Source: Longicatena caecimuris (GTDB taxonomy: Bacteria; Bacillota_I; Bacilli_A; Erysipelotrichales; Erysipelotrichaceae). Taken from it: a DNA stretch of 64,000 nucleotides. The DNA lies in the NCBI RefSeq assembly GCF_004341945.1, contig NZ_SMBP01000005.1:62001-126000 (forward strand), read 5' to 3'. Both the position numbers and the translations under genes were made by a program. Positions 1 through 64,000 of this stretch are shown in pieces (positions within the stretch are counted from its first letter, which is position 1; the number at the start of each line of letters is the position of its first letter). Below the pieces are notes generated by a model. The model did not search any database. It had not been told where the DNA came from and saw only the letters and a program-made list of their open reading frames with translations.

Positions 1-2
1 GT

Positions 3-440
3 TGCGGTGTCAATCGCTTTTTTCTTCAAAATATACAGGAAGCGCAAAGTATCGCCGTTATCTTTTCAATTTTTTCGGATAATTATCTCAATGTCGTAAA
101 GATTATGCTGTTAAAAAATATCAAAATCTTCTTATGGACCTTGTTATTTGTTATCCCTGGCATCATAAAATCCTATGAATATCAGATGATTCCATATCTG
201 TTGGCAGAAGATCCGTCAATGAGCAGTGAAGAAGCCTTTGCGCGCTCCCGTCATATGACAATGCATCATAAATTCGATATGTTTGTACTTGATCTATCCT
301 TTATCGGTTGGCGTATTCTAGGCAATTTATTGATTATCGGTAATTGGTTTGTCAATCCCTATTATGAAGGCGTATTAGCTGAATTATATCTGGACCTACA
401 GTTACGTAATGGATATGACAGTACTCATGATTTTTATTAA
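3..440 (+). CDS. DUF975 family integral membrane protein (5' end outside window)
   Basis: The reading frame is open from the left edge (codon at 3) to the TAA at 440, so the gene starts outside the window. The visible 145 residues hold hydrophobic segments, the motif PGIIKSYEYQMIPYLLAEDP followed by an acidic/serine stretch, and a C-terminal aromatic-rich segment; this is the layout of DUF975 membrane proteins, whose biochemical role is unknown. An internal ATG at 105 is not a likely start because the upstream frame reads as the same family. It stands alone and converges on the HMA-protein gene; a shared hairpin lies between them. Confidence 0.75.
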   Translation, partial: CGVNRFFLQNIQEAQSIAVIFSIFSDNYLNVVKIMLLKNIKIFLWTLLFVIPGIIKSYEYQMIPYLLAEDPSMSSEEAFARSRHMTMHHKFDMFVLDLSFIGWRILGNLLIIGNWFVNPYYEGVLAELYLDLQLRNGYDSTHDFY

Positions 441-480
441 GTAACGATAATTTCCAGCTATTTTAAGACATCCAGATTGA

Positions 481-513
481 AAAAGGTGCGTGATTTCTCA
501 CGCACCTATTTTA
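481..513. terminator. Bidirectional intrinsic terminator
   Basis: Ten-base-pair stem with arms AGGTGCGTGA (484-493) and TCACGCACCT (498-507) and a 4-nt loop. The minus strand reads into a run of T, so it best ends the minus-strand HMA gene, whose stop codon lies in the stem. The plus side has a weaker T-rich tail after the DUF975 gene. Confidence 0.8.
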
Positions 514-712
514 CTTCATAGCCAACTTCTTCAATGGTTTCATTAATATTTTCTTCTTTAACCTTCGTTTCATCAAAGGTAATGACTGCCTGATTGTTCT
601 TTGCGCTTGCTTCACAGCTCGTCACTCCATCTAGTGCCATAACAGCATTTTGAACACGTGTTTCACAATGTTGGCACATCATACCTTCAATCGTTATTGT
701 TATTGTTTTCAT
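506..712 (-). CDS. copZ: Copper chaperone-like heavy-metal-associated (HMA) protein
   Basis: A 68-residue single-domain HMA protein. The metal-binding loop is GMMCQHC (CxxC) near the N terminus, followed by the typical beta-alpha-beta-beta-alpha-beta pattern ending GYEVK. Such proteins carry Cu(I) to P-type ATPases or regulators in the cytosol. Several start codons are stacked (GTG at 721, then three ATG); the SD GAGGAG abuts the GTG, so the last ATG at 712, eight bases downstream, fits best. The DUF1905 gene lies 43 bp upstream on the same strand. No copper ATPase or CsoR is in the window, so the metal is inferred from the family. Confidence 0.8.
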   Translation of the reverse strand: MKTITITIEGMMCQHCETRVQNAVMALDGVTSCEASAKNNQAVITFDETKVKEENINETIEEVGYEVK

Positions 713-755
713 CATCATCACTCCTCATCTATAGTGTAGCACAAGTTCTTATCAT

Positions 756-1043
756 TTACTGTTTTTTTGCCTTAGGATCGCGCTCTTGCAATTTCACATG
801 CACAGAATCTGAAGGCTGTTTGTTGATTATTGCACGAATATCTTTGCGTAACCCTAAAATATGACAAGGGGTCTTCATCTTAACTAAACTGCCATCATAA
901 GGTACATCATCAAACCATGCATGAACATAAACACGTCCTTTGCCAAATTCTTTTTTCACATCAAAGGGAATCTCGACATACGCTCCATCTATATCTTCCA
1001 CTTTTTTGATAATGGCATCAAATTCATAGATTTTTTCCTTCAT
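756..1043 (-). CDS. DUF1905 domain protein
   Basis: A 95-residue protein matching DUF1905: an N-terminal F-[DA]-A-I-I-KK strand, the [20 protein letters not shown] core, then [25 protein letters not shown]. The family forms a small beta barrel of unknown function, often found with YdeI or with bacteriocin-resistance-type domains. An in-frame GTG at 1052 exists, but AGGTG seven bases before the ATG at 1043 marks the start. It probably shares a transcript with the HMA gene downstream. Confidence 0.7.
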
Positions 1044-1082
1044 ATGTTTCACCTAGTAACAATATGCCACATAAAAACTTTA

Positions 1083-1991
1083 CTATACATTATAGATTGG
1101 ATCAATTTGTTTCAATTCTTTAAATGTATCTATTTCCACAATATCTTCCTGATGAACCGGTTTTACCATAACCTTATGATGATGCAGACATTCCGCTAAA
1201 GCCACCTCATCCCAATATTTTTCTTTACCTCCCGGCATTCTAAATACGGTTTCAATATCCTCAGCCATCGTTTTGCCATCTTCCTTATTCCAATAAGAAA
1301 TACCGACCATCTGATGACAATCTTTCCCCCCGACACCCAATTTGGTTATATATCCTTTTTTCGTATGAAAACACCAATCATCGGTAACATCTACTTTAAT
1401 CCCACAGTAATTGGTCGCATATTCATATTTGCGGATAATTTCCGGATTGTATAATAGCAAATCACTTTCCAACACATATGCACCTTCCATCATATCCTTG
1501 ATCAGATACGCACTGGAGATATTATTGGTCTCATTATACAATGGATTTTCAATAAATTTAATTTTCGGATATTTATGCAGCAAGACATCAAACTGCTCAC
1601 CTAAATAACCTCGTACGATTGTGATATCCTCAATACCGGCTGCGACGACCGCATCCAATAAGGTTTCAATGATGCGTTTCCCATGAACAAGTACTAATGG
1701 TTTTGGTGTATTTAAAGTGATAGGCACCATACGAGAGCCAAAGCCGGCAGCTAAGAAGATAGCTTTTTTCACCCGGTAAGGTTCTAAGGTTTCATAGCCT
1801 TTCAATGTCACATCATACACTGAATTGCGAATACTGCGCAGCATTTCACTTTCCAATAGCTCTGCCAGTGTTTTATTAACAACACCCAGTGATACATCTA
1901 ACTGTTTTGCCAATGCTCGCTGTGTGATCTTTGTGTTTTGATGACGTTCTATGTAGACAAGTAATTCAAATTGATTTAATGTTAGCGTCAT
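1083..1991 (-). CDS. HTH regulator fused to a LicC/PntC-like nucleotidyltransferase
   Basis: Two modules in 302 residues. Residues 1-65 are a winged-helix HTH (ITQRALAKQLDVSLGVVNKTL). Residues 75-300 are an NTP_transferase fold with the LAAGFGSRM...TPKPL nucleotide-binding loop, an acidic metal site in VLESDLLLY, and the WDEVALAE segment seen in LicC-type enzymes. LicC activates phosphocholine with CTP; the related PntC activates 2-aminoethylphosphonate. Either substrate would feed head-group decoration of surface polymers. It follows an ABC operon of a type often annotated for 2-aminoethylphosphonate, but has its own promoter. No phosphonatase or transaminase (phnX, phnW) is nearby, so breakdown is not supported. 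Substrate unproven. Confidence 0.75.
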   Translation of the reverse strand: MTLTLNQFELLVYIERHQNTKITQRALAKQLDVSLGVVNKTLAELLESEMLRSIRNSVYDVTLKGYETLEPYRVKKAIFLAAGFGSRMVPITLNTPKPLVLVHGKRIIETLLDAVVAAGIEDITIVRGYLGEQFDVLLHKYPKIKFIENPLYNETNNISSAYLIKDMMEGAYVLESDLLLYNPEIIRKYEYATNYCGIKVDVTDDWCFHTKKGYITKLGVGGKDCHQMVGISYWNKEDGKTMAEDIETVFRMPGGKEKYWDEVALAECLHHHKVMVKPVHQEDIVEIDTFKELKQIDPIYNV

Positions 1992-2018
1992 AATTCCGTT
2001 TCTCCTTTATGTAATCGT

Positions 2019-2046
2019 ATTATAGCATTTCCCTTTGTTCTTGCAA
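2019..2046 (-). promoter_or_regulatory. Promoter of the HTH-nucleotidyltransferase gene
   Basis: On the minus strand, TTGCAA (2041-2046), a 16-bp spacer, then TATAAT (2019-2024) with an upstream TGC (extended -10). It starts immediately after the permease stop codon, so the downstream gene can be expressed apart from the transporter. Confidence 0.6.
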
Positions 2047-2047
2047 A

Positions 2048-3628
2048 CTACTTTTCTTTTTGTAAGGAACGCTTTAGTAAATAAATAATCAGCTTCATTA
2101 CCAAATTCACGCTTAAGATCACAATGGAGATAAAAGCCGTTGCTTCAATGAGTGATTGTGAATCAAATTGTGGGATCAGCAAAGATAATGGCATGTTGCG
2201 GAAATTTGCCAAAAAAGACACCGCCGATATGGTAACCATACAATTCACAAAGATATAAGAAAACATTTCAATGATGGTTGCTTGCGTACATGGAATATAT
2301 ACATCTTTTAACATTCGTAGTTTAGAAATCCCCATCGTAGCTGAGATATCTTCCAAATTGCTGTGAAACTGCTGTAAGGAATTATAAGCAAGCAAGTATG
2401 GATTGGCGAAAAAGTGTGTAATATTGACGAGTACCAGAATGGAAAGTCCTCCATAAAGTAGGCTTCCTTTATAAAACAGCACATAGCTCAAACCTAAAAC
2501 CACACCAGGAATGGCCAGTGATATCATGGAAATCAGATGCAGCGCCATATTGGAAAAGCTATGATGGCTGCGGGCGGTAATAAATGCCGTAAAATAGGTT
2601 AAGCACACACCTAGGATACTGGTCAATAAGGCAATTGCTAACGCATTTTTAAGATACATGCGAACTCCCAGATCAAAAGCCTGTACTACATTATCCAAGG
2701 AAAAACTCATATCGGTAGGATATTGTTTAACAAAGGATAAAATGGCGAAGGTGATAATCGGCAAAGAGATAAACACCACCGTGGCAATGCAGATGATATA
2801 GGCAATGCGATCACGTTTGCGATTTGGTGTTATGACATAGTTTCTTGTAACCGTAGAACTATTTCCTTTATTATCATTTTTAAAATCAATGATAAAAGCG
2901 ATAAAGGCCGGTATTAACAGCAATATCCCAATGATGGCCCCTTTTGAAAAATCAAGCAAGCCGATTACTTCTCGATACATATAAACCGGCAATGTCATGG
3001 ATTTCCCCCCAACAACCAGCGGTACTCCATAATCGGTAAAGATCATGGTAAAAACAGAAAAAATCACACTGATCAAAGGTCCTTTCACATTGGGCAAAGT
3101 AATTGTAAGAAACTGTTGTTTCTTACTTAGTCCTAAGACAGTTGCCGCCTCATAGGTCGTATAATCCTCATATTGAAAGGTATCACACAACATGAGGAAA
3201 GCAACAGGAAAGGAGTATAAAATAGAACCTAAGATGATGCCATTGTATCCATATAAATAAAACTTCATATGCAAAAGATTACTGATGAGTCCATTATCGC
3301 CAAATAATAACACCAAGCCCATGCCATGAGAGATGGAAGGTATAAGCATCGGTAACGTAAATAAAACGGTAAATATGGAACGATACCGAAGATTGGTACG
3401 ATTCATGAACCAGGCCAAAGCAAAGGCTAGTGAAACAGAAAAGATCGTAGCCAGTGTCGTCGTTATCAAAGAATTAATCAACATCGGCGCGAATTGCGGA
3501 CTGTGGATGACCTTACTGATATCTTCACCATCAATATGAAAAAACAAAGTGAAAAGAGGCAGTAATACAGAAAAACATAAGAAGATGAGCACCAACAGCT
3601 TACCTGCGCGAAAACCTCTATTTTTCAT
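2048..3628 (-). CDS. ABC transporter permease with two fused MetI-like halves
   Basis: A 526-residue inner-membrane protein with about twelve hydrophobic segments in two homologous halves, each with an EAA-type coupling loop (YEAATVLGLSKKQQFLTITLPNVKGP in part, and ISATMGISKLRMLKDVYIP). Fused permeases of this kind serve iron(III), thiamine and 2-aminoethylphosphonate importers. Of several in-frame Met codons, the ATG at 3628 is best placed behind AGGGA; the ATG at 3634 is the alternative. It overlaps the ATPase gene by about 11 bp, indicating translational coupling. Confidence 0.85.
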   Translation of the reverse strand: MKNRGFRAGKLLVLIFLCFSVLLPLFTLFFHIDGEDISKVIHSPQFAPMLINSLITTTLATIFSVSLAFALAWFMNRTNLRYRSIFTVLFTLPMLIPSISHGMGLVLLFGDNGLISNLLHMKFYLYGYNGIILGSILYSFPVAFLMLCDTFQYEDYTTYEAATVLGLSKKQQFLTITLPNVKGPLISVIFSVFTMIFTDYGVPLVVGGKSMTLPVYMYREVIGLLDFSKGAIIGILLLIPAFIAFIIDFKNDNKGNSSTVTRNYVITPNRKRDRIAYIICIATVVFISLPIITFAILSFVKQYPTDMSFSLDNVVQAFDLGVRMYLKNALAIALLTSILGVCLTYFTAFITARSHHSFSNMALHLISMISLAIPGVVLGLSYVLFYKGSLLYGGLSILVLVNITHFFANPYLLAYNSLQQFHSNLEDISATMGISKLRMLKDVYIPCTQATIIEMFSYIFVNCMVTISAVSFLANFRNMPLSLLIPQFDSQSLIEATAFISIVILSVNLVMKLIIYLLKRSLQKEK

Positions 3629-4403
3629 AAACATTCTTCCCTGTGCACACACACAACGATGCCAGCTTACTATCTAAATGAGCAATGACAAAATCTTTGA
3701 TATAGTCATTAGCCGGATGTTCATAAATATTTCTCGGTGTATCGATTTGTTCAATATTGCCTTCGCTCATGACCATGATACGATCGGATAAATAAAAGGC
3801 CTCTTCCTGTTCATGGGTAATAAAAATCATAGTTGAGTTAAATTTTTTCTGAATATCCTTTAATTCCTTTTTCATAACCTCGCGCATGCTGACATCCAAT
3901 GCGCTGATAGGCTCATCCAATAATATAATCTTAGGATTTAGGGCAAGCGTTCTGGCAATCGCTACACGCTGTTGCTGCCCACCGGATAATTGGGAAGGAC
4001 GTTTATCAATCTGATCCAGCATACCGATTGCCTCTAAGGTGGACAGAGCAATCTTACGACTGTTTTGCTTCAAATCAGCACGCAGTTTTAAGGCATATTC
4101 CACATTTTCCAAGACACTCATATTTGGGAATAACGCATAGTTTTGAAAAATGATGCCCATCCCACGTTCACTTGGCTTTAAATGCGAAATATCTTGAGCG
4201 TCTAATAAGATTTCACCATCATCTTGTTTCTCCAAACCAATCAGAATACGCAATAAGGTTGTCTTTCCACAGCCACTTGGTCCTAATACACTTAAGAATT
4301 CCCCTTCTTTTACAGCAAAGGAGATATGTTTTAAAATATCCTTTCCGTCAAAGTTTTTATATAGATCCTTAACGATGAGTTTTGCATCCTTTAGTACTTC
4401 CAT
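3618..4403 (-). CDS. ABC transporter ATP-binding protein (PotA/FbpC type)
   Basis: A 261-residue ATPase: Walker A GPSGCGKTT, Q-loop FQNYALFPNMSV, signature LSGGQQQRVAIARTLAL and Walker B IILLDEPISALD, D-loop and H-loop FITHEQEEA. It energises the adjacent two-half permease. The extension after the core is short, without a clear TOBE domain. Its start overlaps the 3' end of the binding-protein gene by 13 bp and its end overlaps the permease start, so the three genes form one tightly coupled operon. Confidence 0.9.
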   Translation of the reverse strand: MEVLKDAKLIVKDLYKNFDGKDILKHISFAVKEGEFLSVLGPSGCGKTTLLRILIGLEKQDDGEILLDAQDISHLKPSERGMGIIFQNYALFPNMSVLENVEYALKLRADLKQNSRKIALSTLEAIGMLDQIDKRPSQLSGGQQQRVAIARTLALNPKIILLDEPISALDVSMREVMKKELKDIQKKFNSTMIFITHEQEEAFYLSDRIMVMSEGNIEQIDTPRNIYEHPANDYIKDFVIAHLDSKLASLCVCTGKNVYEK

Positions 4404-5368
4404 ACTTCTAACAACCTTTCTTTTTCATGTATATCTTCGATTCCGGTCATATCCGCATAAGGAATATGTTTCGGATAATTGGGTATTGTATTTTTTTGAT
4501 GCTGCAAGATCTGCTCCGGTGAGAAATGTTCCTTATCATATAATAGAAAATCATTTATGATAAAATCAAATACACGTTGTACATCGGCATCATTACTGCT
4601 ATGTTTCATCATACCAGTGCCAGTCAATGAATATGGAGAACCTTCTTTCGGATAGACAATTTGAAATGGTGAACCTTCATTGATCTGATTTACTGCTTGA
4701 AAAGTCAGCCCTAAACCGATTCCAATTTCGCCCTGTATTAATAATTTAATAGGGCCACTGCCACTTTCACTAAATTGCTTCACATTATATTCCAGTTTAT
4801 CAATATATGCTAAGGCATTCGCTTCTCCCATGGTATTCACCAAATTCTTATAAAAGAAATAGCCGGTACCACTGGATTTCGGATCGGGCATGGCGATAAG
4901 ATTATAATATTTGCGATCTAACAGCTGTTCATATGTTGTCGGAATAGGAAGATGGTGTTTTTTTAAGACTTCGGTATTGATAATGAAAGCCCCTGCCTGA
5001 CGTTCCCAGATTACATAGCGATTATCAAATTTATCCGGTTGTAATTCACGCAGATAAGATAATTTGCTATAACCTTTGATATCCGCTAATTCCTCTTTGA
5101 TTTTTTCCATATAGCTGGATTCCAATCCTACGATGATATCTGCATCACTTTGATCCTTTTCCACATAGATTTTTGCTGCGGCTTTGGCGGTTGGCACATA
5201 CATCACCATGGCATGCAGATCAGGAAATTGTTCATTCAATTGTTTTTGTAATTCTTCCCCACGGAATTGTTCCATGGAAGAATAAATAATGATGGTTTCT
5301 CTTTCCTGACGAATGCTCAGCAACAGAATTGCCGTAATTAAAAACAATGCCACGATTGCCTTCCTCAT
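4391..5368 (-). CDS. Extracellular solute-binding protein of the ABC importer
   Basis: A 325-residue type-2 periplasmic-binding protein of the FbpA/PhnS-like group. An N-terminal hydrophobic segment (1-18) lacks a lipobox cysteine, so it is secreted or held by an uncleaved anchor. The first strand reads IIIYSSMEQF; MPDPKSSGTGYFF and SGSGPIKLLIQGEIGIGLGL are typical ligand-cleft segments. It is the first gene of the operon, with GGAGG before the ATG. FbpA-type iron ligands (paired tyrosines) are not evident, which weakens an Fe(III) reading. Phosphonate, phosphocholine or another small anion remain possible. Confidence 0.8.
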   Translation of the reverse strand: MRKAIVALFLITAILLLSIRQERETIIIYSSMEQFRGEELQKQLNEQFPDLHAMVMYVPTAKAAAKIYVEKDQSDADIIVGLESSYMEKIKEELADIKGYSKLSYLRELQPDKFDNRYVIWERQAGAFIINTEVLKKHHLPIPTTYEQLLDRKYYNLIAMPDPKSSGTGYFFYKNLVNTMGEANALAYIDKLEYNVKQFSESGSGPIKLLIQGEIGIGLGLTFQAVNQINEGSPFQIVYPKEGSPYSLTGTGMMKHSSNDADVQRVFDFIINDFLLYDKEHFSPEQILQHQKNTIPNYPKHIPYADMTGIEDIHEKERLLEVWKY

Positions 5369-5402
5369 CTTTCCACATCCTCCCTTTGTTCAAGTTATAT
5401 TC

Positions 5403-5430
5403 ATTTTAGCATATAAAATGAACAAATCAA
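5403..5430 (-). promoter_or_regulatory. Promoter of the ABC importer operon
   Basis: Minus strand: TTGATT (5425-5430), 16-bp spacer, TAAAAT (5403-5408), preceded by TGC (extended -10). It lies about 35 bp upstream of the binding-protein start. Confidence 0.6.
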
Positions 5431-5499
5431 CCTTTTAATTCTTAATTTAAGTTCATATTACTTCCGATGATTTTACATAAATTGAACAATCCATAATAA

Positions 5500-5513
5500 T
5501 GAAAACGCTTTTT
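5500..5513. promoter_or_regulatory. Candidate cre (CcpA) site
   Basis: TGAAAACGCTTTTT matches 12 of 14 positions of the CcpA operator consensus TGWAANCGNTNWCA. It lies between the divergent ABC operon and the LCP-like gene. Only suggestive. Confidence 0.3.
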
Positions 5514-5658
5514 TGATCTTCCTAGTGAACGATTGTAGCAATAGCAAGTTCATAGCGAATGCCTTCAGATTGAGATTTGTGATAAGAAAAATCCCTTATC
5601 CACTTTTGCATGAAGACCATCGTAGCATACATACTAACCTTAGAAGGAGGGTAATCCT

Positions 5659-6246
5659 ATGAAAAAAATTTATACAGTCTTTCTCATGGTGTTATTTTTA
5701 TTTATCTTAACACCTGTACATGCAAAAGATACGCAAAACATCCTCATCACCGGAAAGCATCTTCCTTATATCATGGTAGCCAGTATGCAGGAAGATGATT
5801 CTATGGATATGTACCTTATACCAACATCTTTGACCTTACCGCTTTCGCAAAACCCCCAGCAGTTGCGGCCATTAAATCAATACGATAAGCAAGAAGAGAT
5901 CAATCGCATACGTGAAGTGATTCAGCGATTCTTTGAGCTTCCCATCACCAATACCGTGTATTTACATATGGATACTATTCAAAAGGATATGGGAGTCGCT
6001 TATAATGAACAAACCTTTTCTGATGTAAAACATATGACCGCTTATTTCGCAAAGGTGGTCAAACAATTAAAACTCTCGATGATTTTTCATGCGTCTGATT
6101 ATCTAGAGGATGATTTAAATATCAGTGATTATTATGCATTCTATAAGATATTCCACGATGGTTATCCAAAAATACGCTATCATTATGTAAATTATCTGTA
6201 TATTGATTCTACCGTCTGCTATCCATTACATAATCAATTTTCATAA
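5659..6246 (+). CDS. Secreted protein with a degenerate LCP-like core
   Basis: A 195-residue protein with a clear signal peptide (MKKIYTVFLMVLFLFILTP, cleavage after VHA). The rest follows the order of a LytR-CpsA-Psr core: ILITG, MVASMQEDDSMDMYLIPTSL (where LCP enzymes have D...SIPRD), then FFELPITNTVYLHMD. The catalytic arginine/aspartate region of LCP transferases is not visible and the protein is shorter than the usual domain of about 250 residues or more. It may bind rather than transfer polyprenyl-linked glycans. A strong AGAAGGAGGG precedes the ATG. The family assignment is by pattern only. Confidence 0.5.
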   Translation: MKKIYTVFLMVLFLFILTPVHAKDTQNILITGKHLPYIMVASMQEDDSMDMYLIPTSLTLPLSQNPQQLRPLNQYDKQEEINRIREVIQRFFELPITNTVYLHMDTIQKDMGVAYNEQTFSDVKHMTAYFAKVVKQLKLSMIFHASDYLEDDLNISDYYAFYKIFHDGYPKIRYHYVNYLYIDSTVCYPLHNQFS

Positions 6247-6324
6247 GGTAATATATCACATACGAATGGTAAAGTAAGATTGGGTAAAAACAGAAGTTGC
6301 CTTTCTTTGCTAGCTTTTGCTAAC

Positions 6325-6369
6325 ATCCATAACTCCTCCATCATAAAAGGAGCTATGGATTTATTTTTG
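6325..6369 (+). terminator. Intrinsic terminator of the LCP-like gene
   Basis: Interrupted stem ATCCATA-CTCCT / AGGAG-TATGGAT between 6325 and 6360, followed by TTATTTTT. Confidence 0.65.
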
Positions 6370-6420
6370 CACATCTATTTATTTTCTCATGAAAAAAATT
6401 AAATTTTTTTAAATTTCTGC

Positions 6421-6448
6421 TTGCATTTTTTGTATTTTATTATATAAT
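6421..6448 (+). promoter_or_regulatory. Promoter of the tRNA-Cys/tRNA-Leu pair
   Basis: TTGCAT (6421-6426), 16-bp spacer, TATAAT (6443-6448), about 40 bp before the first tRNA. Confidence 0.7.
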
Positions 6449-6490
6449 GTTATAGCACCGATGATGTGGGGCAATCAAAAATAAATATAA

Positions 6491-6564
6491 GGTTCCGTAG
6501 CCAAGTGGTAAGGCAATAGACTGCAACTCTGTGATCATCGGTTCAAGTCCGATCGGAACCTCCA
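6491..6564 (+). tRNA. tRNA-Cys (GCA)
   Basis: A complete cloverleaf: acceptor GGTTCCG/CGGAACC, D arm GCC..GGC, anticodon loop CTGCAAC with anticodon GCA, T arm ATCGG/CCGAT with TTCAAGT loop, and an encoded CCA end. It is cotranscribed with the following tRNA. Confidence 0.95.
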
Positions 6565-6570
6565 TTACTT

Positions 6571-6658
6571 GGGGTAGTGGCGAAATAGGCAGACGCAACG
6601 GACTTAAAATCCGTTGGGAGTTAATCCCGTGCGGGTTCAAGTCCCGCCTTCCCCACCA
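6571..6658 (+). tRNA. tRNA-Leu (TAA)
   Basis: A class II tRNA with anticodon loop CTTAAAA (anticodon TAA), a long variable arm (TGGGAGTTAATCCCGT) and an encoded CCA end. The acceptor stem GGGGTAG/CTTCCCC has a single U5-U68 mismatch. It begins six bases after tRNA-Cys. Confidence 0.93.
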
Positions 6659-6669
6659 ACTTACGAACT

Positions 6670-6693
6670 AGCCTTTGCAAAAAGGCTTTTTTT
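6670..6693 (+). terminator. Intrinsic terminator of the tRNA operon
   Basis: Stem AGCCTTT / AAAAGGCT with a short loop, followed by seven T residues. Confidence 0.85.
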
Positions 6694-6706
6694 ATGTTTT
6701 ACCATT

Positions 6707-6740
6707 TCAAAAAAAGCATAAAGCCGTTTGCTCTATGCTT
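6707..6740 (-). terminator. Terminator of the GNAT gene
   Basis: On the minus strand, AAGCATA (6734-6740) pairs with TATGCTT (6714-6720) and is followed by a T run. Confidence 0.55.
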
Positions 6741-6789
6741 CTTATACCATGCAGGTAAATATCATTTTTCATATGCTTGCATGGTTTTT

Positions 6790-7212
6790 TTATGCTTTCC
6801 ACATCAAGTGATATACCTGAACATTTATTTCTGCATCGTTTTCTTTTGTTAAAATAGTAAAGTGTTCCCTTTGATAAAAACGCAATGCTTTTTCATTCTT
6901 TTCATATACATGCAGGTGTAAAATTGTTTTGTGTTTTTTTAATTCATCCATTAACTTCTTTCCAATGCCCCTATTTTGCATCGCTTCACTAACAAAGATA
7001 CCCGCAATATACGTATCCTGCAATCCGACAAACCCCACAACAGCACCATTCTCCTCATATACATATACCTCTGCTTCTTGTATGGCTTGAGAAACCATCG
7101 CATACTGCTTTTTCCAATAGGTAGGTGATAGAAAGGAATGCGCTGCTAGATTGCCATGTAGCCAAATATCCATAACAACGTCATGGTCCATAGCCTCCAT
7201 TTTTCTTATCAT
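6790..7212 (-). CDS. GNAT family N-acetyltransferase (YiaC-like)
   Basis: A 140-residue single GNAT domain. The acetyl-CoA loop is VSEAMQNRGIGKKLM (the Q/R-x-x-G-x-G/A motif), with VVGFVGLQDTYIAGIFV as the central strands and ALRFYQREHF as the C-terminal helix motif. The substrate cannot be told; relatives acetylate protein lysines or small amines. An in-frame upstream start at 7263 exists, but GGAGG eight bases before the ATG at 7212 defines the start. Confidence 0.85.
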   Translation of the reverse strand: MIRKMEAMDHDVVMDIWLHGNLAAHSFLSPTYWKKQYAMVSQAIQEAEVYVYEENGAVVGFVGLQDTYIAGIFVSEAMQNRGIGKKLMDELKKHKTILHLHVYEKNEKALRFYQREHFTILTKENDAEINVQVYHLMWKA

Positions 7213-7270
7213 ACTACTTCCTCCTGCAAGATAGGCATGCCATCGCTCGTTTTTTATGTGCAACTTTTGT

Positions 7271-7594
7271 TTAATCTATGATTTCTTTGATACTTTGTAT
7301 AGTATCAATACGCAGCATGCGCACGATTTTTTTTCGTTTTGTCATGGTTTCTATTAACAACCATTCATCATCTAAATCACATAAAACACCTTCTATGCTA
7401 TACATTGCATCCAGTGATACCAGCGGTTTTTTTAAGACGATCGAGCAATTCTTCTTTAAATATTGCGGCAATATGGCTTGATAATTTAATGACGGTTGAT
7501 CTTTTACAGTCTGTTTTTCCTTTTCCCCATGTGTCACTATTTTCATAAGATAGCACAATAACACAAGGATGATTAGCAATAAAAATATCGTCAT
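7271..7594 (-). CDS. Membrane-anchored partner of the XRE regulator
   Basis: A 107-residue protein with one N-terminal transmembrane helix (2-18) and a soluble domain (about 45-107) containing DDEWLLIETMTKRKKIVRMLRIDTIQSI. No named family is recognised. It overlaps the preceding XRE gene by 4 bp (ATGA), so the two are translated together. The soluble domain resembles the C-terminal part of that regulator in strand pattern and in W and D-x-I positions, suggesting they interact or arose by duplication. Confidence 0.6.
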   Translation of the reverse strand: MTIFLLLIILVLLCYLMKIVTHGEKEKQTVKDQPSLNYQAILPQYLKKNCSIVLKKPLVSLDAMYSIEGVLCDLDDEWLLIETMTKRKKIVRMLRIDTIQSIKEIID

Positions 7595-8052
7595 GCTGCT
7601 TCCTCCACGATCATAAAGCCATGGATAGCCCTTGTATCAATAAGTTTTATCAATGTTTCTTTTTTGAAAAAAGCATTGCTTCTTCCTCTTGTATAAGCCA
7701 CTCGTATCCATTCCTCAGTAACCTCCAGCACTTTTGCTTTCTCGTTATAGGAATTTAGCATGTAATCAAAATCCTCACAATCTAATATAACCGTTTTTCC
7801 CTGTAAAGCCTGTAACACATGCAAATCCTTCTTTGTTTTTTCTTTTGCGATAATCTCTAATCGATTATCCGCAAGATCATCTAAAGAAATATGATAGATA
7901 GCCGCCAACTCGATAGCTTTATCAAAAGTCGGTGCACTTTGCCCATTTTCCCAATTTGATATGGTTTGTCTTGTTAAAGACAGCAAATCGGCTAGCTCTT
8001 GTTGACTATAACCACTTTTTTTACGCAATGCAATTAACTTATCTTTTAACAT
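7591..8052 (-). CDS. XRE family transcriptional regulator
   Basis: A 153-residue protein. The Cro/C1-type HTH spans residues 1-60 (LIALRKKSGYSQQELADLLSLTRQTISNWENG), followed by a C-terminal domain (about 85-150) that resembles the soluble domain of the membrane protein encoded next. SD AAAGG stands before the ATG at 8052. The pair looks like a membrane-linked regulatory module; target genes are unknown. Confidence 0.8.
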   Translation of the reverse strand: MLKDKLIALRKKSGYSQQELADLLSLTRQTISNWENGQSAPTFDKAIELAAIYHISLDDLADNRLEIIAKEKTKKDLHVLQALQGKTVILDCEDFDYMLNSYNEKAKVLEVTEEWIRVAYTRGRSNAFFKKETLIKLIDTRAIHGFMIVEEAA

Positions 8053-8083
8053 GAATACCCCTTTCTACGTTTTGTGTGGTTTT

Positions 8084-8089
8084 ATTATA
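8084..8089 (-). promoter_or_regulatory. -10 element of the XRE operon
   Basis: TATAAT on the minus strand about 32 bp before the XRE start. A convincing -35 is not present at 17 bp (TAGTGT). Confidence 0.4.
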
Positions 8090-8159
8090 GCGATTGTGCT
8101 AAAAAAACACTAGCAAAAATCTTTGGCATTTCGGCAAATTTCTATAACATTTCCCTAAA

Positions 8160-9236
8160 CTACTGGCCCTTAAGCGTAATTTTAACAATTTCAGAGGTTG
8201 TTCCTATACGTATCGGCATGCCCCAAGTGCCAGCTCCACTGCTGACGATCATCGGATATGGCTGTTGATAAGCTCCATAATCATAAGGATATGCCAGCTT
8301 TGTGAAAAGGGTATTAGGAAAGATTTGTCCTTGATGCGTATGCCCGCTAACTTGTAAATCAATCGCATGGACATCATCAAAGCATGGTCGATGATCGATA
8401 ACGATGATTGGCTTGTCTGCTTGACAGGATTTCATTAAGGTGGCAAGCTCCATACGTTTTTCCTTTTTGTCCTTGCGTCCAATCACATAAAACCGATGAT
8501 CTACGAGGGCTGTTTCATCTTTTAGAATATGGATGCCACTTTGCTTCAAGAGGGTTTCATATGCTTTACGATTCTTACTCAGCAATTCATGATTGCCGGG
8601 ACTGTAATAAATTTTATCATGAAAGGAAGCATTACGACATTTCATACAAAATTGCTGTAAGTCAGAAGTTGGTGTTGCTTCATCAAAGAGATCTCCTGCC
8701 ACCAACAAAGCATCCATTGGCTGCTTTTCTAACATCGCAAACATTTGATCCATGCGGTGCTTGTCCACTCCACTTCCTAAATGCAAATCACTAAGTAAAT
8801 AAAACTGCAGATCTTTCGCTATGTTCATTTTCGCAGTTACGCTATAGCTACGCAAGACAAGCGGTGCTGCCTGCCGATAACCGATATACACAAACAAGGC
8901 AGTAAAAAGAATACATCCACCTAGAATATAGCGCAAAGATAACTTATACGCCCTTCTTTTATCTAACAAAAAGGCAATCCCCTGCATGAGGGCAAATAAT
9001 ATGAGCCATACCAGCACAATTGTTGATATAAGCAAAAGCAATGCGCGTAAAGACTCTTGCTGCAGACGATAAAATTGATTGCTGAAGCGATAAAATAAAA
9101 TACCATCACCAATCACTAACAACACCTGCAGGCATCGATAAAAAAAGCCTTGTACTTGTTGATGTATCCATCGCAATTGCAGATAACTCACAATGCACAC
9201 CAACACTCCCATCCCAGCTAAAAACACACCCATCAT
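8160..9236 (-). CDS. Membrane-bound metallophosphoesterase (YkuE-like)
   Basis: A 358-residue protein with about four N-terminal transmembrane helices (residues 1-130) and a calcineurin-like phosphoesterase domain. All five metal motifs are visible: SDLHLG, GDLFD, GNHE, a histidine in VIDHRP and SGHTHQGQ. Relatives act on lipid-linked substrates such as UDP-diacylglucosamine or on cyclic nucleotides; the substrate here is unknown. Upstream in-frame starts at 9308 and 9272 lack an SD, while AGAAGGA lies seven bases before the ATG at 9236. It diverges from the MarR-NrdG operon. Confidence 0.85.
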   Translation of the reverse strand: MMGVFLAGMGVLVCIVSYLQLRWIHQQVQGFFYRCLQVLLVIGDGILFYRFSNQFYRLQQESLRALLLLISTIVLVWLILFALMQGIAFLLDKRRAYKLSLRYILGGCILFTALFVYIGYRQAAPLVLRSYSVTAKMNIAKDLQFYLLSDLHLGSGVDKHRMDQMFAMLEKQPMDALLVAGDLFDEATPTSDLQQFCMKCRNASFHDKIYYSPGNHELLSKNRKAYETLLKQSGIHILKDETALVDHRFYVIGRKDKKEKRMELATLMKSCQADKPIIVIDHRPCFDDVHAIDLQVSGHTHQGQIFPNTLFTKLAYPYDYGAYQQPYPMIVSSGAGTWGMPIRIGTTSEIVKITLKGQ

Positions 9237-9361
9237 GATTTTATCCTTCTTTCGTCTTTTGTCTATTATCATAGCACATTCTGATAGAAAGCACAGGTTT
9301 ATACACAAAAACAGTGTGTATCATTATAACATTAGACAATCAACGGTAATAGTATTACAAA

Positions 9362-9375
9362 TGAAAACGTTTACT
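9362..9375. promoter_or_regulatory. Candidate cre (CcpA) site upstream of the nrd operon
   Basis: TGAAAACGTTTACT matches 13 of 14 positions of TGWAANCGNTNWCA. It sits 30 bp upstream of the -35 of the nrd promoter and between two divergent genes. Confidence 0.4.
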
Positions 9376-9405
9376 ACACTTTCATAATTTACACGGTCCA
9401 AACGG

Positions 9406-9434
9406 TTGAAGTTACGAAAAAGCTGTGTTATCAT
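9406..9434 (+). promoter_or_regulatory. Promoter of the MarR-NrdG / NrdD operon
   Basis: TTGAAG (9406-9411), 17-bp spacer, TATCAT (9429-9434). The predicted start near 9441 falls inside the dyad operator. Confidence 0.7.
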
Positions 9435-9435
9435 A

Positions 9436-9461
9436 CAAATAGTTGAATAGTCAACTATTTG
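9436..9461. promoter_or_regulatory. Perfect dyad operator, probable MarR-type site
   Basis: Inverted repeat with 11-bp arms CAAATAGTTGA (9436-9446) and TCAACTATTTG (9451-9461) around a 4-bp centre. It directly follows the -10 element and abuts the SD GGAGTG of the MarR-NrdG gene, a position where a bound repressor would block transcription. The arm length and TTGA/TCAA half-sites suit MarR dimers. Autoregulation is inferred. Confidence 0.75.
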
Positions 9462-9471
9462 GAGTGATGAT

Positions 9472-10611
9472 ATGGAAAGCAACAATTATTTATTGATGAA
9501 TATCTCCATTCTTTATCGTTGTGGGCAAAAATATTATGATAAACAGTTAAGTGATTATGATATCAATGCCGGACAGCTTCCTTTTCTGATTTTGATTTAT
9601 GAAAATGAAGGAATCAGCATGCAGGAACTGGCAGTGAGAGGATGTTTTGATAAAGGTACCATTACCAAAAGTATTGGTAAATTAGAGGATGCCGGCTATG
9701 TTCGATCTTGTGCCAGTACGACGGACAAAAGAGTGCGCTTGCTCTACACGACCGATCGTACAAAAGACATCATTTCAAAGATTTATCTCATTCGACGAGA
9801 ATGGTGGGAACGCTTGACTCGCGACATGAGTGCGAGCGAATGCGCTAATACGGAAGCTTTGCTAGATGCTTTGACTGAAAAAGCTAAGCAGTATGATGCC
9901 ATGGAGGATGAAAAAGAAATTAAGCTCTTTGGCTTGCAGAAATTGACTCTGTTGGATTATCCGCAGAAGATGGCAAGCACAATTTTCACCGGTGGCTGTA
10001 ATATGCGCTGTCCGTTTTGTCAAAATGCCGATTTGGTCTTCTTGAATGAGAATACCTCACAAATACCTACCAAAGATATTATCGCTTTTTTAAAAAAGCG
10101 TCGTAGTGTCTTAGAAGGTGTCTGTATTACCGGTGGTGAACCTTTATTAAATGATACCTTAGAATCTTTTTTAAGAACCATCAAAGAATTAGGTTACCAA
10201 ATAAAGCTAGATACAAACGGCAGTTATCCAAAGCGTTTAAAAGAACTCGTCGAGAAAAAACTGATTGACTATGTCGCAATGGACATTAAAAATTGTCTAA
10301 AGCGTTATCCTGAAACAACCGGCATTCACAATTTTGATGTGACACCAATCAAAGAAAGCGCCGCATATTTAATGGAAGATCACATCCCTTATGAATTTCG
10401 GACAACGATTGTAAAAGAGCTTCATACCTTAGCCGATATGCAGGAAATCGGAAAATGGCTGAAGGGTGCCAGAGCGTATTATCTGCAAGGCTTCGTCGAT
10501 AGTGAACGAGTAATTCAAAAAGGGCTACACGCTTACGATGCCCAAACCATGAAACAATTACAAGAAGCTGTTATTCCATATATTGCAAATACACAGCTTA
10601 GAGGCTTGTAA
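9472..10611 (+). CDS. nrdG: MarR regulator fused to anaerobic ribonucleotide reductase activase (NrdG)
   Basis: One uninterrupted 379-residue frame holds two proteins. Residues 1-135 are a MarR winged helix (GISMQELAVRGCFDKGTITKSI, then a basic wing DKRVRLLYTT). Residues 148-379 are a radical SAM activase of the NrdG2 type with Cys178-x3-Cys182-x2-Cys185 (CNMRCPFC), the SAM-binding GGEP, and LDTNGSYP. NrdG makes the glycyl radical on NrdD. Normal NrdG proteins have no regulator domain. The operator just upstream suggests that the fusion controls its own operon, perhaps coupling activase state to transcription. nrdD follows after 17 bp. Confidence 0.9.
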   Translation: MESNNYLLMNISILYRCGQKYYDKQLSDYDINAGQLPFLILIYENEGISMQELAVRGCFDKGTITKSIGKLEDAGYVRSCASTTDKRVRLLYTTDRTKDIISKIYLIRREWWERLTRDMSASECANTEALLDALTEKAKQYDAMEDEKEIKLFGLQKLTLLDYPQKMASTIFTGGCNMRCPFCQNADLVFLNENTSQIPTKDIIAFLKKRRSVLEGVCITGGEPLLNDTLESFLRTIKELGYQIKLDTNGSYPKRLKELVEKKLIDYVAMDIKNCLKRYPETTGIHNFDVTPIKESAAYLMEDHIPYEFRTTIVKELHTLADMQEIGKWLKGARAYYLQGFVDSERVIQKGLHAYDAQTMKQLQEAVIPYIANTQLRGL

Positions 10612-10628
10612 AGGAAAGGAAGAAAACT

Positions 10629-13001
10629 ATGTACAAAGTAATTAAAAGAGATGGAAAGGTTACCGATTTCGATATCGCCAAGATTACCATAGCCATCACC
10701 CAGGCATTTGAATCTGTCCAGCGCCAATATCATCCAAGTGTTATTGATATGTTGGCATTGCGTGTCACCAGTGATTTTGAGCCAAAAATCAAAGAGGAAT
10801 GCATTCATGTCGAAGACATTCAAGACAGTGTAGAGGATGTATTGATTCAGGCAGATTATGCCGATGTCGCAAAATCTTATATCCTGTATCGTAAACAGCG
10901 TGAAAAGATCCGCAATATGCGTTCGACGATCTTAGATTATAAGGACTTAGTTGACAGCTATGTAAAAGCAACCGATTGGCGTGTCAAAGAAAATTCGACG
11001 GTCACCTATTCCGTAGGCGGTTTGATCTTAAATAACAGTGGTGCCATTACCGCTAACTATTGGCTTTCTGAAATCTACGATGATGAAATTGCCAATGCTC
11101 ACAAGAATGGCGATCTGCACATCCATGATTTAAGCATGTTAACTGGTTATTGCGCAGGTTGGTCATTAAAACAATTGATTCAGGAAGGTCTTGGCGGTGT
11201 GGTTGGCAAGATTACCTCAAAACCGGCTTCTCATTTAGCAACGCTTTGTAACCAGATGGTAAACTTCTTAGGCATCATGCAAAATGAATGGGCAGGTGCA
11301 CAAGCCTTTTCTTCCTTTGATACGTATTTAGCACCATTTGTAAAAGTTGATAACCTTGACTATGATCAGGTAAAGAAGTGTGTGGAATCCTTCATTTATG
11401 GTGTTAATACCCCTAGCCGTTGGGGCACACAGGCACCTTTCTCTAATGTCACCTTAGACTGGACCGTTCCAAATGATCTGGCTGAAATGAACTGTATCAT
11501 AGGCGGCAAAGAAGTAGACTTTAAATATAAGGATTGTAAAAAAGAGATGGACATGATCAATAAAGCCTTTATTGAAGTCATGTTGGAAGGCGATGCCAAC
11601 GGACGTGGTTTCCAATATCCAATCCCAACCTATTCCATCACTTCTGATTTTGATTGGTCAGATACCGAAAATAATCGTTTATTATTTGAAATGACAGCGA
11701 AGTATGGTACTCCTTATTTCTCTAATTATGTAAATAGTGATATGGAACCAAGCGATGTGCGCAGCATGTGCTGCCGTCTGCGCCTGGATCTGCGTGAATT
11801 ACGAAGAAAATCTGGTGGATTCTTCGGTAGTGGAGAAAGCACAGGTTCTGTTGGTGTTGTAACGATCAACCTGCCTAGAATCGCCTATTTAGCTAAGAGT
11901 AAAGAAGAATTCTATAATCGCTTAGATCATTTAATGGATATCAGCGCACGTTCTTTGAAAACAAAACGTACGGTTATAACCAAATTATTAGATGAAGGTC
12001 TGTATCCTTATACAAAACGTTATTTAGGTACTTTTGAGAACCATTTCTCAACCATTGGTTTGATTGGTATGAATGAGGTCGGCTTAAATGCCAACTGGCT
12101 GCGAAAAGATCTGACTCATAAGGAAACACAAGAATTCGCAAAAGAAGTTTTAAATCATATGCGTGAACGTCTGGTGATCTATCAGGAAGAATATGGTGAT
12201 CTATACAACCTGGAAGCAACACCAGCTGAATCTACGACCTATCGTCTTGCAAAACATGATAAAGCACATTATCCAGATATCATTACCGCAACAGAAGAAG
12301 GCAATAGCCCTTACTATACCAATAGTTCACACTTGCCAGTAGGCTTTACGGAAGATATCTTTGATGCTTTGGATGTACAGGATGAATTGCAAACATTATA
12401 TACATCAGGAACGGTATTCCATGCCTTCTTAGGTGAGAAACTTCCAGATTGGAAAGCAGCTGCATCTTTGGTACGCACCATTGCCGCAAACTACAAACTG
12501 CCATATTATACTTTATCCCCTACGTATTCCATCTGTCCAAACCATGGCTACATCACCGGTGAACAATACACTTGTCCTCACTGTGGTGCTAAGACCGAAG
12601 TATGGAGTCGTATCACAGGATACTATCGACCAATCCAAAACTGGAATGAAGGTAAATCCCAGGAATATAAAGAACGTAAGGAATATGATATCGGCCACAG
12701 CGTCTTAAAAGGAAGAGATGTGTTCGCCCCTCAAAAAGATGAGGAAGCGAAAAAACCAGAGGTACAACCTAAAAAAGTCATGCTCTTTACCACAAAGACA
12801 TGTCCAAATTGCAAGATTGCTACCACATGGTTAGAGCAAGCAGGCATTCCTTATGAAAAAATTGATGCTGAAGAAAATCAGAAGCTGACAAAACAATATA
12901 AGGTCATGTTAGCTCCAACCTTGATTGTTGCCGATGAGCAGGACTATCAGGCATATGCCAATGCCAGTAATATTCGTAAGTTTATAGATGCTCATAAATA
13001 A
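10629..13001 (+). CDS. nrdD: Anaerobic ribonucleoside-triphosphate reductase with C-terminal glutaredoxin domain
   Basis: 790 residues. An ATP-cone occupies 1-95 (MYKVIKRDGKVTDFDI), the class III catalytic barrel 100-640 (SMCCRLRLDLRELRRKSGG and GSVGVVTINLPR), a zinc site CPNHG...CPHCG, and the glycyl-radical motif RITGYYRP near residue 662. After a charged linker, residues 710-790 form an added thioredoxin-fold domain with CPNC at about 722-726 (VMLFTTKTCPNCKIATTWL), like NrdH/glutaredoxin. Formate-type NrdDs lack this part; the fusion argues for internal dithiol reduction. It makes dNTPs without oxygen. AGGAAAGGAAG precedes the start. Confidence 0.93.
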   Translation: MYKVIKRDGKVTDFDIAKITIAITQAFESVQRQYHPSVIDMLALRVTSDFEPKIKEECIHVEDIQDSVEDVLIQADYADVAKSYILYRKQREKIRNMRSTILDYKDLVDSYVKATDWRVKENSTVTYSVGGLILNNSGAITANYWLSEIYDDEIANAHKNGDLHIHDLSMLTGYCAGWSLKQLIQEGLGGVVGKITSKPASHLATLCNQMVNFLGIMQNEWAGAQAFSSFDTYLAPFVKVDNLDYDQVKKCVESFIYGVNTPSRWGTQAPFSNVTLDWTVPNDLAEMNCIIGGKEVDFKYKDCKKEMDMINKAFIEVMLEGDANGRGFQYPIPTYSITSDFDWSDTENNRLLFEMTAKYGTPYFSNYVNSDMEPSDVRSMCCRLRLDLRELRRKSGGFFGSGESTGSVGVVTINLPRIAYLAKSKEEFYNRLDHLMDISARSLKTKRTVITKLLDEGLYPYTKRYLGTFENHFSTIGLIGMNEVGLNANWLRKDLTHKETQEFAKEVLNHMRERLVIYQEEYGDLYNLEATPAESTTYRLAKHDKAHYPDIITATEEGNSPYYTNSSHLPVGFTEDIFDALDVQDELQTLYTSGTVFHAFLGEKLPDWKAAASLVRTIAANYKLPYYTLSPTYSICPNHGYITGEQYTCPHCGAKTEVWSRITGYYRPIQNWNEGKSQEYKERKEYDIGHSVLKGRDVFAPQKDEEAKKPEVQPKKVMLFTTKTCPNCKIATTWLEQAGIPYEKIDAEENQKLTKQYKVMLAPTLIVADEQDYQAYANASNIRKFIDAHK

Positions 13002-13322
13002 AAAATATCTTTTCAAATGTGATTCAATTTAAGTAGTTAAAAAGAAGATTGCAACTATGATAAAAAATAGCGGACAATCTTCTTTTTCATATCTCTACTA
13101 AGTTAGCATATCCTTTACTATCCTTACGAAAAAGTATCTTATAAGTTATTAATTAAATAGATCCTAACTCCTGTATGAATTGCTAAAACTCTGGTATAAA
13201 GGTTTAGATTGAACAGCTGTTTATCAGCTTATGACATAACCATTGAACAATCTGTTGAAATACTCGTTCTTCATTGTCTATAAATTCAATAATAAGAATA
13301 TTCCCATGTTTAAGACCTCCTA
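13002..13322. other. Intergenic gap of 321 bp, with a possible gene remnant
   Basis: The left third holds the nrd terminator. The right part, read on the minus strand, has a good SD (TAGGAGG) and an ATG at about 13306 that hits a stop after nine codons. A neighbouring frame stays open for about 37 codons (segment IIEFIDNEERVFQQIVQWL). This could be a decayed gene following the radical SAM gene, or chance. Nothing else was seen. Confidence 0.35.
13039..13089. terminator. Terminator after nrdD
   Basis: Thirteen-base-pair stem AAAAAGAAGATTG (13039-13051) / CAATCTTCTTTTT (13075-13087), loop of 23 nt. Usable in both directions. Confidence 0.75.
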
Positions 13323-14165
13323 TCACATATCATGCTTATTATCCATTTTTTCTTTAACCAATCTAGCATGATAAAAGTAGTTGATGTATTTTAGGTTTAA
13401 CTCATCGCAATAAACATTTATAGAGCTTGCTAAATTATCCCAATAAGCATTATCTTTCTGCAAAAATATTTTTCGATACTCATTTGCCAGATTGCTATAA
13501 TATTTATCAATATAAGTAAGTATAGTTTGTTTATAAGAACCTCTAAGGTTTAGATTTTCAAACCAATATTCATTTACAATATAGCTTGTTTCTTCTATGA
13601 TTTTCTTCCAATCAGTAATATATGGAAAAATAGGAGATATAAACAAAACAGTATATATTCCTGCTTCATGTAGTCTTTTTATGGTATATAATCTATTAGC
13701 AATCGCACTAGCATTATCCATATCTTTTCGGAATGTTTCATTTAACGTATTCAGAGAAAACGCCACTTTAAGATTTGGGATTTTTTTTAGAATCTCAATG
13801 TCACGTAATATTAAATCTGATTTAGTGGAAATGGTTATTTGACAATCGATATTTATTAACTGTTCTAATATTTTTTGAGTTTTGCAATACCTTGCTTCAT
13901 ATTGATTATAACAATCTGTTACAGACGCTATGAATACCGATTTACCTTGAAGCCTTTTTTTACTTATAGGTTTATCACATTCCTTTATATCTATAAAAGT
14001 TCCCCATTCCTCTGAATGGCCTGTAAATCTTTTCATAAAACTAGCGTAACAATATTTACAGGCATGAGGGCAACCAACATATGGATTTATGACATAATCA
14101 CTATCTGGAAGATTTGATTTTGTCAAATAATCTTTTGTATTGATTTGCTTTTCGATAATTTTCAT
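13323..14165 (-). CDS. Radical SAM protein, SplB-like (COG1533)
   Basis: A 280-residue radical SAM enzyme. The [4Fe-4S] cluster motif is CPHACKYCYA (Cx3Cx2C) within NPYVGCPHACKYCY, typical of spore-photoproduct-lyase-like proteins of unknown substrate; IASVTDCYNQYEARY and ITISTKSDLILRD are the next conserved blocks. The start at 14165 overlaps the stop of the upstream regulator (TGATG), so both are coupled. The gene is AT-rich against its flanks, consistent with an acquired island. Confidence 0.75.
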   Translation of the reverse strand: MKIIEKQINTKDYLTKSNLPDSDYVINPYVGCPHACKYCYASFMKRFTGHSEEWGTFIDIKECDKPISKKRLQGKSVFIASVTDCYNQYEARYCKTQKILEQLINIDCQITISTKSDLILRDIEILKKIPNLKVAFSLNTLNETFRKDMDNASAIANRLYTIKRLHEAGIYTVLFISPIFPYITDWKKIIEETSYIVNEYWFENLNLRGSYKQTILTYIDKYYSNLANEYRKIFLQKDNAYWDNLASSINVYCDELNLKYINYFYHARLVKEKMDNKHDM

Positions 14166-14839
14166 CAGCTTATAACGCCTCCATGAAAATAGCATTCATA
14201 AATTTTCTCTTTCAAATAAAAGATTTCTTCATATCCTTGAAACCAAACAAATTCGCCTTCAACTTTGCAATGATAATGATAATCGCCCTTTACAAAAATT
14301 TTAGGACCCCGATAAGGTGCGTCAGCAGAAACACTTAATAAGGCTTCTTTTAAAAAGTCATTATCAAAAAAATCTCCTGTTATTCGTCCAGCATAGTTCA
14401 TGCTCCAAATAGGCTTATCAAGATACCAAACAGCCTCAGAACCAGAAAATTTCTCTCCCCCTAAATATGTATCTAGGTACTTATATCCGTTTTCACTATA
14501 ACTATAATCATGAGATTTTGTTCTTGATGAAGCAACTTTATTTCCATTTATTGGATAAGTGTTTTTTTTGGCATAGATTAAAAAAGAAATCATTTCATTT
14601 ATGTCTATTTCTGCACCTTTATAAATGGGTAGATTACATTCATCATCATCTTTAACAATTCTATCAATCGCTATACCGTATAATTTACTTAATGCTATCA
14701 ATCCATTTAGTTCTGGAATTGCCTGTCCATTTTCCCATTTGCTTATAGTTTGACGAGCTATACCAAGTTTATCGGCTAATTGTTCTTGCGAATATCCATT
14801 CTTTTTTCTCAATATTTGTAACTTTTCTTCTAATTTCAT
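14165..14839 (-). CDS. XRE regulator with C-terminal DUF5680 domain
   Basis: A 224-residue protein. HTH 1-58 (LRKKNGYSQEQLADKLGIARQTISKWENGQ in part) is followed by a DUF5680 domain (about 80-224) with YLDTYLGGEKFSGSEAVW and WSMNYAGRI, a pattern seen in many Firmicute XRE proteins that probably bind a small ligand. An in-frame GTG at 14848 is rejected because AGAGGTGG sits five bases before the ATG at 14839. It is translationally coupled to the radical SAM gene and likely represses its own promoter. Confidence 0.75.
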   Translation of the reverse strand: MKLEEKLQILRKKNGYSQEQLADKLGIARQTISKWENGQAIPELNGLIALSKLYGIAIDRIVKDDDECNLPIYKGAEIDINEMISFLIYAKKNTYPINGNKVASSRTKSHDYSYSENGYKYLDTYLGGEKFSGSEAVWYLDKPIWSMNYAGRITGDFFDNDFLKEALLSVSADAPYRGPKIFVKGDYHYHCKVEGEFVWFQGYEEIFYLKEKIYECYFHGGVIS

Positions 14840-14845
14840 AGATAC

Positions 14846-14888
14846 CACCTCTAGTTATTATTATAAAGGTTTATAGAGGTGTAATCTA
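14846..14888 (-). promoter_or_regulatory. Promoter with inverted-repeat operator for the XRE/radical SAM operon
   Basis: Minus strand: TAGATT (14883-14888), 17-bp spacer, TATAAT (14860-14865). Eight-base inverted repeats CACCTCTA (14846-14853) and TAGAGGTG (14874-14881) bracket the -10 box, one arm covering the SD. This suits autorepression by the XRE protein. Confidence 0.6.
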
Positions 14889-14965
14889 CCATCATACAGA
14901 CACAAATATGTCACTAGTAATAGACAATAAAGTGCTTACTTTGATTATAAAGAGGCTTTTATACC

Positions 14966-15369
14966 TTACGAAACTGATAAAGCTTTTAAATATTTAACGA
15001 TATTGCTATCTTTTCTTTCTTGTTTCATCCCTGATGGATAATTTCCCTGTAAATTCTCTGCTAGCTGATTGCCTTTAATCTTCAACATAATGTAGTTTAA
15101 TACCGCCAAGAATAATCTTGTCCAATGCAAAGTGCTGTACCATATCTTTACATATCTAAAAATATCAACATAGCAAGGTTTATTAAATAAGTAGTAAAAT
15201 GACTTCTTAAATCCTTTGAACATGCTGATAGACACTGTATTTAGGGAATCATCAATTTTTTTATTTTTTCTGGAATAGTCTTAGTTTCTCCTAATAAATA
15301 TTTAAATTTATATTGGCCTAGCCGCGTCTTATTTAGATAATTTATAATGTTTTTTGCATCTATAGTATT
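14966..15369 (-). pseudogene. Broken gene of unknown function, frameshifted in an A-run
   Basis: Two overlapping minus-strand frames read as one protein: DAKNIINYLNKTRLGQYKFK... ends at 15246, and the next frame continues as ...SLNTVSISMFKGFKKSFYYL to 14966. The switch point is a run of seven A, where one indel restores a single frame of about 130 residues. The 5' part also stops upstream (TAA at 15370-15372) without a start or SD. The C-terminal part has a hydrophobic helix (LFLAVLNYIML) and ends NIVKYLKALSVS. I do not recognise the family. Confidence 0.5.
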
Positions 15370-15411
15370 TTAAAAGCATATATGTTATCATTACCATAAT
15401 ATCATTGAAAA

Positions 15412-15455
15412 GCCAACTAAATAGAAGTCAATAAGTCAAATGACTTTCTGTTGGC
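15412..15455. repeat. Long imperfect hairpin upstream of the RibD_C gene
   Basis: Two nested pairs: GCCAAC (15412-15417) with GTTGGC (15450-15455), and AGAAGTCA (15423-15430) with TGACTTTCT (15441-15449). It lies at the edge of the AT-rich island about 77 bp before the next start. It may be an operator, an element end or a leader structure. Confidence 0.4.
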
Positions 15456-15531
15456 AATAGATGAAGAATTTGAAAAGAAATATATGTATACTGAAAACAA
15501 TGAACACACTGCTAAACTAGGAGATAGTAAA

Positions 15532-16212
15532 ATGAACAGACCACTTACCACCCTCTTTATGTTAATGAGCGTAGATGGAAAAATTAGCACCGGTGCAACG
15601 GATGAATTAGATGTTGATCTTGATTTTCCTAAACTGAAAGGACTCAAGGAAGGGCTACATCAATATTATGAAATCGAACAAACCACAGATCTATGGTGCT
15701 TAAATTCCGGACGTGTACAAGCTAAACTTGGAGTTAACCAGCGACCAATGCCACAAAAAACACCGGTATCTTTCGTAATCATTGATAACCGGCATTTAAC
15801 CCTACAAGGAATACGCTATTTCTGCGCCTTATCAAAAGAATTTGTACTCGTTACTACGAATCGACAACATCCTGCATTCACCCTGCAAGAAACTAATCTG
15901 CATATACTTCAGCAACATGAACTTGATTTATCTGCAATTTTTAAAACACTTTATACCGATTACGGATGTCAACGTCTCACCATCCAAACAGGTGGTACCT
16001 TGAATGGACTTTGCCTTAGAGAAAAGCTGATTGACTATGTAGATATCGTTGTTGCTCCGGTACTGATTGGCGGTAAAGATACTGCTACTTTGATTGATGG
16101 TACTTCATTGATGTCAACGAAGGAACTATCTCACTTAGGTATCTTAAAACTTCTTCATTGTGAGGTTTTAGAAGATTCCTATCTGCGCTTATCCTATCAA
16201 GTGATTTCTTGA
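15532..16212 (+). CDS. RibD C-terminal / dihydrofolate reductase-like reductase
   Basis: 226 residues of the RibD_C (DHFR-like) fold without the deaminase half of RibD. Visible are RPLTTLFMLMSVDGKIST (substrate and NADPH loop), the central LTIQTGGTLNGLCLREKLIDY, where RibD has the G-G-x-L-N dinucleotide motif, and VAPVLIGGKDTATL. Such stand-alone proteins are NAD(P)H-dependent pyrimidine or pterin reductases of unsettled substrate. The frame is open upstream to 15451, but AGGAG eight bases before the ATG at 15532 fixes the start. It stands alone, with a strong terminator. Confidence 0.8.
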   Translation: MNRPLTTLFMLMSVDGKISTGATDELDVDLDFPKLKGLKEGLHQYYEIEQTTDLWCLNSGRVQAKLGVNQRPMPQKTPVSFVIIDNRHLTLQGIRYFCALSKEFVLVTTNRQHPAFTLQETNLHILQQHELDLSAIFKTLYTDYGCQRLTIQTGGTLNGLCLREKLIDYVDIVVAPVLIGGKDTATLIDGTSLMSTKELSHLGILKLLHCEVLEDSYLRLSYQVIS

Positions 16213-16260
16213 TTCTGAATAATTTTCAAGACTTTGATTAAGATGTATACCAAGTGTTCA

Positions 16261-16295
16261 CCAAAAAAGAACCAATCGGTTCTTTTTTGGTTTTT
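16261..16295. terminator. Strong bidirectional terminator
   Basis: Perfect 13-bp stem CCAAAAAAGAACC / GGTTCTTTTTTGG with a 4-nt loop, between the converging RibD_C and Crp genes. Confidence 0.9.
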
Positions 16296-16323
16296 GGCTA
16301 TCGTTATGTGCATACGTAATTTG

Positions 16324-16980
16324 CTATAGCAAATCCTCTAATGCTCTTTGATTTAATAAAACCAGATTATGTCCATCAATGCGAAAATATCCTAAAGCTT
16401 CCATACGCTTGATTTCCTGGTTTAGAGAAGAACGTGAAACACGCAAGGTATTTGCCCACATCGTTTGTGACTTTGGCAAAGGAATATGTTCATTTTGCGA
16501 AAGATTATTCATGCCAATCAACCAATATGCGACACGCTCTTGAATCGTCTGATAATTTAAACAGTTTAACAACATCTGATTCTTTAATCCACGTTTTGAG
16601 ATATAGAGCATAAAGGAATACATCATTTCGGAATCTTCCTGTAACATACGCTCAAAAACAGAAGTCGCTATCCATGCAACTTCTGTTTTCTTAACTGCTG
16701 CCAATGTATACGTATATACTTTTTTGCCAGTGAAGTAGAGAAATTCGGGAAACACATCACAATCTTCAAAGTAAGCACTGCACAATTCACAGCCATTTAC
16801 GGTATACAGATTTGCCTTTAAGATGCCATCCACCACGATTCCGAATTCATCAATCGGTGCTCCTGTTGGATGGATGATTTCTGCTGTTTTATAGCTTTGA
16901 TAACGAAAGGCTTTCCCATATACGGGATGATGTAAACAGCGATATGCGAAAGGTGTCTGTTGCGATATACGGTTTTCCAA
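16324..16980 (-). CDS. Crp/Fnr family transcriptional regulator
   Basis: A 218-residue regulator: cyclic-nucleotide-like beta barrel (about 25-115), dimer helix, and a C-terminal HTH (KSQTMWANTLRVSRSSLNQEIKRMEALGYF). The start is TTG at 16980, nine bases behind AGGAGG; no ATG fits. Cysteines cluster in NGCELCSAYFEDC; they could form a redox or cluster site, but not the Fnr spacing. It is the last gene of the antiporter / flavoprotein / arylsulfotransferase operon (28 bp gap), and probably binds the palindrome upstream of that operon. Confidence 0.85.
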   Translation of the reverse strand: MENRISQQTPFAYRCLHHPVYGKAFRYQSYKTAEIIHPTGAPIDEFGIVVDGILKANLYTVNGCELCSAYFEDCDVFPEFLYFTGKKVYTYTLAAVKKTEVAWIATSVFERMLQEDSEMMYSFMLYISKRGLKNQMLLNCLNYQTIQERVAYWLIGMNNLSQNEHIPLPKSQTMWANTLRVSRSSLNQEIKRMEALGYFRIDGHNLVLLNQRALEDLL

Positions 16981-17008
16981 GGAAGTCTACCTCCTGCCTC
17001 ATGTAGTT

Positions 17009-18820
17009 TTATGCAAATGCCTGATCTAAGAAATCACAGACATCATCGTAATCCCGTTCTCCATTAAAGCGTTGTACTTCTTTTCCATGACGATAGATTG
17101 CCACAACAGGAATCCCCTGTACATGACATGCATCCACAATGTCCTTATTTTCATCCACATTGACATAGCGGATATGGAAACTGCTGTTAAATTCATCCTG
17201 CAAAGCTTCCTCTAATACCGGATGCAACGCTTTACAATGAACACAGCGTTCAGCACCAAACAAGACAAGCACTGGTTTATCATTTACCTTTAATACTTTT
17301 TCATTCCAATCCGCAAAGCTGTTTACCGGTTCAAATAAATCCGTATCTACGCTAAATACTTTCTCACGCTTGCTCATGTCTTCTTCATCATCGGTCGCAA
17401 CACAAAGAGCTACATCCTGATAATAAGGTAAAGTTCCCTCTACATCAATAATCTTCTTAGCACCAAAGGCACCGGCATTTGGTACACGATAGGTAATATT
17501 ATCAATTTTAGGAATTGCAACTTCCTGTGGTGTTGGTTCTTGCGGTACATAACTGTATGGATAACGATATGCACGATAGATCATATTATTCTTTGGTCCG
17601 GTTTCATTATGGGTATAATAAGGTGAAATCCATTCCCAAACAATTTCATGTTCTGCCGTTACTTCTATTATACGACCATCGCTGCCTTCTGTCACTAGGG
17701 TATTTCCATTTGGCAAACGCTGGGCACTGGATACATAAGGGCTGTAAAATTTACTAGCATCGGTAGGAATTGCATGACCGAGTTCTTTTGGGGTCAGCTT
17801 CCAAACAACTTCCAATGTAATTGGATTGAATTCTAATACACGGCTATAATCGCGCAGCGCATTTTTAGTTCCGTTTTTAGAGCCTGGATTAGGAACGCCA
17901 TAACCTCCCCAACCACCATTATCAAACACTAACAGGTTGCCTTCACCAGGAAGACCTTTAGGAATCATGTGGAAGTGATGCTGTCCAATGATCCAACCTA
18001 ATTTCTTCAATTCCGGTGTTGCGTTAAAATCAGGACCGATACGCCAAACAATCTTACCGCTTTCCTTATCTAAGATTGCTAAAATATTGGCTTCACGACA
18101 ATCAAAGATAATATTATCCGGTTTGAAACGGTTATCCCCTTGATCATACCATTTGTTAGGTCCAAGATAGCTCATGCAATTCACATGCAGATAATCACCG
18201 ACACCGCCATCAGATGAACGCATATTCGGATCTCTTGAAAGGATATTTAAGGCTGCTTCATCAAAGCCTAATTCATCAAAGTGATCGGTAATAGACCATT
18301 TCCATAAGATATTGCCTTCCCAATCGACTTCGATCATACAATCATCTAACAGCTTTTTATCTGAAATCTTAGGATTATGCACTGTTTGATGTACGAGAAT
18401 CAACGTATTTCCTTCTAATGGTTTGGCATCCATGCCTGGCACATAATAGCCGACAGGATTTCCTTCACGCTGGTAATCGTGATGCTGGCGTGCCATCCAG
18501 CGATGATCTCTTCCCGGGTCATTGATTTCTTCAAATTTATCAAATTCCCATACAATATTTCCATCATAATCAATCTCAATCAGGTTAACACCATCCTGCA
18601 TACCATAGTCTGGATGACGGTAACCGGAAAGGCCCATCACATAACCTCCTGGCAATAATTTTGGTGGCATGGCATGCATATTCCAACGACGGATTTCATT
18701 TCCATTCATATCAAACAACAAGACACCATCATTAATCAACGGTACGATCGTATACCCACTCCAACATTTTTTTGGATCATAAACAGTAACTCCATGAGGG
18801 AAAACACTTGGCTGTCCCAT
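17009..18820 (-). CDS. Arylsulfotransferase-type beta-propeller fused to thioredoxin
   Basis: A 603-residue cytoplasmic protein (no signal peptide). Residues 1-430 are a six-bladed arylsulfotransferase (AssT-like) propeller with blades such as GNIVWEFDKF and GNILWKWSI, and conserved histidines in RQHHDY, LVHQTVHNP and GQHHFHMIP. Family enzymes move sulfate from one phenol to another through a histidine, without PAPS. Residues about 495-603 are a thioredoxin domain with CVHC (LVLFGAERCVHCKALHPVL). Fusion to a redox protein and loss of export are unusual for AssT. It sits between a thioredoxin-reductase-like gene and a Crp gene. Activity is inferred; a binding-only propeller is possible. Confidence 0.8.
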   Translation of the reverse strand: MGQPSVFPHGVTVYDPKKCWSGYTIVPLINDGVLLFDMNGNEIRRWNMHAMPPKLLPGGYVMGLSGYRHPDYGMQDGVNLIEIDYDGNIVWEFDKFEEINDPGRDHRWMARQHHDYQREGNPVGYYVPGMDAKPLEGNTLILVHQTVHNPKISDKKLLDDCMIEVDWEGNILWKWSITDHFDELGFDEAALNILSRDPNMRSSDGGVGDYLHVNCMSYLGPNKWYDQGDNRFKPDNIIFDCREANILAILDKESGKIVWRIGPDFNATPELKKLGWIIGQHHFHMIPKGLPGEGNLLVFDNGGWGGYGVPNPGSKNGTKNALRDYSRVLEFNPITLEVVWKLTPKELGHAIPTDASKFYSPYVSSAQRLPNGNTLVTEGSDGRIIEVTAEHEIVWEWISPYYTHNETGPKNNMIYRAYRYPYSYVPQEPTPQEVAIPKIDNITYRVPNAGAFGAKKIIDVEGTLPYYQDVALCVATDDEEDMSKREKVFSVDTDLFEPVNSFADWNEKVLKVNDKPVLVLFGAERCVHCKALHPVLEEALQDEFNSSFHIRYVNVDENKDIVDACHVQGIPVVAIYRHGKEVQRFNGERDYDDVCDFLDQAFA

Positions 18821-18889
18821 AACTCATTCCTCCATTCTTTCTTTTATTCATCAGCATTCTTTGCTGTATGAGCCATTTTTCTATTTTCT

Positions 18890-20065
18890 TTATAAAGATT
18901 CTTCGATGCGTTCTACTTGGCCGTTTTCATAATAAGCGGCTGCTGGTACATTGTGCATTTGCAAGCGTTCATACAATAAACTTTGGCGTGTGATATCCTG
19001 ACGTATGACATGATATGTTTCACCAAGCTTTTCTTCCATCTTCGTAAGAACATCAATTTGTGCACTATCATATGGATTGTAGAACAGAAAGGCTACTTTG
19101 CCACTGTCCGGTGTTAGGATAGCATCAATCTGTTTCTTTTCTTTCACATAGCGCTCACTGGCCGTTGCCGCAATCGCACCATCGGCGGCAGAAGTTACAA
19201 CCTGTCGTAAGAAAGTTTGAGTACAATCACCAATTGCATAAATGCCAGCCACATTGGTTTCTTTCTTTTCATTTACCTTGATATACCCTTTCTTATCACA
19301 GGCAACCAAGTCCTTTACAAATTCGGTTTGCGGTACCATGCCGACAAAGAAGAAGATACCATCGGCTTTTACTTCCATGCTTTCATTGGTGACAACATTC
19401 TTGATGACTAGGCTTTCGACTTCCTCTTTCCCCTTAATTTCCTGTAAGGTAGAATTCCAAACGAAGTGAATCTTTGGATTATGGAAGGCCGTTTCTGCTG
19501 CGACTTCATTACAATCAAGATGACCTTCTTCATGTAAGACGATGATGGTGACCTTACTTGCAAAGTTTGTCAGATAATCGGCTTCTTCAATTGCCTGATC
19601 TCCGGCACCCAACACATAAATTTCTTTGCCTTTGAAGAATTCCGCATCACAGGTTGCACAATAGGCAACACCATGTCCAGCAAATTCAACTTCACCAGGA
19701 ATACCTAAGATTCTTGGTTTTGTACCGGTATCTAATAACACGCACTGTGCTAAGAAATCTCCACGGCGTTTGGTATGGATCACAAAGCTTCCATCCGTTG
19801 CTTTTTCAATGCCGGTAACCGTTGTACGCTTGAATTCATTTGTTGCATAGCTGCGTGCATGTTCCTTGAATTTTTCCATCAATCCAGCACCGCTATCAGA
19901 AATTGTGCCCGGATAGTTACGAATCTCTCTAGTGTCATTGATTCTTCCACCATAGCTGCCTTTTTCAATCAGCAGTGTCTTGCGCTGTGCGCGGCCTGCA
20001 TAGATAGCAGCTGCTAATCCGGCAGGGCCGCCACCTATAATAACAACATCATACATTTCACTCAT
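18890..20065 (-). CDS. Thioredoxin-reductase-like flavoprotein with redox-dead thioredoxin-like tail
   Basis: 391 residues. The first 310 match low-molecular-weight thioredoxin reductase: FAD motif GGGPAGLAAAIYAGRA, redox-active CATC in GVAYCATCDAEFF, NAD(P)H motif VLGAGDQAIEEADYL, and the FAD-closing AIGDC. The last 80 residues have a thioredoxin-like order (VAFLFYNPYDSAQIDVL ... QMHNVPAAAYYENGQ), but NPYDSA stands where CxxC would be. The natural partner is the CVHC domain of the next gene. Start at 20065 overlaps the antiporter stop (ATGA). Confidence 0.88.
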   Translation of the reverse strand: MSEMYDVVIIGGGPAGLAAAIYAGRAQRKTLLIEKGSYGGRINDTREIRNYPGTISDSGAGLMEKFKEHARSYATNEFKRTTVTGIEKATDGSFVIHTKRRGDFLAQCVLLDTGTKPRILGIPGEVEFAGHGVAYCATCDAEFFKGKEIYVLGAGDQAIEEADYLTNFASKVTIIVLHEEGHLDCNEVAAETAFHNPKIHFVWNSTLQEIKGKEEVESLVIKNVVTNESMEVKADGIFFFVGMVPQTEFVKDLVACDKKGYIKVNEKKETNVAGIYAIGDCTQTFLRQVVTSAADGAIAATASERYVKEKKQIDAILTPDSGKVAFLFYNPYDSAQIDVLTKMEEKLGETYHVIRQDITRQSLLYERLQMHNVPAAAYYENGQVERIEESL

Positions 20066-21525
20066 CTTTCACCACTCCTTTGCATATGCAAGCTATGTTT
20101 CACTTTTTCTCTATGTCGGCCCAGACCAAATACGACCCAGGCGATACAGACAAGTGTTAACAACAAACAGTAATATGACGATATAAAGATTTGCCACGGT
20201 GTAACATTCGGCAGCATTGGATTTTTCGCTGTCATTTCCGCAACGACTGTTACAGCACCCATGACAAAGGCCGAATTGATTGGGACAATGGCAGTCACAT
20301 TGGTTGCCATCGCAGTTAACAGAATACTTCTTCGACTGGCAGGAATCTCAGCCTTTTGTCCAACGGTATCTGCCACATCTTTAAACATGATGATCGAAGG
20401 TAAGACACAGCCCGCCAGTAAGACATTTACCACACCTACACCGATGGCGATGATGCCTTCTGCCCCTGCCGGCTTTTGGATCATCTTACGACTTAGCAAA
20501 AAGTCACAGCATTTCTGCATCATGCCGCCTTCAACTGCGACCTGAATCAAACCATATAACAAAATGGTAGATAGGATGATATCCGTTACGCTAGTAATAC
20601 CATCGAAGAATACCCCATGCAGCTGTTGGGTCGTTGTATCAATGAAGAAGATATCCGACATTTGGAAAATGCCGGTTACTAAGCCAATGACGATACCGGT
20701 AAGAATACCTCCACTCACTCCCATGAACAAATCACTTGTCTTAAAGCAAATAAGCAATAAGACAACGATAGGCAGCAGCATCCATAAGCCTGAACGATTA
20801 GAAAGCTTGCTTAATTCTGCCACATGCTCTACCGCACTTGTATCACTGCCTAAAAAATAAAAGAGAATCATGGAAACAATACCGGCGAAAAGGATATACG
20901 GCAAACGTTCTTTCATCGTTTCGATTAAATCCGCGCTCTTTTGGGTATGGGCATCGTGTTGCGAAGCAATGGTCGTATGGATAACCTGCGAACTTGGTGA
21001 TAAAGCATCGCCAAAGAAGATGCCACTCATCATTGCCCCCAATAACACAGCAGGATTAGCCCCTAGCATGATACCGGCCGGATAAAAAATCGGTACCACC
21101 GCTAATAACGCCGCAATCGGTGCACCTGCGCCCATTGAAATAATACTGCAGCCAAGGAAACAAAAGACCACAAAGGCACCACCATGCAAATCTAAATGCA
21201 AACTGGCCCAGATAAAGCCACCGCCGATGCCTCCTGTCACTAACACCTTAGAAAAGATACCAATCACCATAAAAATCAGAATGAGCCGAGCATTTCCATA
21301 CTGTGCTAATCCTCGTACGATGGCATTCCAGTATTCCTTTTTCTTACGGCAAAACAAATAACCAATAAAGATGGAAACGATGGCCGCAAAGATCAGCACT
21401 TTCATAGAATAATACTGAAATCCTATCATGATAGCTCCTCCTAAAACCACATAAAGGAGAATAGGAATCATCGCCAATTCTTGACGACCGTAGAAGGTTA
21501 GGGATTTTGTCTGTTCGACATTCAT
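20062..21525 (-). CDS. nhaC: NhaC-type Na+/H+ antiporter family transporter
   Basis: A 487-residue protein with about twelve membrane helices. NhaC features include GGIGGGFIWASL, SMGAGAPIAALLAVVPIFYPAG, FFGDALSPSSQVIHTTIASQ and AIVPINSAFVMG. Family members exchange Na+ for H+ or carry malate/lactate. As first gene of an operon with an arylsulfotransferase and redox proteins, it may import an organic anion such as an aryl sulfate; this is inference. The SD before the ATG at 21525 is weak. Confidence 0.85.
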   Translation of the reverse strand: MNVEQTKSLTFYGRQELAMIPILLYVVLGGAIMIGFQYYSMKVLIFAAIVSIFIGYLFCRKKKEYWNAIVRGLAQYGNARLILIFMVIGIFSKVLVTGGIGGGFIWASLHLDLHGGAFVVFCFLGCSIISMGAGAPIAALLAVVPIFYPAGIMLGANPAVLLGAMMSGIFFGDALSPSSQVIHTTIASQHDAHTQKSADLIETMKERLPYILFAGIVSMILFYFLGSDTSAVEHVAELSKLSNRSGLWMLLPIVVLLLICFKTSDLFMGVSGGILTGIVIGLVTGIFQMSDIFFIDTTTQQLHGVFFDGITSVTDIILSTILLYGLIQVAVEGGMMQKCCDFLLSRKMIQKPAGAEGIIAIGVGVVNVLLAGCVLPSIIMFKDVADTVGQKAEIPASRRSILLTAMATNVTAIVPINSAFVMGAVTVVAEMTAKNPMLPNVTPWQIFISSYYCLLLTLVCIAWVVFGLGRHREKVKHSLHMQRSGER

Positions 21526-21555
21526 AATCGCACCAGCTCTCTTTTAACCAGTTCT

Positions 21556-21599
21556 ATGATAACACTCTTATTTTTATAAAACATGTTGGATATCCAACA
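21556..21599 (-). promoter_or_regulatory. Promoter plus Crp/Fnr-like palindrome of the antiporter-arylsulfotransferase operon
   Basis: A perfect 16-bp palindrome TGTTGGATATCCAACA (21584-21599) lies upstream of a minus-strand TATCAT (21556-21561) with only a weak -35 (TGTTTT). The palindrome centre is about 42 bp from the expected start, the classic class II activator position of Crp/Fnr proteins. Confidence 0.6.
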
Positions 21600-21625
21600 C
21601 TTTTTTACATTTTGTGAATAAAATA

Positions 21626-22306
21626 TCAATTATTTGTAAGCGCATACGGTGTGATTTCCGGTATGTCCCCATTTACCACTTGAATGATGATGGGAAGTTC
21701 CATTTTCGTCTTATATTCACTCACACTTAAAAACGTGATGACTTGTGCATCCACATGAACAACAAGGGAAATCTTAATCATCGTATTATTGATACCATAA
21801 GGTTTTGCCTCTGTTTTGATTTCTCCGGTGACATCGTTGAGCATCTTCATACGTATCTTAACCTTCGGTCCTTTATCATAAAACAAATAAGTTTTCGTAA
21901 AATAACCGATTGGTACTTCATATAAGATTCCATCTTCATAAAAGACCTCTTTAGTTGTCGGATCTTTTTTTCCATCCTGCGCTGCCAATAAAGATTCATC
22001 AATTGTATTTAAAGCGGAGTACAATAGCGCATTTAGTTTTGCCGAATCATACTCTACACTTGTAATCTGATTTGCGCTATTACGTTCCACGCGCAATAGA
22101 TCGTCACTTTTATATTCCATATCACTTAATACCTCTTTCACGATATTATTGATAGCAAAACCGGTATGCTGCTTGGCAATCGCCTGTAGCTGAGGTTCAA
22201 TGGTATGGTGAAAAGCTGTTATCATTTGAAAAATGATCAATAGAAGAACGATGAAAAGAAGTAAAAGTTTTCCTTTTTTATATCGTTTGATCCTTACCTT
22301 CTTCAC
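21626..22306 (-). CDS. yunB: Sporulation protein YunB
   Basis: A 226-residue protein with one N-terminal membrane anchor (15-33) and an extracytoplasmic domain; RIPIG-type core EVPIGYFTKTYLFYDKGPKVKIRMKM (part) and TEAKPYGINNTMIKI are conserved YunB blocks. In Bacillus YunB is made under SigE in the mother cell and is needed for full sporulation. It overlaps yunC by 29 bp, repeating the yunB-yunC neighbourhood of Bacillus. Confidence 0.88.
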   Translation of the reverse strand: MKKVRIKRYKKGKLLLLFIVLLLIIFQMITAFHHTIEPQLQAIAKQHTGFAINNIVKEVLSDMEYKSDDLLRVERNSANQITSVEYDSAKLNALLYSALNTIDESLLAAQDGKKDPTTKEVFYEDGILYEVPIGYFTKTYLFYDKGPKVKIRMKMLNDVTGEIKTEAKPYGINNTMIKISLVVHVDAQVITFLSVSEYKTKMELPIIIQVVNGDIPEITPYALTNN

Positions 22307-22595
22307 AAAGAATCACCGCATCTTTCGCTTTCATGCCGATGGTAACGCCTTTTTCCTTCGCTATGTGATTCATGGACATAATCTCACTATCTAAAATGCC
22401 GGCAAAGCCAAAGGTATAGCGACATAAAAGTACGGCTACCGGACGATCCAAACGTTCAAAATAGTCCATGGAGAAATTATCCTGTGCTAAGATCGTATGT
22501 GTAGAAATGATAAAATGAATCGGATATTGAGGCAGATTGATATAAATACCTGCGAAATGATACTGTCCTACCGTAATACTTTTGACTTCAACCAT
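22278..22595 (-). CDS. yunC: DUF1805 protein YunC
   Basis: A 105-residue DUF1805 protein (GFAGILDSEIMSMNHIAKEKG, then TIGMKAKDAVIL). Function unknown; structures of the family show a small alpha/beta fold. The frame is open to 22694, but the region upstream is hydrophobic nonsense and AGGAGG lies before the ATG at 22595. It is cotranscribed with yunB. Confidence 0.8.
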   Translation of the reverse strand: MVEVKSITVGQYHFAGIYINLPQYPIHFIISTHTILAQDNFSMDYFERLDRPVAVLLCRYTFGFAGILDSEIMSMNHIAKEKGVTIGMKAKDAVILCEEGKDQTI

Positions 22596-22724
22596 ATACG
22601 CATTCCTCCTGTTGTATAGTATATGAAAAAACAAATAAATCTTGTCAGTGAGATAAAGGTAAACAAGTAACACGAGGAACAATCGTATTTTCATCAGGCC
22701 TTTTTTAATTGCGAAAAAGGATAT

Positions 22725-22753
22725 AAAAAAACACCGTCACATGAGACGATGTT
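22725..22753 (-). terminator. Terminator of the ktr operon
   Basis: Minus strand: AACATCGTC / GACGGTGTT stem followed by a T run. Confidence 0.8.
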
Positions 22754-22781
22754 AGGTTTCCATAACGTTCTTGATAAAACT

Positions 22782-23459
22782 TTATAATTCATCTAAGAAA
22801 TCAAAACGATCTAACGTATTGCAATCAGAAATCACAACCAAATGATCCTGTGCTTCTATGCGATACTCGGCATCCGGACATACATTCAAATGTTCTTCTA
22901 AATAGCCACGTATTCCTACGACGTTAATACCATACTTACGACGCAGATCTAATTCAATCAATGATTTCCCTACCCATTGTTTCGGTGTCGGTATTTCCAC
23001 AATACTATATTCACTGTCTAAATCAACAATATCAATGATATTTTTTCCTAAGACACTTTTCGCAACCTGTTCGCCCATTTCTTTTTCCGGACGGACCACT
23101 TTATTAGCTCCCAATTCAAGAAATATTTGCATATAACGTTTATTTTTCGCCTTGGCAACAATATAAGGAATACCTAATTCTTTTAGATTGATAATTCCCA
23201 TAACACTTTCTTCCAAATGGTTCCCCATACTGACAATTGCCACATCACAATCCTGAATACCGGCAGCTCGCAGCTGATCGATATCTGTGATATCACACTG
23301 CATGGCCTGTGTGACAATATCGGCCATACGATTCACACATTTAATATCGCTGTCTACTGCGATAACATCGCAATTATAACGACTTAATGTTTTGGCAACG
23401 GTTGATCCGAAAATACCAAGTCCTAAAACGGCATATTGTCTGTCTGTATATTTTTTCAT
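22782..23459 (-). CDS. ktrA: Potassium uptake regulatory subunit KtrA (TrkA family)
   Basis: A 225-residue RCK protein: Rossmann RCK_N with VLGLGIFGSTVAKTL and the acidic AVDSD end of strand 2, then RCK_C (about 135-225). It binds ATP/ADP or NAD(H) and gates KtrB; RCK_C domains of this family can bind c-di-AMP. It follows ktrB by 14 bp. Confidence 0.92.
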   Translation of the reverse strand: MKKYTDRQYAVLGLGIFGSTVAKTLSRYNCDVIAVDSDIKCVNRMADIVTQAMQCDITDIDQLRAAGIQDCDVAIVSMGNHLEESVMGIINLKELGIPYIVAKAKNKRYMQIFLELGANKVVRPEKEMGEQVAKSVLGKNIIDIVDLDSEYSIVEIPTPKQWVGKSLIELDLRRKYGINVVGIRGYLEEHLNVCPDAEYRIEAQDHLVVISDCNTLDRFDFLDEL

Positions 23460-23473
23460 ATTTTTTTCTCCTT

Positions 23474-24886
23474 TTAACCAACAATGATATTTCCATTAGG
23501 ATAGGAAACCTTCGTACTTTTATCAAGGCCAGGTTTTGGTCTGGTAAGTGACAAGATCAGTGTCGAAATACCAATTCTTCCCACATACATCAATAAAATG
23601 ATGATCAGTTTTCCACCTACTCCTAAAGTAGCCGTAATGCCTAAAGATGAACCAACGGTCGCCATAGCGCTCACCGCTTCAAAAGCGAGTGAGATAAAAG
23701 GTTTTCCTTCCACAATATTTAATAAGAAGATACCTGTTAACAGCGTTACCAGATTAATAAAGAAAATACCCATCGCACGTATAACAATACTGTTGCCAAT
23801 CGTTCTGCGTAAGACAACCGTCTTTTCACGACCCTTTAAGGCACTCAACATATAAATAACGATAACAGCAATCGTCGTCGTTTTAATACCACCGGCGGTA
23901 CCTCCGGGAGAACCACCAATGAACATGACGACCATCATCAAAAGATCGGTTGCAGGTCGTAAACCACCATAATTAATCGTAGTAAAACCGGCTGTACGCA
24001 ACGCGATGGATTCAAACATCGCCGTCATTGTCTTTTCGAAGATATTGAAATCACCAAGCGTATGAGGATTAGCAAATTCTAACAGTAAAATAAGCAATCC
24101 TGGTACTAAGATCAGCGTCAGACTGACCGAAATAACAATTTTCGTATGCAATGATAAAGAGTGTTTAAACTTTTCAAAGCTAATTTGTCTTTTTACTAAA
24201 GGCTTGATCTTATCACGGATATCAAACCATACGGCAAAACCAATACCGCCGAGTACGATAAGTCCCATAATGGTGAAACACATGAGCGGATCATGAACAT
24301 ACTGTTGCAGACTGACTGATCCTAAGGTATCAAAACCGGCATTACAGAAAGCCGAAACAGAAAGAAACACCGCCTTAAACCCGCCATCGAGTAAACCAAA
24401 ACGCGGAATCATGCGAAAAGCAATCAAAATCGCCCCAACAGATTCAAAAAACAAGGTATAATATAAAATATCTTGCAGGAATTTCTTCATATTGACCACA
24501 TGATCCTGATTCAGCATTTCCCGCATAACGATTTTTTCATTCATGGATAAGCGATTGCGAATGATTAGGACAAAGACAGCCATAAAGGTCATTAAGCCCA
24601 AACCACCGATCTGAATCAAAAGCAGAATGACGATTTGTCCAAATGTATTAAACGTATCCGCAACGGTCACCGTAGAAAGTCCTGTAACACAAGTTGCACT
24701 GGTTGCGGTGAATAATGCATCCAGCGGATGAAAAAAGCTTCCATTTTTTGTCGATATCGGCAACGTCAACAATAATGCCCCGCAAAGAATGACCAATAAA
24801 AAACTTGCGGCAATTTTTTGCGCAGGAGACATTTTTTTAAAGTTGAGCAGCGAATGTATGAAGTTCGTCATAGCTTGTTCTGACAC
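23474..24886 (-). CDS. ktrB: Potassium transporter KtrB (TrkH/KtrB family)
   Basis: A 470-residue channel-like transporter with four pore-loop units: ATSATCVTGLSTV, SAFCNAGFDTLG, ALRTAGFTTINYG and AVSAMATVGSSLG, each with the selectivity glycine, plus the gating-loop sequence GGSPGGTAGGIKTTT. GTG at 24886 lies five bases behind AAGGGA; the ATG at 24871 is an alternative. Forms the Na+-stimulated K+ uptake complex with KtrA. Confidence 0.93.
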   Translation of the reverse strand: MSEQAMTNFIHSLLNFKKMSPAQKIAASFLLVILCGALLLTLPISTKNGSFFHPLDALFTATSATCVTGLSTVTVADTFNTFGQIVILLLIQIGGLGLMTFMAVFVLIIRNRLSMNEKIVMREMLNQDHVVNMKKFLQDILYYTLFFESVGAILIAFRMIPRFGLLDGGFKAVFLSVSAFCNAGFDTLGSVSLQQYVHDPLMCFTIMGLIVLGGIGFAVWFDIRDKIKPLVKRQISFEKFKHSLSLHTKIVISVSLTLILVPGLLILLLEFANPHTLGDFNIFEKTMTAMFESIALRTAGFTTINYGGLRPATDLLMMVVMFIGGSPGGTAGGIKTTTIAVIVIYMLSALKGREKTVVLRRTIGNSIVIRAMGIFFINLVTLLTGIFLLNIVEGKPFISLAFEAVSAMATVGSSLGITATLGVGGKLIIILLMYVGRIGISTLILSLTRPKPGLDKSTKVSYPNGNIIVG

Positions 24887-25198
24887 CTTTTCCCTTCGTT
24901 AAATATCTATTTTAGAAATTGGATTGAATTTCTTATGTTCTTGCTTAAGATGTATCATATTCATTTTACACATTTCCACATTTTTTACAACACTTGCATA
25001 AACAATTTTTACAAGAAATCGTTTATGGTTTAAGGAAATGTGTTTAAAAGCTTCTCTTAAACATATAGAAAGTACTGTTCCTCATCCTACACTACCTTAT
25101 ATATATTTAAGAAAATTGCTATTATGATTTTAGCACACTCTGTTACATAACAGGAATTTTTTTCGAAACATTACCAAAAACAAGATACTACCAGATAG
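24887..25198. other. Intergenic region between ktrB and rubrerythrin
   Basis: AT-rich leader of the ktr operon. A 14-bp dyad CTGTTA-CA-TAACAG (25140-25153) lies next to a -10-like CATAAT on the minus strand. I looked for the c-di-AMP riboswitch often found before ktrAB and saw none of its GC-rich core motifs. Confidence 0.4.
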
Positions 25199-25228
25199 AA
25201 AAAAGAGGATACCGCCTGGATATCCTCG
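25199..25228 (-). terminator. Terminator of the rubrerythrin gene
   Basis: Minus strand stem GAGGATATCC / GGTATCCTC followed by at least six T residues. Confidence 0.85.
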
Positions 25229-25237
25229 ATAAATTTA

Positions 25238-25774
25238 CTAGTAATTCTCGTTACGTACTTCAAAATAAGAACGTGGATGATTACAAACCGGGCATACTTC
25301 TGGTGCTGTTTTGCCAGTATGCAAATGACCGCAGTTTAAGCATTCCCAAACCGTTTCTTCACTCTTTTCAAAAACGGTACCATCTTCGATGTTATTCAAT
25401 AATGCCGTATAACGTTGTTCATGTGTTTTTTCAATTGCCAAAACACCTTCCATTGTATCTGCGATATCATCGAAACCTTCTTCACGAGCTTCTTTTGCCA
25501 TACGAGCATACATATCTGTCCACTCATAGTTTTCACCGGCAGCGGCATCTTTCAGATTCGTCACAGTATCAGGCATACCATCATGCAATAATTTAAACCA
25601 CAATTTCGCATGTTCTTTTTCATTGTTAGCCGTCTGTTCAAAAATATTGGCAATCTGTACATAGCCGTCTTTCTTAGCCTTAGAAGCATAATACGTATAT
25701 TTGTTTCGTGCCATGGATTCCCCGGCAAATGCTTCATTCAGGTTTTTTTCCGTCTTTGTTCCTTTTAAGTTCAT
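25238..25774 (-). CDS. rbr: Rubrerythrin
   Basis: A 178-residue rubrerythrin: diiron four-helix domain with ExxH motifs ([10 protein letters not shown] and [10 protein letters not shown]) and E in [15 protein letters not shown], then a rubredoxin domain with CLNCGH and [11 protein letters not shown]. It reduces hydrogen peroxide in anaerobes using NADH-linked electron carriers. AAAGGAGG precedes the ATG. Single-gene unit with its own terminator. Confidence 0.95.
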
Positions 25775-26200
25775 TGGTAGATCCTCCTTTTCTTGATGAT
25801 GGATACAACCATGTATATGAAAACTCCTTCACACTTATACCTTGGTTACGCATCATCAGTTTCTATACTTATTGTACTCTGTTTTTTTTGATTTTTCATC
25901 TTTTTTGCTAATTTTTTTAAACTATTTGTTATGTTTCTTCCTTCCTCTGCACTGATATTTCTAACATTTCTATAGCATTTCGCTATACTTTCGCTATACT
26001 TATAAAAAAAGGCGGTACTGTTTATATCAGAAAATCTTCACGATATCTCCTTTTATCTTATTTTTTTCACATAATTAGCGATTATTTTTTGAATAAGAAC
26101 CATTATTTTAGAAAATTAATGAGAATTTTCTTAATTTTTTTGAATCTACTATACATATTTAAAAAAATAAAGTAAAATCAATACATAGGAGGATCAAACT
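25775..26200. other. Intergenic region between rubrerythrin and glutamine synthetase
   Basis: A very AT-rich 426-bp gap holding two divergent leaders. The right side contains an 8-bp hairpin AGAAAATT / AATTTTCT (26110-26131) just upstream of the glnN promoter, which could be a nitrogen-control site. No ORF with a plausible SD was seen. Confidence 0.4.
26150..26178 (+). promoter_or_regulatory. Promoter of glnN
   Basis: TATACA (26150-26155), 17-bp spacer, TAAAAT (26173-26178), 22 bp before the start. The -35 is weak, suggesting an activator. Confidence 0.45.
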
Positions 26201-28291
26201 ATGACAGAAAAACACCCTTTTGATGATTTCGGTATCAATTTGTTTAGTGAAAGCGTGATGAAGGAATGTCTGCCTCATCCCATCTATACAAAATGGAAAA
26301 CAGCCACCCGTAAAGAAGATGCTTTAGATCGCAATACAGCCGATGCGATTGCCCATGCGATGAAAACCTGGGCCATGGAAAAAGGCTGTACCCATTTTAC
26401 ACATTGGTTTCAGCCTTTGACTGGTTCAACAGCAGAGAAACACGATTCTTTTATAGAACCAGGAGATCATAATCAACCCATTTCACGTTTCTCAGGAAAA
26501 TCGTTGATTAAAGGGGAAGGTGATGCTTCTAGTTTTCCAAGCGGTGGCTTGCGGGCAACCTTTGAGGCACGCGGCTATACCTATTGGGACTGCACCTCTC
26601 CAGCGTTTATCAGAGATAACGTATTATGCATTCCGACGATCTTTGTATCTTATAATGGGGAAACCTTAGATAAAAAAGCTCCCTTATTAAAGAGTGCGGA
26701 AGCCATCAGTAAACAGGCTACCCGTATCGTTAATCTGTTTAAAGATAAAGATATCAAACGGGTCAATGCCATGGTTGGCTTGGAACAGGAATACTTTTTG
26801 ATTGATAAACAGCAATATCAAAAGCGTATGGATCTTATGCATACCGGACGCACCCTGTTTGGCTCCATGCCGCCCAAAAGTATGGATATCCGCGGTCATT
26901 ATTTTGGCTCGATTCCTGAGCGCGTACAAGCGTTCATGAGTGATGTAGATAAAGAGTTATGGAAACTGGGAATCTATGCAAAAACCGAGCATAATGAAGT
27001 AGCACCGTGTCAATTTGAAATTGCCCCTTTATTTATTGATGTCAATGTCGCCATTGATCAGAATCTGATTATCATGGATGTCTTAAAGAAACAGGCTGAT
27101 CGCCATGGCTTTGCCTGCCTGTTGCATGAAAAACCATTTCAAGGTGTGAATGGCAGCGGTAAGCACAATAACTGGTCTTTGGTCACTGATGATGGACAAA
27201 ACCTGTTAGAACCCGGCGATCGCCCACATGAAAATATTCGCTTTTTGCTCTTTGTATGCGCCATTATTGAAGCTGTTGATACTTATCCGGAATTATTACG
27301 TATGGCAGCTAGCTGCTACGGCAATGATTATCGCTTAGGTGCCGATGAAGCCCCTCCAGCAGTTATTTCCATCTGTATGGGAGATGAATTAGAAATCATC
27401 TTAGAAAAGCTGCGCAAGGGTGAACATGAATTAAAGAACGAAGTAGAAACACAACCTTATGCGATTGCCAATTTGTCCTATGTGCCAAAGGATACCAGTG
27501 ATCGTAACCGTACTTCACCATTTGCCTTTACCGGCAATAAATTTGAATTCCGCATGGTTGGCAGCAGCCGCAGCGCATCCACGACAAACATCATTCTCAA
27601 TACCATTGTCGCAGATTCTTTAAGTCGCATAGCCGATGAATTGCAAAATTATAAATATATTGATGATATCCGCAAGAAATCCTTAACCATCTGCCGCAAC
27701 ATTTTACAAAAGCATCACCGCATCTTATTTAGCGGAGATGGTTACAGCGAAGAATGGTTAAAAGAAGCTGATAGACGCGGATTGCCAAACATTGCACATT
27801 ATATTGATTCCATTCAAGCATTGATTGATGATAAAGCCATTGCTATGTTTGAAAGAAATAAAGTATATAATGAATTAGAATTACAAGCCCGTGTCGATAT
27901 TTTAACAGAAGAATACCGCAAATCAGTGAAAGCAGAAGTATTGACCTTGTTGAATATTTCTAAAAAAGAAATTCTGCCGGCTTTAGTAAAAGAAATCAAA
28001 TTTTATAGTGATGCCCAGAATTCACTAGGAATAGAAAATGCTTATTATCAGCGAAAGATCAAACACCTGTTACAATTATTACATGATTTTGATGAATATT
28101 ATCACGAATTAAAGGAAAAAATGGAAAATCGCGAACAGCATCCGGAAAACCGCGCAAAAGCAAAATATCTGGATACTGTCGTATTACCTGCCATGGATGC
28201 TTTACGAACGGTCATTGACAATATTGAAGAATCAATTTCTCGTGAACATTATCCATTCCCGACGTACGACGATATGTTCATGGCAATGTAG
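26201..28291 (+). CDS. glnN: Glutamine synthetase type III
   Basis: 696 residues, the usual length of GSIII and far longer than GSI. Landmarks are the GSIII N-terminal HFTHWFQPLTG, the glutamate-binding GLEQEYFLID, HNEVAPCQFEIAP, and the ATP-binding VNGSGKHNNWSL, with RNRTSPFAFTGNKFEFR. The C-terminal 170 residues are the GSIII-specific helical extension. It assimilates ammonium into glutamine in the cytosol. AGGAGG precedes the ATG. Monocistronic, with a terminator at 28320. Confidence 0.95.
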   Translation: MTEKHPFDDFGINLFSESVMKECLPHPIYTKWKTATRKEDALDRNTADAIAHAMKTWAMEKGCTHFTHWFQPLTGSTAEKHDSFIEPGDHNQPISRFSGKSLIKGEGDASSFPSGGLRATFEARGYTYWDCTSPAFIRDNVLCIPTIFVSYNGETLDKKAPLLKSAEAISKQATRIVNLFKDKDIKRVNAMVGLEQEYFLIDKQQYQKRMDLMHTGRTLFGSMPPKSMDIRGHYFGSIPERVQAFMSDVDKELWKLGIYAKTEHNEVAPCQFEIAPLFIDVNVAIDQNLIIMDVLKKQADRHGFACLLHEKPFQGVNGSGKHNNWSLVTDDGQNLLEPGDRPHENIRFLLFVCAIIEAVDTYPELLRMAASCYGNDYRLGADEAPPAVISICMGDELEIILEKLRKGEHELKNEVETQPYAIANLSYVPKDTSDRNRTSPFAFTGNKFEFRMVGSSRSASTTNIILNTIVADSLSRIADELQNYKYIDDIRKKSLTICRNILQKHHRILFSGDGYSEEWLKEADRRGLPNIAHYIDSIQALIDDKAIAMFERNKVYNELELQARVDILTEEYRKSVKAEVLTLLNISKKEILPALVKEIKFYSDAQNSLGIENAYYQRKIKHLLQLLHDFDEYYHELKEKMENREQHPENRAKAKYLDTVVLPAMDALRTVIDNIEESISREHYPFPTYDDMFMAM

Positions 28292-28319
28292 AACATTTCC
28301 TCAGAATTGAAAGAATGTT

Positions 28320-28362
28320 AAGGAAAGTCAGAAGGACGACGTCTATCTGGGTTTCCTTTTCT
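28320..28362 (+). terminator. Terminator of glnN
   Basis: Outer stem AAGGAAA / TTTCCTT with an inner CAGA/TCTG pair, followed by TTTTCTTTT. Confidence 0.65.
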
Positions 28363-28444
28363 TTTCCCTTTTCATTCGCAAACTTTCATAGATTGAAAGA
28401 AACTTTGAAGTTAACTATCATAAAGCAGGATCCTTTCCAAAAAC

Positions 28445-28474
28445 CTTGTAAAATATAACAGAAACTATTTATAA
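28445..28474 (+). promoter_or_regulatory. Orphan plus-strand promoter-like sequence
   Basis: TTGTAA (28445-28450), 18-bp spacer, TATAAT (28469-28474). No plus-strand gene follows; it points at the 3' end of the Spo0A-like gene. Confidence 0.35.
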
Positions 28475-28561
28475 TAAATGCATACTCCTTCTAGCAATTC
28501 ATGTAAATTACGTGCAGAACAATCGTTTCCATCTTACGCTACAATACCTGAAACAATTACG

Positions 28562-28595
28562 AAAAAAAAGCAGTACACCATTTCGATATACTGCT
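28562..28595 (-). terminator. Terminator of the Spo0A-like gene
   Basis: Minus strand stem AGCAGTA / TACTGCT followed by eight T residues. Confidence 0.7.
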
Positions 28596-28616
28596 ATTGG
28601 TCTTTGCCTCGTTGTT

Positions 28617-28982
28617 CTACATATGCTCGATGTTCAAGTAGTCCACGATAAGAGCTATGAACTCCTTGTTTGTTGGACGTACTTTACGGCCGTCAACCGT
28701 ATTATGAAAGATGCACATAATCTCATCCATATCACCGCGCAGCCATGTGATTTCAATAGCAACACGAATCGTACGCTCCACACTTTGAATCGATGTATGA
28801 TGACGCTTTGCGACGAGTGCGTATACATCATTGATGATATGGTTTAATCTTGTGATATCTTGATACACTAGAATAATGGCATCTCTTACATAATAAAAGC
28901 CCTTGATATGAGCAGGCATACCAATATCATGTAAAATATCGGTAACTTCTTTGATTAATATCTTCTTTGTTTTTATGACCAT
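28617..28982 (-). CDS. Stand-alone Spo0A C-terminal DNA-binding domain protein
   Basis: A 121-residue protein that matches the Spo0A effector domain from end to end: VTDILHDIGMPAHIKGFYYVRDAI, then SIQSVERTIRVAIEITWLRG (recognition region; Spo0A has SRVERAIRHAIEVAW) and RPTNKEFIALIVDYL. The N-terminal receiver domain with its phosphorylated aspartate is absent, and no receiver gene lies upstream. Spo0A-C alone binds 0A boxes constitutively, so this could compete with or modify Spo0A. Start ATG at 28982. Preceded by a long gene-poor region; GlnN converges on it. Confidence 0.88.
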   Translation of the reverse strand: MVIKTKKILIKEVTDILHDIGMPAHIKGFYYVRDAIILVYQDITRLNHIINDVYALVAKRHHTSIQSVERTIRVAIEITWLRGDMDEIMCIFHNTVDGRKVRPTNKEFIALIVDYLNIEHM

Positions 28983-29525
28983 CCTATAAATCCCCCTTTG
29001 TTGAAAGGCAAAGACCGCTTTAACTTTAATTATTCTGAGCAGATAAATAAAGTCGATTTGTAGCGATTTTTATTTTTTTGGGAAAAATACCGATAAGAAT
29101 TAACTATGAAAAAACAACCTTTTTTCATTTCAGTTATAGAATAAAAAAAAGGAAATGGAGCAATATTCGAATAAGAGCACAATAAAAGCGATTCATAAGT
29201 AAAAATGCATAAAAAAGATATCCAAATTGACTGTCAAACAAGTGTCCTTTATAAAATTTGCACATTTTCCATCTTATCGATAAAATAAGAAGCCATTTAT
29301 TTTTTATATGCTTTAGATTACAAATACCGTTCAAAAATTCACCAATAGCCAATTTTTTTAAATCATCATATGATTATCATCCTGTTAAACAACCAGCAAA
29401 CAAACCTTTTCTTGCTTTTTTTATTTTCCTGTGAAAAATTAACAGACTCTTAACAATACTTATATTGTAGGAACTTAAAAAGTCCATTATACTTTTACTG
29501 GATGTAAACAGGAGGTTAAAATTCC
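28983..29525. other. Intergenic region with Pho-box promoter, otherwise empty
   Basis: 543 bp without a convincing gene. It contains the leader of the Spo0A-like gene, a 9-bp A/T hairpin at 29106-29128, and at the right end the promoter of the phosphate transporter. A 72-codon minus-strand frame at 29134-29352 starts with TTG, has no SD and is AT-driven. Confidence 0.5.
29439..29466 (+). promoter_or_regulatory. Pho-box-like direct repeats and promoter of the Na/Pi cotransporter
   Basis: TTAACA at 29439-29444 and again at 29450-29455, an 11-bp period, which is the spacing of PhoP half-sites in Bacillus. The first copy also serves as a -35 16 bp before TATATT (29461-29466). Only two half-sites are clear. 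Confidence 0.55.
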
Positions 29526-31202
29526 ATGACTTTTAACAATTTACTCGCCTTATTAGGCGGTTTAGCTTTATTCCTTTATGGAATGCATATGATGAGTGCC
29601 GGTTTAGAACAAGCTGCCGGTGATCGCATGAAAGCAATACTGGAAAAGCTCACCAGTAACCCTTTCTTAGGCGTTATCGTAGGCGCTGTCATTACAGCCA
29701 TCATTCAAAGTTCTTCTGCAACTACGGTAATGGTTGTCGGCTTTGTGAACTCACAGTTAATGACATTAAATCAGGCTGTCTGGATTATTATGGGTGCCAA
29801 TATCGGTACGACGATTACCGGACAATTAATTGCCTTAGATGCCAGTAAGATTGCCCCTTTGGTGGCAATACTCGGTGTTGTGATGGTTACGTTTATGAAA
29901 AACAAAAAGGTCAATGCTTTTGGGGAAATACTGGCAGGCCTTGGGATTCTTTTTATCGGTATGGATATGATGAAAAATGCGATGGTCCCTTTACAACAAT
30001 CCGAAGCGTTCATTCATGCCATGACAACGATTTCCAATCCTGTCTTAGCAATTCTGTTAGGTGCCGGTTTTACTGCCTTGATCCAAAGCTCCAGCGCATC
30101 GGTTGGTATCCTACAAGCATTGGCAATCAGTGGATTGATTCCTTTAAGCTCTGCAATTTATATTATCTTTGGACAAAATATCGGTACCTGTATTACCGCT
30201 GTATTGGCATCTCTTGGCGCAAATCGCAATGCCAAACGTACCACGATCATTCATTTATCCTTTAATATCATCGGAACAATCGTCTTTTTGATCTTTGTTC
30301 ATCTTGTGCCGTTTGTAAGTTGGATGGAAACCATTACTTCCAATCCAGCTGCTCAAATAGCCAATACGCATACCGCATTTAATATTGTCACCACCTTATT
30401 ATTGTTGCCATTTGGTAATAAGCTCGCAAAACTGGCTCAACTCATTCTGCCGATAAAACCAGAGGAAATAGAAGATGCCGGCTACAACATTCCATTGACT
30501 TTTATCGATGAAGACAACATCGGTAGTGTCCCTATCGCGATTTCTTCCTTACGTAAAGAAGCCTTAGCCATGTTAAAGCTGACAGAAACCAATTTGCAGG
30601 AAAGTATGCAGGCTTTATATGGAGAGCCATTTAAACTAGATAAAATCAACAAACGAGAAAAACGCATAGATTTCATTAATTATGAAATCACCAACTACAT
30701 GTCAAAGGTCAGTTCCTTAAAAATGAACGAAAGCGATTCTACCACCTGTAATGCTTTATATAAATGCTTTGCTGACATTGAACGTATTGGCGATCATGCC
30801 ATCAATATCATTCAATATGCCATAGATGGCAGCGAATATAAACTCAGCAGCAGTGAATGGATCAAGGATGAAATAAAACAACTTGAAGAGCTGTTAGAAA
30901 AAAGCTTCGCTCTTTTGTTTACCTATCGTTTAGATTCACAAAATGATTGTTACGAAAAGATTGAACGTATTGAAGATCGTATTGATGAGTTAACCGCAAA
31001 TTATCGTCAAAAACAAATCGAACGTTTATATGAAGAGAAAATCAATGCGAAAGATTGTGTCATCTATTCGGAAATCATGACGGATATTGAACGTGTTAGT
31101 GATCATATCATGAACATCATCCAAGAATGCAAGCGTTGCAACTTCACATTGAGTGATGAATTATTTGAAAGTGGTATTGCTGCCTTAAATCCAGCGTCTT
31201 AA
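29526..31202 (+). CDS. Na/Pi cotransporter family protein with PhoU-like tail
   Basis: A 558-residue protein. The membrane part (1-310) has the inverted repeat marked by two QSSSA motifs (AIIQSSSATTVMVVG and ALIQSSSASVGIL) and MGANIGTTITG / FGQNIGTCITA. The last 220 residues are PhoU-like helices with ERIGDHAINI and ERVSDHIMNI metal motifs. It imports phosphate with sodium. SD AGGAGG lies before the ATG; the promoter carries Pho-box-like repeats, so induction at low phosphate is likely. Confidence 0.92.
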   Translation: MTFNNLLALLGGLALFLYGMHMMSAGLEQAAGDRMKAILEKLTSNPFLGVIVGAVITAIIQSSSATTVMVVGFVNSQLMTLNQAVWIIMGANIGTTITGQLIALDASKIAPLVAILGVVMVTFMKNKKVNAFGEILAGLGILFIGMDMMKNAMVPLQQSEAFIHAMTTISNPVLAILLGAGFTALIQSSSASVGILQALAISGLIPLSSAIYIIFGQNIGTCITAVLASLGANRNAKRTTIIHLSFNIIGTIVFLIFVHLVPFVSWMETITSNPAAQIANTHTAFNIVTTLLLLPFGNKLAKLAQLILPIKPEEIEDAGYNIPLTFIDEDNIGSVPIAISSLRKEALAMLKLTETNLQESMQALYGEPFKLDKINKREKRIDFINYEITNYMSKVSSLKMNESDSTTCNALYKCFADIERIGDHAINIIQYAIDGSEYKLSSSEWIKDEIKQLEELLEKSFALLFTYRLDSQNDCYEKIERIEDRIDELTANYRQKQIERLYEEKINAKDCVIYSEIMTDIERVSDHIMNIIQECKRCNFTLSDELFESGIAALNPAS

Positions 31203-31203
31203 G

Positions 31204-31227
31204 AAAGGACATTACGTCCTTTTTTAT
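31204..31227 (+). terminator. Terminator of the Na/Pi cotransporter
   Basis: Stem AAAGGAC / GTCCTTT immediately after the stop codon, followed by TTTATTT. Confidence 0.8.
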
Positions 31228-31318
31228 TTGGGATAAGCGTCATGCGAAGCTTACAAAAAAACGATAACACGCACTGTTGCTGTCTCATACAATTTGAAGC
31301 AGCAAAGGAAAGCAAACC

Positions 31319-31347
31319 TTGGTTATTTTTTCTAAAAGCTTTATAAT
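31319..31347 (+). promoter_or_regulatory. Promoter of the GNAT-DUF89 operon
   Basis: TTGGTT (31319-31324), 17-bp spacer, TATAAT (31342-31347), about 20 bp before the SD. Confidence 0.65.
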
Positions 31348-31367
31348 AGAACAAAGGAGGTATGCAT

Positions 31368-31799
31368 ATGCCATGTCGTTTTATTAATATTTCCAATGAT
31401 CTAAAAGCCATTACGAAACTTATTCAGAAGGAATTGGGTTATGGGGCAATGAATGAAGAAGATGTCTTGATTCAGCTGAAAGCCATGGAAAAAAGCGATC
31501 AGTATCAAAGCATCGTCTTTGAAAAAGATGGTGAAGTGCTTGGCTTTGCAGGATTGGCATATCTTTATGCATATGAAACCAAAGGACAATACGCAAGATT
31601 AATTGCTCTGGCTGTACGCGAGGACAAGCAGCATACCGGTATCGGAAGCAGCCTTTTAGCCTATGCGCAAACGTGTGCCAAAGCACATGCGGCTAGTGAT
31701 ATTGCCATCAGCAGTGGTTTATGCAGACAGCAAGCACATACCTTTTATGAACAAAAAGGCTATAAGAAAAAAGGATATACATTTACAAAACAATTATAA
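31368..31799 (+). CDS. GNAT family N-acetyltransferase
   Basis: A 143-residue GNAT domain. The acetyl-CoA loop reads REDKQHTGIGSSLLAYA (Q/R-x-x-G-I-G pattern with H), and ISSGLCRQQAHTFYEQKGYKKKG is the usual C-terminal motif. The ATG at 31362 is too close to AAAGGAGG; the ATG at 31368, seven bases away, is preferred. The substrate is unknown. The DUF89 gene follows after 14 bp, so the two are probably cotranscribed. Confidence 0.82.
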   Translation: MPCRFINISNDLKAITKLIQKELGYGAMNEEDVLIQLKAMEKSDQYQSIVFEKDGEVLGFAGLAYLYAYETKGQYARLIALAVREDKQHTGIGSSLLAYAQTCAKAHAASDIAISSGLCRQQAHTFYEQKGYKKKGYTFTKQL

Positions 31800-31813
31800 A
31801 GGAGTTGATGAGC

Positions 31814-32698
31814 ATGGAAATGAATGCCCGCTGTATTGCTTGTTTAATTAAAAAACAGGATGAAAAAATACGAAAAGAAAACGATGAAAAAAAGAAGCTT
31901 TCTTATATGAAAGAAGTTTTGCATATCTTAGGAAACAGCAAGGATGAAGAAACCATGCCTTGGCTGTCTAATCAAATCGATGCTTTATATGCTAAAACCT
32001 TTCCACATGCTGTATTGCCCTATGCCGCCATCAAAAAACATTATAATGAAATGATGTGTGCGATGGAAGCGGATATCCGCAAACAGATACAGTGCAAAGA
32101 AGATGCACTTGCATATGCCATCCAATTGGCAAGAGTCGGCAATTATATTGACTTCGGTGCTTTGGATGAGGTTGATGCGAATTTCTTTTTAGATTTATTA
32201 GCAAAAGCCGATGAAGATGTGTTGGATTCCCAGAAATATGCCGCATTAAAACAAGATTTAGCAAATGCCCAGCGTCTTTTATATATTTGTGATAATTGTG
32301 GTGAGATTTTGCTTGATAAATTACTCATTGAACAATTGCAATTCCAATATCCTCACCTTAGCATCACCGCGATGGTACGTGGGGGTGAGGTCATTAACGA
32401 TGCCACGATGATAGATGCACAGGATGTTCATCTGCAAAGTATCTGTCATGTGATTGATAATGGTATCGCCATGGCCGGTACGGATATTCGTCATATCAGT
32501 CAACAAGCCTTCCAGGCCATTCAGGATGCAGATATCATCCTTGCTAAAGGACAGGCAAATTTTGAAACCTTATGTGGTAATGGATTGCCTGTCTATTACT
32601 TGTTACTATGTAAATGTGATTTATTCGCAGAACGCTTTTCCTTACCTAAATATAAAGGCGTATTATTCCATGAGGATTCACCTTCTACATCACAATAA
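31814..32698 (+). CDS. DUF89 (ARMT1-like) damage-control phosphatase family protein
   Basis: A 294-residue DUF89 protein. It has the N-terminal CIACL CxxC, the metal-binding YICDNCGEILLDKLL, MVRGGEVINDATMID and LAKGQANFETL, in the order seen in metal-dependent DUF89 phosphatases that dephosphorylate damaged or excess phosphometabolites. The bacterial substrate is not known. Several starts are possible; the ATG at 31814, nine bases behind GGAG, is best. Runs behind the GNAT gene and ends at a clear terminator. Confidence 0.85.
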   Translation: MEMNARCIACLIKKQDEKIRKENDEKKKLSYMKEVLHILGNSKDEETMPWLSNQIDALYAKTFPHAVLPYAAIKKHYNEMMCAMEADIRKQIQCKEDALAYAIQLARVGNYIDFGALDEVDANFFLDLLAKADEDVLDSQKYAALKQDLANAQRLLYICDNCGEILLDKLLIEQLQFQYPHLSITAMVRGGEVINDATMIDAQDVHLQSICHVIDNGIAMAGTDIRHISQQAFQAIQDADIILAKGQANFETLCGNGLPVYYLLLCKCDLFAERFSLPKYKGVLFHEDSPSTSQ

Positions 32699-32706
32699 GC
32701 CAAAAG

Positions 32707-32757
32707 AGAAGAACAGCCGACAAGATCTATTTGATCATTATGCGACTGTTCTTTTTA
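32707..32757. terminator. Bidirectional terminator between DUF89 and AI-2E-type genes
   Basis: Stem AAGAACAG (32709-32716) / CTGTTCTT (32746-32753), with a T run after the second arm. Confidence 0.7.
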
Positions 32758-32765
32758 AGTATTCT

Positions 32766-33977
32766 TTATTCATCATCACGAATAATTTCTTCAAATTCCT
32801 CTTCTTTTTGTTTAGCATCCTTTTGGGCCTGAAAGCTTAGTTGTTCCAAAGACAGTTTTTTCTGTTTTAAACGATAATTCACAAATTCACGAACGGCAGC
32901 ATAGATAACAGCAAAGCAAGGAACTCCGATAAACATACCGATGATTCCAAATAAACCTCCCCCTACACATACCGAGAATAAGATTCCAATACTTGGTAAA
33001 CCAAGTTTATCACCTAAGATCAAAGGTCCTAAAATATTGCCATCAAATTGTTGTAATACGAAGATGAATAAAGCGAAATATAAAGCTGTGATCGGATGAA
33101 TGATAAAAAGGATCACAATGCCCGGCACAGCTCCAATGAAAGGACCGAATACCGGTATCATATTCGTAACACCGACGAATACAGACAATAATAAAGCGTA
33201 TGGGAACTGAAAAATTAATGAACCAATATAACACAAGATGCCGATAATCAAAGAATCAATTGCCTTTCCTACGATGAAGTTATTAAAAATATCCCCGCTG
33301 GCAAGTGTCATACGATGCAAATATTCCGCTATTTCTATTGGGAATAAGGCATAATTGATACGTTTTGCATATCCCATTAAACGTTCCTTATCAATCAGCA
33401 TATACAAACCAGACATAATGCCTAACACGATGTCCAATAAGGTCGAACCAAATTGATATGTATACTTTAACATTTTTGGTACTGCATCCGTGACAAACTC
33501 TGTCATTCTGGTCAGCAGATTATTTTGTGACAGCATCTTTGTGATTTCCTCTGCCGCAATTCCATTTTCTTCGATAAAATCATTGATAAACTCCTGCGTA
33601 TCTTCCATATAGCCAGGAAAAGCCTTTACTAAAGATAAGATGCTCTCCATCAATTGCGGAATCAGCATTGCCAAGAACGCCCCAACAATGATAATGCCTA
33701 ATAAGACAGCCAGGATTGCCGCAATATTGCGTCGATGCTCTTTTTTCAGCGGTAATTTTCCTAATAACTTATACTCAATAAATTCCATCGGTTTATTTAA
33801 CAAAAAGGCAATAGCAAATCCCAGAATAAAAGGTGTTGTTAAAGAACAAATACTTTTTATGCCATTCCATAAAAGTGAAAACTTATCGAATGCGAAAAAA
33901 ATGGTAATGCCTGCGGCAATGACAATAATGGCCATCCACATCTTCTTGCGCATTTCTTGTGTTATTTTAATTTTCAT
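32766..33977 (-). CDS. AI-2E family transporter (YtvI/PerM-like)
   Basis: A 403-residue membrane protein with about eight helices and a long extracytoplasmic middle region. FIVGKAIDSLIIGILCYIG, FVGVTNMIPVFGPFIGAVPG and QQFDGNILGPLILGDKLGL are family hallmarks. Members export autoinducer-2 or act as Na+(Li+)/H+ antiporters; which applies here cannot be told. The C-terminal tail is acidic (KEEEFEEIIRDDE). Monocistronic. Confidence 0.85.
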   Translation of the reverse strand: MKIKITQEMRKKMWMAIIVIAAGITIFFAFDKFSLLWNGIKSICSLTTPFILGFAIAFLLNKPMEFIEYKLLGKLPLKKEHRRNIAAILAVLLGIIIVGAFLAMLIPQLMESILSLVKAFPGYMEDTQEFINDFIEENGIAAEEITKMLSQNNLLTRMTEFVTDAVPKMLKYTYQFGSTLLDIVLGIMSGLYMLIDKERLMGYAKRINYALFPIEIAEYLHRMTLASGDIFNNFIVGKAIDSLIIGILCYIGSLIFQFPYALLLSVFVGVTNMIPVFGPFIGAVPGIVILFIIHPITALYFALFIFVLQQFDGNILGPLILGDKLGLPSIGILFSVCVGGGLFGIIGMFIGVPCFAVIYAAVREFVNYRLKQKKLSLEQLSFQAQKDAKQKEEEFEEIIRDDE

Positions 33978-34042
33978 ACAGTCCCTCCATCCCTTTTATT
34001 TTAGCATAGAACTTTGTGAAGAAATCTTAAATTTTTGAAAGA

Positions 34043-35695
34043 TTAGCCACCATATTTCTGTTTAAATGCAGCAAGCAAGCTTTGATCTTTATGCATTTGT
34101 GACAGCTTACGATTGGTAAAATTATCATGATGGACACAAATAGCCGGAGGCAATTGCAATCCTTTAAAGGCATTGCGCTCTTTCGTAGTTAAGAACCATT
34201 CTAGATCCTTAATAAACGCTTTCGGATCGTCTAGCCCATAATAACAGACCCATCGCCAAACTTCCTCATCCAGCGTCTTATCCTCATAGCGTTTTAAGTA
34301 TTGTGATACACTCATATCTTTTCCTAAATGTTCCACCAGATAATCATGATAGAACCATTTCATAGGATCTAATTGATCTTCCTTTAATTCTGCACTAGGG
34401 GGCATTTCCCAAGTGATAGCATCTCCTCGCACATCAGGTAATAGCGCATGTGGCACAACTTCTTTCGCGAATACGTCATTTAATTCTTTTGATAATGCAA
34501 ACAACTGTACCTTGGTAAGGTCTCCAATCAAAGACAATGCACCGATGCTATCACCATATAAAGTACAATATCCTAACGCTACTTCTACCTTATTGGCATT
34601 ATTTACAACAACGCCTCCTAACATACCAGCAAAGCTATTTAATAAATAACCTCTTGCTCTGGCCTGCAAATTTTCTTTTACCAAGATAGGATATTGTTTC
34701 ACATCGTAACCATATTCCTGCAATAAAGTTGTTTCTGTCGCTTCAACAAGTGCTTCTATGGCCCCTTCGCGATAAGCGATCCCTAAAGCTTGTGCTTCTT
34801 GTCGGGCATTTGATTTCGTAATATCGCGATTATGGCGAGTAGCCAGATTATAACCATAAACACGTTGTTTGCCTAAAGCATAAACAAGCAATGCTGCTGT
34901 GACACTGGAATCCAAGCCACCGCTCATTCCAACGATCCAAGGAAGCTTTCCTGCAAAAACCTGTACATCAAATTGTTGAATACCCATGGTTAATGCCGCT
35001 AACAAAGAGCGTGGTTTTTCTTTATCTTCTTTCTGCGATGCAAGATCAACCAAGGCATAATCTTCTTGAAAATAAGGCGCCTGATAAAGACATTTTCCAT
35101 TATGAAGCACACAGCTTCCACCTTCCATCAGCATGACGCTGTGATCCATATTTTGCATCCCACAGGCATTGACGTAAATGACATTTCCATGGGGATGATA
35201 TGCCTTCTGCATATCATAAGGGCGTGCATCCAGATTGATATTCATATCCGCAAGTTGAATCTCATCACCAAAATTCAACGCAAATACCATATCCTCTTTA
35301 TATTCTATCGCACTATTTATCGGATTTTCTTCAAAATATAAGGCATCCTGCATATAAGGCAAAAGCTCATTTTGTTTCACGCGCATATGCGTCTTTTTCT
35401 GATAAGCAAAAAAAGCCGCATTAAATCGCCGGCGATTACGATAACGGATATTCCCCCAAACAATCGCAATATCCTCACTTTCACGAATCAATTCATCATT
35501 AAAACTGTCCGCATACCGACAAAAATCCTCATCTAACCAGACATCGCCTAACAAATAACCGCTGACAGCATTTTGAGGAAATACAATCAAATCAGCTCCA
35601 TCTTCCTTTGCTCGCTTGATCTGCTGTTTCATATATTGCACATTTTCAGCGCATTGTCCTGCTTTTACATTCATCGTCACAAGTGCTGCTTTCAT
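34043..35695 (-). CDS. nadE: NAD+ synthetase with degenerate nitrilase (glutaminase) domain
   Basis: A 550-residue protein. The C-terminal synthetase (about 255-550) is intact: PP-loop GMSGGLDSSVTAALL and GYCTLYGDSIGALSLIGDLTKV. The N-terminal nitrilase-type domain (1-240), which in glutamine-dependent enzymes frees ammonia through Glu-Lys-Cys, looks dead: FPE is FPQNAVSGY (Gln41), the lysine before LP is Asn in KQNELLPY, and the ICED cysteine block is replaced by VFALNFGDE. The enzyme probably uses free ammonium. AGGAGG before the ATG at 35695 excludes the longer frame to 35743. Confidence 0.88.
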   Translation of the reverse strand: MKAALVTMNVKAGQCAENVQYMKQQIKRAKEDGADLIVFPQNAVSGYLLGDVWLDEDFCRYADSFNDELIRESEDIAIVWGNIRYRNRRRFNAAFFAYQKKTHMRVKQNELLPYMQDALYFEENPINSAIEYKEDMVFALNFGDEIQLADMNINLDARPYDMQKAYHPHGNVIYVNACGMQNMDHSVMLMEGGSCVLHNGKCLYQAPYFQEDYALVDLASQKEDKEKPRSLLAALTMGIQQFDVQVFAGKLPWIVGMSGGLDSSVTAALLVYALGKQRVYGYNLATRHNRDITKSNARQEAQALGIAYREGAIEALVEATETTLLQEYGYDVKQYPILVKENLQARARGYLLNSFAGMLGGVVVNNANKVEVALGYCTLYGDSIGALSLIGDLTKVQLFALSKELNDVFAKEVVPHALLPDVRGDAITWEMPPSAELKEDQLDPMKWFYHDYLVEHLGKDMSVSQYLKRYEDKTLDEEVWRWVCYYGLDDPKAFIKDLEWFLTTKERNAFKGLQLPPAICVHHDNFTNRKLSQMHKDQSLLAAFKQKYGG

Positions 35696-35760
35696 AGTCA
35701 TCCTCCTGTTCATACTGGTATTAGTGTACCATTTTTGACGCATGAAGAAAAGAAAAGTCC

Positions 35761-35788
35761 TTGTAATTTGAAAGAATTATATTATAAT
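35761..35788 (+). promoter_or_regulatory. Promoter of the SpoU-type methyltransferase gene
   Basis: TTGTAA (35761-35766), 16-bp spacer, TATAAT (35783-35788). Confidence 0.6.
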
Positions 35789-35811
35789 GGTTAAAAGAAA
35801 TGAGGAAGTTT

Positions 35812-36540
35812 ATGGAAACCTGTATTGTCGAAGGAAATATCAGTGTAAAAGCAGTTTTATTAGGAAAGAAACGCAAGGTTCATAAGATTTTGGTTGATGC
35901 CAAAAAGAAGGATAAGGATACTGCTTTTATTTTGCATAAAGCAAAAGAAGCTCAAGTGGATATCGCCTATGTGAAACGAGAAGAGATTGATGCTCTTGCT
36001 ACAGGAAAGACACATGGAGGCATCATCGCCTATTGTGGGCAACGCAAGTATCAAAATTTAGAAGAGCTTGTTAATAAAAAGCAGGTATTTCTGGCATTGA
36101 TAGAAGGAGTAGAAGATCCCTTTAATTTTGGCTATGTTTTACGAACCTTATATGCCGCAGGCTGTGATGGTGTTCTTGTACCTTTGCGTAATTGGACAAC
36201 GGCAGCCGATGTCGTTACCAGAGCAAGTGCTGGAGCAAGTGAATATATGAATATTATTATCGCAGATGATATGGAAGATACCTTAACCTATCTTCATCAA
36301 AAAGATATCACGCTTCTTTGTGCGCAGCGCAAAGATGCAATCTCGCTTTATTCCTACACCTTTCCTGAACGCATCTGTCTTGCTATTGGGGGCGAAATGC
36401 GTGGCTTAAGTAAAGCTGTTATGACGCACAGTGATCAAAATCTCTATATACCTTATCGCAGTGATTTTCGCAATGCCATGACGGCAGCGGCCTCTACCGC
36501 CATTTTTGCCTTCGAAGTCGTACGTCAAAAAGAAAACTAA
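35812..36540 (+). CDS. SpoU/TrmH family RNA 2'-O-methyltransferase
   Basis: A 242-residue SPOUT enzyme. Residues 1-85 are the substrate-binding domain (VEGNISVKAVLLGKKRK); motif 1 is EDPFNFGYVLRTLYAAG, motif 2 LAIGGEMRGLSKAV, motif 3 IPYRSDFRNAMTAAASTAIFAFE, forming the trefoil knot. This resembles RlmB and other TrmH-like ribose methyltransferases for 23S rRNA. In motif 1, FNFGY replaces the common N-x-G-A, and in motif 3, FRNAMTAAAS the usual SLNVS, so the exact target is uncertain. GAGGA precedes the ATG at 35812. Confidence 0.82.
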   Translation: METCIVEGNISVKAVLLGKKRKVHKILVDAKKKDKDTAFILHKAKEAQVDIAYVKREEIDALATGKTHGGIIAYCGQRKYQNLEELVNKKQVFLALIEGVEDPFNFGYVLRTLYAAGCDGVLVPLRNWTTAADVVTRASAGASEYMNIIIADDMEDTLTYLHQKDITLLCAQRKDAISLYSYTFPERICLAIGGEMRGLSKAVMTHSDQNLYIPYRSDFRNAMTAAASTAIFAFEVVRQKEN

Positions 36541-36564
36541 TTAACCATTTATAGCGAATAGAAT

Positions 36565-36612
36565 GAAAAAGCCAGAGGCGCTCTTTATCAGAATGCCCGC
36601 TGGCTTTTCTTA
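36565..36612. terminator. Bidirectional terminator between the methyltransferase and GH89 genes
   Basis: AAAAGCCAG (36567-36575) pairs with CTGGCTTTT (36600-36608); T-rich on both strands. Confidence 0.8.
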
Positions 36613-36622
36613 TCGCATACAA

Positions 36623-39600
36623 CTATACGCGCTTTTTTCTTTTCAATAAGGTAATAATAGCTCCACCAGCAATGATCAGCAAGCCTGCAAATACACCTGT
36701 TGCACTGGTATCCCCTGTAGGAACATCAACCGTATCCTTTGTTCCCTCAGTTTTGTCTTTATCACTTACATTTGTATCTTTATCACCTATAGTTGTATCT
36801 TTATCTTTTAATCGTATAGCTTTTTGTCTTTCTTCTTTTAGCAATCGTAATGCTTCATCCAGTTCCTGCTGATTCTTAGCAGTTTTTTTCACATCTTTTG
36901 CATGTTGGAAAGCATCTTTAAGTTTTGCAACCGAAGAAGGCTCATATCGATCAATATGGTTAAGCATATCTTCGACAATGGTAATTTCACGATCTAATTT
37001 CGTTGTATCCAGCCTTACTTCCAGCTTTTTGATGGCCGTTACCAAGGTGTTATGCATTGCTTTTATATCTTCAAGCGTTGCTTTTTCGTCCTTATAAATT
37101 TCCTTGGCCTGTTTTAAAGATGTTTGTAGCGCCTGAACACTCTTAGATGTCATTTGCTTAATATCTTCACCCTTTAACAATACATCCGCATATTGTATCA
37201 TTTCCAGCAGCTGTTTCTTTGCCGCTTGAAGTGTCAGATCCTTTAACGCTTGAATGGCTGTAGATAAAGATAACACAACTTCTTTGGTTTCCTCATCACT
37301 CATATTAGATGGATCTTTTAATAAACTTTCTGCCAATGTTAAAGCCGTTTGCACGTCCTTAAATTCATCTTTTGTATAGATATCTTTTAATTTCGTACCT
37401 TCTTCAACAAGTGTTTCTAATATCTCTACACTTTCCTTGCTTGCTCTAACGACGAGTGCATTTTTCGCACTTTGTAATTCAAGTTCTGCTTTGCTTACTT
37501 CATCTGCACTTGGATTTGTTTTTTCCAATACCGCTTTAGCATCTTGCAATTTCTTGCTAAGTGCTTCATAGCTTTGCACCGTATAAAGATCAGCTGTTAC
37601 CTTTTCCACTTCTTTAATAAGTGTTTGTAGTGCCGTTGTATCAGGCGTCACTGGCTCTTGTGGTTTTAATCCTTTTACTGCATTCACAAGAGTTGTATGA
37701 GTCGTCTTAATTTGTTCAAGTGATGCTTTTTCGTTTGCTATTACTTCCTTCGCCTGTTTCAGCGCCGTTTGTAATGCCTGTACGCTTTCTGCAGTCATTT
37801 GTTCAATAGTATCTGCTTTTAACAGTGTATCTGCATACGTAATCATTTCGGTAAGCTGCTCTTTCGCTTCTTGTAGGGTAAGCTTATGCAATGCATCGAT
37901 AGCTGTAGATAAAGATAGCACGACTTCTTTTGTAGTTACTTCCGCCATATTTGATGGATCTGTCAATAAACCTTGTGCCAAATCTAACGCTGTCTGCACA
38001 TCCTTAAAGGCTTCCTCAGTATAAGCATCTTTCATTTTCTTGCCATCTTCAACAAGTCGCTTTAATACAGCTACACTTTCCTTGCTAGCTCTTACAACTA
38101 ACGCTTTCTGGGCATTTTGTAATGCAAGCTCTGCCTTTTTCACTTCTTCAGCACTTGGGTTTGTTTTTTCTAGTACTGCTTTTGCTACTTGTAACTTTTC
38201 AGCAACCACTTTATAGCTGTTTGCTGTATAGTCTGTTTCTGCAAGCTGTTCTACTGCCGCAATTAATGTTCTTAAAGCACTCGTATCAGTTTTAATTGGT
38301 TCCAAACCTTTTATAGCCTTTGTTAAAGTGGTTTGTGCTTCCTTGATATGTGCAAGAGTTGCTTCTTGATCTTCATATACTTCATTGGCTTTTGTCAAAG
38401 CTGCCTGTAACGCTTTTACACTCTCTGCCGTCATCTGTGCAATAGTTTCATCCTCAAGCAACGCGCGTGCCTGCTGGATTGTTTCTGATAATTGCTTTTT
38501 CGCTTCTTGCAAAGTCACGTTTTTAAGTGTTTCAATAGCTGAAGATAACATAGAAATACTTTCTTTCGCATCTTCTTCACTCATATTAGCAAGATCTTTT
38601 AACAAGCTTTCGGCTGCATCCATAGCCGCTTGTACATCCTTAAAGGCATCTTCAGAATAGGCGTCTTTCATGCCTATTGCCTCTTTTACAAGACTTTCTA
38701 ACTTAGTTACACTTTCAACACTTGCCTTTTCCACCAAAGCATCCTTAGCACTCTGCAATGCAAAGGCCACTTTCTTAACATCCTCTTCACTTATCTCATC
38801 TTTTTTTAACAATGCTTCTGCTACTTCTAGCTGTTTAGTCACTATCTGATAGCTTTGTGCTGTGTAGTCATCTTTTTTCAATGCTTTTACTTCAGCAATC
38901 AAAGCTTCCAGCGCTGTAGTATCCACCTTTACGATGGCACTACCCATGATCTGTAATTCTCCAACATTATAAGAACTACGTTTTTGATCATCGGCTTCAC
39001 GTTGAATATTCGTTGTCACCATCTTAATAAATTTTGCTTTTACCTGTTGTAAAGCATAAGAATCCTCTGCTTTATTAGGTTTATTCTGCGATGTTTTTTC
39101 GCCGACTTTCACCCATTCATTACCATCAACGCTGGTATACAATTCATAATTGTGCCATAAATTACCACGGGAAGCACTGAATTGCACATTCAAATCACTA
39201 ATATTGTAAACATCATCCAATTCAATGATAACCCATCCCGGCATGATTGGATCATCCTGATATGGTTTTCCTGTTGGACTCAGGCGTCCGGAATTCCAAC
39301 CAGTCTCTATTTCACCATCTACGATATGTTGAGAATTACCAGAAGGATCATTCATTGCCGTTACTTTTTTCACTTTGGTTAATCCAAGATTGATCAAATC
39401 ACTTAAATTTAAATTCAAGATGTTATCATATAATGCCCAATACACGGTATTCACATTATCCAGATTTTCATCATTCTTAATTGCTTCTTTTGCAGCCTGC
39501 AATGCCTTTGTAAAGCTTTCCACATACATAGCATCACTCTTGGTAAGATCAATCGTATCCGCATAGGCAACAAGTCTTTGCAGTTGTTCCATAGTAGCCA

Positions 39601-42600
39601 GCACCTGTTCTCCATACACTCTGATTTCCTTGTAGGTAATCGTATGTGTATCCTTACTATTTTCCGCAATCGCCGTCACCTTCACAAAACGGCCGATTGC
39701 ATCACTGACTTCAATAACATTTCCCTTTTCGGCGATATCTGCTGCCGCCACTTCCCCTACTTTTTTCCATGCTTGCTGATCAACACTTGTATAAATTTCG
39801 TATTTATCAAAGGTACAAGCGTCTGCGACTACTTGAATTTGTGATAATTGGAATTCACCAACCAGATCAATACTTGTTTCTACTGCCGCTTTTCCATCTT
39901 CATTCTGGAATGTCACCGTATTGCTCTCATCCCCATCCGTGACATTTTTTAAAGCGCCCTCTAATTTCTTGGTATCTGTTTTCACAACCCGATGAAGTGC
40001 TTTATTTCCAGCATTTGGATCCATTTCACCGGATAACATGCAGTTATCCAACACTTCCTGAATAACAACCTGCATTTCTTCCGGACTGTCTTTGGCAACT
40101 CTGGTATACGTTTGATCACCTAATACCCATTTCCAATATACTTCAAAGTTAGCGGCAAACGTAATCGGTGAGCCATTTTCTAAATTAGCTTCCACTTGAT
40201 CTAAATAATCAATCCAGTTTTGTTTATATAAATCAATAAACATGCCCTGATAATTACGCCATGCATAATCCTTTAATCCACCGGCGCTGCTTCGAGATGC
40301 CCAAGAAGTAATCAATGCTTTCGCATTCATTTCAAACGCATCTTTCGCAAAATCATCATAATCAGCAGCTCGATCTTGTGCTTTCCCAATCCACTCTCCA
40401 GCAAGCTGATCAACCTGTGTTTCCTGAATATCGTTTAAAACATCAAAAGACTTCAAAAATTTTGCTTTCTCTTCTTTAAACTTTTCAATGTTTTTATCCT
40501 CACGCGCATCAATAACATTGTTATACGTCAAGGTTGAATAATTACTTACCATCTGACGCATAATTTCTGTCAGATCATAACGATAACATTCACTATCTTT
40601 AAACTTATCATAATCTTCAATTAATAAACGGAATGCCGTTTCCAATTTATCAGCACCATATGAGATATTTTGTTTCCCATAATCTTGTGGTGACTTTCCT
40701 TTCATACCATAAACTTGTGCAGTAAAACGCACTCCATGATTATAATTGGCATTCTTCATGATTTTCCAAGCTTCTTTGGCATTATCGCTCGTTCCCCCAT
40801 AACGCCTTTCAATATACTTGTTTAACCATTGATCTAAGCTGAAATCATCATCAACCCATGCCAAATCAAAAATCAAATCATATAAAACGGGATTATCATA
40901 CTGCGCTTCTGAAATAATACCCAAACCAGCCATATGTGTTCGTTCTTTTTTCGCCGTTTGAATATCATTGACCATTGTTTGCATCTCGCCGTTCATGGTT
41001 GGATTGCCTCCAAAACCACCGAGTAATCCCCATGCCCAACTAGTACCTTTAAATTCTGATTTATTGTACTTCGTCCATGATTTTATAGGATATTTAATCA
41101 AATCAACAATCAAGACATGATTTTCTCGATATTCTCCCATACCATTTAACAAACCATCGGTTGGATTGCTCTGCCAAGCCTGTACGACCCATACAGCATC
41201 TTTATCATAATCTAATAAAGAATTCAAAACTTCTCTTGCCACTGTCTCATCACTCAAGCCTTCTGGACGTGTACCACCTTCATGATAAGGATCAACGGCA
41301 TAATAATCTGAGGTTGCCCCATATATATATTCTTGTGCTTCATAGAATAATTTAGCATATTCATCATAATATGGTGAATCTGTAGGTATCATGCTTGGTC
41401 TTGCTAAGCCGCCCCAGCTTTTTTGCGCCGTTAAAGGCACATTTGGTTGGAATTCACTAAAGTTTGTTGGAACCATACCGGCATATCCCTGTAATACCGT
41501 ATTCATTCCTAAAGAATTTTTCCAACGCTGTGTCGTTCTTGCCAATTCTACACGATCTACAACATATTGATCTGGAATCGGTCCACCAAAGGTTTCAATA
41601 TTTTGCATAAACTGCCATGCATAGTAAGAAGGACCTACTAACCAATCTTTTGCATCATCAAAAGAATATCCAAAATTCATTAAAAATTTAATCCAAGTAG
41701 CTTCTTGTCCTGCAACATCTAATACGACATTAACTCCATTTAGCGCTAACCAATCGTTTTCTCTTTGCCACTCTTCTTCGCCAAAGAATGCAAATGTATA
41801 ACTGAGAGTACAATAGTTATAAGCATAGCGAACCTTATATGGTGTTTCTTTTCGAACAGTGCCTTCCACTTTGACGATTTCTTTAGGCATGTTCACCTGC
41901 ATTGTCTGTTCCGAAATCTGAACCTTCAAATAGTTTTTAAAATAATAATTCAAACCATACGTAATAGAGGTTCCGACATTCCCTTTGATATGTATTTTGC
42001 CATCTAAATTACTCAATTCGAAATAATCCATCTTTGCATCTGCAGTCGGATCTAATTCAAAGGTAAACCAATCACGATATTCGGCACCAATCGTACGATC
42101 GATAATACCATAAATATTGTCATACGTTTCCTGTTTTGTAATTAAAGCTGCATAAGCAGTATCTTCAAATGCCTGAATACCTAAGATATCTTCAAACGTT
42201 CCCTTACGTAATTCTTCTTCATTCGTATTGGTCTTAGTCCCATAAGCTCTGACTTCAGAAACATATGCCGCATTTTCGCCTTTTGTATATTCCATATAAA
42301 CACGAATGATACGATAAGATTGCGGCTGGTCGAAATGAATTTTATCTCCTTGTGCAAGGGCTGGCTGCTGTTCTCTTGTCTGGTAAAGTTTATCGTAATT
42401 TTTACCATCATTGCTTCCATAAATCGTATAATTTACTATTTTTCCTGTTGGAACAAATAATTTAAGATCTGTTAACTTATAAACATCCATTAAATCAATG
42501 TCCACATAAGATGGATAGAATGTACCCTTCCAATACGTATTCACATCTCCATCCGTTACTTTATATACTTCTTGCTTTGCCAAATTGCTTCTAGTAGGCT

Positions 42601-43552
42601 TTTGATATGCGATATTATCCGCATCGTTAGGATCTAATACACTTACAAGATTTTTATACGCATTTTCTAATTCCTTATAAACAACTTTGATTTCATCGTT
42701 TGTTGGATTTTGAGCAGCCAATACTTTATTGGCATTGACAAGCTTTTCTTTTAACACACTGTATGTATCTTTTGTATAATCACTTTCTTTTAATGCTGTG
42801 CATTGTTCAACCAAAGTAGTAAGCATCTCTTTTGTATATTCATCAAAAGAGCCAATTAATTTTGGTCTGAACTCAGCAGGTGCTGTTTCTTTGGCATGTA
42901 CTTGTATTGACATGCCGCAATCTGTATCGCCGGTACCAAAAATAGTGATTTCTTCCACACCATTATGGATTAATTCTAAGACCTGATCAGTCACATCAAA
43001 AGACATTGTTCTTTCATCTTCTGTTTTAGCCTCAAAATTTTCATCCTTAGCAATTTTGAAACGGAATAATTCCTTTTCAGCATTACGTTTCATAAATGAC
43101 GGTTTTGTATTCCACGTCAACGTTTTCTCATCCCAATTTGTGTCTGAGGAATAGTAATAAATATATGTCTGATCCCCATTTTTATAACCAGGATTTCGAA
43201 TCATGTGAAATTCAAATACAAATTTATTAAATTTTTTTTCTTCTAAATCTTTTTCTGTTGGAAGTTTTACCTTCATTGCACTGATGATTTCATCTGTTGG
43301 CGCATATTTGGTACTAATAGACTTGTAACCTTTCCCAACATATTGCGAACCATGCGCACTGGTAATTTCTTCATAATCATAATTTGTATTTGGACTTTTG
43401 CTTCGGATATAAGCATCTTGTGTAACTGGATATTCAAATGCATTATCCGCTGTTTCATCCGCATGCACTTTGACAATACTAATATTAAAATTCGCAATCA
43501 TCATGCACGCAATGATCATGAGTGAAAAAATACTTCTACTGATTTTTTTCAT
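36623..43552 (-). CDS. Wall-anchored GH89 alpha-N-acetylglucosaminidase with CBM32 and FIVAR modules
   Basis: 2,309 residues. In order: signal peptide (1-33), DNRLRE/CBM96-like module (about 36-255), FIVAR helices (255-305), CBM32 (315-455), GH89 catalytic region (about 455-1180; NDWLALNGVNVVLDVAGQEA, GPSYYAW, acidic residues in DPYHEGG and ISEAQYDNPVLYDL), two further CBM32 (about 1182-1330 and 1394-1536), long FIVAR array (1540-2190), then VPTGDTS, membrane helix and KRKKRV, a PxTGD-type sorting signal. GH89 enzymes remove terminal alpha-1,4-GlcNAc from gastric mucin and heparan fragments. The ATG at 43552 is set by GAAGGAG; the frame extends to 43615. Monocistronic. Confidence 0.9.
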   Translation of the reverse strand: MKKISRSIFSLMIIACMMIANFNISIVKVHADETADNAFEYPVTQDAYIRSKSPNTNYDYEEITSAHGSQYVGKGYKSISTKYAPTDEIISAMKVKLPTEKDLEEKKFNKFVFEFHMIRNPGYKNGDQTYIYYYSSDTNWDEKTLTWNTKPSFMKRNAEKELFRFKIAKDENFEAKTEDERTMSFDVTDQVLELIHNGVEEITIFGTGDTDCGMSIQVHAKETAPAEFRPKLIGSFDEYTKEMLTTLVEQCTALKESDYTKDTYSVLKEKLVNANKVLAAQNPTNDEIKVVYKELENAYKNLVSVLDPNDADNIAYQKPTRSNLAKQEVYKVTDGDVNTYWKGTFYPSYVDIDLMDVYKLTDLKLFVPTGKIVNYTIYGSNDGKNYDKLYQTREQQPALAQGDKIHFDQPQSYRIIRVYMEYTKGENAAYVSEVRAYGTKTNTNEEELRKGTFEDILGIQAFEDTAYAALITKQETYDNIYGIIDRTIGAEYRDWFTFELDPTADAKMDYFELSNLDGKIHIKGNVGTSITYGLNYYFKNYLKVQISEQTMQVNMPKEIVKVEGTVRKETPYKVRYAYNYCTLSYTFAFFGEEEWQRENDWLALNGVNVVLDVAGQEATWIKFLMNFGYSFDDAKDWLVGPSYYAWQFMQNIETFGGPIPDQYVVDRVELARTTQRWKNSLGMNTVLQGYAGMVPTNFSEFQPNVPLTAQKSWGGLARPSMIPTDSPYYDEYAKLFYEAQEYIYGATSDYYAVDPYHEGGTRPEGLSDETVAREVLNSLLDYDKDAVWVVQAWQSNPTDGLLNGMGEYRENHVLIVDLIKYPIKSWTKYNKSEFKGTSWAWGLLGGFGGNPTMNGEMQTMVNDIQTAKKERTHMAGLGIISEAQYDNPVLYDLIFDLAWVDDDFSLDQWLNKYIERRYGGTSDNAKEAWKIMKNANYNHGVRFTAQVYGMKGKSPQDYGKQNISYGADKLETAFRLLIEDYDKFKDSECYRYDLTEIMRQMVSNYSTLTYNNVIDAREDKNIEKFKEEKAKFLKSFDVLNDIQETQVDQLAGEWIGKAQDRAADYDDFAKDAFEMNAKALITSWASRSSAGGLKDYAWRNYQGMFIDLYKQNWIDYLDQVEANLENGSPITFAANFEVYWKWVLGDQTYTRVAKDSPEEMQVVIQEVLDNCMLSGEMDPNAGNKALHRVVKTDTKKLEGALKNVTDGDESNTVTFQNEDGKAAVETSIDLVGEFQLSQIQVVADACTFDKYEIYTSVDQQAWKKVGEVAAADIAEKGNVIEVSDAIGRFVKVTAIAENSKDTHTITYKEIRVYGEQVLATMEQLQRLVAYADTIDLTKSDAMYVESFTKALQAAKEAIKNDENLDNVNTVYWALYDNILNLNLSDLINLGLTKVKKVTAMNDPSGNSQHIVDGEIETGWNSGRLSPTGKPYQDDPIMPGWVIIELDDVYNISDLNVQFSASRGNLWHNYELYTSVDGNEWVKVGEKTSQNKPNKAEDSYALQQVKAKFIKMVTTNIQREADDQKRSSYNVGELQIMGSAIVKVDTTALEALIAEVKALKKDDYTAQSYQIVTKQLEVAEALLKKDEISEEDVKKVAFALQSAKDALVEKASVESVTKLESLVKEAIGMKDAYSEDAFKDVQAAMDAAESLLKDLANMSEEDAKESISMLSSAIETLKNVTLQEAKKQLSETIQQARALLEDETIAQMTAESVKALQAALTKANEVYEDQEATLAHIKEAQTTLTKAIKGLEPIKTDTSALRTLIAAVEQLAETDYTANSYKVVAEKLQVAKAVLEKTNPSAEEVKKAELALQNAQKALVVRASKESVAVLKRLVEDGKKMKDAYTEEAFKDVQTALDLAQGLLTDPSNMAEVTTKEVVLSLSTAIDALHKLTLQEAKEQLTEMITYADTLLKADTIEQMTAESVQALQTALKQAKEVIANEKASLEQIKTTHTTLVNAVKGLKPQEPVTPDTTALQTLIKEVEKVTADLYTVQSYEALSKKLQDAKAVLEKTNPSADEVSKAELELQSAKNALVVRASKESVEILETLVEEGTKLKDIYTKDEFKDVQTALTLAESLLKDPSNMSDEETKEVVLSLSTAIQALKDLTLQAAKKQLLEMIQYADVLLKGEDIKQMTSKSVQALQTSLKQAKEIYKDEKATLEDIKAMHNTLVTAIKKLEVRLDTTKLDREITIVEDMLNHIDRYEPSSVAKLKDAFQHAKDVKKTAKNQQELDEALRLLKEERQKAIRLKDKDTTIGDKDTNVSDKDKTEGTKDTVDVPTGDTSATGVFAGLLIIAGGAIITLLKRKKRV
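37012..38935. repeat. Three tandem ~640-bp FIVAR super-repeats
   Basis: Within the GH89 gene, three units of about 213 codons begin with VDTTALEALI, TDTSALRTLI and PDTTALQTLI. Each holds three helical FIVAR-like subunits with near-identical phrases (YTAQSYQIV / YTANSYKVV / YTVQSYEAL; QALQTALKQAKEV). A half unit follows toward the anchor. Copy number may vary by recombination. Confidence 0.8.
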
Positions 43553-43636
43553 ACGTTTCTCCTTCTCTTTAGAATTACGATCATCTGTTTTTTTATACAG
43601 AAATCGTATTTCCATATTCTATTCCTTTCCATTTTC

Positions 43637-43642
43637 ATTATA
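43637..43642 (-). promoter_or_regulatory. -10 element of the GH89 gene
   Basis: TATAAT on the minus strand about 85 bp before the start; no good -35 is seen. Confidence 0.35.
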
Positions 43643-43714
43643 TTTTTTATAAATGGTAAAATATTATGATATAGGAGAAATATTTAAGATTCTTTCGTTT
43701 TTACTAGAGGATAC

Positions 43715-43745
43715 ATGAAAAAAACCCACATGGGGTTTCTTTCAT
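43715..43745. terminator. Terminator at the end of the pilus operon
   Basis: Stem ATGAAA-AAACCCA / TGGGGTTT-CTTTCAT with a 2-nt loop, T-rich on the minus strand. Confidence 0.7.
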
Positions 43746-43778
43746 ATTACAACATTTTACACGTACATCCTTATTGCC

Positions 43779-44216
43779 TTAATCATAATAAAAGACAAGA
43801 CCATAATCTTCTTTTATTGCAGCTTGTATACCTTCCAGCAATGCTCGTTTCATCGCATCCAAATAATATAGATAATCATTGCGATAAACATGACGATCCT
43901 CATTCCGCAGCTTTTCTAATACCTCTTCCATTTCGATCTTTGTTAATCGCTTACGCAATTCGATCAAGGTCTTCGTATCCTCTATACATAAATAATAACC
44001 CTGTTTCTTCTGATCATGTACCTTTTTACTTATATATCTTCTTGGATGATCTTGCGTTATGATCTTCCATATGCTTTGGAAATCGTGTTCTTTCATTTGG
44101 ATCTGACCATGTACCTCAGAGAATAACTTTAAGCATAGTTGCTGCTCTGCTATCCCTGTCTTCTGTTGGCATATCTCCTGCATCTTTGATATCTCGATCA
44201 CATACATCTTTATCAT
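43779..44216 (-). CDS. Unknown 145-residue cytosolic protein ending the pilus operon
   Basis: I do not recognise a family. The protein has no signal peptide or membrane helix, is helical and charged, with LRKRLTKIEMEEVLEKLRNED in part as an amphipathic stretch and a C-terminal YYLDAMKRALLEGIQAAIKEDYG. It begins 28 bp after the preceding pilus gene with AGAGG upstream, and is followed by the operon terminator, so it is likely cotranscribed. A regulatory or assembly role is a guess. Confidence 0.55.
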   Translation of the reverse strand: MIKMYVIEISKMQEICQQKTGIAEQQLCLKLFSEVHGQIQMKEHDFQSIWKIITQDHPRRYISKKVHDQKKQGYYLCIEDTKTLIELRKRLTKIEMEEVLEKLRNEDRHVYRNDYLYYLDAMKRALLEGIQAAIKEDYGLVFYYD

Positions 44217-44244
44217 GCTTTTATGCCCTCTTTATACTTTCTGA

Positions 44245-46344
44245 TCAATGCTCCATCTTCACTTTCTTCCGCAATGCCACAAGAGCTCCTATACTTCCTA
44301 TCATCGCGATTCCTATCAGTACATAGATTCCTGCTCCTCCGGTGATCGGTATCCAAAAATGCTTATCATTGTATACCACCATATGCAGCTCGTCATTCTC
44401 TCCTACCTTCTTCGTCTCAATCTGGATCTGCTCATTCCCTTCGCTTTGGCCATACTCCTTCTCGTTTATCTTCACCATCAGCTTCCCTGTTCCTTCTTCT
44501 CTTGTGATCTCGATCTTGATGACCCCTTCCATGAGTAGATAGCCTTTTGGTGATTGTGTCTCTTTCAGATAGTAGGTTCCTGCTCGCACATTTTCAATCA
44601 TGCACTTCTCTTCCGTTTCGCTCTCATAGCTTGCGATCGCATTCGTCAGTTCTTTATCCCTATACAATGTGAACTTCGCTCCTGCTATTCCTTCCTTTTC
44701 GCGATTTGCCTTCTTCAGATATAGATCGATCGCTTTCGGTGTATACTCATTCGTATATAAGAATTGGATGTTCTTTTCTAATACTTCTTCCTGGGCCTCT
44801 GTCTTGATGGTGTATTCCACATTCGTCTGTTTCTCTTCTACCTTATACGTTTCTTTTTGTTTCAGCTCCCTAAATAGTGCGGTCTGATTTCCTTTTATCT
44901 GAAATTCACCTGCTTCATTCGTCTTATAGGTGCTTTCAGAATCACCGAGCGCTATGACATAGTTCGCATTCTTGACAGCTTCGTATACGTCTCCGTTCTT
45001 TCTGCTCAACACAAAGGTGAACTTGATATCATCCATCGGTATCTCATCCGTCTTATTCTCGATCAGCTTCGTTACCGATAAGATTCCTTCTTCCTTCATC
45101 TTTTCATTGACGAACGGCAATATCTCTACATTATCGCCTACGACCTTGTTCTCATAGCCTTCATTGCTTACCGGTGTCTTTTGGATATAGCCTGGTTTTA
45201 CTATTTCCTGTACATCATACAGGATCCCCGGTGCTATCCCTAAGAACATGGCAGTCTCATTCGCTTTCAAGGTGAAATGTCCATTCTCATCGGTTGTATA
45301 GGTTACATTATCTACACGTTTTCCACTCACACTATCATACAGTACATACTTTGCATTGCTCCATGCCTTCTTCATATGATCCATCAACAAGAACGTAAAC
45401 GTTTCTTCCGATGTGCTCTTATCGCTCATTGTCTTATTGACCCCAAAGGAAGCGATCGCATTCGTATATTGTACTGCTGTTACCGGTGCCTGTGTCGCTC
45501 CGCTTTGTTTTACATCTCCCAATACTCGCCAACCTTCTGCGTTTTCCTCAACGACCTCATAGTCCACATCTGCCTTGACTTCCTTAAAGACAGCACTCTG
45601 TCCGCCTTTTAAGGTAAACCTGCCGTTTTCATCGGTTCTTGCTTCTTTCACTTCTTCGCCAGTATTGCTATCCTTGATCGTATATGCCTCATCCGCATAT
45701 GCTTTCCCTTCCAGCTTCAAGGTAAAGTGAAAGCTATCTTCTCCATCATATACATAACCTTGTGGAAAGGAGATATGCTTTGTTACGATCAGATCCGTTG
45801 TCTTCTGCTCAACATATGGCATATACAGATTCACAAATTCAACTCTGGCACCATCTGGTTTGATCGTACCGATGGCAGAGGTCCCCGCTGCCGGAGAAAC
45901 CTGTTGAAAGTTTTCTTGCGGCAGCTCCAAGATCTCATAGGATACCCCATTGCCGACATACTCAAATTTTGCAGTATAGCCACCATATAAGGTAAAGTTT
46001 CCATTACGATCGGTCATGAAAGGTATCTTATTGGTTGTTTCTGAAGATATCGTACCATCCTGATGATTGTATACCTCATCACCGTTTTCATTAAACACAC
46101 GGTATTGTTCCTTATTGGCAAGCTTTTCATTTAGCTTCAATACGAATTTGAAAGCTACATCCTTTGGTACCTCATAGCGATCATCAGCACTTTCCACATG
46201 CTTGGTGATAAAGAGGTCAGGAGTCTTATTCTCTTCATTGGTAAAGGTCACTCTCGTTGTTTCCTCTGCCTGTATAGCTTGCGTACCTGCGACCATACAG
46301 AAAGCAGCAAGCAATAGTACGCTGATTCGTTTTATATATTTCAT
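44245..46344 (-). CDS. SpaA-type pilin-like surface protein with IPITG sorting signal
   Basis: 699 residues: signal peptide (1-28, ending IQAEE), four or five repeated Cna-B/SpaA-like domains marked by F-x-F-x-L...DENGHFTLKANETAMF and E-box-like ends (YDVQEIVKPGY; YYLKETQSPKGYLL), then IPITGGAG, a membrane helix and RKKVKMEH. Repeated lysine/asparagine/glutamate pillars suggest self-formed isopeptide bonds. The start ATG at 46344 overlaps the adhesin stop (ATGA). It is probably a basal or anchoring pilin for the shaft. Confidence 0.85.
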   Translation of the reverse strand: MKYIKRISVLLLAAFCMVAGTQAIQAEETTRVTFTNEENKTPDLFITKHVESADDRYEVPKDVAFKFVLKLNEKLANKEQYRVFNENGDEVYNHQDGTISSETTNKIPFMTDRNGNFTLYGGYTAKFEYVGNGVSYEILELPQENFQQVSPAAGTSAIGTIKPDGARVEFVNLYMPYVEQKTTDLIVTKHISFPQGYVYDGEDSFHFTLKLEGKAYADEAYTIKDSNTGEEVKEARTDENGRFTLKGGQSAVFKEVKADVDYEVVEENAEGWRVLGDVKQSGATQAPVTAVQYTNAIASFGVNKTMSDKSTSEETFTFLLMDHMKKAWSNAKYVLYDSVSGKRVDNVTYTTDENGHFTLKANETAMFLGIAPGILYDVQEIVKPGYIQKTPVSNEGYENKVVGDNVEILPFVNEKMKEEGILSVTKLIENKTDEIPMDDIKFTFVLSRKNGDVYEAVKNANYVIALGDSESTYKTNEAGEFQIKGNQTALFRELKQKETYKVEEKQTNVEYTIKTEAQEEVLEKNIQFLYTNEYTPKAIDLYLKKANREKEGIAGAKFTLYRDKELTNAIASYESETEEKCMIENVRAGTYYLKETQSPKGYLLMEGVIKIEITREEGTGKLMVKINEKEYGQSEGNEQIQIETKKVGENDELHMVVYNDKHFWIPITGGAGIYVLIGIAMIGSIGALVALRKKVKMEH

Positions 46345-49300
46345 AATATCATGCCCCTTCTCTGTGATGGTTGCCATTCGATAGTAGCATCATAAGCTCC
46401 CCAAGGAGAACCTAAGATTTCTCCTTCAAATTTACCTTGAATGATGATTTTTTCAAGATTGTCACACCTTAAGAATGCATAATTTCCTATGCTTGTTACT
46501 GAGTCTGGGATTATTAAATCTCCTGTGAATCCACTACACCAAGAGAATGCAGAATCACCTATGCTTGTTACTGTGTTTGGAATTATTAAATCACCCGTGA
46601 ATCCGCTACAATCATAGAATGCCTTATTTCCTATGCTTGTTACGGAATTTCCAATTGTCAATGAGCCTGTGAAGCCGCTACAATCAGAGAATGCAGATTC
46701 TCCTATCCTTGTTACGGAATTTGGTATTACTAAATCTCCTGTTAATCCTTTACATTCATAAAAGGTAGAATTCCCTATTTCATTTACTGTTTCAGGGATA
46801 TCAATTGTCGTTAAGGATGTACAATTATAAAATGCACCCTCACTAGCATAATACATTGGCGAATAATCGCATTTTATACTTATTAACTTATTTGGTAATT
46901 TAACGAATTCTAATGAAGTACAATTAGAAAATGTACCACTTTCAATTGTTTTTACTTCATCAGATATTGACACATTTATTAATCCTTTGCATCCTTTAAA
47001 TGCTGATGCGCCTATACTTATAACAGAGTTTGGAATTGTTAATGCGCCTGTAAAACCTTCACAATAACGGAATGCAGAACTTCCTATGCTTGTTACTGAA
47101 TTTGGGATTATTAATGAGCCTGTGAAACCTTCACAATAAAGGAATGCAGAACTTCCTATGCTTGTTACAGAATCTGGAATTGTCAATGAGCCTGTGAAGC
47201 CTTTACAATAAGAGAATGCATCATCTCCTATGCTTGTTACTGAATTTGGAATTACTAATGAACCTGTGAAGCCTTCACAATAAGAGAATGCCTCACCACC
47301 TATGCTTGTTACTGAATTTGGAATTACTAATGAATCTGTGAAGCCGTTACATCTTTTAAATGCAGATTCTCCTATGCTTGTTACGGAATTTCCAATTGTC
47401 AATGATCCTGTGAATCCACTACAATCAGAGAATGCAGAATCTCCTATATTTGTTACCGAGTCTGGAATAATTAATGAGCCTGTGAAACCTTTACAATTAT
47501 AGAAAGCAAAATTTCCTATGCTTATTACTGAATCTGGAATAGACAAATCTCCTTTAAAACCCTTACAATTATAAAATGCTGAATTCCCTATATTTTTTAC
47601 GTTATTGCCAATTGTCAAAGTTTCGTCAAATCCCATACAATTATAAAATGCATATACACCAATATATGTCACCGTATTAGGTATAATAAGCTTTCCTTTC
47701 AATTTACTACAACCATAAAATGCAAAATTTCCTATTTCTTCAACTGTATTAGGTATATTAACAGTTGCTAAGGAAGTGCAATTATAAAACGCTCCTTCAT
47801 CTGCATTATCTTTATTAGTGTTATAATAACCTTCAATTTTAGTTAATTCATCTGACAATCTTAAAGATTCTAACGAAGTACAGCCAGAGAAAGTCCCATA
47901 ATTAATAACTTTAACACTTTGAGAAATTTCCACTTTCTTTAAACCACTGCATTTTTTAAAAGCATAATTACCTATACTAGTTACAGAATCAGAAATAATT
48001 AAATCACCTGTTAATCCTTTACATCCATAGAATGTGTATCTTCCTATACTTGTCACTGAATTTGGAATATTCAAATTACCTGATAATCCTTCACATTGAT
48101 AAAATGCTTCATCACCAATGCTTGTTACTGTACTAGGAATAGCAAGATTATTTACCAAACCACTACAATTGTAAAATGAACAATTTCCGATTTCATTTAA
48201 CTTAGAAGGTAATTGAATCTCTTTTAAAGATATACAATTATAAAACGCTCCATCTTTATAATAGGTTCCAACAGTATTCATTGGTCCTTTAATAGATGTT
48301 ATTGTTTCAGGAATATTAACCTTTGTGATAGAACTACAATTGCTAAACGTACCCATTAATATAACATCTAAACTATTTGGAATAGTAACCTCACCCGTTA
48401 TATTAACACAATCTGAAAATGCATTCGGTCCTAGACTATTTATGTTAGAACTTATACTTAACGTACCATCAAAACCTTTACATTTGGAAAACGCATGAGT
48501 TCCAACGCTTTTTACTGAATCGGGAACAATTAAATCACCCGAAAAACTAGAGCATCCTTGAAAAGCATATTCTCCAATGTATGTTACAGAATTTGGTATG
48601 ACTAAAGCACCGGTCAAATTACTACATTCACGAAAAGCACTCCCTCCTATTATTATGACGGAATCAGGAATGACCAATTCCCCGCTTAATCCTGTACAAT
48701 TTGAAAATGCCTGACTACCAATAGAGGTTATAGTATTTGGTATCTTAACACTAGTTATATCTGTGTTATATTGATAAGCTGCAAATCCTATTTTTGTTAT
48801 AAAATATGGATAATTATTCTTAATTATGATTTCCGGTATTTCTACATTCCCTTTATTTAATACTATAGGTTTTCCTGTAATTGCATCTACAACACCATTA
48901 TCGACCATGCTAGATGTTAGTTCAATCGTTCCAGCTATGTTTAAAGCCTTATTTTTTTCTATTACTTCACCCGTTTTCTTGTCTGTATATGTGAATTTCA
49001 AATTAAAGACAGTTCCACTATTAGGTATAATTGTTTGATCTATTTCATATTCATCATTCGATAGTTGCTTTGTCATTTCATCAGAATAGATAGCTGTTAC
49101 TTCAAAATCATCTTTATCTATTTCACTTCCTTGCATAAAATATTTTTTATTAGTATTAATAGATAAATTAGAAAGGATGATTGGTGCCCTTCCTTGGATG
49201 ATCATAGCATTATCAGATAATTTTTTGGTATTCTCGTCATTTCCAGATATACCCGTTAATATATATGGGGTATCCTGTTTCTCATTCACTAGCCAGATCG

Positions 49301-52300
49301 TTCCATCTGCTATTTCTAGGCGTGTAAATTGATTTCCTTTCAGCTTGATCTCACCTGTGATGCCTGTATTGCCTTTCCCGATCTCTTCATTGCTCTTGCT
49401 ATCATAGATCCCATAATCTATATTGGTTCCTATCCGCGTTTCCAAGATTTCATCTATTGATTCGATCGTTTCTATCTTTGATTGCATCACTTGTTTCAAT
49501 GTAAACGTAAAGTCTTGATTGCTTTCTACATCTAGCTCTTTCGCTATCTCTATCGTTGTCGTTCGATTGCTATTGACGAATGTATTCGCATCTTTGATAT
49601 CTAAACTGCCATTATAGCTTTCTGCTAGTCCGATATAGCCTGATAACATTCCCCATTCTTTATCGCTTTCTTCTATCAGTTCTCTGATACGATACGTCCC
49701 TTCTTCTACCTTGCTTGGATTGATCTTTACATCCTCATCCGTAAAGTAGACGATCGGATATCCTTGTTCTGTCTTTTCAACGACGATCTTTCCATCTTTT
49801 TCTGTGACCTGTGACTGCTTATCGATCCATCCGCTATCATCTCCAACAATATAACGTACTTGTTCTGCTGGATTCCATACCTTTCCATCATAGCGTTCTA
49901 CCTGATATACCAATCTTGCTCCTGTTGCTACTTCATTCGATCCTAGATGCATCTTCTTCTGGATCGATGATTCCTGGTTTCTTCCAACGACCTCATTCTT
50001 TATGATCGCTAATGGACGATCTCCTACCGTACCACTAATCGCTTCATCATTCTTTGGATCTTGTTGCGAGATTTCTATGAAATTACTGCCTTTCTTATAG
50101 AGCTTATGCTGATCCTTCTTATCTTCACTTAAACGATATCGTACATCCTTATCCAACGTATCTACAATGACTTGTTGCCAAGATTCCAGTTGTATAGTAT
50201 CCCGACCATACCAATATTTACTGCTTATCTTTCCGGTCAAGGTATTTATGACCTTAAAAGTACTACTAGATGATGGAAAAGTTTCCCACTTACCAGACGC
50301 ATTTATCCTTTCCAGCTTTAATGTTACCTTCTCATTGGCACGTGCTGTTGCGTTTGTCTTAAGTTCCTCTACGTATGCAGCTCCTGCTCCATTGTCTTCT
50401 TCTCCTGCTACATATTCCTTGCCGATTATTAAAGTGTTATCCGTTCCATTGATGATGGTTACTTTTGATCCTCCTTTTTCAATTATACCCTCTGCCGCTT
50501 TTCCTTCTGTTGGATAGATCTGTGGATATTGGGTGTCTTCTTCCTGCAGTTCCTGTACAGTATACTTCGTACCTGCTCTTCCGATTCCTTCAAAGACTGC
50601 GGTCTGATTGTTCCTGATCGTGAATTTTCCTTCAGCATCGGTTTTTGATATTTCCAAGATATTTCCATTCTGCATGAGCGTATAGTCTTGATCTTTATAT
50701 AGTTCTCCATTAACCTTGATCTGCATCGTAAATTCTGTTTCATTGATCTCTGTGATCTTATCCGCACTCATTCCTGTTGAATCATAGGTTACTATCTTGG
50801 ATACGCTTAATGGGCGTAACAGATAATCATTCACGATCACTGCATCGCTTTTTAATGCATACAGTGGTATGGTTCCTTCTGCTGTTCCTGTGATCGGTTC
50901 ATAATCATCGCTTTCATCTTCATCGATCTCTATGATCTTAAACTTCGTTCCTGCTTCAAAACCTTTGATCTTTACGGTCTTTCCTGCTATTACAGCGCTA
51001 AATCGACCTTCGCCATCGGTTCTTCCCTTTGTTTCACTTTCTGTTCCATCCTCATTCAGGATGACCCATTCTGCATCCACGAATGGTTCTCCATTGCTCT
51101 CTACTTGAAAGGTGAAGGCCTGCTCACATTTGTCCGCTTCTTGATGTTTCAACTCTTTTGTCAGATATACATCTTTCCATTTATAGTAGTTGGTAATTCT
51201 CGCCGTGTTTCCTTTGTTTACCATTATTCCATTGACTGTTGTATCATCACTAAACCAGTCATCACCTGTTTGCATTTCTTCGATCTCATAGCTTGTTCCT
51301 TCTCCTCCTGGGAACAAGGCGATGATATCGTTCTTATGGATGTTGAATTCACCGTTCACATTCGTACTTCCTATTCCTAGTTTCTTAGGAACGCCTCCAT
51401 CTAATCGCACGCTGTCTACTAGCCAGTATTCTGCATTTGCTAAGGCTTTCCCTTCTGCGCTTGCCTTGAAGGTGAAAGTGTCCTTGCTTACATCCATATC
51501 CTTTCTATATCCTTCTAATTTCTTTTGAATATATAACACCGGGCGATATGTATTCTTATATGTCCTTATCTGGATCTCATCCTGTTCCTTTATTTCTGTT
51601 TCTACTTTCCAGAATGGATTTTCTTCTTCCTCTACCGTTAACTGATTCTTATCCTTCACCTGGAAGACTGCTTTCTCTTCCGCATGCAGATAGAAGCTTC
51701 CGTCTGCTTCCGTCGCATAGACGCGATTCGTTCCCTGACGTTCCCAAGTTCCATCTATCTTCTTGAATAGCTGATATTCTTGTGTGGCATAGCTAGATCC
51801 ATTATAGCTTGCGATAAAACGGAACTCTTCTCCTTTCCTGCTTTCTGGTACCTTTCCTTTATATTCCTTTACGATCTCTACGGTTTCCGGATCATGCTGT
51901 GTCACCTGTACCGAGTTCCCTATTACCGTTTGCTTGATCTTCGTCTCTTCTGTTTCTGAATAGAATCCTGTATTGTTATAGGCATAAGATGCTGGTCGGT
52001 CTCCCTTGGCCGTATTGCTATGTTCTGCATCTTCTCTTGACTCGTCTTCCTCTGGTGATACCATATGGATCTGGAAGCTTATTGATCCCATCTCCTTTAT
52101 CGCAAATCCTTCCTTCCTCAGATCTACCGCTACCGCCTTTACCTCTTTCAGCTCTTTCTTCCAGCTGCTTGCCTCGATCCAACCATTCTCTTCCGTCAAT
52201 ACGCTGCTTGGATCTTCTGCTTCTTTCGTTATCCTTGCATCCCTTTTTTCATTATAATAGATGACCGGCTTTGCTCCCGCTTTCTCCAACGCTGTCGTTA

Positions 52301-55300
52301 TCACTCCATCAAAGCTTCCATACCACCAGTTTTCTTCAAAATCTTCCTTATGTTCCTTGCTTGACAGATGGTTCGGTGCATCCTCCAACAGATCATATAC
52401 GACGATGTTCTTTAGCGTTCCCTTCGCATTCTTTACCGTGATCTCATAGGTATAGCCTTCTTTGGGCTCTACGATTGCACTCTTCGTATAGATGCCAAAT
52501 CGATCATCATCTGCTCGTACATCCTTCACGATCTCACTGCTCGATGCTATCGCCATATCATCATAGATCGATGTGCTTGCATACAGGACGGTCTTTTCTT
52601 CAGTATTTCCATCATTATCAATATCACTTCCAAAGATCTGATATTCTTCCTTCATCCCGCTTGGATACGCTTGCCCATTATCCTTCATGACCTCGTTGTC
52701 CTGCCCTAATAATGCCGTATCATCCTTCTGTGCAGGCATGAAGGCTGAGATGTTCGTTGCGGCATTGCAGATATCGATATCCTTCCAGTCATAATAGGCT
52801 CCAAAGCTGATCCCCCAGCCTTCCATCCACAGCTGATCGCTTCCATAGCTGGTCAGGACCGTTGGATCTTCTCCTTCATAGTGTACATGGAATCTTAACA
52901 TCGTCCTTCCGCTGTTCTTATAGTTCGTGATGATATCTTCTTTTGAGTCGAGCGTTACCCTTACCTGTCCGCTGTCCCAGGTCTTCTCTTGTCTTACGGC
53001 TCCTTGATCTGTGCTCTTGACCCTTCCTGCCTTGATATCTACGCTAGGATCATATTTTACCCCATATGGCAATAGGTCATAGAAGACGACTTCCTTTCTT
53101 CCCGGTTGCTGTGCCTTTCCTTCCTTCAGCTTTTCGACGACCTCTCTTCCATATACCTCATAGCCATCATATGCCATGATGTTATACTTCAGATTGACCC
53201 TTCCATTTACCGGATCGTTCCAATTCGTTCCATACTTATATGATCTTGCATGCTTGTCTGCTGAGTACAATTGAGCATATGCATTATCACGGATCAATAG
53301 GTTTCCATCATATAGTGCTTCCGTCAGTTCCTTTAGTCCCGGCTCTGCATAGTTCGTCGTTCCGCTTGTGGTATCCGTTACAACATATTCTGTTTCTCCA
53401 TCCTGCAGCTTTTCTGTCATGACACCTGCGATGTTTTCCAAGGTCAGGTTCTGACCTTCCTCTTCTTCCTTGATGAGAGCATTGAAGATCGGTGAATCAT
53501 GCCTGATCGTTACCTTCACATCGATCGTACAGGTCGAATGATAGTTTACAGATTCATGTTCTACCTTTACCCTCCATGGCCTTCTTGCTAGCTGTTCCTT
53601 GCTAAAGGTATAGCTCATGCTTCCGCTATCCTTCCATGCAACTTCTTCTACTTTTTCCCAACCTTTCTCATCTGCATGTTCGCTTGGTATTTCATACATC
53701 GCATAAACGATCATGCTTCCTGATTCTTCCGGTGCTGCGGTTTCATCTTCCCATGGATCATAGCCGGTATCTTTCTGCTGGATGGTTACCTGATTATAGT
53801 AATAGTCTTTACTGTCAAGGATCTTATGGCTCGTTGATGTCCCGGTATTTGGATAGACATAGATGAAATCATCCACCGTCGTCATCTTATAGGCAGCCCC
53901 TTCGATCCTTTCTCCCAGCTTATTTTCTTCATTCGTGACATGATGTGTCATCTTATAGCCTCTGGTCAGACTGTTTACATGGAATGGTATATTCCCCATA
54001 TCCTGTCCATTTTTACGATTTGCCTTGAAGACCTCTACCCATCCTCGATAGGTATCTCCTCCTGTCTTATTGACTCCTACTGCATCATTTGGATATTTCC
54101 ATTCATAATCCACATACTTCCAATTTGCTGTGCTTTGCTTTGTTTGCACACTATCCCTTAGATCTGCCGGTTCTGCGATCACATCTACATTATTTACAAA
54201 TTCTCCGCTTGGTTCTGCCCCATCCTTTGGATATGCCGTAACAGCGATGATGGAAGTTGAACTTGACTTAGCTCTTTTTCCCTTATAGATCTCATGATAT
54301 CCCTTATATTTGCTACTGGAAGAAAGCTGATAATCAGAATCATATCCTACCAGCTCACCATCCGTTCCCGGTGTTTCCTTCAGATAAAGGTTCCATGGCT
54401 GTGTGGCACTCATATCGATATTTATTTTCCATGCCACAAAATAATAATCATCAAAATTATCCAGATACTTTTGATCGACCTTAGCTACCGTCTTTTGCAG
54501 CTGTTTCTTCGTATAGATTCCCGGATAATAGCTCTTTCCTGTCGTATAAGGGCTTTTCTTTACGTTCGTAAGATTGATCTGTGTATCGATCGTTCCTTTT
54601 AACGGTGTGGTTTCTTTTACTTCGGATCCTTCCCCCTTCTTTACCGTGATCCTCGGTGTCAAACTCCAGCTTGTTCCATCCTCGATCTGCATGATCTCGA
54701 TGTTCTTATAGAGCACCTGAAAGGCTACATTGGACCCAGCAACAATATCCTTGTAATTAAAGAAAACTAATTCATTGGTATTTTCATCTAGATAATAATT
54801 AAATGGTGTGATCTTACTTGCTACCGGGTTCTCCTTGCTTCCTTCCGGAATGGCTATGCTGTTTGGCATGATCTTTTTTCCATCACGATCGATCAATAAA
54901 GCTGCCGGTATCCGGATCTCTACATCATTCGCCGCAAGATCTCGATTATTATGAAACTCCATCTGATATTTCAGATTGAAGTCATTCTTTTTTTCTATTT
55001 GATAGCTATCACTTTGTCCTACATAATACGCATGAAAGGTCCAATCCTCTACATCCAGCACTTCATTCAGGGCCTTGATCAGATCGCTATCTGCTCCATA
55101 AGCTGCACCTACTTGGGTTGCTGCCAGCTTATGCAATTGGGGAATGCTCTTGCTTGTTTCTTCTTGCTTTGTGGTTTCTTCCTTTGCTGTTTCTGTTTGT
55201 TTTTTCACTACTTCTTGTTTGCTTGTTTCTTTATTTTCTGTTTCAACTTTTATTTCCTTACTTGCTTCAGTTTTTGATCCATTCTTCGTTTCTTCTGGTT

Positions 55301-55976
55301 CTTTCGCCTCTTTATATAAGGCTGCTTCCAGTTCTTTTCCTTCTTGGATCTCAACTTCTTCTTGATACAGGATCGTCTTATTTTCTTTCTCAGTTCTCTT
55401 TATGTCTGTCTTTTTGTTAAGCTCTTTTTCTTTATCGGTTGCTTTTGTTATATCCTTCTTCTCTTGGATGATCGTATAATCCTTCAGATCCTTCTCGCTA
55501 TCCATGCTCTCATATTCGATGCGATAGCTTCCTGTTTCTACATCCTTAAGACACACTTCTCCCTTGATGTTGGTGATTGCCTGATAGCTTGCCTCTTTTT
55601 CCGCTGTCCCTTCCTGCATCTTATACAAGCGTACTTCGATATCGGATACACCTTTTTCTTCCTTATCTTTCTTTTCATTCTTATTGGCATCCAGATAGAT
55701 CGTTGTTTTGACTTCTACCGTCTGAACAGCTTCCTTAGCCTTTGGTGTTTCTGTTTCTTCTTTTGGCTCCTCTTTCGTTTCTTCAGGCGGTGTGCTTCCT
55801 AAGAGTGCCTGCTGCGTTGGGGCATAGCTTATGCTAGATGGTTGTCTTGGTTTATCTGTCTGCTCACTAATTTCTTCCCCTTTTACTTCTTCTTTGGCAA
55901 ACAACGAGGAATTCGTATTCATGAACAGCATGGATGCTGCTAATAGAAAAGCAGTGAATCTTTTTTTATTTTTCAT
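46341..55976 (-). CDS. Giant pilus-associated adhesin with SpaA-like domains and BspA-type LRRs
   Basis: 3,211 residues. Signal peptide (1-28), a Cna-B-like domain (about 75-150), a Glu/Lys/Thr-rich linker (150-290), a large N-terminal adhesive region (290-1450), a stack of SpaA/Cna-B-like domains (about 1450-2340; FTFKASAEGKALANAEYWLVD), and about 31 LRR_5 repeats of 23 residues (2390-3190; GFTGSLTIPDSVTSIGSSAF). It ends GSPWGAYDATIEW and a short tail with no sorting motif or membrane helix. ATG at 55976 overlaps the preceding gene by 11 bp. Position in the operon suggests a tip adhesin. The frame is intact throughout. Confidence 0.88.
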   Translation of the reverse strand: MKNKKRFTAFLLAASMLFMNTNSSLFAKEEVKGEEISEQTDKPRQPSSISYAPTQQALLGSTPPEETKEEPKEETETPKAKEAVQTVEVKTTIYLDANKNEKKDKEEKGVSDIEVRLYKMQEGTAEKEASYQAITNIKGEVCLKDVETGSYRIEYESMDSEKDLKDYTIIQEKKDITKATDKEKELNKKTDIKRTEKENKTILYQEEVEIQEGKELEAALYKEAKEPEETKNGSKTEASKEIKVETENKETSKQEVVKKQTETAKEETTKQEETSKSIPQLHKLAATQVGAAYGADSDLIKALNEVLDVEDWTFHAYYVGQSDSYQIEKKNDFNLKYQMEFHNNRDLAANDVEIRIPAALLIDRDGKKIMPNSIAIPEGSKENPVASKITPFNYYLDENTNELVFFNYKDIVAGSNVAFQVLYKNIEIMQIEDGTSWSLTPRITVKKGEGSEVKETTPLKGTIDTQINLTNVKKSPYTTGKSYYPGIYTKKQLQKTVAKVDQKYLDNFDDYYFVAWKINIDMSATQPWNLYLKETPGTDGELVGYDSDYQLSSSSKYKGYHEIYKGKRAKSSSTSIIAVTAYPKDGAEPSGEFVNNVDVIAEPADLRDSVQTKQSTANWKYVDYEWKYPNDAVGVNKTGGDTYRGWVEVFKANRKNGQDMGNIPFHVNSLTRGYKMTHHVTNEENKLGERIEGAAYKMTTVDDFIYVYPNTGTSTSHKILDSKDYYYNQVTIQQKDTGYDPWEDETAAPEESGSMIVYAMYEIPSEHADEKGWEKVEEVAWKDSGSMSYTFSKEQLARRPWRVKVEHESVNYHSTCTIDVKVTIRHDSPIFNALIKEEEEGQNLTLENIAGVMTEKLQDGETEYVVTDTTSGTTNYAEPGLKELTEALYDGNLLIRDNAYAQLYSADKHARSYKYGTNWNDPVNGRVNLKYNIMAYDGYEVYGREVVEKLKEGKAQQPGRKEVVFYDLLPYGVKYDPSVDIKAGRVKSTDQGAVRQEKTWDSGQVRVTLDSKEDIITNYKNSGRTMLRFHVHYEGEDPTVLTSYGSDQLWMEGWGISFGAYYDWKDIDICNAATNISAFMPAQKDDTALLGQDNEVMKDNGQAYPSGMKEEYQIFGSDIDNDGNTEEKTVLYASTSIYDDMAIASSSEIVKDVRADDDRFGIYTKSAIVEPKEGYTYEITVKNAKGTLKNIVVYDLLEDAPNHLSSKEHKEDFEENWWYGSFDGVITTALEKAGAKPVIYYNEKRDARITKEAEDPSSVLTEENGWIEASSWKKELKEVKAVAVDLRKEGFAIKEMGSISFQIHMVSPEEDESREDAEHSNTAKGDRPASYAYNNTGFYSETEETKIKQTVIGNSVQVTQHDPETVEIVKEYKGKVPESRKGEEFRFIASYNGSSYATQEYQLFKKIDGTWERQGTNRVYATEADGSFYLHAEEKAVFQVKDKNQLTVEEEENPFWKVETEIKEQDEIQIRTYKNTYRPVLYIQKKLEGYRKDMDVSKDTFTFKASAEGKALANAEYWLVDSVRLDGGVPKKLGIGSTNVNGEFNIHKNDIIALFPGGEGTSYEIEEMQTGDDWFSDDTTVNGIMVNKGNTARITNYYKWKDVYLTKELKHQEADKCEQAFTFQVESNGEPFVDAEWVILNEDGTESETKGRTDGEGRFSAVIAGKTVKIKGFEAGTKFKIIEIDEDESDDYEPITGTAEGTIPLYALKSDAVIVNDYLLRPLSVSKIVTYDSTGMSADKITEINETEFTMQIKVNGELYKDQDYTLMQNGNILEISKTDAEGKFTIRNNQTAVFEGIGRAGTKYTVQELQEEDTQYPQIYPTEGKAAEGIIEKGGSKVTIINGTDNTLIIGKEYVAGEEDNGAGAAYVEELKTNATARANEKVTLKLERINASGKWETFPSSSSTFKVINTLTGKISSKYWYGRDTIQLESWQQVIVDTLDKDVRYRLSEDKKDQHKLYKKGSNFIEISQQDPKNDEAISGTVGDRPLAIIKNEVVGRNQESSIQKKMHLGSNEVATGARLVYQVERYDGKVWNPAEQVRYIVGDDSGWIDKQSQVTEKDGKIVVEKTEQGYPIVYFTDEDVKINPSKVEEGTYRIRELIEESDKEWGMLSGYIGLAESYNGSLDIKDANTFVNSNRTTTIEIAKELDVESNQDFTFTLKQVMQSKIETIESIDEILETRIGTNIDYGIYDSKSNEEIGKGNTGITGEIKLKGNQFTRLEIADGTIWLVNEKQDTPYILTGISGNDENTKKLSDNAMIIQGRAPIILSNLSINTNKKYFMQGSEIDKDDFEVTAIYSDEMTKQLSNDEYEIDQTIIPNSGTVFNLKFTYTDKKTGEVIEKNKALNIAGTIELTSSMVDNGVVDAITGKPIVLNKGNVEIPEIIIKNNYPYFITKIGFAAYQYNTDITSVKIPNTITSIGSQAFSNCTGLSGELVIPDSVIIIGGSAFRECSNLTGALVIPNSVTYIGEYAFQGCSSFSGDLIVPDSVKSVGTHAFSKCKGFDGTLSISSNINSLGPNAFSDCVNITGEVTIPNSLDVILMGTFSNCSSITKVNIPETITSIKGPMNTVGTYYKDGAFYNCISLKEIQLPSKLNEIGNCSFYNCSGLVNNLAIPSTVTSIGDEAFYQCEGLSGNLNIPNSVTSIGRYTFYGCKGLTGDLIISDSVTSIGNYAFKKCSGLKKVEISQSVKVINYGTFSGCTSLESLRLSDELTKIEGYYNTNKDNADEGAFYNCTSLATVNIPNTVEEIGNFAFYGCSKLKGKLIIPNTVTYIGVYAFYNCMGFDETLTIGNNVKNIGNSAFYNCKGFKGDLSIPDSVISIGNFAFYNCKGFTGSLIIPDSVTNIGDSAFSDCSGFTGSLTIGNSVTSIGESAFKRCNGFTDSLVIPNSVTSIGGEAFSYCEGFTGSLVIPNSVTSIGDDAFSYCKGFTGSLTIPDSVTSIGSSAFLYCEGFTGSLIIPNSVTSIGSSAFRYCEGFTGALTIPNSVISIGASAFKGCKGLINVSISDEVKTIESGTFSNCTSLEFVKLPNKLISIKCDYSPMYYASEGAFYNCTSLTTIDIPETVNEIGNSTFYECKGLTGDLVIPNSVTRIGESAFSDCSGFTGSLTIGNSVTSIGNKAFYDCSGFTGDLIIPNTVTSIGDSAFSWCSGFTGDLIIPDSVTSIGNYAFLRCDNLEKIIIQGKFEGEILGSPWGAYDATIEWQPSQRRGMIL
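46430..48770. repeat. Tandem LRR-coding repeats
   Basis: About 31 units of 69 bp, most alike around 46490-47540 where phrases for GNSVTSIG and GFTGSL recur nearly unchanged; less regular toward 48770. They encode BspA-type leucine-rich repeats, so length polymorphism between strains is expected. Confidence 0.85.
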
Positions 55977-56802
55977 CACCTAATTCACTCCCTCTCCTAT
56001 GCTTATTATAGATGATATACATACCAAAACCGGATAACATGATCAACAAGACATACAGACCTCTTCTTGTCGTATCTCCTGTTTTCGTTTCCTCTGTTTC
56101 TTTCTCTGGTTCTTCTGGTTTTGATGGTTCCTTTTGTGGTGTCTCTGGTTTATTGGGTTCTTTCTGCGGTTCATTGGTTTCCGGTACGTTAGGTTCCTTA
56201 TCGGGTTGATCCGGTTCTACCGGTTTTTCTGGTTCAACAGGTTTTTCTGGTTCTTCGACATCCGGAACCTCAGGATCATCTGGATCCACTGGAGGAACTG
56301 GTTTTATAGGTTCTTCATTGGGTGATGCTTTGGGTTCTATCTGCAGCATATAGGTAGGTCCTTGAATAGCATTGTTTACTTCCTCATACATTGGCAGCGT
56401 CACGATAAAAGGATCGATCCTTCCATAGGCTTCCATATGAGAGGGTACAAGTAGATAGATGCCATTTTTGACATTCTCAAAAGACAGACAGCCATTCTTA
56501 TCGGTCGTCTTCTTTTCAATGAGCTCTTTCCCTTCTTTTGCGGTAAGCTTTTTGGCGATCTTCTGCAATCCTTGGGCATCGCTTGGCAGGCTCATGTCAT
56601 ACTTGGCATCCAGTTCCGCCTTTCCATCATCGCTCATCTTTCCTACCTGATATAGCGTAAAGACCACTCCTGCTTTCTCATCCCAATCGCCAGGCAGATC
56701 TTTCAATTGGATGTTTATCCTTCCGCTGTTTGCCTGTATCGGTGTAAGCATGATTGCTAAGACCATTACCACACTCATCAGCAGCTGCAATTTCTTTTTC
56801 AT
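55966..56802 (-). CDS. Small SpaA-domain pilus protein with proline-rich stalk and TGDT sorting signal
   Basis: A 278-residue protein: signal peptide (1-25), one SpaA-like domain (about 28-155; VVFTLYQVGKM and NGCLSFENVKNGIYLLV), a Pro/Glu/Lys-rich stalk (165-240) of repeated EKPVEP and KEPNKPE units, then ETKTGDTTRRG, a membrane helix and a basic tail. It is probably a minor pilin or wall-spanning base. It starts 10 bp after the sortase gene behind GAGGAAGGG. Confidence 0.85.
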   Translation of the reverse strand: MKKKLQLLMSVVMVLAIMLTPIQANSGRINIQLKDLPGDWDEKAGVVFTLYQVGKMSDDGKAELDAKYDMSLPSDAQGLQKIAKKLTAKEGKELIEKKTTDKNGCLSFENVKNGIYLLVPSHMEAYGRIDPFIVTLPMYEEVNNAIQGPTYMLQIEPKASPNEEPIKPVPPVDPDDPEVPDVEEPEKPVEPEKPVEPDQPDKEPNVPETNEPQKEPNKPETPQKEPSKPEEPEKETEETKTGDTTRRGLYVLLIMLSGFGMYIIYNKHRRGSELGDEK

Positions 56803-56812
56803 ATGCCCTTCC

Positions 56813-57664
56813 TCATTCTACTTTCTCTTTCACTTTCGGTTTTCTATTATATTGATATAATAAGATTCCCAATACACTTAACAAGACGATATTCACTGGT
56901 ACCCACCACCAATCATAATACCAAGGCAGTCCAATGCTATTGTCTGTTTTCATTTCTTCTTTATATTCTGTTCTTTCTCCTGTTACATACAAACGATGTG
57001 AATTCACTCCATATGGTGTACATGTAATTAATGTTACCAGGTCTTTTCCTTTTTGAATGTGTAAGGCTTTAATGTCACTTGGTAAGACTATCTGTATATT
57101 ATTCACTTTATAGGCCATTTTTCTTCCCAGGACCGTAATCAGAAAAATATCTCCTTCTTTTAATTCATCTAAGCTTGTAAACATCTTTTTGTTTGGCAAT
57201 CCACGATGTGCTGAAAGACATGCATGTGTCGAGATCCCACCAATCGGTAAGGAAGTGCCTTCCAAATGTCCTGCCCCTTTTTGCAAAACTTCTTCTGATG
57301 TTCCATGATAAATAGGTAAAGAGACATGTAGTTTAGGAATATCAACAACCCCCATCACTCCATTATTGGCAACATTTAAAAGCTGTGTATACTTTTTCTC
57401 CATGCTATGATCTTGGGCAAAAGCATCTATAATTGAGATACCACTACCATTACTTAGTTCTTCATTATACTGTTTCGCTTCTTTGAAAAATTGTTCTTTT
57501 CTGTTTTCATCCAGCTTTGCGCTTGTATCATCATATTCAATAATGACTCCATCATAGTTTCGTTGATTAATTAATCGTGACACAAAGGGATAATCCATGA
57601 TACCTAAAAAGAACAAAAATACGAAAACGAAACAGACTGATACCATCCGCTTCGTCATCTTCAT
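56813..57664 (-). CDS. srtC: Class C (pilus-type) sortase
   Basis: A 283-residue transpeptidase with an N-terminal membrane helix (7-22) and a second C-terminal one (VPVNIVLLSVLGILLYQY), the layout of class C sortases. Catalytic residues are His in THACLSAHRGLP, Cys in LITCTPYG and Arg in NSHRLYVTGER. A long N-terminal lid segment lies before the barrel. It joins pilin subunits through the threonine of LPxTG. It begins 2 bp after the major pilin stop, so the two are coupled. Confidence 0.93.
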   Translation of the reverse strand: MKMTKRMVSVCFVFVFLFFLGIMDYPFVSRLINQRNYDGVIIEYDDTSAKLDENRKEQFFKEAKQYNEELSNGSGISIIDAFAQDHSMEKKYTQLLNVANNGVMGVVDIPKLHVSLPIYHGTSEEVLQKGAGHLEGTSLPIGGISTHACLSAHRGLPNKKMFTSLDELKEGDIFLITVLGRKMAYKVNNIQIVLPSDIKALHIQKGKDLVTLITCTPYGVNSHRLYVTGERTEYKEEMKTDNSIGLPWYYDWWWVPVNIVLLSVLGILLYQYNRKPKVKEKVE

Positions 57665-57666
57665 AC

Positions 57667-59241
57667 TTATGCCTGTTTCCTGCTCTTCTTCAGCATTACG
57701 ATACTTATGCCTAAGATTCCTATGCCACCGATTGCTAAGAATATCGTGATTCCCATTCCTCCTGTGGATGGCAACGTAAATCCTTTATGGTTCTCTACTG
57801 CTATATTGGCTGTTCCTGCTTCCTCATCGATATAGCTGCTATATTCTCCTGTTGTCGCATTTACTTCCTGATCGTTTACCTTCACTGTAAATCTTCCATT
57901 TGCTTTCTTCGTCGTTTCATCTTTTTCTGCTATGATCTCTACCTTGATTGCTTCTGCCAATAAGGTATATCCTGTAGGGGATGCCGTTTCCTTTAGATAA
58001 TAGGTCCCTTCATCCAATTTGCTGAAGGCTATCTCACCATCTGCATTTGTGCTCTTTTCTTCCCCGATCTGTGTTTTGCCATCTTTCTCTAATAAGACGA
58101 ATTTAGCACCTTCCAAAACTTGTGGTGTTCCTTCTTTCGTAAATTTCTTTACATTGATTCCAAAGCTATATACATAAGCTGTTTCTTTTTCACTTGTTGT
58201 GGTGGCATTTGGCTTATGATTATATACGATCACTGCCGCATTTTCATTTCCAGCATTTCCCTGTATGGCCTTCTCTGTTACTTTCGCATAATAGGTTACT
58301 GCTACCTTTTCTCCTTTATGCGCCTTTAGGAAGGCCTTTGTGAACACGATCTTAAGATCTGCTGTCTCTCCACTTACATTTGCTGCTGTTATGGCATAGG
58401 TCGTATCGGATGCTTCTATGACAGCATCATTCACCTTTACCGTAATTGCATGATCGCTATCATTTTGTATTGCTAAGCCATCATCCATCGTATCCTGAAT
58501 TTCGAAAACGACTTTATTCTCACCTTCAAAATAGTCATCGGTATAGCTTGGCATCAGCGTCGTTATCTGATATTGTACAAAATCTCCAATTGCTACTGAA
58601 CCATCACTTTCTGCTGTGAGTTCCTTATGGATCGTCACTTTCTCATTTTTAGGTGTCGCAGTTACATCATAGACCCATTTTGTTCCTGCTGCATTCTCAT
58701 CCGTATAGTTATCACTGGAAGGCACGGCAATCAAAAATGGCTTTCCTGCTACATATCCATCCGGTGCAGAAGTCTCTACTACCAAATAATATCCCAGGTC
58801 AAGATTTGCAAAGGTAACCGTACCAGATGCAGGGGTTGTCATGCTTGCAGTAGCTTTTACATCTGCGGTATTGGCTGTTGCCGTCAAGGTCGTAATAAGT
58901 TTCTCCATTTCTGTAGCGGAATATGTCCCTAGTTCATCCGCCTTGATTCCTTGTAATGCTTGCGCAAAATCCGTGGTTGGTTCATATTTGGCAGAAGCAT
59001 CTGCCGTTGAAGGAGTGAAGCTCATAACCTTATAGATGGCAAAGGTTGCCCCTGCTAGAGGCTGCTTATCCTTTGTCTGTTTGTTGACCGTGATACTTCC
59101 GGTTCTGTTTTCAATCATATTCATATCGAAAACCGCTACATTTTCAAACGCTCTTAAAGAGATGCCGGATGCGATTTCTCCTCCCAGCATAGAAACAGTC
59201 GCAACTGTTGCGACCAATACCTTCATACTTTTCCTTTTCAT
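57667..59241 (-). CDS. Major pilin (SpaA/FimA type), LPSTG-anchored
   Basis: 524 residues: signal peptide (1-31), N-terminal domain, pilin motif WVYDVTATPKN with the linking lysine, an E-box YYLKETASPTGYTLL in the C-terminal Cna-B domain, and LPSTGG, membrane helix and KKSRKQA. Isopeptide-forming fimbrial backbone proteins of 450-550 residues have exactly this plan. AGGAGG precedes the ATG at 59241. As first gene of the operon, next to its sortase, it is the likely shaft subunit. Confidence 0.92.
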   Translation of the reverse strand: MKRKSMKVLVATVATVSMLGGEIASGISLRAFENVAVFDMNMIENRTGSITVNKQTKDKQPLAGATFAIYKVMSFTPSTADASAKYEPTTDFAQALQGIKADELGTYSATEMEKLITTLTATANTADVKATASMTTPASGTVTFANLDLGYYLVVETSAPDGYVAGKPFLIAVPSSDNYTDENAAGTKWVYDVTATPKNEKVTIHKELTAESDGSVAIGDFVQYQITTLMPSYTDDYFEGENKVVFEIQDTMDDGLAIQNDSDHAITVKVNDAVIEASDTTYAITAANVSGETADLKIVFTKAFLKAHKGEKVAVTYYAKVTEKAIQGNAGNENAAVIVYNHKPNATTTSEKETAYVYSFGINVKKFTKEGTPQVLEGAKFVLLEKDGKTQIGEEKSTNADGEIAFSKLDEGTYYLKETASPTGYTLLAEAIKVEIIAEKDETTKKANGRFTVKVNDQEVNATTGEYSSYIDEEAGTANIAVENHKGFTLPSTGGMGITIFLAIGGIGILGISIVMLKKSRKQA

Positions 59242-59689
59242 GTTTTCCTCCTGATCATTATTCTCTGTTATTAAAACTATTTGATGTGATATGCCCTTAT
59301 GTCATAAACACCTATATGATAAAAGCCCATGTATGGGTTTTATCATGAAGTACAAATACAACCTTGTAAATATTGCTAATAAAACAGCGATAATCACATT
59401 TTATAACCTCGCATTTTATTCATAAATACCTTTCACTATCAGGATACAAATATTTATGTAGATATATAGGTTAGTTTTATTATGATTAAAATACATTATT
59501 TAATTCCTACTTACAGAATATAGAAAAAGATAACCAGTGTCAATAAATTGACAATATATTCTAAAAAATAGAGCAATATAAATAAAAAAGTACTTTTTCA
59601 CTAACCATAAAAAAGAAAACGCGAATAAAATTCCGGTAAATCACCGATAAAATATAACAATTCTTTGGTTATCTTTTTTTCGCAATTAA
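59242..59689. other. Long leader of the pilus operon
   Basis: The predicted transcript carries about 265 nt before the pilin ATG. It includes a strong hairpin (59316-59346; arms ATGATAAAAGCCCAT and ATGGGTTTTATCAT with one bulge) and AT-rich flanks. No small ORF with a good SD was seen. Confidence 0.5.
59515..59553 (-). promoter_or_regulatory. Pilus operon promoter with palindromic -35
   Basis: Minus strand: consensus TTGACA (59538-59543), 17-bp spacer, TATTCT (59515-59520). The -35 is one half of a 16-bp palindrome TGTCAATAAATTGACA (59538-59553), a candidate operator. Confidence 0.7.
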
Positions 59690-59722
59690 AAAAAGCCGAC
59701 CCGTATACAGATGGCTTCTTTC
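59689..59722 (-). terminator. Terminator of the sensor operon
   Basis: Minus strand stem AAGAAGCC / GGCTTTTTT with a loop of about 15 nt and T run. Confidence 0.65.
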
Positions 59723-59830
59723 CTTGCTTCTAAACGCTTTTTAATTTTCTTATTTATCCATACAATCCTTCATGCATATGCTAACCCTCATACTTCTTAC
59801 AACATAAACGGACAAAATGAAAACAGTCAT

Positions 59831-61342
59831 TTATATATCATTCATCACATGCATCTGTTTGTATTCTTTAGGTGTATAGCCTGTTACTTTTTTAAAGGTT
59901 TTCGCAAAATAATTTTGATTCTGAAAACCCACCAAACTGGAAACCTCTTTAATCTTGCGATTGTTTAATAATAATTGCTTAGCCTTTTCAACACGATACT
60001 CTGCTAAGATATTGGTAAAACTATTTTTTGTATGTTGTGATAAAAGAGAGCTGATATATTGAGGAGTTAAATCTAAATAGTTCGCTAAATCATTTAACCC
60101 GATAGAACGGTGGTAATTCTTACCGATATAAGTATACGCATCCAAAACAATCTTGTTCATTGATTTACTGCGAGATTTGATAATGGCATGGATTACATGC
60201 TTAACTTCATAACGAATGTAGGTTGCCTCATCCTGAGTGGGATTATCATAAGAGATACCATCGATTTTCTCACTTAGCAATGCCACATAATCCTTCATAT
60301 CCTCACACTGGTTCATTTTATTCTGCAGAATATGAAAAAGCTTCACCAATATTTTACGTATCGCTAGAATTTCATTTGTTTCCGCCTCTTTTTGAATACG
60401 AAGCACAACATCCGGAAACACTTTTGCCTGATTATAACGTATTGCGTGCAAAAGAGCATCTGCCATATCATTTAAGGTGGTATCTTCTTGCTTATCTGTC
60501 AAGGCATGCTGGAAAGCATCCTGTGATGTTTGTCGCAATTCTTCTTTTGCCTCCACATAAGAATTGTAAAAATCATGCACCTCTTCCTTTATGCCTCCCA
60601 CACCATAATGCACAATGGTATGCTTTATCATGATTGCTTTTATACGTTTCAGTAATTGTTTTTGTTCCATGACATCCTTATGGAAAATAAAAATAACGAC
60701 ATTTTCAAAATATGTTTCAAAGAAACACTCGTCATACCATGTATGGAGTTCTTCTACGATCGGAAGCAATGCTTGATTTGTAATATCTTCTTGATACAAA
60801 CAAATACATGCTGCACTTGCCACCTGCATATGAAAAATGGAAAAATACCCTTGGATATTCTGATGTGGATTATGATACAAAATCGCATAGATCAAATCGC
60901 TTTGTAAAATAGATTGCATCTTACGATAACGTATGACATCTTCAAAATGACTTCCTCTTTGCTCACGCTCAATCAACTCCATCACCCGACGTATACGTTC
61001 GCATAAATCTTTTTGCGTGGCTGGCTTTAAGATAAAATCATCAACACCAATACATATGGATTCTTGCGCATATTTAAAATAATCATAGCCGGTAAGAATG
61101 ATCGTTCTTGTATCAGGATCACTTTTTTTAATTTCTCTTAATAAAGATAGTCCATTCATGCGTGGAATATTGATATCTGTGATGACCAATTGATACTTTT
61201 GTTGATGAAATGCCAGCAGTGCCTGTTCTCCATGATAAGCAGCTGTTAACACATGAATCTGTTTAGAAAAGTTTTCTTGCAGCAGCAGTATGAGTGCCTC
61301 TCGTTCTAATTTTTCATCCTCTACAACCAACACATTCAACAT
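59831..61342 (-). CDS. AraC-type response regulator (YesN family)
   Basis: A 503-residue regulator. The receiver (1-120) has VVEDEK acidic pocket, phospho-Asp in ITDINIPRMNG, threonine in ILTGYD and lysine in LKPA. A helical middle region (about 125-395) is followed by an AraC DNA-binding domain (400-500) with GLNDLANYLDLTPQYISSLL and SSLVGFQNQNYFAKTFKKVTGYTPKEY. Such regulators turn on carbohydrate uptake genes. The ATG at 61342 lies 5 bp after the kinase stop; the ATG at 61354 is the alternative. Confidence 0.9.
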   Translation of the reverse strand: MLNVLVVEDEKLEREALILLLQENFSKQIHVLTAAYHGEQALLAFHQQKYQLVITDINIPRMNGLSLLREIKKSDPDTRTIILTGYDYFKYAQESICIGVDDFILKPATQKDLCERIRRVMELIEREQRGSHFEDVIRYRKMQSILQSDLIYAILYHNPHQNIQGYFSIFHMQVASAACICLYQEDITNQALLPIVEELHTWYDECFFETYFENVVIFIFHKDVMEQKQLLKRIKAIMIKHTIVHYGVGGIKEEVHDFYNSYVEAKEELRQTSQDAFQHALTDKQEDTTLNDMADALLHAIRYNQAKVFPDVVLRIQKEAETNEILAIRKILVKLFHILQNKMNQCEDMKDYVALLSEKIDGISYDNPTQDEATYIRYEVKHVIHAIIKSRSKSMNKIVLDAYTYIGKNYHRSIGLNDLANYLDLTPQYISSLLSQHTKNSFTNILAEYRVEKAKQLLLNNRKIKEVSSLVGFQNQNYFAKTFKKVTGYTPKEYKQMHVMNDI

Positions 61343-61347
61343 ACTAG

Positions 61348-62820
61348 TTACCATCCTTTCATGACCGGTATCGTTATCACGGCGTCAAATCCACAATCTT
61401 CATAACTATTTACAGTAATCTTTGCAGCTTTTGAATAATACATATCCAAGCGACGCATAAGATTATATAAGCCTAGATTTTCCCCCTGTGAAGCACATTT
61501 ATACTGGTTCATGATCAACTGTTCCAAAGCAACAGCACTCATTCCTTTTCCATTATCGCTGACATGAATGATGACTTGATCATCTTTACATTCCACATGA
61601 ATAACGACCAATCCGCCACTTTCTGTGTTTGATAAGCCATGCTTAATGGCATTATCTACTAATGGCTCTATGATCATAGCAGGTATTTTAATATTCGGCA
61701 GTTCTCGTTCTTCTTCTAAGATAAATTCAATTCTACCTTCAAAACGCCGGTTTTGGATATACAAATAGTTGCGCATGAAGTTTAATTCCATCGCCAGATT
61801 GCTGATTCTGGTGTTTTGAGACAAGGTATAACGCATGCATTCTGTCATTTTTTCAATCATTTCTACCGTGATATCCGCTTTTTCCAAAATTGCCTGCTGA
61901 TAGATCATATTAACCGTATTAAAGAAAAAGTGGGGATTGATTTGATTTTGTAAGATTTTCAGTTCACTGCTTACTAACAATTCATCTTTTCGCAGATTTT
62001 CATTCTCTTTAATAAGCAATTGGTTTTTCAGCTCTGCCTTTTCTTTTTCATATTCAATGTTTCTGCTAATCGTATCTGAAAGATCCTGTAAGGCGAAACA
62101 TAGAACTTGAATTTCTTCACTGCTGGCAGGTATCTTATGAAAATCAAAAGTTCCTGCACGAATCTCATGCAAATTATCAACGAGTTTGTCAATCGGATTC
62201 GTTATACTTCTTAATACGATGATCGTATATATTGATAACCCTATGACACTGAAGGCCACGATACACCAGGAGAATACGTCGGTTTCCTGTTTGGTCACCT
62301 CAATTTTTTCTAGGATCTTATCAACAACATTCGTAACCAATTGATAATAATCATCCGAACTTTGGATGATCGTCTCATTGATCTTTAATAGTTTTTCATA
62401 TCCTTCGTTATATTTATGATCTTGTATCTTCATCAATAAGATTACTTGATTAGCTTGTTCCAAATAGCTATCCATCATATTATCCAGTAGGGTAAAACGC
62501 CATATGCCAGCATTTTTTTGCGCACTGTCATTTAATATTTGAATATCTTCTTTTGCCTGATGAAAAGCTCGTTTGAAGTTATCGTATTCCTTTTCCGATT
62601 TGGTATATAAATAGTTTTTTAAACTATCATGAGCAAACGATTGGGTATCAAAGAAATCATTTAAATATTGATAGAGAGCATAGGATTCATTATATTGTCT
62701 GATCAAACTGCGATTCACACCGGTATAAACGCCCAGAATTAAAATAATGATCGAGATTGTGACCAGACTGAACAAAAACATCTGGCGTTTATATGTTTTT
62801 TTCTTTAAAAACGTTTTCAT
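61348..62820 (-). CDS. Sensor histidine kinase (YesM/LytS-like His_kinase family)
   Basis: 490 residues: membrane helix (15-35), extracytoplasmic helical region (36-185), second helix (188-208), HAMP (205-260), coiled coil, and the kinase core with QNQINPHFFFNTVN (phospho-His) and the ATPase blocks EPLVDNAIKHGLSN and VSDNGKGM. It overlaps the binding-protein gene by 4 bp (ATGA). The binding protein is likely its extracellular co-sensor. Confidence 0.92.
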   Translation of the reverse strand: MKTFLKKKTYKRQMFLFSLVTISIIILILGVYTGVNRSLIRQYNESYALYQYLNDFFDTQSFAHDSLKNYLYTKSEKEYDNFKRAFHQAKEDIQILNDSAQKNAGIWRFTLLDNMMDSYLEQANQVILLMKIQDHKYNEGYEKLLKINETIIQSSDDYYQLVTNVVDKILEKIEVTKQETDVFSWCIVAFSVIGLSIYTIIVLRSITNPIDKLVDNLHEIRAGTFDFHKIPASSEEIQVLCFALQDLSDTISRNIEYEKEKAELKNQLLIKENENLRKDELLVSSELKILQNQINPHFFFNTVNMIYQQAILEKADITVEMIEKMTECMRYTLSQNTRISNLAMELNFMRNYLYIQNRRFEGRIEFILEEERELPNIKIPAMIIEPLVDNAIKHGLSNTESGGLVVIHVECKDDQVIIHVSDNGKGMSAVALEQLIMNQYKCASQGENLGLYNLMRRLDMYYSKAAKITVNSYEDCGFDAVITIPVMKGW

Positions 62821-63779
62821 TCTTTTAACTCACTTTGATATGTATCCACATTATCCTGATTCACAATCAAAAGTTTGACCTCATTGTTTAAGGAAGTCGG
62901 TTTCTTACCGGTTTTCTTATATGCATACATCTGATAAACTGTTTTATAGCCATATTCATAAAATGACGTAACAACACTGGCGTCGATATAGCCCTTCTTA
63001 ATATAGTCAATCGTAGAGTCCATATCATCTACACCATAAATATGCAGTCGTTTCTTAATATTGAGCGTTTGCGCTATTTCCGCACAGGCATCGGCAGACT
63101 CTGCCGCAAAATTAATGGTGACATTGATATCAGGATGATTTCGTAAAGTATTCATCCATTGTGCTTGCGCGCGTATCTTATCCGACTTTGATTCCGTTAT
63201 GGCAACAATTTCGTATCCGCCCGGATGGTTTTTAAATACCTCACGGATTTCTTGTATTTGATCCTGGGCAATTTTAAAGTTTAATTCTGCTACTTGAATA
63301 GCAATTACCAACGGTTTATGTTTAGGAATCTTTTTTTCTATTTCATTTAAGAGCAATTGTGCCTGACGTTGAAAGTTTTTCCCATAAAACGTAAACTTTT
63401 TTCCATCCTCGATATTAGAATCGACTAAGACAATGGGAATATCCAATGCCGCGGCCTCCTCCAATAAGGCTTTTTTTATGACCCCCTGTGTGATAATACC
63501 ATCAACTTTTTCAATGAGCCCCTGAGAAATCACTTCTTCCATTTTTTCCGTATCAATAACTTTTGGACCTATCCAATCACATTTCACTTTTAATTCATTA
63601 CATGCCTGTACAAATCCTTCTTTGCTTTGCAGCCAAATCGGGTGGTCAGCTAAGGGGGTAGCATATAAAAAGTAAAGAAATTCCTCATTCTTTTCTTTTT
63701 TTATATTCTTATCAGTTCCATTGGTACAGCCGAATAGTAAAAGTAATACTACAACGATCAATGCTTTCCTCTTCATCAT
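62817..63779 (-). CDS. Sugar-binding-type (RbsB-like) sensory lipoprotein
   Basis: A 320-residue protein with lipobox LLFGC (Cys about 18) and a periplasmic-binding-protein I fold: FLYATPLADHPIWLQSKEGF, VDGIITQGV, IPIVLVDSNI, LHIYGVDDMDSTIDYIKKGYIDASVV. This is the ABC sugar-binding fold, but no permease or ATPase is present; instead it is coupled to a histidine kinase and AraC regulator. The role is therefore ligand sensing. Ligand unknown, likely a sugar or autoinducer-2-like compound. GTG/ATG choice: two ATG codons in tandem at the start. Confidence 0.88.
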   Translation of the reverse strand: MMKRKALIVVVLLLLFGCTNGTDKNIKKEKNEEFLYFLYATPLADHPIWLQSKEGFVQACNELKVKCDWIGPKVIDTEKMEEVISQGLIEKVDGIITQGVIKKALLEEAAALDIPIVLVDSNIEDGKKFTFYGKNFQRQAQLLLNEIEKKIPKHKPLVIAIQVAELNFKIAQDQIQEIREVFKNHPGGYEIVAITESKSDKIRAQAQWMNTLRNHPDINVTINFAAESADACAEIAQTLNIKKRLHIYGVDDMDSTIDYIKKGYIDASVVTSFYEYGYKTVYQMYAYKKTGKKPTSLNNEVKLLIVNQDNVDTYQSELKE

Positions 63780-63977
63780 CTTACTCCCATCTCATATCTA
63801 TAGTATGCAATAAAAAATATATAAAATATTAAGATAACAGGTAAATATTTCATATGAAAAGAATCATATGGAGTTTTTTTGTTTATCGTACTGTATTTTG
63901 TTATATCATTATACATATTAAGTATACCATGAGATTTCTCATAAAAAAGGACTTATATATTCTAACAGCCATAAGAA

Positions 63978-63999
63978 AAGCCTTGAATCATCAAGGCTT
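63978..63999 (-). terminator. Terminator of a gene beyond the right edge
   Basis: Nine-base-pair stem AAGCCTTGA / TCAAGGCTT with a 4-nt loop; on the minus strand it runs into TTTTCTTAT, so it would end a minus-strand gene lying to the right. Confidence 0.7.
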
Positions 64000-64000
64000 A

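Follow-up and report, generated by a model that had tools for sequence, protein, structure and literature searches.

Characterised bacterial aryl sulfotransferases (AssTs) hand a sulfuryl group to phenols or alcohols, and their natural acceptors and physiological role are unknown according to a 2026 review (PMC13426309). AssT of E. coli CFT073 (3ELQ) and Cpz4 (9KF6) share the propeller fold and the H/H/R/H catalytic set with the protein described here, which differs in having neither a signal peptide nor a match to the Ig-like domain and in adding a tail cysteine, a fused thioredoxin and a dedicated thioredoxin reductase (TrxR). AssT is likewise encoded with thiol-disulfide proteins in AssT-DsbL-DsbI and AstA-DsbA operons; Dsb proteins oxidise the periplasmic enzyme, whereas the AssT-like enzyme of the present operon is fused to a system that is cytoplasmic and reducing. 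The APS/PAPS reductases, especially plant APR (PMC6827007), are alike in the proposed cysteine thiosulfonate, the fused or separate thioredoxin, the sulfite product and the operon slot held in relatives; the present protein has an unrelated fold (no PF01507), and its proposed substrate is an organic sulfate, not a sulfonucleotide, with a sulfohistidine step coming first. The published ThiS/JAB/E1/SirA clusters (PMC1779556, row 4e) share MetY, sulfite reductase, ThiF and JAB with the operons of three relatives (L135, L136 and L111), TusA/SirA and ThiS being read in L135; these relatives carry an SsuABC-type transporter, thioredoxin, AssT and TrxR in place of the sulfate transporter, ATP sulfurylase and PAPS reductase. 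In agreement with the initial annotation, no described system with the present gene set was found in the papers searched. Nothing on AssT-thioredoxin fusions or reductive desulfation was found in those papers.

A conserved four-gene operon

In the window, the 64,000-nucleotide stretch of Longicatena caecimuris DNA that was analysed, four minus-strand genes form an operon, listed here in the order of transcription:

20062..21525, minus strand, NhaC-like carrier, 487 aa (ORF; orthologues in related loci)
18890..20065, minus strand, thioredoxin-reductase-like flavoprotein, 391 aa (ORF, profile matches)
17009..18820, minus strand, AssT-like propeller fused to thioredoxin, 603 aa (ORF, Pfam, structure comparison)
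16324..16980, minus strand, Crp/Fnr-family regulator, TTG start (ORF, Pfam)

The close packing first reported was verified: the carrier and reductase frames overlap by 4 bp and the remaining intergenic gaps are 69 bp and 28 bp. The transcription unit is wider than 16324-21525, with a palindrome and a -10 hexamer upstream and a terminator-like hairpin after crp:

21584..21599, no strand assigned, perfect palindrome TGTTGG-ATAT-CCAACA, probable Crp/Fnr-type operator
21556..21561, minus strand, -10 hexamer TATCAT, with the palindrome centre 30 nt upstream of the hexamer
16260..16291, no strand assigned, terminator-like hairpin downstream of crp (8 terminator-like sites in the region versus a mean of 3.8 in shuffles)

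The operon recurs in Lachnospiraceae, other anaerobes, Enterococcus, lactobacilli and Mobiluncus, and a relative is carried on a Cetobacterium plasmid. The gene set is not due to chance: at all loci examined, Peptoniphilus included, the gene immediately before the main-clade fusion is that of TrxR, NhaC and/or Crp join the fusion in the Lachnospiraceae/Enterococcus/Lactobacillaceae/Mobiluncus group, and pairwise divergences of the operon genes are strongly correlated (r 0.81-0.97). The search for the neighbourhood across relatives that had been proposed thus revealed conserved neighbours rather than scattered homologues.

The regulator matched PF00027 (cNMP_binding) and PF13545 (HTH_Crp_2), both above the Pfam cut-off. 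The palindrome TGTTGGATATCCAACA has one perfect copy in the whole 2.95 Mb genome, and its centre at approximately -41.5 corresponds to the class II activator position. It is perfect in L087, L014, L019, L020 and L022 and degenerate in L015, L016, L017, L024 and L062, and its spacing to the -10 hexamer is kept at 29-30 in L087, L015, L016, L017 and L024. Judged from sequence, the palindrome is a candidate site that the operon's own Crp probably binds, and the operon is probably dedicated and self-regulated through it. Sites with one or two mismatches were just somewhat commoner in the genome than those of a reversed control pattern (120 versus 83 per strand), and for this reason no regulon was inferred.

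The carrier, described initially as NhaC-type, is by sequence only a distant NhaC relative. It scored 38.9 bits against TIGR00931 (NhaC; cut-off 370), had no Pfam match and had no structural relatives by sequence in the PDB. In relatives it is swapped for SsuABC-type or DASS transporters, or is missing.

The fusion protein and its reductase

Sequence profiles, alignments and structure comparison resolved the fusion protein into the following parts:

17531..18820, minus strand, AssT propeller, residues 1-430 (VIA-align Z 33.6 to Cpz4, 9kf6, and 24.3 to E. coli AssT, 3elq)
17978..18481, minus strand, active site H114, H212, R242, H281 (E. coli AssT H252, H356, R374, H436)
17402..17404, minus strand, C473, the lone conserved cysteine, in a flexible tail (ALCVAT; alignments; pLDDT < 50 at 472-483)
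17012..17338, minus strand, thioredoxin domain, residues 495-603, CVHC 526-529 (VIA-align Z 18.3 to E. coli thioredoxin, 2trx)

The protein matched Pfam Arylsulfotrans at 1.9e-23 (PF05935, 83.5 bits against a cut-off of 24.2) and Pfam Thioredoxin at 1.4e-18, with the motif C526-V-H-C529. Inspection of the N-terminus MGQPSVFPHGVTVYDPKKCW revealed no signal peptide; both this and the CVHC domain had been read correctly from the start. The N-terminal Ig-like domain PF17425 was not matched in the fusion, though it was matched in a classical AssT of L027, and neither was PF01507, the APS/PAPS reductase domain, the resemblance to those reductases lying in the proposed mechanism alone. The catalytic histidines, singled out initially for comparison with AssT, are conserved: all four catalytic residues are retained in 15/15 non-Peptoniphilus main-clade fusions and also in propeller-only anaerobe relatives. 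CxHC is present in all 28 aligned fusions other than that of the window. The tail cysteine, in the context xC[VIAT]x, occurs in essentially all anaerobe relatives with intact histidines, fused or unfused; homologues without the tail lack it, as do the Peptoniphilus proteins that have lost the histidines. Conservation across the fusions does not extend to C241, the neighbour of the catalytic arginine, and the aligned propellers share no conserved pair of cysteines as a target for thioredoxin regulation; on this ground, thioredoxin acting as a redox switch for the propeller or repairing it was rejected as the main idea.

At least four separate parts of the tree have thioredoxin fused to AssT or adjacent to it, and strongly supported branches force at least four changes for the thioredoxin-adjacent form. 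The three fused places are not claimed as three origins because a single origin was not rejected for Cetobacterium (AU p 0.595). Among the unfused relatives with the tail cysteine, more than half lack a nearby thioredoxin gene, an observation that counts against the reaction proposed below. The Peptoniphilus fusions have lost H114, H281 and mostly H212, together with the tail cysteine, and have kept CxHC and the TrxR neighbour; thioredoxin coupling can therefore persist without sulfuryl chemistry, a pattern that also runs counter to the proposal.

The reductase encoded just before the fusion has a Pfam Pyr_redox_2 match and CATC, as had been described:

19649..19660, minus strand, CATC redox motif (C136, C139), both cysteines invariant in 26 sequences
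19505..19537, minus strand, LHEEGHLDCNE replacing the NADPH-binding HRRxxxR (motif comparison)
18893..19117, minus strand, C-terminal Trx-like tail without CxxC (alignment; predicted beta-alpha-beta-alpha-beta-beta)

It scored 334.4 bits against TIGR01292 (curated cut-off 343.45). Use of NADPH, the electron donor suggested initially, appears doubtful because LHEEGHL replaces the HRRxxxR motif, whose HRR persists in a further TrxR encoded by this genome (L090) and in the E. ramulus-type TrxR. The window genome encodes two further TrxRs, and AssT relatives recruit two different TrxR types.

Sulfur-metabolism contexts

Two Lachnospiraceae operons (L135 and L136) encode an ABC ATPase, permease, SsuA-type SBP, Trx, AssT, TrxR, MetY (an O-acetylhomoserine sulfhydrylase), sulfite reductase, TusA, Trx, ThiS, ThiF and JAB, and that of L111 is similar; in all three, the sulfite reductase gene is found a short way downstream of AssT. 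The trio Trx-AssT-TrxR takes the place that ATP sulfurylase and PAPS reductase usually have in clusters of this kind, as in the published cluster with its sulfate transporters (PMC1779556). These operons belong to propeller-only relatives with approximately 57-60% identity to the window protein, and their confinement to one sub-clade tells against the proposed reaction. SsuA-type or DASS carriers adjoin AssT in relatives, one locus has a nitrogenase-like/radical-SAM sulfonate-type cluster beside AssT, and the E. pallens operon contains a gene of the YeiH family, a member of which confers sulfite resistance (PMC12880088).

The window genome encodes an AsrABC sulfite reductase, above curated cut-offs, and had no PF01507 or TIGR02055 match for an APS/PAPS reductase. 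A sulfite source other than sulfate therefore seems to be needed. AsrB is present in 8/15 genomes with an intact fusion and was rejected as a strict companion; its absence in the other 7 leaves the fate of sulfite there unexplained, a point against the proposal. Enrichment of AsrB in the organism's own family (2/2 versus 1/34) is only suggestive because it rests on two close genomes. Co-regulation of AsrABC through the operon palindrome was rejected, since the region upstream of asrA has no good site and the genome contains no second perfect copy.

Proposed reaction and alternatives

We favour, with moderate confidence, a reading in which the product of the operon is a sulfite-releasing sulfate-ester reductase of the cytoplasm that depends on thioredoxin and is served by an electron supply, a carrier and an activator of its own. 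An organic sulfate would enter through the NhaC-like carrier and the propeller would take the sulfuryl group onto H281, as in AssT. The group would then be passed to a thiol instead of a second phenol, most likely C473 of the tail or else directly Cys526 of thioredoxin. The fused thioredoxin would resolve the Cys-S-SO3 intermediate, sulfite leaving and thioredoxin becoming oxidised, and the dedicated TrxR would re-reduce it. Sulfite would pass to AsrABC in the window genome and, in relatives, to sulfite reductase and O-acetylhomoserine sulfhydrylase or to an exporter. Plant APS reductase, with a reductase domain, a C-terminal thioredoxin-like domain and a thiosulfonate intermediate (PMC6827007), is a precedent.

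The initial annotation placed a cytoplasmic route under thiol redox control. The linkage of AssT-like enzyme, thioredoxin system, carrier and regulator stands, and control was probably the wrong emphasis: because the propeller has no conserved cysteine pair and sulfite-reductase operons contain this trio of thioredoxin, AssT and TrxR, redox is probably the reaction itself, a reductive release of sulfite. An ordinary PAPS-independent aryl sulfotransferase acting between phenols, kept reduced or switched by the thioredoxin system, would agree with a fold and catalytic residues that are those of AssT and with the periplasmic enzyme's own pairing with DsbL/DsbI or DsbA (PMC13426309). That reading is nevertheless improbable, since the cysteine pair is lacking, a housekeeping cytoplasmic thioredoxin system would suffice in a genome with two further TrxRs, and both the sulfite-reductase operons and the tail cysteine are left unexplained.

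Still less probable is a hydrolytic, sulfatase-like propeller releasing sulfate, with thioredoxin in an unrelated protective role. A sulfohistidine intermediate could undergo hydrolysis and the transporter contexts fit sulfur scavenging, but sulfate would be useless without an APS/PAPS reductase, which was not detected in genomes G000 or G578, and sulfite reductase is encoded a short way downstream of AssT in L111, L135 and L136. Equally remote is a thioredoxin-coupled propeller serving a non-sulfate substrate or redox sensing, with sulfuryl chemistry as a relic. The Peptoniphilus losses favour this idea; the window group, however, retains every catalytic residue, with propeller identity of 87-95% across classes, and the sulfur-assimilation contexts of the relatives are specific.

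Beyond the single operon, our judgement is evenly balanced on whether AssT-fold proteins of anaerobes constitute a new enzyme class that reduces organic sulfates to sulfite with thioredoxin, independently of ATP sulfurylase and sulfonucleotides. Such a class would have evolved in parallel to APS/PAPS reductase, including the mobile tail cysteine and fused thioredoxin, and its sulfite would be assimilated or would serve gut bacteria as an electron acceptor. If true, AssTs of the anaerobe branch may pass the group to a protein thiol and yield sulfite, a testable answer to the question of the role of AssT. Sulfate conjugates from host and diet could then supply sulfite and hydrogen sulfide in the gut directly and without ATP, the carriers of such a route would be bacteria not counted as sulfate reducers, and anaerobes would gain an undescribed sulfur source or electron sink.

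Composition and spread of the operon

The four ORFs claimed in the initial annotation were found exactly at the following positions:
20062-21525, minus strand: NhaC-like carrier
18890-20065, minus strand: thioredoxin reductase (TrxR)-like flavoprotein with a CATC motif
17009-18820, minus strand: AssT-thioredoxin fusion
16324-16980, minus strand: Crp/Fnr regulator (crp)

Profile searches confirmed the Crp/Fnr regulator and a fusion protein composed of an AssT propeller and a C-terminal thioredoxin domain with CVHC. The carrier gene is present, but its likeness to NhaC is only remote by profile. The AlphaFold model of the fusion was of good quality (mean pLDDT 90.2). Structure alignment of the model matched the propeller to Cpz4 (9kf6; Z 33.6, 328 residues, 2.9 Å) and E. 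coli AssT (3elq; Z 24.3, 329 residues, 3.5 Å), and the last 110 residues to thioredoxin (Z 18.3). On the plus strand, a RibD C-terminal-type reductase gene (PF01872, 15451-16212) is convergent with crp, with a terminator-like hairpin at 16260-16291 between them. The window also encodes an anaerobic ribonucleotide reductase NrdD (10629-13001, plus strand), with a C-terminal glutaredoxin/thioredoxin-like domain containing CPNC, and an HTH_3-DUF5680 regulator (14165-14848, minus strand) overlapping a radical SAM gene (13323-14195, minus strand).

The operon is real and patchy in its spread. Besides the genome that holds the window, 1 of 59 sampled relatives gave a full-length match, and a 392-genome phylum sample gave none beyond those two genomes. 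That the operon is rare among relatives, yet its propeller shares 87-95% identity with proteins from Lachnospiraceae, Emergencia, Enterocloster and Enterococcus, points to horizontal transfer. The homologues are not scattered without their neighbours, an outcome that would have counted against the initial annotation: TrxR is directly upstream of the fusion at every locus examined in the main clade (window-type and Peptoniphilus fusions), the NhaC-like gene and crp accompany most non-Peptoniphilus fusions, including those of lactobacilli (order NhaC-Crp-TrxR-fusion), and pairwise distances of the operon genes correlate (0.81-0.97). The Mobiluncus locus has no crp, some Lachnospiraceae loci have no NhaC, and a Cetobacterium plasmid carries TrxR, fusion, SLC13 carrier and a true NhaC. 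In genome G813 a copy of the TrxR-fusion pair (L112:5338-8338) has the AssT-thioredoxin frame split into several pieces; the gene is decaying there.

Upstream of the operon is a palindrome, TGTTGGATATCCAACA, whose perfect form, TGTTGGN4CCAACA, was found by pattern search at this site alone in the whole genome. Its centre lies 30 nt from a TATCAT hexamer, at about -41.5, the position of a class II activator. Among 14 orthologous operons (window included), 11 have a perfect or still recognisable copy of the palindrome, and its spacing to the -10 is unchanged in those with a clear -10. We infer that the operon's own Crp binds it.

Active site, tail cysteine and thioredoxin partners

Residues H252, H356, R374 and H436 of E. 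coli AssT are catalytic. Mapped by way of a classical AssT and 3ELQ, they correspond to H114, H212, R242 and H281 of the window protein, all of which are kept in window-type fusions and propeller-only anaerobe relatives; the loss of AssT histidines that could have contradicted the initial annotation was thus not seen in window-type fusions. In Peptoniphilus fusions H114 and H281 are substituted, as mostly is H212, while R242, CxHC and the TrxR neighbour are retained. These fusions (L054-L066 except L062, plus L028 and L032; example L060:8004-9788) have lost the catalytic histidines and tail cysteine and kept the upstream TrxR and CxHC, a state conserved across the genus. The Peptoniphilus fusion has probably been repurposed; it demonstrates that sulfuryl chemistry can be lost while the pairing with thioredoxin persists.

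The propeller and thioredoxin are connected by a flexible acidic tail (pLDDT below 50 at 472-483 in the AlphaFold model) with a single conserved cysteine, C473, in ALCVAT. A like-placed cysteine (FCVTT, FCVAT, ECVTE, DFCVVS and similar) occurs near the end of propeller-only relatives from Clostridia, Desulfosporosinus, Mailhella and Paenibacillus. Sequence comparison shows it to be missing in Peptoniphilus and in those homologues of proteobacteria, acidobacteria and Dehalococcoidales that have no tail. The alignment revealed no conserved cysteine pair in the propeller. In assimilatory APS/PAPS reductases a cysteine near the mobile C-terminus carries a thiosulfonate that is then resolved by thioredoxin. 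This two-step mechanism has been stated in the literature, and plant enzymes contain a thioredoxin-like domain within the same polypeptide (PMC6827007).

Outside the main clade, thioredoxin is fused in L139 (genome G871) and in Cetobacterium, and is encoded directly beside AssT at loci L039, L041, L042, L044, L072, L135, L136, L137, L140 and L141; strongly supported tree branches require at least four changes of this adjacent state. The E. ramulus and L135/L136 systems have an ordinary TrxR with HRRxxxR. Window-type TrxR has no HRRxxxR and carries a thioredoxin-like tail devoid of CxxC, so AssT has been paired with two distinct kinds of reductase. The operon TrxR looks dedicated because the window's genome encodes two more full TrxRs. 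Locus L027 (8001-15719) encodes a tail-cysteine AssT, DASS carrier and Crp, followed by a classical AssT (PF17425 and PF05935), thioredoxin and window-type TrxR with tail.

Sulfur contexts and proposed function

A complete organosulfate-to-homocysteine operon is predicted at two Lachnospiraceae loci:
L135:970-11545
L136:813-11152

The order is ATPase, permease, SsuA-family substrate-binding protein (an SsuABC-type transporter), thioredoxin, AssT, TrxR, MetY/O-acetylhomoserine sulfhydrylase, siroheme-type sulfite reductase, (TusA), thioredoxin, (ThiS), ThiF and JAB. The family assignments rest on profiles for most L135 members and on similarity for L136, with TusA and ThiS read in L135 only. 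Locus L111 contains ABC, AssT, MetY, sulfite reductase, thioredoxin, ThiF and JAB. In the cluster type of Iyer and colleagues, sulfate ABC transporters occur with ATP sulfurylase and PAPS reductase (PMC1779556, row 4e), whereas L135 and L136 place AssT, thioredoxin and TrxR where those two enzymes stand. The APS/PAPS reductase profiles PF01507 and TIGR02055 had no match in the L111 genome (G578) or the window's genome, nor had TIGR02055 in genomes G951 and G1232.

At L109 (1386-12479) AssT is flanked by nitrogenase-like (NifH/NifD/NifK-like) genes on one side and a radical SAM gene on the other, and SsuA-type binding proteins are encoded there too. The locus resembles the nitrogenase-like sulfonate pathway of PMC11423573 and may be an island for scavenging both sulfonates and sulfate esters. 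The E. pallens operon includes a YeiH-family gene (TIGR00698 just below cut-off, PF03601 above); in Salmonella, YeiH confers resistance to sulfite (PMC12880088). A complete sulfite reductase AsrABC, scoring over curated cut-offs, is encoded in the window's genome. AsrB occurs in 8 of 15 genomes with an intact fusion, against backgrounds of 1/34 in the window's own family without the operon and 9/24 in the sister family, and for this reason its link to the operon is only suggestive.

Anaerobe-type AssT with a tail cysteine is most economically read as a thiol-dependent enzyme yielding sulfite, with the window operon as its most integrated form. Sulfite as the predicted product is supported by independent gene contexts, and mechanistically thiol attack would occur at C473 or Cys526. 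Family knowledge allows a guess that the substrate is an aryl or alkyl sulfate imported by the NhaC-like carrier. The benefit may be sulfur, electron disposal or both, differing by genome: sulfite could be respired in genomes with AsrABC and may be assimilated through the MetY operons, and in lactobacilli or Mobiluncus without AsrB it must have some other fate.
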